Shown: piece after piece, positions 1 through 25,998 of the stretch
How positions within the stretch are numbered: position 1 is the stretch's first letter
How the letters are laid out: the number at the start of each line of letters is the position of its first letter
IMG/VR virus record: IMGVR_UViG_3300020197_000143
Location: 1-25,998 of that record
Strand: one strand, 5' to 3'
Source of the DNA: a virus
DNA length: 25,998 bases
The notes under the pieces: model-generated
The model's input: only the letters and a program-made list of their open reading frames with translations
Told to the model about the DNA's origin: nothing
Databases searched by the model: none
Position numbers and translations under genes: made by a program

Positions 1-992
1 TCCTGCATTTCGCGATTAGCCCACGGGCTGCCCGGGTTCCCCGGGTTCCCCGTGCTCATCGCGGGACCGGTGTTCGGGTTCTGCCCACCACCGCTCTTGC
101 TCTGACCGGGGCTGTAGCCCTCGAACATCGGGTTCTGGGACGGCGGAAGGCCGCCCTGCACACCCGGAGGCGTCGGACCCGGCAAACCCGGATCGTCCGG
201 TCCATTCGCCCCCGGCGGGCGATACCAGTACTGACCGTTGCGCGAGCGCGGCACCGGCCACGAGGTGTTGAAGCGGTTGCGCCACGTCTCAGCGGTGCCG
301 CCCTGACTGATGAACCGTTCCTCTGCCCGCTGCCGCCTCACTGCATCTTCAGCGGCCAGCACGGCCTTTATCGCATTCGACTTGGAACGCTGGTCGGGGC
401 CGTTCCGTACCTTCTCGTATTCCGCCCACGCCGCCGCATATTGCGGTGACGCCATGAGATTTGCCTTCCGATCCGCACCGCGCTGCTTCGCATCCGCATC
501 GTAGCGAGCCTGCTCCTCGGCGCTCGGTTCCGGCACGAAGTACTCCGGGTACTTCGTCGGATCTGGCGTATAGATCGGCTTGCCGTTTGCGTTTTCCGGC
601 ATCCCATACTTGCCATATGGCTTCGGAACCCAGTTGTTGTTCTCGTCACGACGGTAGTAGTTCGGGTTCCAGTTACCCGAAGCGGAACCTGGCTCGTGCC
701 AGATTCGCTCGTTCGGATCGCCCGTGCGCGAACCACCCGGCGGCGTCCGTGACCAAGGGCGAAGTGGGTTGAGATTGGGCATGTCCGCCCACTGCTCGTT
801 GGTGTAGTCCCAGACGTTCCCCCCACCCGGCGGCGGCGGCTTGTTCGGCGTCTTGGAGTACGACGGCTTCGGAGTTGGCTTGCCGCGCCCGGTGCTGTCG
901 ATCTCGCGATCCGTACCCGCATCGGGGTTACGCGCGAAGCTCGCTCTCGCTGTCGGGTTGTAACGGTTCGCGTTCGTGCTTCTGATAGCCAT
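1..992 (-). CDS. Asn/Pro-rich hypothetical virion-region protein, C-terminus outside window
   Basis: An ATG at 992 opens a frame with no stop down to base 1, at least 330 residues, so the 3' end is missing. A good ribosome site (AGGAGA, 6 bases before the ATG) supports the start. The N-terminus is basic and disordered-looking (MAIRSTNANRYNPTARAS), followed by Pro/Gly/Asn-rich sequence with many Trp and Tyr. A helical, charged middle section (about residues 175-245, rich in Ala, Glu, Arg, Lys) separates this from a second Gly/Pro/Asn-rich tail near the window edge. I recognise no family. It starts 14 bases after the stop of another low-complexity gene, at the end of the structural block, so an accessory virion or ejected protein is possible. 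That role is inferred from position only. Confidence 0.75.
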   Translation of the reverse strand, partial: MAIRSTNANRYNPTARASFARNPDAGTDREIDSTGRGKPTPKPSYSKTPNKPPPPGGGNVWDYTNEQWADMPNLNPLRPWSRTPPGGSRTGDPNERIWHEPGSASGNWNPNYYRRDENNNWVPKPYGKYGMPENANGKPIYTPDPTKYPEYFVPEPSAEEQARYDADAKQRGADRKANLMASPQYAAAWAEYEKVRNGPDQRSKSNAIKAVLAAEDAVRRQRAEERFISQGGTAETWRNRFNTSWPVPRSRNGQYWYRPPGANGPDDPGLPGPTPPGVQGGLPPSQNPMFEGYSPGQSKSGGGQNPNTGPAMSTGNPGNPGSPWANREMQ

Positions 993-1005
993 GTCAGTTC
1001 TCCTG

Positions 1006-2247
1006 TCAGGCGTACGCGCCCGTACCCACCATGCCCTGAATGAACCCACCCGGCCCGCGCGTCCACTGCTGCATCATCGGGTTCGCAGCAGCGCCGAACT
1101 GACGCGGATCCTTGTAGGCGTAGTCCCCGTAGCCGGCGTACGCCTCGGGGCTCATCGACTTCCAGCCGCCCATCGCGCCGACACCGTCCTGCGCGGACGG
1201 GTCGTAGTGGAAGTACATCGACGGGTCGCCCTCGCGCTGAAACACGTTCTGGTTGCCCGTCGAGCTAGGCACGAGCCTGCCCCACTGCGTCTCGAACATG
1301 TTGCCCATCGAGGTCGGGGTGGTGAGTGGGTTCCAGCCGCCCATCTGCGGCGTCGCAGGCGGTGCGCTCGGGTTGTACGGAGACGGACGCCCTTGCCGCT
1401 GGGACCGCAATGCACCAGCGGCGTTGATCTCCTGCATCTGCTGCGGCGTGGGTGGAGGAACCAGGGCAGCATGTCCCATACCACCGCCCACGCCGCCTCC
1501 GGTCTGCCAGCCGGCGTAACCGCCGCCGGGATTGCCGAACCCGTTGCCAAACATCCCGCCCCACGGGTTGAAGCCACCCTGCATCCCACCACCGGGACCG
1601 CCGAAACCGTTGCCGCCCATGCCGCTATCCAATAGCGCCTGATTCGGATTCGTGTTCGCCCACTGCTGACCCCAGTTACCGCGCTGCCCCGGCGGCAGAT
1701 TCGGCACCATGTTGCCCATGCCGCCCCACGGGTTGAACCCCGGCTCGCGCATCCCGGCGTAGTTGCCGCCAGCGGGCTCTGCCATCTGGCTGTAGTCCAT
1801 ACCGTTCGCCCGGTACGGTGCATTCTGCGCTGCCATCGCGGCGCGGCGTGCCATGTACTGCGGGTCCATCGGGCTACCGCCCTGCTGATAACTGGCCTGC
1901 GCGTTCGGGTCGTAGCTACCATCGCGCTTCGCCTGCCGGCGCTCCTGCCGCCACCCCATGCCCGCTCGGTTCGCACCCGTCGCGTTCGGATCGCCCATGT
2001 TGCCCTGCAGCCTGTCCATCCGACCCTGCAGCCTGTCCATGCGACCCTGAATACCCGCATGCTGATCGGACCCAGCACCCTTGTACTGCTCCTGCAGGTT
2101 GTACATCCGGTCCTGCATGTTCCCCATGCGGTTCTGCTGGTTCGCAAGCTGCCCCTGCTGCTCACGCCGGGATGCTCGCCAGCCCATTCCAGCCCGATTC
2201 GCGCCGAATGCGCCCTGATTCATCATGTTAGGGTCGTACATGCTCAC
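1006..2247 (-). CDS. Gly/Met/Gln/Asn-rich repetitive protein, 413 aa
   Basis: A GTG start at 2247 overlaps the stop of the upstream gene as GTGA. The protein is low complexity with internal repeats. ANRAGMGWR occurs at about residues 17 and 92, GRMDRLQ is repeated in tandem around residues 67-80, and FNPWGGM recurs in the middle. A Met/Gln/Arg N-terminal third with heptad-like spacing suggests a coiled coil; the middle is a Gly/Asn/Phe-rich disordered segment; the last 100 residues are more ordered (Tyr, Trp, Asp). No known domain is recognised. The position after the large tail protein suggests a virion-associated or DNA-ejection protein, but the sequence alone does not prove this. The antisense and shifted frames here are long only because of the base composition. 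Confidence 0.75.
   Translation of the reverse strand: MSMYDPNMMNQGAFGANRAGMGWRASRREQQGQLANQQNRMGNMQDRMYNLQEQYKGAGSDQHAGIQGRMDRLQGRMDRLQGNMGDPNATGANRAGMGWRQERRQAKRDGSYDPNAQASYQQGGSPMDPQYMARRAAMAAQNAPYRANGMDYSQMAEPAGGNYAGMREPGFNPWGGMGNMVPNLPPGQRGNWGQQWANTNPNQALLDSGMGGNGFGGPGGGMQGGFNPWGGMFGNGFGNPGGGYAGWQTGGGVGGGMGHAALVPPPTPQQMQEINAAGALRSQRQGRPSPYNPSAPPATPQMGGWNPLTTPTSMGNMFETQWGRLVPSSTGNQNVFQREGDPSMYFHYDPSAQDGVGAMGGWKSMSPEAYAGYGDYAYKDPRQFGAAANPMMQQWTRGPGGFIQGMVGTGAYA
2003..2050 (-). repeat. 21-base tandem repeat inside a coding gene
   Basis: Two near-identical 21-base units (2003-2023 and 2024-2044) are followed by the first bases of a third. They differ at one base and encode the heptapeptide GRMDRLQ twice, continuing as GNM. 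The repeat is in frame, so slippage would change heptad number without breaking the gene. Confidence 0.85.
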
Positions 2248-4328
2248 TCCGAGATTGAAGACTCGCTGAGTTCAGTCTTGGGCTCATTCCCTTGATGCTC
2301 AGTAAGGTCACAAACGATGTCGTGAATGCGAAACGGTGCCTGCTTGTACGACGCCGTCGTCGCAGCACTCGTCAGAGCGTTGGAAAACACCAGCTTGAAC
2401 TGCCGACCGTGCGCTCGCGGTGTGAACCGGCGCACGAAAAACGGCGGCTGTCGGTCCACGCCCACCGTCGTCGCCTGCGCCGACGTGCTCGCGTACACCG
2501 TGCCAACATCGGCCTCGTCGGCGTACCCGTTGTAATCCACGTACACCTGACAGCGCAGCCACCAGTTGCCACCAGACACGTCCGAGATCGGCTCGAACTT
2601 AGCGCCACTCACCGGACCACGCTCGATCGTCTCAACAGCCCGCAAATGCTTGCGGTTGGTGCTGCCGAAGTCCAGCCACGGCGTCTCCACCTGCGCGTAC
2701 ACCGTTACGTCGCTGCCCGAAGTCTCGGGCGTCAGGTGCGATGCGTCCTTGCCCTTCGTTCGGTTCGTGATCGCGACAATCGTCCCGTCCATGCGAGACG
2801 CGGCGAGATACCTCGGGATCGCCCCCGAGGTCTCAAGCGTGGCGAACCCACCGCCATACGTCGCAGGGCGATCCTCGAACCAGTACCGCTCGTTCACGTA
2901 GTCGAAAACAAAGACGGTGCCATAATTCTGCGTCTGGTCACCGCTCGTGTACGTGATGGTCTCTGCCGCAGGCAGCGCCGCAGACGGACGGGTGCCGCCG
3001 TACCAGTAGATGCGCCCATAGACCGGGTCGTGAAGCACGATACCAGTCCCGGTGTTCGACCCGATGAACTGGCGCGTCATCAACTCGCGGTAGACCTCCC
3101 GCGCGATCAGCGTGACGCGATTCCCGTCGAACACAGCAGGGCCACGCTGCGTCCAGATGTAGTGGACGCCATTCGCCACGACGACACGGTTGCTCGGCTT
3201 GCGCGCCCTGGTGCCGATGCCCTGTTCGTTCTCACGGAACGAGAACGCAGGTGTCCCACCTGTCGCGTTGCCAACAATCTGCGAGTCCTCCCGGTGAATC
3301 ACTATCGAGTCTTGAAGCGTCTTGATCTCGTTGATCGAGTTGCCAACGCCGCTGAACGTCACGAAGTTCGGCGCGGCAGTCTGCCCCTGAATCCCCGTGT
3401 GCCACTTCAGGCAGTCGCCAGCCTGCGAGTACCACACCGTCCGCGCGCCGCAGCACCCGTTCGGGTCAGTAGCGTACGCAATCCACAGCCTGCCCTTGTA
3501 GACCGTCGCCCAGACACCACGCGGGATGAGCAGATCGTCGGCTGTGTCGCTGCCAATCTGCGAAGGAGTCCCAAGCGCCGTGTTGTAGAAGATCAGACGC
3601 TTCGGCGCGGAGGTCGCGTCTACATCAATCGCAACCGGCACGCCGACGTTCGACGTGATGATAAGCAGCCGGTTCCCACCAGTAACCGCCGGGGACGATG
3701 TGTGGACACCTGCCGCAGCATAGGTGACCAACTGCTCGAAGATGAAAGCGGACCCACGGAACGAGCCACTGGTACTGTGCGTCGCCTGCGTCCCGGTCGT
3801 ATCCCGCGCCAGCATGTCAATGTAACGGAACGTGGTCGAGCCAGTCGTGCCCTCGTACGGACGCTCAAGCGTGATCGTCCATGGGCCGACGCCCGTTACC
3901 GCAGTCACCCTGTACACCGAGTCGGTAAACCCGCTCGACCCGCCGAGCATCAACTGCCCGACGACCGGCGTGTACGTCGCGATAGATGCCGAAGTGCTGT
4001 TGTTGGTGAAGGTGGTGCTACCGCTACCAGTAGCGCTGTACAGCGGGGACACCTGCTGCGCGCTGCGCGACCAGAGCAACGCATAATACTCGTTGCAGAT
4101 GATCGTCATGTCGGTGTCGCGATCTACGTCGAAGATCCAGCGCCAGATGGTCGAGCCGTAGCGCACGGCGACCTTCTCCTCGCCCTTGCGCGTCCACCAC
4201 TCGCCATCCATGCACTCGACGTTGTAGGCTCCACCGCGCATGATCGTGCCCATCTCACGATCCGTGGTGCGCTGGCCGCTGACGCCGAGGAGCGGCCCGA
4301 GTGGGACTCTACGCGACTGACGGGGCAT
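2244..4328 (-). CDS. Large beta-rich tail hub/nozzle-like protein, 694 aa
   Basis: The ATG at 4328 overlaps the upstream stop as TGATG, which fixes the start. The 694-residue product is rich in Thr, Ser, Gly, Val and aromatic residues and has repeated beta-strand-like blocks such as RLWIAYATDPNG, VHYIWTQRGPAVF and GRIYWYGGTRP. These resemble blades of a beta-propeller. The N-terminus is basic (MPRQSRRVPLGPLLGVSG). Proteins of this size and build, placed after the head-tail adaptor, are typical of podoviral tail nozzle, hub or DNA-stabilisation proteins (P22 gp10-like role). I infer that role from position, length and strand pattern, with no diagnostic motif. It could instead be a baseplate or receptor-binding component. 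Confidence 0.8.
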   Translation of the reverse strand: MPRQSRRVPLGPLLGVSGQRTTDREMGTIMRGGAYNVECMDGEWWTRKGEEKVAVRYGSTIWRWIFDVDRDTDMTIICNEYYALLWSRSAQQVSPLYSATGSGSTTFTNNSTSASIATYTPVVGQLMLGGSSGFTDSVYRVTAVTGVGPWTITLERPYEGTTGSTTFRYIDMLARDTTGTQATHSTSGSFRGSAFIFEQLVTYAAAGVHTSSPAVTGGNRLLIITSNVGVPVAIDVDATSAPKRLIFYNTALGTPSQIGSDTADDLLIPRGVWATVYKGRLWIAYATDPNGCCGARTVWYSQAGDCLKWHTGIQGQTAAPNFVTFSGVGNSINEIKTLQDSIVIHREDSQIVGNATGGTPAFSFRENEQGIGTRARKPSNRVVVANGVHYIWTQRGPAVFDGNRVTLIAREVYRELMTRQFIGSNTGTGIVLHDPVYGRIYWYGGTRPSAALPAAETITYTSGDQTQNYGTVFVFDYVNERYWFEDRPATYGGGFATLETSGAIPRYLAASRMDGTIVAITNRTKGKDASHLTPETSGSDVTVYAQVETPWLDFGSTNRKHLRAVETIERGPVSGAKFEPISDVSGGNWWLRCQVYVDYNGYADEADVGTVYASTSAQATTVGVDRQPPFFVRRFTPRAHGRQFKLVFSNALTSAATTASYKQAPFRIHDIVCDLTEHQGNEPKTELSESSISE

Positions 4329-4804
4329 CAGGTGCTCTCCTCGACGCCCCAGACAACGCCCGTGAAGCGAATGACTCCCGAGCCGATGTCGTTGCCCGCA
4401 GCCACCCGCAATACGGTATCCACCGCAGAGCCGCGAACACCCTCGTGCAATTGGCACACGAACGGGCCGCTACTACCCGTCAGTATAGTGCCAATAGCGT
4501 CCGTCGCGCCGTACGCCCCGATGGGAGCCACGGTGGGCGTGCCTGTGCCAGAATCCTGAAAATACAATGCGTGCGCCGAGGCTGACGCGAGCACCGTGCG
4601 GACGACGGCGGTGATTGCGAACCCGCGCAGCACGTAGCGTCGCCCGGTCTGCGGCGTCCACACCGTCGCCGTATTCGTCCCGGTGATGCTCGACTGGAAG
4701 CTCTGGTACACGTTACGCCCGGTGCCACCCTCCAGCATAGTGACCTGAACCTGACCAGCGAGGACACCCGCCAGCCGGTTCAGCGCGTCGACGATCGTGT
4801 CCAC
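4328..4804 (-). CDS. Small beta-rich structural protein, 158 aa
   Basis: It starts with GTG at 4804 directly after the upstream stop (TGA-GTG) and ends overlapping the next ATG. A short helical N-terminus (MDTIVDALNRLAGVLAG) precedes a Thr/Val/Gly-rich beta-sandwich-like body containing RRYVLRGFAI and a Gly/Ser-rich end. The layout resembles two other small beta-rich proteins in the block (at 15147-15560 and 5911-6387). Its place between the adaptor and the tail hub suggests a head-tail joining or decoration protein. No specific family is recognised. Confidence 0.75.
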   Translation of the reverse strand: MDTIVDALNRLAGVLAGQVQVTMLEGGTGRNVYQSFQSSITGTNTATVWTPQTGRRYVLRGFAITAVVRTVLASASAHALYFQDSGTGTPTVAPIGAYGATDAIGTILTGSSGPFVCQLHEGVRGSAVDTVLRVAAGNDIGSGVIRFTGVVWGVEEST

Positions 4805-5533
4805 TCAGACCCACCCGTACGGGGGAATCCGCGCGCCAATGTCCCAACCAGGCAGACCAGGGCTAGGACGCCCGGCCACCGTGCTGATTCGCATGGTCGA
4901 CCGCGACCGCGACATGCGCCGCCGGTCTACGCTCACCGCCTTGCGGAGCTCCGTCTCGTAAGCCTGCTGCCACTGCGCGTAGAGCTCGGGCTCGTCGTAG
5001 TAGAGGAACCCGCGCGCCGTGACGCCAAACTCCAGCAGCTTCGGCCAGTACAGCGTCACGAAGTTCGTGCTGCTGTCGCTACCCGCACCCGTGGCGATCT
5101 CTGCCGGGTACTCCCAGACGCGCTCGCGGATCGCGTACGTGTCGTCGGGGATCGGGCGCAGCACGTAGCCATCGCCATCGCGCGCCCAGCAGCGGGGGAA
5201 GCCCTCGTTCTGCTCCGTCCAGACCGTGTGGTCGTGGATCACCTCCAGAGTCACCTCGGGGATGATCTGGTAGTCCTGCCCGCTCGCGTAGCGAATGGCG
5301 ATCCACTGGCAGTCCTTGTGCGTGGTCGGGTTTTGCCAAGTGTAGTCCGCATCGCTCGCAGTCAGCGTGCGGGTGCGCGTGAACTCCATGCCGGTCCAGC
5401 TATGGTCGGCGCAGATGTCCTCGCGGATGACGTAGTTGATCCAGCCGTCTACGTCGGAGTCTTCAGTGCTCGTCACCCCGGATCGACCGAGGTTTCGCTG
5501 CACTCTGCCCCGAATTTCCCCTCTGGTCGCCAA
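4805..5533 (-). CDS. Head-tail adaptor (connector) protein, 242 aa
   Basis: The best start is TTG at 5533, giving MATRGEIRGRVQRNLGR, a typical opening for short helical connector proteins that bind the portal ring; AGGG lies a few bases upstream. Residues about 1-60 look helical with WINYVIRED. The middle is beta-rich and aromatic (YQIIPEVTLEVIHDH, YVLRPIPDDTYAIRERVWEYP), followed by helical FLYYDEPELYAQWQQAYETEL and a basic Arg/Ser-rich stretch. This order matches phage head-tail connector or tail-tubular-A-like adaptors. The start overlaps the 3' end of the preceding 60-aa gene by 71 bases, which is long for this phage. If the start is later, the conserved-looking N-terminus would be lost. 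Confidence 0.8.
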   Translation of the reverse strand: MATRGEIRGRVQRNLGRSGVTSTEDSDVDGWINYVIREDICADHSWTGMEFTRTRTLTASDADYTWQNPTTHKDCQWIAIRYASGQDYQIIPEVTLEVIHDHTVWTEQNEGFPRCWARDGDGYVLRPIPDDTYAIRERVWEYPAEIATGAGSDSSTNFVTLYWPKLLEFGVTARGFLYYDEPELYAQWQQAYETELRKAVSVDRRRMSRSRSTMRISTVAGRPSPGLPGWDIGARIPPYGWV

Positions 5534-5645
5534 CGGTGCGGTACCCTTGCTTCACCCACTGACGCAGGTGATCGTTGCGGTCCCGGCGAGCGTCCGTTTG
5601 CGGCCCCGGACGCTTCTTGCCGAGCGCCTCTGAAAACTGACTCAC
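5463..5645 (-). CDS. Small basic hypothetical protein, 60 aa
   Basis: A GTG at 5645 overlaps the upstream stop as GTGA. The product is hydrophilic and basic (SEALGKKRPGPQTDARRDRN) with no membrane segment. Its last 24 codons are shared, in another frame, with the start of the head-tail adaptor. No family is recognised. The coupling overlap is the main evidence that it is translated. Confidence 0.55.
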   Translation of the reverse strand: MSQFSEALGKKRPGPQTDARRDRNDHLRQWVKQGYRTVGDQRGNSGQSAAKPRSIRGDEH

Positions 5646-5911
5646 ATGCCCTCTGCGCCGGGCTTCCTCGGCTGCTGCCGCTCATACGGACTATTGCCCG
5701 TGTTCGGGCTACCGATCGGCGACCGACGCACGATGGCCGTGCCTTGGCCCACGCGCGCGGCCTTCGCACCCTCGGACGTGGTGCTCGGACCCGAGCGGAG
5801 GCCGTCGCCGGGATAGGACTTCCCGGCGAGCGACCCCGCCCGCGCCTTCGCACGCATGTCCTGATACGTCGAGCCAGGGCGCGAACCCTGCTTGCCCAGG
5901 TCGTTCGTCAT
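5642..5911 (-). CDS. Small disordered Gly/Ser/Arg-rich protein, 89 aa
   Basis: The ATG at 5911 overlaps the upstream stop as TGATG, so it is coupled to the 158-aa gene before it. The product (MTNDLGKQGSRPGSTYQDMR at the N-terminus) is rich in Gly, Ser, Pro and Arg and looks disordered, with no motif I can name. It lies between the major capsid region and the adaptor, so a minor head protein is plausible. Confidence 0.6.
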   Translation of the reverse strand: MTNDLGKQGSRPGSTYQDMRAKARAGSLAGKSYPGDGLRSGPSTTSEGAKAARVGQGTAIVRRSPIGSPNTGNSPYERQQPRKPGAEGM

Positions 5912-6387
5912 CAGGTCGCCGTCATGGCTCCGTAGCTGATCGTCCCCGCACCACCCGACACCGCCTTGGTGCTGGTCGTGGTGAACGCCCGCTGCGGATT
6001 CAGGTTGTCGCCGTCGTAGTGGTAGCCGATAAGCGCGAAGTACACGGTACCCGTCCCGGTCGAATTGCCACAAAGAATGTGGCAGCCTTCGCCCGAGTTG
6101 AACAGCGTGTCCGCGATGGCCGCCGTCGACACGCGCCGCTCCGAGCCGACCGCAAGGCCAGACGGGACGACGAACGTACCGATATTGACCGCGCTCGTGG
6201 TCTGTCCGGGGACAACACGACGAGTGACCGTCATGGTCTCGTCGGCAGTCGCCGTAACAACGCTCACGAACACACGGATCTCCAGCAGCTTGAAGTGCCG
6301 CGCGAAGATCACCTCGACCGCGTTCGCACCCGAGATGTCCATGGTCCCGGTCGTGTACTGTGCCGGAATGCTGTAACCTTCAGCCAT
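5911..6387 (-). CDS. Small beta-rich head/decoration-like protein, 158 aa
   Basis: It has an ATG start at 6387 with a strong TTAGGAGA ribosome site, the first clear one after the capsid gene, as expected for an abundant protein. The sequence is almost entirely beta-like (alternating Val, Thr, Ala), for example FKLLEIRVFVSVVTATADET and TVTRRVVPGQTTSAV, with two Cys near residues 115-120 in a GEGCHILCGNSTGTG turn. Position right after the major capsid gene and beta-sandwich character suggest a capsid decoration or head-stabilising protein. This is inference, since no named family is recognised. Confidence 0.75.
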   Translation of the reverse strand: MAEGYSIPAQYTTGTMDISGANAVEVIFARHFKLLEIRVFVSVVTATADETMTVTRRVVPGQTTSAVNIGTFVVPSGLAVGSERRVSTAAIADTLFNSGEGCHILCGNSTGTGTVYFALIGYHYDGDNLNPQRAFTTTSTKAVSGGAGTISYGAMTAT

Positions 6388-6415
6388 TGTATTCTCCTAA
6401 GCCCCTTCCCGGCTA

Positions 6416-7390
6416 TCAGTTCGCGGTGCCGCGAATCTTCACGATCCGGTTGTCACCATCGGTGCTGAAATCCCAGATGCACTTGAACCCGCCGAGGTAG
6501 TACCAAGCGAGCGCCATGTCTCGTCCGAAGTCGCCGGGGATGCCCTCGCGGATCTCCTCGGGCGTCGCGACACACTCCATGACCGCGTCGGCACCGAAGA
6601 TGACCGCCTCACCCTTGAAGCCGTTGATGGTCGACGCGAGGTGGTTGTCCTCGATGCAGCGACCAGTGTAGATGCGGCCCGTCTCGCCAGAGAACAGCTT
6701 CTCCGGGTCGCCGTAGTACTGCGCCTTCTCCCAATCGGGATCGTCCTTCAGGGCGCGCAGCGAGTCGACACCGCCGATGCAGATGTAGTTCACGCCGTCC
6801 CACGGCGGAACCTGCTTGCCGGTGCTGCCGCCGTAGCGGCCCTTCTTCAAGGCGTCGATGATGTTCTTGTAGTCCCAGAGCTGCCAGTCGCGCGTGGCCG
6901 CATTGGACGGCACCGCATTGTTGAAAGTCCAGTCGTACGTCGGAGTGTCGATCGCGCCGCGCGGCGTGTACGCAACGTCGGTGTCGTCGAACTGGTCCCA
7001 CGCTCGCCAGTCGAGCGCCTTGACCATGTCGTCGGTCAGCGTCGAACTGATCGGGTCGCGGACCTCGAACTCCGAAAAGGTCTCGAACTCCTCTTCCCAC
7101 GGGATGGCGTAGCCAGACGGCAGAGCGACACACTCGCCCTGGAACGTCTCGAAGCGCCCGCGCGGAATCGGCTGCCCGATACCGATGATGCGTCCACCGA
7201 TCGCGCTGCCCGATGCGTCGCTCTTCTTGTTGAAGAGGAGCTTCTGGCCGCTGCGCTTGCCGTACTGCGGGTCCTTGTCGCAGAACTGGCGATAGCGAAC
7301 CATCGGCTGGCCCATCGCGCGGAACTTGCGCGACAGGGTGTTGTTGCTGAAAAACCTTTCAGCAGAGTTGTTCCAAGAGAGTCCTGCCAC
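6416..7390 (-). CDS. Major capsid protein, N4-gp56-like (HK97 fold), 324 aa
   Basis: It starts at GTG 7390 (GTG GCA GGA CTC). The product is 324 residues, a usual length for HK97-fold capsid subunits without a protease domain. The N-terminal arm contains MGQPMVRYRQFCDKD. The middle carries a helical spine-like run (SSTLTDDMVKALDWRAWDQF). The C-terminal half shows YICIGGVDSLRALKDDPDWE, then a GEAVIFGADAVME strand and DMALAWYYLGGFKCIWDFST, an order like N4-gp56 family capsids. It follows a Gln-rich scaffold-like gene, which supports the call. The ribosome site is weak (AGG overlapping the GTG), so a start at Met26 is possible but would remove part of the arm. Confidence 0.85.
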   Translation of the reverse strand: MAGLSWNNSAERFFSNNTLSRKFRAMGQPMVRYRQFCDKDPQYGKRSGQKLLFNKKSDASGSAIGGRIIGIGQPIPRGRFETFQGECVALPSGYAIPWEEEFETFSEFEVRDPISSTLTDDMVKALDWRAWDQFDDTDVAYTPRGAIDTPTYDWTFNNAVPSNAATRDWQLWDYKNIIDALKKGRYGGSTGKQVPPWDGVNYICIGGVDSLRALKDDPDWEKAQYYGDPEKLFSGETGRIYTGRCIEDNHLASTINGFKGEAVIFGADAVMECVATPEEIREGIPGDFGRDMALAWYYLGGFKCIWDFSTDGDNRIVKIRGTAN

Positions 7391-7458
7391 CTGTCATATG
7401 CCACCCGTGGTGCCCTACGGTTAGACTTCCGCGACTCGACGAAGCCACGCCAACGCCC
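7391..7458. other. Intergenic gap between scaffold and capsid genes
   Basis: These 68 bases separate two genes of an otherwise overlapping series. I see no strong promoter or terminator. The capsid gene may need its own leader for high expression. Confidence 0.4.
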
Positions 7459-8205
7459 TTAGGCGCTCCTCTTAAGTACAACTCGCGACGCGCGATCCTT
7501 CGCCGCCGCCCGATACTCGGGCGTGTCGATGTTGTGCCACATCCGTCTCGCCCGAGACTGCTCATGCTCTGCCATCGCCTCGATCAGCACGTCCTTCGAC
7601 GACAGTCTCTCGGGGCCGTTGTCCATCAGGCCGTCCTGTGCCATCGGCGGGAACGCCATGTTGCCCGGCGCACCAGCCGCCTGCCGCGCACCGCGCTTCT
7701 GCCGCTCCTCTGCCATGCGCTGCTGCTTGGACGACTCCGCAAGCTGCCCGCGAACCTGCTCCGCTGCCCAATTGGCACGCGCGGACGGGTCGGCGTTCGG
7801 GTCGGTCTGCGAGAAGTACCGCGCGACCTCGCCCTGCCACGCCTGCAGGTCTCCGTTGTGGCCGTAGAACTGTCCCCAGAACGCCTGCGCCATCGCCTGC
7901 TGCTCGCGGGCAAGTTGGTCCTTCTGGATCTCCGACATGATCTCGTCGCGCGCCTGCTTCTTGGCGATTGCGACGACCTCTGCCGTGTACCGACGCGGGT
8001 TGCCGATGATCTCCTCGCGGAGCTTTTCGTCGACATCCGGCGGGAGATTGGGCTGCTGCGGCTGCGCGGTCTGCGCCTTCGCCGCTAGCTGCTGCTTCAG
8101 GTTCGCGACCTCGTTCGCCTGCGCCTGCGCGAACTGAGCGACCTGCTGCTGGAACTGCATGAAGTCGTCCCGAGAAATGGCCTCGGGCTGCGCTACCTCC
8201 GACAC
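7459..8205 (-). CDS. Scaffolding protein candidate, 248 aa
   Basis: A GTG at 8205 follows the upstream stop by one base. The product is highly charged and Gln/Ala-rich with no Cys. It has a long helical N-terminus (FMQFQQQVAQFAQAQANEVA), a Pro/Gln linker, further coiled-coil-like helices (IIGNPRRYTAEVVAIAKKQA) and a basic C-terminus (DRASRVVLKRSA). Composition, size and location immediately before the major capsid gene match phage scaffolding proteins, which nucleate procapsids through a basic C-terminal helix-loop-helix. No protease motif is visible, so it is probably a removable or reusable scaffold. Confidence 0.75.
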   Translation of the reverse strand: MSEVAQPEAISRDDFMQFQQQVAQFAQAQANEVANLKQQLAAKAQTAQPQQPNLPPDVDEKLREEIIGNPRRYTAEVVAIAKKQARDEIMSEIQKDQLAREQQAMAQAFWGQFYGHNGDLQAWQGEVARYFSQTDPNADPSARANWAAEQVRGQLAESSKQQRMAEERQKRGARQAAGAPGNMAFPPMAQDGLMDNGPERLSSKDVLIEAMAEHEQSRARRMWHNIDTPEYRAAAKDRASRVVLKRSA

Positions 8206-8206
8206 T

Positions 8207-8740
8207 CTACATAGCCGCCTCGTGGTGCCGTTTGGCCGAGCGGGCCGACATCCCGCGAGTGCCCCGAGCCTCCTGCGCCTTCTGCGCCACGGAGTTCAGG
8301 AAGCGATGCAAATAGTCGATCTCTGTCACAAGGGCGACGTTGCGCTCCTCGTCGTCGTCCTCGAACGCCGCCGACATCGCCTGCGTACGCCGCTCCAACA
8401 GGACCGGCAGGACATTCGCCTCCCAGCCCGCCGGCGTCAGCAGCGAGCCCAGGCGCACGAGGTAGTCCGAACTATCCTCGTCCACGCGGCGCTCGATCAC
8501 TGCCGGCGTGTCGGGGATCTTTATGACGCCCTGCGTAAGCAGGCCAAGGATCTCGGTGAGGCACTTGGCCTGCAGCCGGATCGCGGCGCGGTCGAAGCTC
8601 GCCTTGGTCGCGTACTCGGCTTCCAAGGTCTTCTTCCGCCGCGCGCAGTAGCCAGCGATGGCATCCTGCCACGTCTCCCGGTTCTCAGCGGCGAGAACGC
8701 GAGCTTCGTCATCGACGGCGTGGAGGTGGCGCAGCTTCAC
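8207..8740 (-). CDS. Helical hypothetical protein, 177 aa
   Basis: The GTG at 8740 overlaps the stop of the small acidic gene as GTGA. The product is mostly helical and charged, with a His/Asp N-terminus (KLRHLHAVDDEARVLAAENR), a Lys/Arg middle, an acidic FEDDDEERN patch and a basic C-terminus (GMSARSAKRHHEAAM). No family is recognised. It lies immediately before the scaffold gene, where some phages carry small head-assembly or packaging factors. A small-terminase role cannot be excluded, but no helix-turn-helix is evident. Confidence 0.7.
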   Translation of the reverse strand: MKLRHLHAVDDEARVLAAENRETWQDAIAGYCARRKKTLEAEYATKASFDRAAIRLQAKCLTEILGLLTQGVIKIPDTPAVIERRVDEDSSDYLVRLGSLLTPAGWEANVLPVLLERRTQAMSAAFEDDDEERNVALVTEIDYLHRFLNSVAQKAQEARGTRGMSARSAKRHHEAAM

Positions 8741-8880
8741 TCCGCTTCCTCCTCGTCGTCGTCGTCCCAATCGTAGGCCATGTTGTCCCAGAAGCGAATC
8801 CGACCGTACTTCCCGGTTCGGTCCTGCTTCTCCTTCATGCGCTCGTACTCAAGTCGCATACGATCCAAGTCGGCCTGCAT
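8737..8880 (-). CDS. Small acidic protein, 47 aa
   Basis: An ATG at 8880 sits directly after the upstream TAG, and the TGA overlaps the next GTG as GTGA, so both ends are set by coupling. The product has a charged helical N-terminus (MQADLDRMRLEYERMKEKQD), a short aromatic stretch (IRFWDNMAYDW) and a run of eight Asp/Glu at the C-terminus. No family is recognised. The acidic tail could mimic DNA or contact a basic partner; that is speculation. Confidence 0.65.
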   Translation of the reverse strand: MQADLDRMRLEYERMKEKQDRTGKYGRIRFWDNMAYDWDDDDEEEAE

Positions 8881-9051
8881 CTAGCAGCAGTCCTTGCCCT
8901 TGATACCGACCGCAAGCTCCTGCGACGCCGGGCGCTCCAGATGCCCCTGCTTACGCTGCACGACAACAGGCTTCTTAGCCATGAACGTCCGACCAGCGAC
9001 GCCGGTCACGGAGCCACGCATCTTGTCGACTACCATGCCTGACTTCTTCAC
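8881..9051 (-). CDS. Small basic hypothetical protein, 56 aa
   Basis: A GTG at 9051 is preceded by a strong AAGGAG six bases away, which selects it over the in-frame ATG 36 bases upstream. The product is basic and Val/Lys-rich (KKSGMVVDKMRGSVTGVAGR) and ends in two Cys. No membrane segment or family is recognised. The gene lies between the lysis group and the pre-scaffold genes, and its own good ribosome site suggests it is not purely coupled. Confidence 0.6.
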   Translation of the reverse strand: MKKSGMVVDKMRGSVTGVAGRTFMAKKPVVVQRKQGHLERPASQELAVGIKGKDCC

Positions 9052-9095
9052 ATTTCGCTCCTTACGAAATTTCCGCGCATCTGGCAAGCATCGCG

Positions 9096-9371
9096 CTATA
9101 GTTTCCCGGCCCTAGATTCCCAGCGTCCCTGGACTCCCTCACGGTGCCGAAGCTCCGCTCGCGTCCCGGTTTCGTCCATGCGCTCCAAGATCGCGGACAC
9201 GGTGGCAAGAACCTTCGCCGTCTCAACCTGCTGCTGTGCCATGACCTTCATCTCGCCCTGTATCTCACGCACACTCTTGTTCTGCTGGTAGGCTACGGCA
9301 GCCATTGCGACCGCCAAGACACCGGGCGTCAGCAGGTTGTGGGAAATCAGGTACTCGAAAACAGCAATCAT
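9096..9371 (-). CDS. Membrane plus coiled-coil protein, holin or inner-spanin candidate, 91 aa
   Basis: The ATG at 9371 overlaps the endolysin stop as ATGA. One hydrophobic segment (about residues 13-29, LLTPGVLAVAMAAVAY) is followed by a polar, heptad-like helix (about 30-70, QGEMKVMAQQQVETAKVLAT) and a basic tail. A single N-terminal transmembrane segment with a long charged coiled coil, next to an endolysin, fits either a one-segment holin or an inner-membrane spanin. The sequence does not decide between them, and no separate outer-membrane spanin lipoprotein is evident. Confidence 0.7.
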   Translation of the reverse strand: MIAVFEYLISHNLLTPGVLAVAMAAVAYQQNKSVREIQGEMKVMAQQQVETAKVLATVSAILERMDETGTRAELRHREGVQGRWESRAGKL

Positions 9372-9736
9372 GGGTCACTCCATTCAGCCCACTTCTTGCT
9401 GATCTCGAAATGCACCATATCCACAAATGACTTCCAGTCGCCGCCCCATCTGCACAGCGGGTGGAACTCTCGCCAAACCTTGCCCAGTTCGTGGTAGTGC
9501 GGGTGGTCTGTCCAGATCGCCTGATCCTTGTCGCCAAGCAGCACGAGGTCGATCGCCAGCCAGTCCTGATGCTGGCTGCGGCTGACCTTGCTTAGGCGCT
9601 GCGCGACCATCTGGTTCTGCCGCTCCTGCGTCCGGTAGAACTCGTGGACGATGAAGCGGATGCCGCGCTCGTGCGCCGTCTCGATGAGGTGCGCCATGGC
9701 GCGGAGCATCAGGATGCGTGCATCTGACTTAGTCAT
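9368..9736 (-). CDS. Endolysin, M15 family peptidase (L-alanyl-D-glutamate or D-Ala-D-Ala type), 122 aa
   Basis: The product cuts peptide cross-links of peptidoglycan in lysis. It shows the M15/VanY zinc site. FYRTQERQNQ (about 34-42) holds the conserved Arg, SQHQDWLAIDL gives ligands His56 and Asp63, and the DMVHFE motif near residue 107 gives His109 plus the catalytic-acid region; WGGDW at 97-101 matches the family's pre-histidine loop. Length is typical of compact phage peptidases such as the T5 endolysin. There is no signal peptide, so export needs a holin. The ATG at 9736 overlaps a preceding small membrane frame as ATGA, and its stop overlaps the next gene, so it sits inside a coupled lysis group. 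Confidence 0.9.
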   Translation of the reverse strand: MTKSDARILMLRAMAHLIETAHERGIRFIVHEFYRTQERQNQMVAQRLSKVSRSQHQDWLAIDLVLLGDKDQAIWTDHPHYHELGKVWREFHPLCRWGGDWKSFVDMVHFEISKKWAEWSDP

Positions 9737-9804
9737 CTACTTACCAACCATGCGAGATAACCAATGGCAAAGGCGAGAATTAACCCCCATATGGCAGCTT
9801 CAAT
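9733..9804 (-). CDS. Possible 23-residue membrane micropeptide with non-ATG start
   Basis: Between the signal-peptide gene and the endolysin is an open frame encoding about 23 residues, mostly one hydrophobic helix (AAIWGLILAFAIGYLAWLV) ending in SR, whose TGA overlaps the endolysin ATG as ATGA. No ATG, GTG or TTG lies in frame in the gap; an ATT at 9804 is the only near-start I see. The hydrophobic content and coupling make it look real, as a holin-like peptide. The missing start codon and absent ribosome site make it uncertain. Confidence 0.35.
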   Translation of the reverse strand: MEAAIWGLILAFAIGYLAWLVSR

Positions 9805-9806
9805 GG

Positions 9807-10127
9807 TTACGGCGTTGGCACCGGAGAGGGCGTAGGAATGGCTTCCTGCGAATAGATCTCATCCGCGACCGCATTCATGATGTCGCGAAGTTGGTTCTTC
9901 TGGGTGGCGTTCAACTGGTTCCAGACATCTCGGCCAGCGAACTCGCGCACCAGTGAGCCATCAGTATCGAAGGTCTTGAAGAACAGGATGAACGCCGGAT
10001 CTCCCTGCGTCCGCTGGATGCACACCCGGAGTTCGTCCACCCGAACCTCGTTCTTCGTGAATGACAACCCCCATGCCACGGCGGGCACGAGGACCAAGAG
10101 CCACGCGACCCACTTCAGCTTGTTCAC
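9807..10127 (-). CDS. Exported small protein with signal peptide, 106 aa
   Basis: The ATG at 10127 overlaps the stop of the fibre gene as ATGA. Residues 1-20 (MNKLKWVAWLLVLVPAVAWG) form a signal peptide with a basic start and hydrophobic core. The mature part is polar, has a single Cys, and ends in a Pro/Thr tail (PTPSPVPTP). The core lacks a lipobox, so signal peptidase I or a retained anchor is expected. It lies between the fibre and lysis genes, so a periplasmic lysis accessory or a fibre-associated factor is possible. No family is recognised. Confidence 0.75.
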   Translation of the reverse strand: MNKLKWVAWLLVLVPAVAWGLSFTKNEVRVDELRVCIQRTQGDPAFILFFKTFDTDGSLVREFAGRDVWNQLNATQKNQLRDIMNAVADEIYSQEAIPTPSPVPTP

Positions 10128-13100
10128 AGCGGCATCCTCTCAATGGTGGCGTAAGAGCCGGTGGCAACAATGGTCAGCACACCAGCCCCGTGCGCTGCCT
10201 GCCTCAAGTCCAGAGTTCCATTCGCGTTGCCATTGAGAATGGTTCCTTCGATGAGGCACACCTGGTTGCTGACGATACCCGTATCGGCCACCCACACCTT
10301 GGTGTCATCGTCGGTGTGCCGAGCATAGTTCACGGTTGTCGTGGTTGCGGTCGCCGTTGTGAGTTGGCACTGAGTCGTCACGTCGATACTGGAGGAGGTC
10401 GCCGCCGACAAATTGAATGCGAGATCAATGTCGGTCGTAGCGGTAGACGTGGAGTAGATGAGCCTTCCCTGGATACGATAGCGCGCCCCGCTGACCATCG
10501 GGTAGCCGGTGAGTCCGGTGATATCAGCGATGTTCGTCGTGGCATTCGTCACGTCCGATGCAACCTTCTTAGTGATCGGAGCCAGATCCGCAGTAGAGCA
10601 CGCCACCTTGATCCAGTCGGAAGCGTCGGACGACCACTGCACGATGAGCGAGGATCGCGGCATAAGCACGCAATCGTTCCCCAGTTGGGTATTTGCCTGA
10701 TCCTTGATCGTAATGATGTCCGTGGTGTCCACGTTGATCACGGTGAAAACCTGACCATCCGCGACACCGTCATTGATCGCAGTGGTTGTGCTCGACGTGC
10801 GCGCAGTCGCTGCGTTGATCTTTGAAGATGTTGCGGCTGGGGATAGCGTAAATCCAGCACCAACAGTCACCGTTGCTGGCGGTGTGTTGACTGTCGTGTC
10901 GGCGTTGCGGATGCCGATGTTGTTTGTCGCCGTGGAGAGCGCCGCGATGTCCAAGCCGATGTTATTCTCAACCGAGGCGCCGGTATTAGCGACATCGTTA
11001 AACTTAAAGCCGGTGCGATTCGTGACGTTCAGCGTCCCCGTCGTCTCGGTGTAGTTGCCGACAACTTGTACCCCTATGTCTTCCAGTAGTGTCATCGTGG
11101 TGCCAGACGCATTGAGAGAAACGGTCGGATTATGTTTCAAGGACCCCACGGTAGTAACATTAACCGTACCGGATGCTCCTGTTGAACTTACCGTTGGATT
11201 ATTTAGTATTGCTATGAGCGACGATACGGGATCGGCGTCTGTGGTAGCGGTCGTGTAGGTTCTGACGTGGCGCATGAGTGAGGCGGTCGAGTAGGTGTCG
11301 GTTCCAGTTGTAGTAGAGGTTCCCTCCACGTTAATCGTGTACACCTGCGGAACATCAACACCAGACCCCGAATGCGTTAGTGCCGGAGCAAATTGGAACC
11401 CAGCGATGACTGGACCGGCGGTCGTCGTGGTTGTAGTTGGACTGAAGTTCATTCCTCGCAGCGTGCCATTCCCAGTGATGTCGAGATTAGTGGACGGCTG
11501 AAAGTCAACGACACTGACCGTGTTGGTCGTGAGATCCGCGATGCCCTCACCGATCTCCAGATAGTCGTTGATGTTCGTCGGCCCTTGCACGTCGAGGTCG
11601 AACGAGACTGGCGAAGTAGCCGGGGCGCCCGTCGCGCCAAATCGAGCCGGTCCCGCATGTCGCATCTGAGTCGTCGTACCCTCCGACAGCACCGAGATCG
11701 GATTCGTGACCACCCCAGCAAGCGCCAGATCCTCAAGCCGAACGCCGATGTAGTTCGTAATCGCGGGCGTGCCGGATGATGCTGCGGTTTCGCGCGGGGT
11801 GGCTACGCTGATCCCGGCGTAATCGGTGAGCGCGAGCGTTGCGCCAAACACCTCCTCGAATCCGGGGCTCATATGGGCTCCGTACATCTTGGCAACCGTG
11901 AGGCTCGCTGTTCCCGTCGCCGCAATCTCGGGCTGGGACAGGAATGAGATCGGCACCCAGTTGTTCTGCACCGCCGTCCCTGCCGTCTGGGCGATGGACG
12001 TGCTGTCGTAAAACGCATCCTGAAACAGCGGCCCACCTGACGTGGTGCTCGTAAACGTCGGGTCATTCAGGAAGCCAACAGCAGCGTAGAGCGCCCCACC
12101 AACCGAACCAGTTCGCGCGAGCGAACCGCGCACCGAGAAGTGAGCGATGGCAGACACGTCTTCGGTAGAGAATACCGGAGCCGACTCAACCATCGTGTAG
12201 TTCACGCCGCTGCCCGAAAGCGTCGAGGTTGGCGTGGCTTTCATCAGGATCTGAGCAGTCGTGTTCGATGGGGGGAACGACTGGTAAAGTTGGACGGTCG
12301 GCGCGTTGAGGTCGATCTCGCCGCTCGTCGTGTTGTCGCTTGTTGCGCGCAAAGTGAGCGAACTGCCCGAAGCGTTGTTGCTGCCGTAGAGCGTGCCGGT
12401 GGCACCCGTCGAAATGATCGTGTCGTTGCCGGTGCCAGCACGCCCAGCGAGAAGCGTGTTCTCCGTGCCAGCGCCGGTCTGGTCCGTGCCGCAAGAGAAC
12501 TGTTTTGAGGTGGTGTCCCAGAGCAGCTTACTCGTCAAACCGTCACAGTCAGTCGACAGTCCACCACCCTGTAACCCCTGACCGGAAGTAGTGCTCAGGA
12601 CGAGCCCAGCGTTGACCACCGTGAGTGCTGCATTGCCGTACCTCAAGATGGGATCCGTGGCCCCGGCAAGGTTACTCACAAGGTCGATGGAAGATGGACC
12701 ACCATTCCCGAGCGTGAATTTATTGACGTCAAAGATGAGTTCGTTCGGCCCACCAGTGATAGACGGGTTAACCCCGAAATTGTCGAAGGTGATGCTCGCG
12801 TTATCCGTGTCGCCCAAAGTCAGACCACTGGCGTTGAAGTCGATGGCGTTGTCTCCGAAGGAGATGGATGGGTCGGTGCCAGCCGAAGCGTTGAAGGTCC
12901 AGTTGACCGCACTGCCACTGCCCCAAGTCACGGTGGCCAACTCTGCCCCATCAACGAACAGCTCGTCTGGGTCGGGGATGGTGTTGATGCTCAAGCCAGT
13001 CCCGTCGATGTCGGGCAGCAGAAGATTGACGCCACCATTGGACAGGTCGTTCGCCGTGGTCGCCGTGGTCGCCACGATCGCCGTCGTGGCCGTGGTCGCC

Positions 13101-14641
13101 GTCGAGGCATTACCAGCAAAATTGACCGCCGTCAGGGTGTCGGTACCTGCGTTGTAGGTAAACGCAGCCTCGTCGGTAAGAGTGTCCGCGTCACTCCAGT
13201 AGGGAACGCGCGTAGCCGTACCTCCAGCGCCCGCATCTGGGACGATGGCACTAGAGCTACTCCACGAAATCGTCTTGGTCGAATTGTCAAACCGTGGAAC
13301 AGACTTGTCAGAAGGCGGAACGCTCTCCAGCACCCCGATGAGAATCGTTTCCGATGTCCCGTCGAAGAACTGAAGCGCACCACGGTTAGTCCCCCATTCG
13401 TTGTTGTCCCCTGCGATCTGTCCGAACACGGTGGTGGACGGTGCCGCGCTGTTTGGCACCTCGAACGAGTCCTTGCCGCCGAGGTCGATGGTCGCCGGCA
13501 GAGACATCGTGACGGCAGCGTTGTTTGAGCCAGACCCCGTGCTGGTGATCTCGTTCGACGTGCCTGCGACCGTCGCGACGAAGTTGCCGGTCGTGTCCGT
13601 GGACACGGCCACACTCGCACACGTCGCGGCACCGCTCGCATTCAATGAGCGCGGGAACTGATTGGTGCAACTCGTACCGGCGTAGATCGACTGCACACCG
13701 GTCGTCGTCGTATTGATCACGATACCGGTACCGAGCGCGCCCATCGCTTGCTCGTTGGTCAAAGTCCCGTTCGATGTCTGCGTGATGTAGGTCGCATCCA
13801 CCGGAGCGGCTGTGGTCAGGTACGTGTTCGTGTCAATCGAGATCGCCCCGGTGCCACCCGTCGTCTTGACGAACCCGTTGGTCGTCGTATCGAGGATGTC
13901 CGGCTTCCCATCGTCGTCGGCGTCCCCGGCATGGATCAGGTCGTAGAGGTCGTCCTGCGAGACGCCACTCGTCGTGCCCCCGTTGAAGTTGGCCGCCGAG
14001 TACGCCTCGTCCACGACTTCGATCTCGTTCGTGGTCGAGGTGTCGACCGTGGCCCACGTTGCCACGCCAGAGCCGTCTGTCTGGAGGAACTGGTTCGGCG
14101 CGCCATCGTCGGCAGGCAGAGTGAACGTCCAGTTCGCACCGAGCGCAGGCGCAGACAGCATCACGTAATTGCTGTCGTCCGTGTCGTGAAACCGAAGGTC
14201 GGTTCCGTTTCTCAAGTCGGCGTAACCGCCCTCGATAACACGAAACAGGGCAGTCGCACCAGCTCCACTCGCGTCCCTGCCGATGACAAATCCAGCGTTG
14301 GTGCTGTCGTTATTCGTGTCCACGCTGACGTATGTGCTCGTCTGCGAGTTGAGGACGAACGTACCGGCAGCCGCAGCAGTCAGCGTCGTGCCGCTGGTCC
14401 CGTCGAAGCACGCACCGTTCGCACAGTCACCGACAGCGGTGATGTCACCGCTACCGGCAGACGTGGAACAGGTGAAGTTCCCACCGCCATCGACAGCGGA
14501 GAAGAAGTCGCCGGCAGAGCACGTCTTGGCAACGACGCCACCGCCACCGGACAGTGGCCCGAATTGCGGCCCCGTGGCCCACGCCCCGGAGGTAGGCAGA
14601 GCAAGAGCCACGAGGACCGCGAGGAGAATCCATAGCGGCAT
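10124..14641 (-). CDS. Giant tail fibre/receptor-binding-like protein with signal peptide, 1505 aa
   Basis: The ATG at 14641 has a strong GGGAGGG ribosome site. The first 22 residues (MPLWILLAVLVALALPTSGAWA) form a clear Sec signal peptide ending AWA. The rest is Thr/Ser/Ala/Gly/Asn-rich and beta-like. A repeat-like region follows the N-terminus (GDITAVGDCANGACF, then TNEIEVVDEAYSAANFNGG), with TLTNEQAMGALGTGI typical of phage fibre stalks. A short low-complexity Ala/Thr segment is at about residues 512-530. The middle contains several beta-helix-like blocks. A C-terminal beta-sandwich-like domain (about the last 150 residues) ends ATGSYATIERMPL, as in trimeric fibre tips. It is probably the host-recognition fibre. 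A signal peptide is unexpected for a protein assembled in the cytoplasm, so a displayed or secreted role must be kept open. Confidence 0.85.
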   Translation of the reverse strand: MPLWILLAVLVALALPTSGAWATGPQFGPLSGGGGVVAKTCSAGDFFSAVDGGGNFTCSTSAGSGDITAVGDCANGACFDGTSGTTLTAAAAGTFVLNSQTSTYVSVDTNNDSTNAGFVIGRDASGAGATALFRVIEGGYADLRNGTDLRFHDTDDSNYVMLSAPALGANWTFTLPADDGAPNQFLQTDGSGVATWATVDTSTTNEIEVVDEAYSAANFNGGTTSGVSQDDLYDLIHAGDADDDGKPDILDTTTNGFVKTTGGTGAISIDTNTYLTTAAPVDATYITQTSNGTLTNEQAMGALGTGIVINTTTTGVQSIYAGTSCTNQFPRSLNASGAATCASVAVSTDTTGNFVATVAGTSNEITSTGSGSNNAAVTMSLPATIDLGGKDSFEVPNSAAPSTTVFGQIAGDNNEWGTNRGALQFFDGTSETILIGVLESVPPSDKSVPRFDNSTKTISWSSSSAIVPDAGAGGTATRVPYWSDADTLTDEAAFTYNAGTDTLTAVNFAGNASTATTATTAIVATTATTANDLSNGGVNLLLPDIDGTGLSINTIPDPDELFVDGAELATVTWGSGSAVNWTFNASAGTDPSISFGDNAIDFNASGLTLGDTDNASITFDNFGVNPSITGGPNELIFDVNKFTLGNGGPSSIDLVSNLAGATDPILRYGNAALTVVNAGLVLSTTSGQGLQGGGLSTDCDGLTSKLLWDTTSKQFSCGTDQTGAGTENTLLAGRAGTGNDTIISTGATGTLYGSNNASGSSLTLRATSDNTTSGEIDLNAPTVQLYQSFPPSNTTAQILMKATPTSTLSGSGVNYTMVESAPVFSTEDVSAIAHFSVRGSLARTGSVGGALYAAVGFLNDPTFTSTTSGGPLFQDAFYDSTSIAQTAGTAVQNNWVPISFLSQPEIAATGTASLTVAKMYGAHMSPGFEEVFGATLALTDYAGISVATPRETAASSGTPAITNYIGVRLEDLALAGVVTNPISVLSEGTTTQMRHAGPARFGATGAPATSPVSFDLDVQGPTNINDYLEIGEGIADLTTNTVSVVDFQPSTNLDITGNGTLRGMNFSPTTTTTTAGPVIAGFQFAPALTHSGSGVDVPQVYTINVEGTSTTTGTDTYSTASLMRHVRTYTTATTDADPVSSLIAILNNPTVSSTGASGTVNVTTVGSLKHNPTVSLNASGTTMTLLEDIGVQVVGNYTETTGTLNVTNRTGFKFNDVANTGASVENNIGLDIAALSTATNNIGIRNADTTVNTPPATVTVGAGFTLSPAATSSKINAATARTSSTTTAINDGVADGQVFTVINVDTTDIITIKDQANTQLGNDCVLMPRSSLIVQWSSDASDWIKVACSTADLAPITKKVASDVTNATTNIADITGLTGYPMVSGARYRIQGRLIYSTSTATTDIDLAFNLSAATSSSIDVTTQCQLTTATATTTTVNYARHTDDDTKVWVADTGIVSNQVCLIEGTILNGNANGTLDLRQAAHGAGVLTIVATGSYATIERMPL
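13052..13108 (-). repeat. Degenerate 9-base GC repeat in the fibre gene
   Basis: The plus strand shows repeated GCCGTGGTC-type units here. On the coding strand they give a low-complexity Ala/Thr stretch (TATTATTAIVATTATTAND). Such tracts are common in fibre stalks and can change length by slippage. Boundaries are approximate. Confidence 0.6.
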
Positions 14642-14654
14642 GAACCCTCCCGAC

Positions 14655-15062
14655 CTACTTCTCGATCAGGACTTCGACAGTGATCGCAGCGCCCGTGCCG
14701 CTGATGCACGACCAGGCGCCGTCACGGATGGCGCGGTCGATCGGCAGACTGCCGGCGCCCCAGAGAGTCAGACCCTCCGCCGGCGTGTCGCAAACGTCGG
14801 TCGCGAACGCGACAGGGCAGATTGTGACGTAGTTGCCCGCCGTTGCGTTGGTGTTCTGGAACAGGATCGACCGCGCATTCGCAGCCTGCGCGGCAGTGAC
14901 GAGCGCGATGCCGTCCGTCGTATTGTCGGGGCACGACACCTCGAAGAACGTGAGGGTGGTGCCCTGCTGCTCGCGCACATAGAGCGGATTCGTCGGCCCG
15001 CCGCCGGCAGCAAACGCATTGCTCGCGCACAGCAGCAGAACGGCGAGGAGTAGACGCTTCAC
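14655..15062 (-). CDS. Exported small protein with signal peptide, 135 aa
   Basis: A GTG at 15062 starts a textbook signal peptide (about residues 1-18, KRLLLAVLLLCASNAFA after the start), with an AFA cleavage site before AGGG. The Cys is not in a lipobox context, so signal peptidase I cleavage is likely. The mature protein (about 117 residues) has several Cys (VSCPD, ICPVA, DVCDT, SCISG), which could form disulfides in the periplasm, and a beta-like body ending AAITVEVLIEK. It lies directly before the giant fibre gene, which also has a signal peptide. No family is recognised. Confidence 0.75.
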   Translation of the reverse strand: MKRLLLAVLLLCASNAFAAGGGPTNPLYVREQQGTTLTFFEVSCPDNTTDGIALVTAAQAANARSILFQNTNATAGNYVTICPVAFATDVCDTPAEGLTLWGAGSLPIDRAIRDGAWSCISGTGAAITVEVLIEK

Positions 15063-15146
15063 TTCATGCCCGACCTCGCGGAGCCGTGAGGATCTACCGC
15101 AGCGACGACTGCGGCGGGGGCGAGCCGAGACCCGCCCCCTACGCAA
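15063..15146. other. Short intergenic leader before the exported-protein genes
   Basis: These 84 bases separate the 137-aa gene from the GTG of the exported 135-aa protein. A GAGG lies upstream of the GTG. I see no strong promoter or terminator. Confidence 0.35.
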
Positions 15147-15560
15147 TCAACCGAGCGTATCGTACCAGACGTTGAGCTGGAAGCCGACGTCCGTGTCCGT
15201 CGCGGTGAAGTCGATGTTGAGCGCCGTATTCGCCGTGAGCATGATACCCTGCGACGGTAGAACCACGACTCGCGTATCGCCCTCGGTCGTGTGGAGGTAC
15301 GTCGCATCCTTGCCGGGGATAGAGGCCACCCCACAAATGGCGGTCGCACCGTCAGCCAGCCAGACATGGTTCAACGTCACGTCAAGCGGGCTGTTGTCGT
15401 TGAGCGCATAGACGAAGCGGAACGCCTTCAGGCGGAGCTGCTTCCCGGCACCCGGAGCGGCGACGACCTGCGCCGCCGTCGTGTTGGCCGTGCCAGTCAG
15501 GTACGCATTGGTCGCGCCCATTCCTGCGTAGAACGTCTCCCTGAACTGCGGTGCGGGCAT
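15147..15560 (-). CDS. Small beta-rich structural protein, 137 aa
   Basis: The ATG at 15560 follows a purine-rich ribosome site (AGAGAGAGGG, 4 bases before the ATG). After a short N-terminus (MPAPQFRETFYAG) the protein is beta-like: LRLKAFRFVYALND, VTLNHVWLADG, RVVVLPSQGIMLT, FQLNVWYDTLG. This looks like a beta-sandwich of the head-decoration or tail type. It is the first gene after the portal and a long hairpin, so a minor head or tail protein is likely. No specific family is recognised. Confidence 0.75.
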   Translation of the reverse strand: MPAPQFRETFYAGMGATNAYLTGTANTTAAQVVAAPGAGKQLRLKAFRFVYALNDNSPLDVTLNHVWLADGATAICGVASIPGKDATYLHTTEGDTRVVVLPSQGIMLTANTALNIDFTATDTDVGFQLNVWYDTLG

Positions 15561-15666
15561 GTCACCCTCTCTCTTTCTGCCGGAATCACCGGCTCCATCG
15601 CACTATTTTGACCCCGGTGCTGGATCGGGGGTTGAGCGGGTGGAGCGCCGCGCGGTATCATCAAGC
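15561..15666. other. Leader between hairpin and 137-aa gene
   Basis: About 106 bases lie between the compound hairpin and the ATG. On the minus strand a weak GC hairpin (CCCCG, 9-base loop, CGGGG) at about 15611-15629 is followed by TCAAAAT, loosely terminator- or -10-like. I see no convincing -35 box. Confidence 0.4.
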
Positions 15667-15746
15667 AGTGCCCCTGCTGGGTCGTCGGGGATTTGAGCGA
15701 ACAGGCTCCACGAGGATGTTCGCCGCATCCACCCAGCAGGGGCACT
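15667..15746 (-). terminator. Long compound hairpin immediately after the portal stop
   Basis: The arms 15667-15682 and 15731-15746 are perfectly complementary for 16 bases (AGTGCCCCTGCTGGGT and its complement). Inside, GGAT/ATCC (15689-15692 with 15727-15730) and GCGAACA/TGTTCGC (15697-15703 with 15717-15723) extend the structure to a 13-base loop. It begins 5 bases after the portal stop. On the minus strand the closing arm is followed by GCTTGATG, not a T-run, so a classic intrinsic terminator is doubtful. On the plus strand TTTCC follows. It could be a processing or stability element, or a terminator of antisense transcription. Confidence 0.75.
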
Positions 15747-15751
15747 TTCCT

Positions 15752-17734
15752 TCAGGCTGCCATCGGTGGCCCCTGAGTCTGTACTTCACCCATATTGCCC
15801 TGCGGGCCGGGAGCGGGCTCTGGCGCACCGCCACCACCCTGCGGGTTCATCTGCGGCGGCATCCCCATCAGCATCATCTGCATCTGCTCGGGGTTCGTCG
15901 GAAGCCCGAGCTGCTCTGGCGTGAAGCCCATCGCGGAGATGATCGCGTAGTAGGCGATGACTGCGTTCGGCGGCGGCAACCCAAGCTGCCCGCCAAGCTG
16001 GAACACTTGCATTAGCCGCTGCACCATCGTGTCGCGGCTCATCATCATCGACAGGCCGCGCACTTGAATCTTGTACGGCACGTCGAGCAGCTTGTAGCGA
16101 TACCGCTCATCCATCAGGATCTGCGGGCCACCGAACGTCTCCAGCACCTCGCGCAGGCGCGGGTCGCTGGAATCCGAGCCGAACTGCACGACATGCTCGA
16201 ACAGCAGGTTCAACGCGCGCTCGAGATCGTTCTCTTCCAGCCGGCGCGCGAGGTTGTGAACGTACGCCGTCGTGGTGTTCGCGCCGATCTGCGCCTGCGT
16301 CGCGGTCGGCCTCCCGCGCGTGTTCGGGCTACCGTCCACAAATGCGGAGATCTGCGTCTCCTTCTGCCCGATCTCTTCCAGCTTCTGGTAGACCGGCCAC
16401 GCCTGGTTGACGTTCGTGTTGAAGATGATCTTGTCGAGGAACTTCTCGCGGCCACGGTAGATTTTGCCGGGCTCCACGGAGTCGGGGATCACCGGCTCGT
16501 CGCACTTCCCCTCGTCGATCTGGAACACACCAAGCACCGCGTACTTGATGTCGTCGACCATCAGGTTCAGGACGTTGGTCAGTTCCTGCTGGATCTTCGC
16601 GTCGGCCTCGCCCAGGGCGGTGCCCCACGGACGCCCACGGAACGGAATCGGCGTCGAGCAGATGTACCTGTTCTTGCCGCTCCAGATCGGGTTCGGGCTG
16701 ACCCGGACGACCGCCTTCTTGTTGATGACGGTGACGATCCAGTTCTTCGCGACGATCTTGCCTTCGCGGTCGTAGATGTTCCCAGTGTAGTCCTGCACCA
16801 GATGCCGGCGGCGGTTGCCCTTCGTCGCCGCTAGCTCGCGCTCCCAAAGCTTGTCGTACTCGCCGGTCTCAGGAGTCGGCTCACCGATGTCGTCGAGCGA
16901 GTCGTACGCCCCAACCGCCACAAGCTCTTCGAGGTCTTCCTCATCGACGCGGGACTCCTCGACAACGCCCTTGCCCTTGTAGAAGTCCGAGGCGTACGGG
17001 TCGGGGAACACGCACCACGCAGAGCGCCAGTCGCAGACGAACCGCACGCGGTTCTCGCCCTGTGCCGTGACGTAGGGCTCTGGCGGGGGCGGGGGCTGCT
17101 GCCCAGCCATCATCGCCTGCTGCGCCATGAACTGCCACTGCATGAACTCTTGCTGCGTCGGTTCGACCAGATTCGGGCGGTGCTCGACGAAGTCCTCGGC
17201 GCTGATCCGCATGAACGACGTGCCGAGGACGAACGCCTCTTCCCACATCGCCAGCGTGTTCTCGACCAGCCGGGCCTGCTGCTGCGCGATGTCCACCCAC
17301 TGCTGAATCGCGCGCACGTACTCGTCGTAGTAGAGCGACGACAGGTTGAGCGTGCGGAACCACTCGGGCGCGTCGAGCAGCGCCCCTTGCAGCATCGACA
17401 CCGCGACGCGGACCTTGGACTGCAGCTCGGGGATGGCAAGGTTCGCCTGCCACTCCTGCTTTCGGGAGTCCGTCGTCCGCAGCCGGTACATATCCTCGTG
17501 GAAGCGCCACTTTGCTTCCAGAGGCCGGCGGGCGTTTGCCGACGCCATGCGGAACTGGTCGACCAAGTGCGCGAGATCCACGTCGTCGAGGCGCGATGCC
17601 CTCTCCGGGTTCACGATGCCGAGCGACATCGGATCGCCCATCCGCACGTAGTCGCCCCACTTGATGCGGGGGAACGGCGTCGCGAGGCTCGCCTGTTGCG
17701 GTGGCGCGAACCCCATCCCAGAGGGCATCAGCAT
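15752..17734 (-). CDS. Portal protein, 660 aa
   Basis: The portal is the dodecameric channel through which DNA is packaged and ejected. The ATG at 17734 follows the upstream TAG directly, with GAGG 9 bases before it. The 660-residue length fits large podovirus-type portals. An early helical region (LVDQFRMASANARRPLEAKW) precedes a long central body with paired helices (AIQQWVDIAQQQARLVENTL), a VRFVCDWRSAWCVFPDP segment, a wing/stem-like region (TALGEADAKIQQELTNVLNL) and IYRGREKFLDKI. The C-terminus is Met/Pro/Gly/Gln-rich and disordered (MQMMLMGMPPQMNPQGG). Place after the large terminase supports the call strongly. The family is recognised by overall pattern, with no single catalytic motif. 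Confidence 0.9.
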   Translation of the reverse strand: MLMPSGMGFAPPQQASLATPFPRIKWGDYVRMGDPMSLGIVNPERASRLDDVDLAHLVDQFRMASANARRPLEAKWRFHEDMYRLRTTDSRKQEWQANLAIPELQSKVRVAVSMLQGALLDAPEWFRTLNLSSLYYDEYVRAIQQWVDIAQQQARLVENTLAMWEEAFVLGTSFMRISAEDFVEHRPNLVEPTQQEFMQWQFMAQQAMMAGQQPPPPPEPYVTAQGENRVRFVCDWRSAWCVFPDPYASDFYKGKGVVEESRVDEEDLEELVAVGAYDSLDDIGEPTPETGEYDKLWERELAATKGNRRRHLVQDYTGNIYDREGKIVAKNWIVTVINKKAVVRVSPNPIWSGKNRYICSTPIPFRGRPWGTALGEADAKIQQELTNVLNLMVDDIKYAVLGVFQIDEGKCDEPVIPDSVEPGKIYRGREKFLDKIIFNTNVNQAWPVYQKLEEIGQKETQISAFVDGSPNTRGRPTATQAQIGANTTTAYVHNLARRLEENDLERALNLLFEHVVQFGSDSSDPRLREVLETFGGPQILMDERYRYKLLDVPYKIQVRGLSMMMSRDTMVQRLMQVFQLGGQLGLPPPNAVIAYYAIISAMGFTPEQLGLPTNPEQMQMMLMGMPPQMNPQGGGGAPEPAPGPQGNMGEVQTQGPPMAA

Positions 17735-18526
17735 CTAGCGTCGCCTCGGGTCGTACCAGAAGTTAGGGCGGGCAGGGGGGAGCGGCGGGGTGAGTACAGG
17801 CTGCGAGTAGTGCCCCGGATAAGCATACCCCGCAGGTCCGTACGGCCCCGTCGCAGGAGGCGAAAGCGGTGCAAGCTGCGTGCCACTAGCCCGCATGTAC
17901 TCCATAACCGCCTGCTGGACAAGCGCCGCAAGGTTAGGATCGGGAACTTGCTGCGGCTGTGCTTCGTACTGCTGCGGCGGAACTAAGCCGCCGTGCCGGC
18001 GCGCGAACCAAGCTGCGTGTGCGTCGTCGCCCGAGTCGGTCGGAATACCAGACGACTGCTCCTCTGCGCCGTCCTCGACCATCACGCCACGCGGGCGGCG
18101 GGCATCCTTGGCTGCCTGCGCCTGCTGCCTGAGCAGCACCACGCCCTGAGTCATCCAGGCGTTGAACTCGCGCGGGTCATCGACAATCAGCGCACCAATG
18201 GCACACGCCATCGCTTCCCGCGTCGGCGGCAACGTCGCCATCAGGTCGGCGCGGCCCTGATGGTACGCCTCTAGGAGTAGCCTCTCTGAATCAGCTTCTC
18301 CCACGGGCCGTAGCTGCTGCTCAGTGCCGGCCCCTTCCGCCGCTGCGGGCGCGTCGACTCCCGCTGCGTCGAGTACGTCGATGCAAGGCTTGACCTTTCG
18401 GGGGCGTCCTCTCTTGCGCTTAGGCGGCGGTGCGTCAGATTCGCTAGCCGCAGGTACATCGCGCAGTCCACCCAGTCCTTGCCCTTCTGCTCGTACTGCC
18501 GTCTCGTCGAGTCCGTTGGACTCCAT
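17735..18526 (-). CDS. AT-hook DNA-binding protein overlapping the terminase gene, 263 aa
   Basis: The start ATG at 18526 has the best ribosome site in the window (AGGAGG, 5 bases before the ATG), although it lies inside the terminase gene: the first 256 bases are shared with the terminase C-terminus in another frame. A classic AT-hook core (KRKRGRPRKVK, GRPRK at residues 40-44) should bind the minor groove of AT-rich DNA. Residues about 80-145 look helical (LIVDDPREFNAWMTQGVVLL), and the C-terminal 90 residues are Pro/Tyr/Gln-rich and disordered (PPLPPARPNFWYDPRRR). It lies between terminase and portal, so a role in packaging or as a DNA-recognition partner of the terminase is possible but unproven. 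Confidence 0.8.
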   Translation of the reverse strand: MESNGLDETAVRAEGQGLGGLRDVPAASESDAPPPKRKRGRPRKVKPCIDVLDAAGVDAPAAAEGAGTEQQLRPVGEADSERLLLEAYHQGRADLMATLPPTREAMACAIGALIVDDPREFNAWMTQGVVLLRQQAQAAKDARRPRGVMVEDGAEEQSSGIPTDSGDDAHAAWFARRHGGLVPPQQYEAQPQQVPDPNLAALVQQAVMEYMRASGTQLAPLSPPATGPYGPAGYAYPGHYSQPVLTPPLPPARPNFWYDPRRR

Positions 18527-19878
18527 ACAAACCTCCTGAAGCCCCAGATCGGGCCTTGATCCATGTCCGCTACGTGCCTGAAGAACCTGAGCTTCGGTAC
18601 CAGGCGCTCACCCTTCACCGGGTCGAACTGCGGGCGCAGCCAGTCGTGCAAGCTCTGCACATGCCCGTCCGTAGACTTCTCGTACCTGATCCCGGCCTCG
18701 TGGAACTTCTGGAACCAGTCCATCTGCCGGTCGATGTCCACCCGGTGCTGCCCGCCGCGCTGATCCATGATCGCAACGTCCGGCTGCCGCCCGACGAACG
18801 CCCGGTGCTTCTGGATGTCCATCACCATCCGGCGAAACCCGTCGTTGGGTATCAGCGCCGCGTGGACGCAGTACCAATACTCGTCCGGGTCCACCGTGAA
18901 CCACATCGCGTGCAGCGGGCGCTTCATCGCCGGGTCGATTATCTCGACAATCGGCCACGCGCGGTACGTGTCGAAGTCAGGGACAACGTGCGTCTCGTCC
19001 GTCACGTAGTCGAACTCGAGCCCCTGCAGGTCCAAGAACTCACCGAACTCGCGCGCCTTGCGCTCCTTCGGCGGCAGAGAAGCAAGGAAGCTCTCGATGC
19101 GGTCGTGCGGCAGATAACCGCCGTGACACTCCAAGCAATTATCGTGCATCCGCGCGCCGAACACCTCGACCTTGCCATACAACGGGTGCTCCGGGTCTTC
19201 GGACGGGCGGATCAACTCGTCGAGAATCCACGCCTCCTTGAGCGGCGTCATCGTCATGATGGTCCAGCCGTTGCGCGCCATCAGGCCGCGTCGCACCGCG
19301 TTGAAGATCGTCTGCGGCGGCGGCTCGTCAAACCAGGCACCGTCCCACGGCGCCCCCTCGAACGCATCCGTAGGCTGCTGGTAGGACATCAGGTGGACCT
19401 CGGCACCCGTGACGAACTTCCACGTCACGTCGAGCCCCTGCGCGTTGCGCTTCGGCGGTCCCTTCAGCATCGAGCCGAGGCTCACGTACTCGCGGAGCTT
19501 CGGGATGATGTTGTCCCGCAAGGAGTCGAACGTCTCGCCGCCGACGAAGTACCGCTTGCCGCGCTGCTTGTCGCGCGGCCAGCGCCCGGCACCGGAGCCA
19601 CCCAGCGCCGCAGGCTTGTCGTTGAGCGCCGCGCCGATGGTGACGATGGCCCCCGTGGCCGTCTTGCCGATCTGGTTGGCGGCGATGAAGGCTCGGACCT
19701 CGGCCTGGGACTTCAGAAAGTCGACTTGGTAGGGAAGGGGCTGGAACCGCTGGAACGCGGTAGTCTTCTGGATTTCTTCGGCCTCGTGCGTCGTCTCGAC
19801 GAGTAGCTTCTTCAACTCATCGTCGGACAGGTCCGCTACGAACTTGGCCGGGTCATCAATCGCCTTGCCGCCGATCAT
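18271..19878 (-). CDS. terL: Terminase large subunit, 535 aa
   Basis: This is the ATPase and nuclease that packages phage DNA into the head. Start ATG 19878 overlaps the methyltransferase stop as ATGA. A helical N-terminus (DLSDDELKKLLVETTHEAEE) precedes LPYQVDFLKS and the Walker A region AANQIGKT (residues 66-73). Walker B is AWFDEPPP at 181-188 with Asp184 and catalytic Glu185, followed by the coupling-type IMTMTPLKEAW. The C-terminal part has nuclease-like acidic residues (VAIMDQRGG around residue 375) and DWVDCAMYLRLANL. The last 85 codons are overlapped by the AT-hook gene and read as a Ser/Arg-rich tail, which suggests the terminal segment is less constrained. A small terminase is not obvious next to it. 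Confidence 0.93.
   Translation of the reverse strand: MIGGKAIDDPAKFVADLSDDELKKLLVETTHEAEEIQKTTAFQRFQPLPYQVDFLKSQAEVRAFIAANQIGKTATGAIVTIGAALNDKPAALGGSGAGRWPRDKQRGKRYFVGGETFDSLRDNIIPKLREYVSLGSMLKGPPKRNAQGLDVTWKFVTGAEVHLMSYQQPTDAFEGAPWDGAWFDEPPPQTIFNAVRRGLMARNGWTIMTMTPLKEAWILDELIRPSEDPEHPLYGKVEVFGARMHDNCLECHGGYLPHDRIESFLASLPPKERKAREFGEFLDLQGLEFDYVTDETHVVPDFDTYRAWPIVEIIDPAMKRPLHAMWFTVDPDEYWYCVHAALIPNDGFRRMVMDIQKHRAFVGRQPDVAIMDQRGGQHRVDIDRQMDWFQKFHEAGIRYEKSTDGHVQSLHDWLRPQFDPVKGERLVPKLRFFRHVADMDQGPIWGFRRFVWSPTDSTRRQYEQKGKDWVDCAMYLRLANLTHRRLSAREDAPERSSLASTYSTQRESTRPQRRKGPALSSSYGPWEKLIQRGYS
18532..18537 (-). promoter_or_regulatory. Strong Shine-Dalgarno inside the terminase gene
   Basis: AGGAGG on the minus strand lies 5 bases before ATG 18526. 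It is inside the terminase coding frame and decides the start of the overlapping AT-hook gene. Confidence 0.85.
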
Positions 19879-21446
19879 ACCGCTACACCGAACAGCGGGT
19901 CGATCGCGGCAATCCGCGCTCGCGCAATCTCCACGTACTCGGCCTCGCGCTCGATGCCGATCAAGCGGAAGCCTTCAAGCAGCGCGGCCTTTCCGGTGCT
20001 GCCGCTGCCCATGAACGGGTCGAGTACCGTTCCACCCGGCGGCGTCACGAGGCGGCAGAGGTAGCGCATCAGGTCGGTCGGCTTGACCGTCGGGTGGTTG
20101 TTACCATCGCCACGGTCCCGCTTGTTCGCCTTTGCGCAGTAGAAGAAGCGCGCGGCGGAGCCGGAGTCGCCGTAGCCCATGTCATCCATTGGCGGTTTGT
20201 CGGTGTCGCTATGACAGTTCTTCCCGCCGCTGCGATGCCGCACGGCCACGCCCGCTTTCACATTCGGAAACAGCCCCACCACCTCGTCGCTGCCGTCGTG
20301 GATGAAATTACTCGGCCATCTTCCGGCTGCGCCGCTCCCTTGCCCGGCGGGCGTACTCGGCGTTGCGGTCTGCGATGCTAGCGTACTTCCGCTTATGCCC
20401 TGATCGGTGATCGAACATCCGCACGCAGCGCAGATTCTCAAGTCGGTTGTCGAATCCGTCGCCGTTGACGTGGTGGATTTCGTAGCCTGCCGGGATTGGC
20501 CCGTGTGCATCCTCCCAAGCGCGCCGGTGCTCAAACTGGAATCGGCGGTTCGGTCGGTCGCCGGTTCCTCCGGGAACAGTCCAACAGAGCATCCAGTATC
20601 GGCCTTGCCGGTATCGGCGCGGGCGATCTCGCCCTTTCCGCTCGTAGTCGGCACGGCAGGGCTTCCCGCAGAACTGCCCCTTGTTGCCGGTGTTCCGGGT
20701 TTCGCAGGGCTTTCCGCAAGCCCTGCACACGAATCGCAGAGGTTCTTTTCTGGTGCCCATGCGGTCGATGTAGCATCGGGCCGCTGGCCTGTCAATGCCG
20801 ATATCCGACACCCGTGGACGTTGATCGCCCCCGTCCCATGCGCGAGCACGTTCTCCGCAACGGTGCCGACCAGCGGCTTCCGCGCCACGGTGATCGGCTC
20901 CAGCGCGGGCTTGAGCGCGGTGCCCCAGCCGGACCACTGACGAGCGGCAGCGGTGGTGGCAATGTAGGTAAACGGATCGCGCCCGGACTCATCGCCCCAT
21001 CGGCCATCTCCATTACGCCTGCCATCGGCTAGTCTCGCGAGTCGTTCGCCGCCGCGCTTCATCGGGCCACGCTCACCGCTACTACCAGCCGTCTTGTCAA
21101 TCGCCTTGCTCACGTCGAGCGACTTCGGGAAACCCGAGCCGTACACCCACGCGATCATGTCGCGGATCTCGAAGCCCGCGTCCTCGATCTTGACCGCCAT
21201 GCGGTGCTGCGTGCGCGTGCCGGCGAACGCGAGCAGGTGCCCGCCGGGCTTCAGCACCCGCAGGCACTCGGCCCAGACCTCGACGCTCGGCACGTCGTAG
21301 TCCCACCGCTTGCCCATGAACGCGAGCCCGTACGGCGGGTCGGTGACGACGGAGTCTACACTAGCGGCAGGGAGAGTCCGCAGTACGTCGAGGCAGTCGC
21401 CGTGGATAATCTTGCCGCCGATCACTGGTCGCGCAGTGTCGCACAA
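19875..21446 (-). CDS. Beta-class DNA methyltransferase with overprinted insertion, 523 aa
   Basis: A DNA amino-methyltransferase (N6-adenine or N4-cytosine). Motif IV DPPYG is at residues 36-40 and motif I FMGSGSTGKAA at about 478-488, in the order of beta-class enzymes; KPTDLMRYLCRLVTPPG is motif X-like. The start is TTG 21446; GTG 21425 (V-IGGKIIHGD) is an alternative. Between GCRI (212-215) and GRWPS (375-379) lies about 160 residues of Ser/Thr/Ala/Gly-rich sequence without family character, where the DNA of this region encodes an HNH endonuclease in another frame. The frame stays open across it, so a full-length enzyme with a long loop in or near its target-recognition region can be made. 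Without the insert the enzyme would have a normal length of about 365. Probable role: self-methylation against host restriction. Confidence 0.9.
   Translation of the reverse strand: MCDTARPVIGGKIIHGDCLDVLRTLPAASVDSVVTDPPYGLAFMGKRWDYDVPSVEVWAECLRVLKPGGHLLAFAGTRTQHRMAVKIEDAGFEIRDMIAWVYGSGFPKSLDVSKAIDKTAGSSGERGPMKRGGERLARLADGRRNGDGRWGDESGRDPFTYIATTAAARQWSGWGTALKPALEPITVARKPLVGTVAENVLAHGTGAINVHGCRISALTGQRPDATSTAWAPEKNLCDSCAGLAESPAKPGTPATRGSSAGSPAVPTTSGKGEIARADTGKADTGCSVGLFPEEPATDRTADSSLSTGALGRMHTGQSRQATKSTTSTATDSTTDLRICAACGCSITDQGISGSTLASQTATPSTPAGQGSGAAGRWPSNFIHDGSDEVVGLFPNVKAGVAVRHRSGGKNCHSDTDKPPMDDMGYGDSGSAARFFYCAKANKRDRGDGNNHPTVKPTDLMRYLCRLVTPPGGTVLDPFMGSGSTGKAALLEGFRLIGIEREAEYVEIARARIAAIDPLFGVAV
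20308..20760 (-). CDS. HNH endonuclease nested inside the methyltransferase gene, 150 aa
   Basis: Read on the same strand but in another frame than the methyltransferase, ATG 20760 to TAA 20308 encodes a complete HNH protein. Residues 9-40 hold a zinc-ribbon (Cys12, Cys15, Cys31, Cys35). A typical HNH core follows: FEHRRAWEDAHGPIP (about 76-90) gives the first His, AGYEIHHVNGDGFDNRLENL (91-110) gives His96-His97, Asn99, Asn105 and Asn109, as in homing HNH_3-type nucleases. The C-terminus is basic (RRARERRSRKMAE) and its last codons coincide with the conserved GRWPS of the methyltransferase. This is a mobile homing-type nuclease that captured a place inside a host gene. No ribosome site is seen before the ATG. 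Confidence 0.88.
   Translation of the reverse strand: MGTRKEPLRFVCRACGKPCETRNTGNKGQFCGKPCRADYERKGRDRPRRYRQGRYWMLCWTVPGGTGDRPNRRFQFEHRRAWEDAHGPIPAGYEIHHVNGDGFDNRLENLRCVRMFDHRSGHKRKYASIADRNAEYARRARERRSRKMAE
20767..20795 (-). promoter_or_regulatory. Possible promoter for the nested HNH gene
   Basis: On the minus strand a perfect TTGACA (20795-20790) is followed, after 17 bases, by TGC-TACATC (20772-20767), with an extended -10-like TG. Transcription would start close to the HNH ATG, implying a leaderless or very short leader message. The -10 matches the consensus at only three of six bases. Confidence 0.35.
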
Positions 21447-21464
21447 AGCTAACTACGCGCCAAG

Positions 21465-21944
21465 CTACGGCGCCTCACGCTCCGGGTAACGCAGCTTCTT
21501 CTCGCGCTCGATCGTCCCCTCCTGCACCCCACGCAGCCACGACACCTCGTACTGCGTCAGGCGCACGAACCCGTGCAGGTTAGTAGGGTTGCCCTTCGGG
21601 CGGATGCCGCTCGCGACCTTCACATCCTGATTCGGCAGTTTGAGCAGCTCCGCGATCTCCTCGCGCGCCATCAACTGCATCCCGTCAGTCCACGTACGCA
21701 TCGGCACGAAGCGATCCGCCCACTCGCCAATCGGCTCCAGGAACCCCACCCGCGCGTGCCACACGTACGGACTGTCGTCGTCCACCGTGAGCACGCTCAC
21801 GAACTGCAGCACGTTGGTCTTGTCGCGCTGGAACCGGCGCACCACCCGCGTGAACGGGTTGGTGGTGGACATCCAGTTCTGCGGGTCGCGCGTCTCCGGG
21901 TTCTCAATCGCGATCTGCTGCCTGTCAGTGTAACCGGCGATCAC
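21465..21944 (-). CDS. Hypothetical protein, 159 aa
   Basis: A GTG at 21944 overlaps the upstream stop as GTGA. The product is well ordered with mixed strands and helices: PFTRVVRRFQRDKTNVLQFV, DDSPYVWHARVGFLEPIGEW, MQLMAREEIAELLKLPNQ, and a basic end (TIEREKKLRYPEREAP). No Cys, membrane segment or recognised motif. It lies two genes before the terminase with an 18-base gap to the methyltransferase. Function unknown. Confidence 0.7.
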   Translation of the reverse strand: MIAGYTDRQQIAIENPETRDPQNWMSTTNPFTRVVRRFQRDKTNVLQFVSVLTVDDDSPYVWHARVGFLEPIGEWADRFVPMRTWTDGMQLMAREEIAELLKLPNQDVKVASGIRPKGNPTNLHGFVRLTQYEVSWLRGVQEGTIEREKKLRYPEREAP

Positions 21945-22123
21945 TCAAACCCCCCGCACTGCTCACAGCGACCGTAGTAGATGAAATGGAGTCCGGTGCA
22001 TTCGCACATGGGAACCCCTTCCTTCTCGAGTTCCTTGCGGCGCTTCTCGAATCCCTCGCGACGCTTCTCGCGGGGATCGGGGTCGGGAATGGGCTGCTGG
22101 AATCCTGGCGGTGGGAGTTTCAC
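21941..22123 (-). CDS. Small Cys-containing protein, 60 aa
   Basis: A GTG at 22123 overlaps the upstream stop as GTGA, which selects it over in-frame codons further up. A Pro-rich N-terminus (KLPPPGFQQPIPDPDPREK) and a charged helix (RREGFEKRRKELEKEG) precede a C-terminal knuckle, CEC at about 44-46 and CEQCG near the end. This might bind one metal. No family is recognised. Confidence 0.65.
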   Translation of the reverse strand: MKLPPPGFQQPIPDPDPREKRREGFEKRRKELEKEGVPMCECTGLHFIYYGRCEQCGGFE

Positions 22124-22368
22124 CAACACCTCCACCACTTGCGGCGCTCTTTGCGATCCGCGTCGTATTTGTACCGCTTCCAGTCAGCCACAGCCTTGTC
22201 GAATGTGGCATCAATGGTCGCCCAGTTAGTGTTGTCGACATCCTTGTCGAAGATCAGCGTCGCATACCCACCCGAAGTCTCGGTAATCCACATCACCTTC
22301 GACCAATCCACGGCGCGCCGAGGTACGTGCCCGGCGGGATACTCTGCGATGTGATCCCCGTCCTTCAC
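22120..22368 (-). CDS. Hypothetical protein, 82 aa
   Basis: A GTG at 22368 overlaps the upstream stop as GTGA. The product (KDGDHIAEYPAGHVPRRAVD at the N-terminus) has a strand-like SGGYATLIFDKDVDNTNW and ends in a basic, Trp/Lys-rich helix (KRYKYDADRKERRKWWRCW). No membrane segment or family is recognised. Its ends are set by overlaps on both sides. Confidence 0.65.
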   Translation of the reverse strand: MKDGDHIAEYPAGHVPRRAVDWSKVMWITETSGGYATLIFDKDVDNTNWATIDATFDKAVADWKRYKYDADRKERRKWWRCW

Positions 22369-22607
22369 GACGGCTTCACGATCGCAGGCACGATGGTCGA
22401 CACCTTGAACCCGAGCTTCGCCATCAGATCCTGCCCCACATTCACCGGCTGCCCGGAGAGCCCCAGAATCACGACACCCACAGCCTGCTTCAGCGCCTTC
22501 AACGAGTCCTCGATGTCCTCCAGGCGCTTGCGCTGGATCGCGAGGACCGTCTCGATCGAGTCGAAGCGCTCCTTCAGACTCGGCGGCTCGTCAACGAAGT
22601 TGGACAT
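22365..22607 (-). CDS. Coiled-coil protein, 80 aa
   Basis: The ATG at 22607 overlaps the stop of a 25-residue membrane peptide as TGATG. Residues about 10-45 form a strong heptad helix (SLKERFDSIETVLAIQRKRL, then EDIEDSLKALKQ), followed by a moderately hydrophobic segment (AVGVVILGLSG) and a polar end. No family is recognised. Together with the upstream membrane peptide it might form a membrane-associated assembly. Confidence 0.65.
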   Translation of the reverse strand: MSNFVDEPPSLKERFDSIETVLAIQRKRLEDIEDSLKALKQAVGVVILGLSGQPVNVGQDLMAKLGFKVSTIVPAIVKPS

Positions 22608-22684
22608 CACCCCTCCTTCGCGAGCCAGAAGATCAGCGCCAGCACCGTCGCAGACACCCCGACCACGAACCCCAGCAGGAACAT
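22607..22684 (-). CDS. 25-residue single-pass membrane peptide
   Basis: An ATG at 22684 overlaps the upstream stop and its own TGA overlaps the next ATG, both as TGATG. The peptide is one hydrophobic helix (MFLLGFVVGVSATVLALIFW) followed by LAKEG, so the charged end is probably cytoplasmic. Double coupling and hydrophobicity support translation. Possible roles are a membrane anchor or toxin-like peptide; it is separate from the main lysis group. Confidence 0.6.
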   Translation of the reverse strand: MFLLGFVVGVSATVLALIFWLAKEG

Positions 22685-22872
22685 CACCACCTCCGCTCGC
22701 CGCTACACCCAGCGCACAATTCCAAGGCCCACCGGATCGGCTTCCGGCACCGCTGGCAGCGATGGTCGAAAGACCCGTTCGCGTACCGGATGCGGCACAC
22801 CTTCCCCTGGCACACCCCAGGATGCCGCCGGCACCGGCCCGATTGCTTCACCATCACCTTCGGCTCCCACAT
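22684..22872 (-). CDS. Cys-rich zinc-knuckle protein, 62 aa
   Basis: The likely start is ATG 22872; GTG/TTG codons lie just upstream and no clear ribosome site helps. The basic product contains C-x5-H-PGVC-x4-C, CQRC and CAGC pairs, enough for two zinc sites (HRCQRCRKPI, LCAGCSG). It is the first gene of the long minus-strand block and starts in a short divergent region. A zinc-binding regulator or structural knuckle is likely. No specific family is recognised. Confidence 0.6.
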   Translation of the reverse strand: MWEPKVMVKQSGRCRRHPGVCQGKVCRIRYANGSFDHRCQRCRKPIRWALELCAGCSGERRW

Positions 22873-22884
22873 CACGCCGCACAA

Positions 22885-22957
22885 AATATCAGACGAAATG
22901 CAGCCCCCATAGGAAAAATACGCGCCGGGGGTGGGGAATTATGATTTAATTCGGGAA
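22885..22957. promoter_or_regulatory. Short divergent control region with 6-base inverted repeat
   Basis: This 73-base gap separates the minus-strand block from a plus-strand gene. GAATTA (22936-22941) and TAATTC (22947-22952) form a perfect inverted repeat with a 5-base spacer, an AT-rich island in GC-rich DNA just before the ATG at 22958. TGATATTTT on the minus strand (about 22885-22893) is -10-like. Both suggest promoters and an operator, without proof. Confidence 0.5.
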
Positions 22958-23542
22958 ATGCAGGGAGCACTCCTCTACTGGGTCGGCAGCGACGGGCAAA
23001 TGCGTACCAGACACGTCCCATTCCGCGTCTGGGACCGCGAAGCTGCAGAGCTATCGCAGCCGACTAAGCGACGAGTGCATCGCCCGAAGCGTATTTTCGC
23101 GTCCACCGCGCAAATGGAACGCGCGAGCCGCGTCAGGCGAGCCCCGATCCTCACCCCGGAGTTCTACGCCGAGGCGCCGCCGGTCGAACCAGAGAAGAAG
23201 CCACAAATCTGGCGCCCGAAGACAATCAAGCTCGCGCCGCAACTCCCTCCACCAGCGCCAAAACCCAAACCCGCCAAGAAGCAGAAACGCCCACAGTGGA
23301 TGCGGGATCGCGTCGTCGAACAACGCCTCTACGAAGAGCAGATCACCCGCGACCGGCTGCTCCGCGACGCCATCGAAGCCGCCGACATCGGCCCCTGCCC
23401 GCACCCACTACTGCGCGGCGAGCACCCGAACGACATGTGCCCACAGTGCTTCAAGGTCTTCTGGCCCAGGTTCCTGGCAGAGAAACAGGCTCGCGGGCTC
23501 TCACTCTCCGCGGACCGCTGGGCATACCCGAGGAGCATCTAA
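22958..23542 (+). CDS. Basic Pro/Lys-rich protein with Cys-His knuckle, 194 aa
   Basis: ATG 22958 is preferred (GTG 22931 is in frame but overlaps the inverted repeat). The N-terminus (MQGALLYWVGSDGQMRTRHV) is followed by a basic, Pro-rich segment (about 80-115, LPPPAPKPKPAKKQKRPQW) and a helix (VVEQRLYEEQITRDRLLRDA). A C-terminal knuckle reads CPHPLLRGEHPNDMCPQC, a likely zinc site with two Cys pairs and two His. The end is WAYPRSI. A nucleic-acid-binding early protein is plausible. No family is recognised. The frame remains open 50 codons beyond its TAA. Confidence 0.7.
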   Translation: MQGALLYWVGSDGQMRTRHVPFRVWDREAAELSQPTKRRVHRPKRIFASTAQMERASRVRRAPILTPEFYAEAPPVEPEKKPQIWRPKTIKLAPQLPPPAPKPKPAKKQKRPQWMRDRVVEQRLYEEQITRDRLLRDAIEAADIGPCPHPLLRGEHPNDMCPQCFKVFWPRFLAEKQARGLSLSADRWAYPRSI

Positions 23543-23816
23543 GAAGGCCGGAATATTACCACTGAGCACTTCCCCGACTACACGTTCCGTGGCACAACAC
23601 AGAACGCGACGGCAGGAACCCAAGAGCCGGAGCAGGGAGAGCCTCTAGAGAGGCGGGGCACAACGAAGTCGAAAGCCGCGATGAGCGGTAGCTAGACGGA
23701 GCACCACAAGAAGCCGTCAGCCGACGACATCCTCCTAACCCACGCTAGGCATCAACGCCGGTCTGCGGACTCAGCGGGGGGGTAGGGGGGGGCATATTCA
23801 GGCGACAGTTACGTCT
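23543..23816 (+). other. 274-base gap with G-runs and small hairpin
   Basis: No gene with a start is seen. A GCCTC-TAGA-GAGGC hairpin lies at about 23641-23654. Seven G, then TA, then eight G (23776-23792) occur 24 bases before the next ATG and could form a G-quadruplex in the message. The frame of the upstream gene continues open past its stop to a TAG at about 23692. Confidence 0.5.
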
Positions 23817-24026
23817 ATGACGCCTACTTTCGACGGCAAGCACTACATCGTCCTGATCCACCCGAAACAGCGCGACCACTGGCTCCGCATGGTCGTCCGC
23901 GAGAAGTACTACTGGGACAGGCACGTCGCGCGCTTCAACCGCAGATACCCCGACCACCCGCTCGGTGCCCACGAGAGCCTTGCGCTACAACGAGAGATCG
24001 ACTCGCTACGCTCCGTCTGTGCTTGA
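23817..24026 (+). CDS. Small hydrophilic protein, 69 aa
   Basis: ATG 23817; no strong ribosome site is visible, but the sequence is protein-like: FDGKHYIVLIHPKQRDHWLR, then EKYYWDRHVARFNRRYPDHP. It is rich in His, Arg, Tyr and Trp, with one predicted strand and a long basic helix, suggesting nucleic-acid or protein contact. No family is recognised. It ends 81 bases before the convergent end of a minus-strand gene. Confidence 0.65.
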   Translation: MTPTFDGKHYIVLIHPKQRDHWLRMVVREKYYWDRHVARFNRRYPDHPLGAHESLALQREIDSLRSVCA

Positions 24027-24107
24027 CACTTCAAGCGGCGCCGAAGTTTCTGGGGCCCCTCGGAGTAATCTCCGCGCGGGGGGGTGATGGTGGACGCCGG
24101 CACCCGG
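24027..24107. other. Convergent gap between two genes
   Basis: A CGGAG-TAAT-CTCCG hairpin (24061-24074) and seven G at 24078-24084 lie here. No T-run follows, so termination of either gene is only possible, not shown. Confidence 0.4.
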
Positions 24108-24566
24108 TCAGGTCTTGGGCGTCACGTCGACCGGCGCGGCAGCCTGGGCGCGGCGCTGCAGCTCGGTCTGAGCTGCGAGGAGGAGCGCGATGCGTTTCTC
24201 CAGGTCCAAAAGGTCGGCGCCGCGAGTTTGACCAAGGGTCGACAGTGTCGTGTCTATTACGGCGCCCTTATCCACCAGGATTGCCGCGACCGTAACCATG
24301 TCCTTGAGTCCGGGCATTGGCTTTAGTTCGCCGGCCAGTACCTGTTCGGCCAGTGCCTTGTGCGCGATGGTTGCGGCGTAGTTCGCGGCCTCGGCTACGA
24401 TCCCGCCGAGTTCCTGCCAGTGCTCTACCTTGGAGCGGACCTGCGAGGTCTGGATATCCGACGCTGATTTTCCGCCGACAAGCTCCATGGCTCCTTCGAG
24501 ACGCTTGACCATGGAGTTCTCGTCCTTGCCTGGACGCTTGGAGCCTCTATGCACCTTGGGTGGCAT
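24108..24566 (-). CDS. Helical hypothetical protein, 152 aa
   Basis: The likely start ATG 24566 lies inside the 3' end of the upstream zinc gene (20-base overlap); the frame is open further up but loses protein character. A basic N-terminus (PPKVHRGSKRPGKDENS) is followed by Ala/Leu-rich helices (HKALAEQVLAGELKPM, ADLLDLEKRIALLLAAQTEL) with a C-terminal coiled-coil-like end. Size and helical makeup are compatible with a small terminase or an assembly factor, but no helix-turn-helix is evident and it is about 5 kb from the large terminase. Function unknown. Confidence 0.65.
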   Translation of the reverse strand: MPPKVHRGSKRPGKDENSMVKRLEGAMELVGGKSASDIQTSQVRSKVEHWQELGGIVAEAANYAATIAHKALAEQVLAGELKPMPGLKDMVTVAAILVDKGAVIDTTLSTLGQTRGADLLDLEKRIALLLAAQTELQRRAQAAAPVDVTPKT

Positions 24567-24816
24567 GGCGCGTAGGCTTTCGGCTCCATGATTCCGCGGC
24601 CTCCATGGCATGGCGCGGCCTTCGCCAGTCTTCCTCGTGCATGGGCGGCGCATAGACCATCGGCCTGAGAGGCTCTGGCGCGGGATCCTGGGCTTGTGTG
24701 GGAGCTGGCGCTTGCTTGCTGCGCCTGCGGAGGCCTTCGACACGACAGGCCGTGCTGCAGAATGTCTTCCCTGCGCCGATCTCGACGCCGCAGATGGCGC
24801 ATGCCTTGGTTTCCAT
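24547..24816 (-). CDS. Small zinc-knuckle protein, 89 aa
   Basis: The ATG at 24816 gives METKACAICGVEIGAGKTFC, a four-Cys knuckle (C6, C9, C20, C24) resembling the zinc ribbon in HNH and transcription-related phage proteins. A basic patch (RVEGLRRRSKQ) follows, then a Pro/Ala-rich linker and a helical, basic end. Two in-frame ATGs lie upstream; the selected one is the last before the knuckle. No clear ribosome site is visible. A DNA-binding or regulatory role is inferred. Confidence 0.65.
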   Translation of the reverse strand: METKACAICGVEIGAGKTFCSTACRVEGLRRRSKQAPAPTQAQDPAPEPLRPMVYAPPMHEEDWRRPRHAMEAAESWSRKPTRHATQGA

Positions 24817-24963
24817 GCGCCGCATGCTCGCACAGGCTCGCATGCTTGGCAAAGCCCGTGCCATCTATTTTCTGTTTCTCTGTCTCTCGTATTGACAACA
24901 GAGAGCAGGAAGCCGACACTTCTATCAGACATTGACGCGGTGTGGAGCCGCAAGGGGGAGAAA
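24817..24963. promoter_or_regulatory. Divergent control region with repeats and a TTGACA
   Basis: Between the minus-strand zinc gene and the plus-strand 89-aa gene. CGCATGCT occurs twice (24821-24828 and 24839-24846), each containing the palindrome GCATGC. TCTCTGT (24877-24883) and ACAGAGA (24898-24904) form an inverted repeat around TTGACA (24892-24897), a -35-like box on the plus strand; GACACT 17 bases on is a poor -10. An operator overlapping an early promoter fits, but is not proven. Confidence 0.45.
24937..24960 (+). promoter_or_regulatory. Start module 1: GC hairpin plus GGGGGAG
   Basis: GCGG (24937-24940) pairs with CCGC (24948-24951), followed by AA and GGGGGAG (24954-24960), three bases before ATG 24964. 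The same arrangement recurs before two further plus-strand genes. Confidence 0.65.
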
Positions 24964-25233
24964 ATGACCAACGCGACGACGCGCGAAATCAAGCAAGCTA
25001 TCCGGGACAAATACACGTTTCCCGGATGCTACCCGATGTTCCTGCTGACCGACGACGGCGCCGCGCTCTGCACTAGCTGTGGTCGCACCATGTGGCGCGC
25101 AATCTGCGATTCCGTGCGCCGCAAGATGGCCGATGGATGGCGCGTCGTCGCGGTCGACGTAAATTGGGAAGACTCAGAGTTGGTCTGCGACCACTGCGGG
25201 AACATGATCGAATCCGCTTACGGCGACGACTGA
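24964..25233 (+). CDS. Small two-CxxC zinc-ribbon protein, 89 aa
   Basis: ATG 24964 follows GGGGGAG and is the real start, although the frame is open further upstream. The product (MTNATTREIKQAIRDKYTFP at the N-terminus) contains CTSCG (about 36-40) and CDHCG (about 75-79), a spaced pair typical of a zinc ribbon, with helices between (TMWRAICDSVRRKMADGW). A nucleic-acid-binding early protein is likely. No family is named. It is the first of three plus-strand genes with the same leader design. Confidence 0.75.
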   Translation: MTNATTREIKQAIRDKYTFPGCYPMFLLTDDGAALCTSCGRTMWRAICDSVRRKMADGWRVVAVDVNWEDSELVCDHCGNMIESAYGDD

Positions 25234-25252
25234 CGCGGCAAGAGCCCGGACA

Positions 25253-25276
25253 GAGCCCTCTCAACCGAGAGGGCTC
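25253..25276 (+). terminator. Terminator-like hairpin 1
   Basis: GAGCCCTCTC (25253-25262), loop AACC, then GAGAGGGCTC (25267-25276): a perfect 10-base stem without a clear T-run. It lies 20 bases after the preceding stop. A near-copy lies 556 bases downstream, between the next two genes. Confidence 0.7.
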
Positions 25277-25280
25277 CATT

Positions 25281-25305
25281 CCGCGCTTTTGCGGATAAGG
25301 GGGAG
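25281..25305 (+). promoter_or_regulatory. Start module 2: GC hairpin plus GGGGGAG
   Basis: CCGC (25281-25284), GCTTTT and GCGG (25291-25294) form a short hairpin, followed by ATAA and GGGGGAG (25299-25305), three bases before ATG 25309. The stretch CCGCGCTTTT is shared with the third leader. Confidence 0.65.
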
Positions 25306-25308
25306 ACC

Positions 25309-25797
25309 ATGACAAAGACAGCCGAGAAAAAGAAAGACCGCGCCGAGGCGATCGAGAAGCTCCGCGAAATGTACCCTCCAGGCTCGACAGTCTCAACGCT
25401 TCTTCGCCACGTCTCGCGTAGCGGGATGCAACGGACCGTCTGCGTCATCAAGAACGAGGAAGACGTCTCGTGGCTTGTCGCGCGTGCCTTGGATATGCGC
25501 TTCGACCGCGACCGCGGCGGCGTCAAGGTGACTGGCTGCGGCATGGATATGGGCTTTCACGTCGCCTACTCCCTATCGCGCACGCTCTATCCCGAGGGTT
25601 TCGGTTGCATCGGCAAGCCGAACGACGCCGCGCACCGTTGGTCGGGCGCATGCCCGAGCCACGACCACAGCAACGGCGACCGCGACTACGCGCCGCACTG
25701 TGACGGCAACCATGGGCCGACGTGCGTGGGCTGCGGGCGCGGACACACCCACTGGCACAAAGACGGCGGGTACGCACTCCTGCACCGCTGGATCTGA
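25309..25797 (+). CDS. Phage conserved-type hypothetical protein with Cys/His-rich end, 162 aa
   Basis: ATG 25309 after GGGGGAG. The N-terminal half has a basic helix (EKKKDRAEAIEKLREMYPPG) and the segment STVSTLLRHVSRSGMQRTVC, a pattern I know from small uncharacterised phage proteins. The C-terminal half is rich in His and Cys (CPSHDHSNGDRDYAPHCDG, then CVGCGRGHTHWH), enough for one or two metal sites. The end is GGYALLHRWI. A metal-binding early protein with unknown role. It is followed closely by a terminator-like hairpin. Confidence 0.75.
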   Translation: MTKTAEKKKDRAEAIEKLREMYPPGSTVSTLLRHVSRSGMQRTVCVIKNEEDVSWLVARALDMRFDRDRGGVKVTGCGMDMGFHVAYSLSRTLYPEGFGCIGKPNDAAHRWSGACPSHDHSNGDRDYAPHCDGNHGPTCVGCGRGHTHWHKDGGYALLHRWI

Positions 25798-25808
25798 GAG
25801 CCCGGATC

Positions 25809-25837
25809 GAGCCCTCTCTACCCGAGAGGGCTCTTTT
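25809..25837 (+). terminator. Terminator-like hairpin 2 with T-run
   Basis: GAGCCCTCTC (25809-25818), loop TACCC, GAGAGGGCTC (25824-25833), then TTTT. It has the same stem as hairpin 1, with a T-run that makes it a better intrinsic terminator. It begins 12 bases after the preceding stop codon. Confidence 0.8.
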
Positions 25838-25857
25838 CCGCGCTTTTCGCGCGTAAC

Positions 25858-25880
25858 GCGGCACATGCCGCAAGGGGGAG
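25858..25880 (+). promoter_or_regulatory. Start module 3: GC hairpin plus GGGGGAG
   Basis: GCGGC (25858-25862), ACAT, GCCGC (25867-25871), then AA and GGGGGAG (25874-25880), three bases before ATG 25884. Same design as the two upstream leaders. Confidence 0.65.
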
Positions 25881-25883
25881 AAC

Positions 25884-25998
25884 ATGGATACGAAGATCAC
25901 GGCATACCGCATTGTCGACCACGGCGTTGACCACGCGCAGTATTTCCAAGGGCACGGCATCGCGTTCACGGAATACGATCATTGCGCGACGGGCGTCG
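25884..25998 (+). CDS. Partial hypothetical protein, C-terminus outside window
   Basis: ATG 25884 after GGGGGAG opens a frame to the window end, 38 complete codons. The visible product (MDTKITAYRIVDHGVDHAQY, then FQGHGIAFTEYDHCATGV) is His/Asp-rich and strand-like at the start. Nothing in it identifies a family. The shared leader groups it with the two preceding early-type genes. Confidence 0.6.
   Translation, partial: MDTKITAYRIVDHGVDHAQYFQGHGIAFTEYDHCATGV

What the first reader, a model, noticed from the sequence alone, without database searches (positions are those of the whole stretch)
20308..20760. Complete HNH endonuclease overprinted inside a methyltransferase gene
Seen: the same strand encodes, in two frames, a methyltransferase whose conserved blocks are interrupted at residues 215-375 and a full HNH protein with zinc-ribbon Cys12/15/31/35 and the His96-His97-Asn99 core. 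The methyltransferase frame stays open, giving a Ser/Thr/Gly-rich loop in the region where beta-class enzymes carry target recognition. Only about 40 bases precede the HNH ATG and nothing follows its stop before conserved sequence, so there is no space for a group I intron core. This implies a gene-in-gene homing insertion that keeps the host enzyme readable.
Basis: partly seen in the sequence, partly recalled or inferred. Interest (0 to 1): 0.82.

Follow-up and report, generated by a model that had tools for sequence, protein, structure and literature searches.

The report
Hidden homing nuclease inside phage methyltransferase
A phage DNA-methylating enzyme gene contains, in a shifted reading frame, a complete gene for a DNA-cutting enzyme that probably copies itself between phages without breaking its host gene; this arrangement was first published in 2025, and here it turns up in many more phages, apparently also inside self-splicing inteins.

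Summary
Confirmed: on the minus strand a 150-aa HNH nuclease ORF (20760-20308) lies wholly inside a 523-aa DNA methyltransferase ORF (21446-19875); the host frame is HNH+1 and stays open. In the window alone that could be chance (P = 0.40); relatives settle it. Of 48 HNH clusters flanked by methyltransferase parts, 46 keep one open host frame throughout (44 in the window's phase); L002 is open with a downstream frameshift, L142 is an exception. Empty and filled alleles of the window's site are bimodal, the 3' flank is recoded so that the HNH end is written in the host's GRWPSN codons, and L107/L108 share a 95%-identical HNH in 65%-identical hosts. No intron matched.

The kind is published: the 'ShiLan domain' (PMC11855218, 2025). 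The window has another HNH subfamily at another site. Added here: 79 of 83 nested clusters share one phase, 33 sit in a terminase-intein-like host group, host-frame peptides lean to disorder-promoting residues, and many starts have Shine-Dalgarno matches, though not the window's. Homing and translation are inferred, not shown.

The parts
19875..21446 (-). host DNA methyltransferase ORF (N6_N4_Mtase), 523 aa, TTG start as listed
20802..21446 (-). N-terminal methyltransferase block (DPPY motif), residues 1-215, ending at GCRI
   Evidence: alignment with filled and empty homologues
19875..20324 (-). C-terminal methyltransferase block from GRWPSN on (HPTVKP, DPFMGSGSTG) to the stop
20308..20760 (-). 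overprinted HNH_3 endonuclease ORF, 150 aa, N-terminal 4-Cys cluster and HNH motif; host frame = HNH frame +1
20307..20324 (-). recoded GRWPSN codons (GGA AGA TGG CCG AGT AAT) that carry the last HNH codons and its TAA stop
20779..20789 (-). GGCCAGCGGCC motif upstream of the HNH start, shared by several filled alleles; role unknown
20761..20801 (-). 41 nt between the GCRI codons and the HNH ATG: no room for an intron core; no Shine-Dalgarno match at this start

Best explanation
It is a mobile HNH homing endonuclease gene overprinted, without intron or intein, on the hypervariable linker of a phage beta-class-like DNA methyltransferase. Shown by sequence: two overlapping same-strand frames, empty and filled alleles, both frames kept open across divergent relatives, signs of transfer between divergent hosts, a recoded 3' junction. 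Inferred: the HNH is translated from its internal start, cuts empty alleles near the GCRI..GRWPAN segment, and is copied in by break repair. The filled allele would escape cutting because the linker is gone and the flank is recoded. The host would survive because the shifted frame reads as a stop-free, largely disordered spacer of roughly 110-120 extra residues that stays in the enzyme.
For: Open host frame: 23 of 23 loci examined (22 of the first HNH-alignment scan plus L010; redundant copies included) have 0 stops in HNH+1 over the best match and 1-12 in HNH+2. Chosen without regard to openness: of 48 HNH clusters with methyltransferase parts on both sides, 44 have +1/+1 and 0 stops, 2 have +2/+2 and 0 stops, L002 is open and then frameshifted downstream, L142 is an exception (cases with a C block upstream and an N block downstream were dropped, number not printed). 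Null: 83 nested clusters have 0 host-frame stops by definition, 173.6 expected under synonymous permutation; non-nested HNH ORFs show no avoidance in +1 (645 seen, 608 expected). Alleles: of 116 loci with both motifs, 99 have linkers of 2-53 aa and 17 of 146-165 aa, none between (redundant loci kept; about 11 distinct filled alleles). Junction: Arg of GRWP is AGA/AGG in 17 of 17 filled and 1 of 99 empty; TAA in the HNH frame there in 12 of 17 and 1 of 99. Mobility: L107/L108 HNH 95%, hosts 65% (partial hosts, both contigs are cut); over 66 pairs of 12 loci r = 0.16, rho = 0.05, p = 0.68; shared near-identical tract from the GCRI codons to just past the HNH stop. Structure: HNH mean pLDDT 84; best PDB match I-HmuI, probability 0.95 but E = 0.19. 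No intron match in 7 sources.
Against: No cleavage, transcript or protein data. The window's own HNH start has no Shine-Dalgarno match (dG +0.3). The window alone does not exclude a chance open frame. Host-frame residues are not conserved: 11 of 14 substitutions between L107 and L108 change them. The recoded junction may simply be what the HNH C-terminus needs, not an immunity device. In the methyltransferase model the low-confidence stretch (212-437) also covers conserved residues after the insert, so it is no clean proof of a disordered insert. The host enzyme might be inactive.
Confidence: 0.85

Rival explanations
1. The HNH gene sits in an intron (or the RNA is bypassed by the ribosome), so the open host frame is irrelevant.
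For: HNH homing endonucleases commonly ride group I introns (PMC11855218, read).
Against: No Rfam intron match in the window and 6 related loci; 41 nt before the ATG and none after the stop; an intron would not need a stop-free host frame, yet host-frame stops are absent where many are expected.
Confidence: 0.05
2. The open host frame is a chance by-product of high G+C; the methyltransferase is a dead gene invaded by an ordinary HNH gene.
For: For the window alone P(0 stops) = 0.40.
Against: Same arrangement in methyltransferases at 42-45% G+C (L109-L111) with 17-25 stops in the other frame over the HNH ORF; 173.6 stops expected over 83 clusters; host motifs conserved on both sides.
Confidence: 0.04
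3. The nuclease is domesticated: the nested HNH is kept for a phage function rather than for selfish homing.
For: Both frames persist in many phages; hosts are DNA-acting enzymes.
Against: Patchy presence (99 of 116 sampled alleles of the site are empty); HNH and host identities uncorrelated.
Confidence: 0.06

Closest known systems
ShiLan domain: hidden out-of-frame HNH in mycobacteriophage DNA methylases (Arsenault, Gosselin, Gogarten 2025, PMC11855218; all six parts read)
   Same: HNH in the same relative phase inside a phage DNA methylase whose frame stays open, start near the 5' end and stop at the 3' end of the insert, no intron or intein found, patchy distribution. ShiLan itself was re-read here: host = HNH+1.
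   Different: Different site (in ShiLan the HNH match lies at host residues 602-770 while its GCRI..RWPTN linker at about 799-854 is empty); different HNH subfamily (30% over 120 aa); one 4-Cys cluster rather than the two zinc fingers the paper reports; ATG not GTG start; an IMG/VR virus record, not a mycobacteriophage isolate.
Applejack methylase with out-of-frame HNH (PMC12613952; start of abstract in the search listing only)
   Same: Out-of-frame HNH in a methylase.
   Different: Cluster A1 mycobacteriophage; details not read.
Free-standing phage HNH_3 homing endonucleases
   Same: Catalytic domain (PF13392; named phage records).
   Different: Annotated as genes of their own; the nested ones share their bases with a host gene.
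Inteins with homing endonucleases in phage TerL (PMC5050341; passages only)
   Same: Homing nuclease lodged in a conserved phage gene.
   Different: At the window's site no splicing domain is detected; in the terminase relatives seen here intein models match but the HNH is in another frame.

Membership tests
ShiLan-type out-of-frame HNH insertion | insertion in a phage DNA methylase without internal stop in the host frame | tested here: met
[quoted passage not shown]
   host = HNH+1 in the window's sequence (L001) and in ShiLan
ShiLan-type out-of-frame HNH insertion | start near the 5' end and stop within the last bases of the insert | tested here: met
   ATG 41 nt after GCRI; stop inside GRWPSN
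ShiLan-type out-of-frame HNH insertion | no intron or intein signature | tested here: met
   no Rfam intron match; no intein family among the Pfam matches at E <= 1 of the window's methyltransferase (HMMER filters drop most matches above 0.1)
ShiLan-type out-of-frame HNH insertion | disjunct distribution indicating homing | tested here: met
ShiLan-type out-of-frame HNH insertion | ShiLan's own insertion site and HNH subfamily (needed for the ShiLan element itself, not for the kind) | tested here: not met
   other site, 30% identity
HNH_3 endonuclease (PF13392) | HNH_3 domain with conserved His-His-Asn residues | tested here: met
   8.8e-15; H96, H97, N99 invariant in A7
homing endonuclease | cuts the empty allele and promotes its own copying | not testable with these tools
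   only indirect signs of transfer
group I or II intron | ribozyme core | tested here: not met
   no intron match in 7 sources
beta-class N6/N4 DNA methyltransferase | DPPY motif before the AdoMet-binding motif, variable recognition region between | tested here: met
   DPPY at 36-39, DPFMGSG near residue 471; the class and its motif order are recalled, from no call

The most novel reading that the evidence does not exclude
Overprinting is a general lifestyle of phage HNH homing endonucleases: several HNH subfamilies live in a nearly fixed phase inside methyltransferases at several sites and inside terminase inteins. By synonymous choice they tune the host-frame peptide into a stop-free disordered spacer, and they end in recoded host codons that also make the filled allele immune to cutting. 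For the inteins this would mean that the coding sequence between the splicing blocks doubles as the endonuclease gene in another frame.
Probability: 0.6. Interest if true: 0.78.

Novelty: new variant of a known kind. Interest (0 to 1): 0.6.

Why it matters
It points to a third route, beside introns and in-frame intein nucleases, by which a homing gene can enter a coding sequence without destroying it: be readable in two frames. It offers an explanation for long Ser/Thr/Ala-rich inserts in annotated phage methyltransferases as shadows of unannotated nucleases, gives a large natural set of overlapping genes with a known function in one frame, and makes the cost to the host enzyme and the start of internal translation directly testable.

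Tried and rejected
Intron: the Rfam search of the window and six loci gave only one tRNA. A conserved zinc site in the host frame: the CxxC pairs of the window, L002, L010 and L017 follow from HNH codons and are absent in L003, so I claim no second function. Wobble C preference as a sign of host-frame tuning: raised against flanks only in A1 (p = 0.004), no difference in A3 and A4, reversed in A5 (p = 0.0009); what was constant in all four families was depletion of G at fourfold sites. Hydropathy of the host frame: no difference (t = -1.0). Disorder-promoting residues are enriched at equal G+C (t = 8.1, n = 180; within A1, A3, A4 t = 3.9, 4.5, 5.1; A5 reversed, t = -3.3, with only 3 controls; the +2 frame shows a slight fall instead). 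In that test L107 and L103 (A1) and L287 (A5) stood among the controls although they are nested or in a host remnant, and related clusters are not independent, so the t values overstate. Search of bacterial and archaeal genomes with A1 found no relative; with A4 one locus. PDB search by sequence with the HNH profile found nothing. L172 (+2) was not followed up and is doubtful; L202 enters twice because a stop splits its HNH, so 83 is slightly too high. The +1 frame of the nested group as a whole holds 60 stops (197.4 expected), which I attribute to the four +2-phase clusters. L158 and L168 were left out of the start-site test because the start pattern did not match; L103, L107 and L108 were added by hand. 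L106 was left out of the identity comparison because its motif was not found. Literature. In these listings (one search showed 20 of 173) I saw no paper on an out-of-frame HNH in a terminase intein, but the preprint 10.1101/2025.01.02.630785 on non-canonical intein architecture, cited in PMC11855218, is not held and may contain it.

Full report
What is there. The window is a 25,998-base virus record. Of 10 neighbouring ORFs scanned, four match PHROG head, connector or tail families. On the minus strand a methyltransferase ORF of 523 aa (21446-19875) is open throughout, and a complete HNH ORF of 150 aa (20760-20308) lies inside it in another frame. Pfam: PF01555 1.4e-32 and PF13392 8.8e-15. The same proteins at 100% are in a second contig, L001.

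Relatives at the same site. L003, L010 and L017 carry HNHs of 51-59% identity in methyltransferases between GCRI and GRWP(S/A)N; L002 (61%) carries one elsewhere in a methyltransferase, before RFFYCAKAS, in the same phase. A scan with the HNH alignment gave 22 loci. In these and L010 (23 loci, redundant copies included) the frame HNH+1 has no stop over the match, while HNH+2 has 1 to 12. In L103 and L104 the host is a short methyltransferase remnant of 201 aa.

Empty and filled alleles. In the loci held, 116 ORFs had both motifs: 99 with a linker of 2-53 aa and 17 with 146-165 aa (redundant copies kept, about 11 distinct filled alleles; L099 and L106 are also filled but were missed by the motif). 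The linker of empty alleles is hypervariable, so the cassette replaces it rather than adding to a constant sequence. All 17 long-linker loci carry the HNH family (15; L166 and L173 are the contigs of L102 and L100).

Junction. The HNH C-terminus and stop are written in or beside the host's GRWPSN codons. Arg is AGA or AGG in 17 of 17 filled and AGA in 1 of 99 empty alleles; the TAA of the HNH frame is present at that place in 12 of 17 and 1 of 99. In L094 and L101 the stop is TAG made by GGT-AGG. L107 and L108 share a near-identical tract that starts at the GCRI codons and ends just after the HNH stop, while their (cut) methyltransferases are 65% identical and their HNHs 95%. I infer that the recoded flank travels with the cassette and may protect the filled allele from cutting; it may also merely serve the HNH C-terminus.

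Is the open host frame more than chance? For the window alone, no (P = 0.40). For the set, yes. After three more scans with other HNH families, the 306 loci held contained 247 HNH ORFs in 186 clusters at 90% identity. Nested clusters (0 stops in one other same-strand frame, at least 50 host codons before and 30 after): 79 in +1 and 4 in +2. By family: A1 14 of 22, A3 26 of 43, A4 11 of 83, A5 30 of 33, and 2 of 5 without a family. Of the 8 A1 clusters not counted, L107 is nested but also open antisense, L103 sits in a host remnant, and the other six are distant relatives (profile score at most 68.2, against 227.6 and 212.4 for these two). Synonymous permutation predicts 173.6 stops in the 83 host frames; there are none, by the definition of nested. 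To avoid that circularity I took all HNH clusters with methyltransferase parts on both sides: 44 of 48 have +1 on both sides with 0 stops, 2 have +2 with 0 stops, L002 is open but its host is frameshifted downstream, and L142 is an exception with a different frame upstream. Non-nested HNH ORFs show no stop avoidance in +1 (645 seen, 608 expected).

Hosts. 49 of the 83 clusters are in methyltransferases, 33 fall in one host group joined by sequence similarity, many with intein-like ends, and 1 is unclear (4 of the 33 also match the methyltransferase profile, perhaps through the insert). NCBIfam on 8 of that group: intein C-terminal model above its cut-off in 8 of 8, N-terminal above in 5 of 8; a terminase model is listed in 6 of 8 but above its cut-off only in L274. 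Seven named isolates were re-read; all have an annotated host CDS without stops and host = HNH+1: ShiLan, Starcevich, Cr-LKS3 and BUCT618 methyltransferases, and TJE1, Highwayman and MD07 large terminases. Some single methyltransferase ORFs hold two nested HNHs (L145, L147, L128).

How it may be expressed. For 15 starts of the window's family the median pairing energy with the anti-Shine-Dalgarno end is -5.9 against -2.6 for 1404 out-of-frame ATGs in hosts (p = 0.0023); 60% are below -5 against 18.5%. L107 and L108 are near-copies, and the window's own start is not among the strong ones (+0.3). This offers ordinary internal initiation for many relatives, where the published case invoked leaderless initiation.

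What the host frame becomes. AlphaFold gives the HNH mean pLDDT 84; its best PDB match is the homing endonuclease I-HmuI at E = 0.19, also the entry that PMC11855218 reports for ShiLan's HNH. The methyltransferase model has ordered core blocks and residues 212-437 below 50, which includes conserved residues after the insert, on a shallow 15-row alignment. The shadow peptides are richer in disorder-promoting residues than the same frame of non-nested HNHs at equal G+C in three of four families, the fourth (reversed) having only three controls. The sequence itself is free: between L107 and L108, 14 substitutions, 7 silent for HNH and 11 changing the host frame, with no stop in either host frame.

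Comparison with what is known. Arsenault et al. 2025 (PMC11855218, read whole) described this kind in mycobacteriophage methylases, after PMC9957025 (2023; passages only) had shown the patchy distribution. The window is therefore not a new kind. It differs in site, HNH subfamily (30% to ShiLan's) and source.

Noticed in passing
L004 2809-3624, L006 2923-3546, L274, L302, L158 and others: Terminase-type ORFs with intein splicing models whose middle is overprinted by an HNH ORF in another frame (33 clusters in this host group).
   Followed up: partly
L109 588-1409 (same contig as L113); L128 1640-2375: Methyltransferase ORFs with intein-like ends (by eye only; NCBIfam intein models did not match) whose HNH is nested in the rarer phase, host = HNH+2.
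   Followed up: partly
L145, L147, L128 (host ORFs 1139-3565, 1505-3592, 1010-3664): Single methyltransferase ORFs that carry two different nested HNH genes.
   Followed up: no
L091 1896-2501 (Escherichia phage BUCT618): A nested HNH of another type (PF13391 and PF01844) near methyltransferase residue 118; annotated only as one methyltransferase.
   Followed up: partly
window 20789-20779 (-) and upstream of the HNH in L097, L100, L101, L102: GGCCArCGGCC motif 5' of the HNH start in 5 of 14 listed loci (L010 has it with one mismatch); role unknown.
   Followed up: no
window 10124-14641 (-): A 1505-aa ORF without any PHROG match at 0.001.
   Followed up: no
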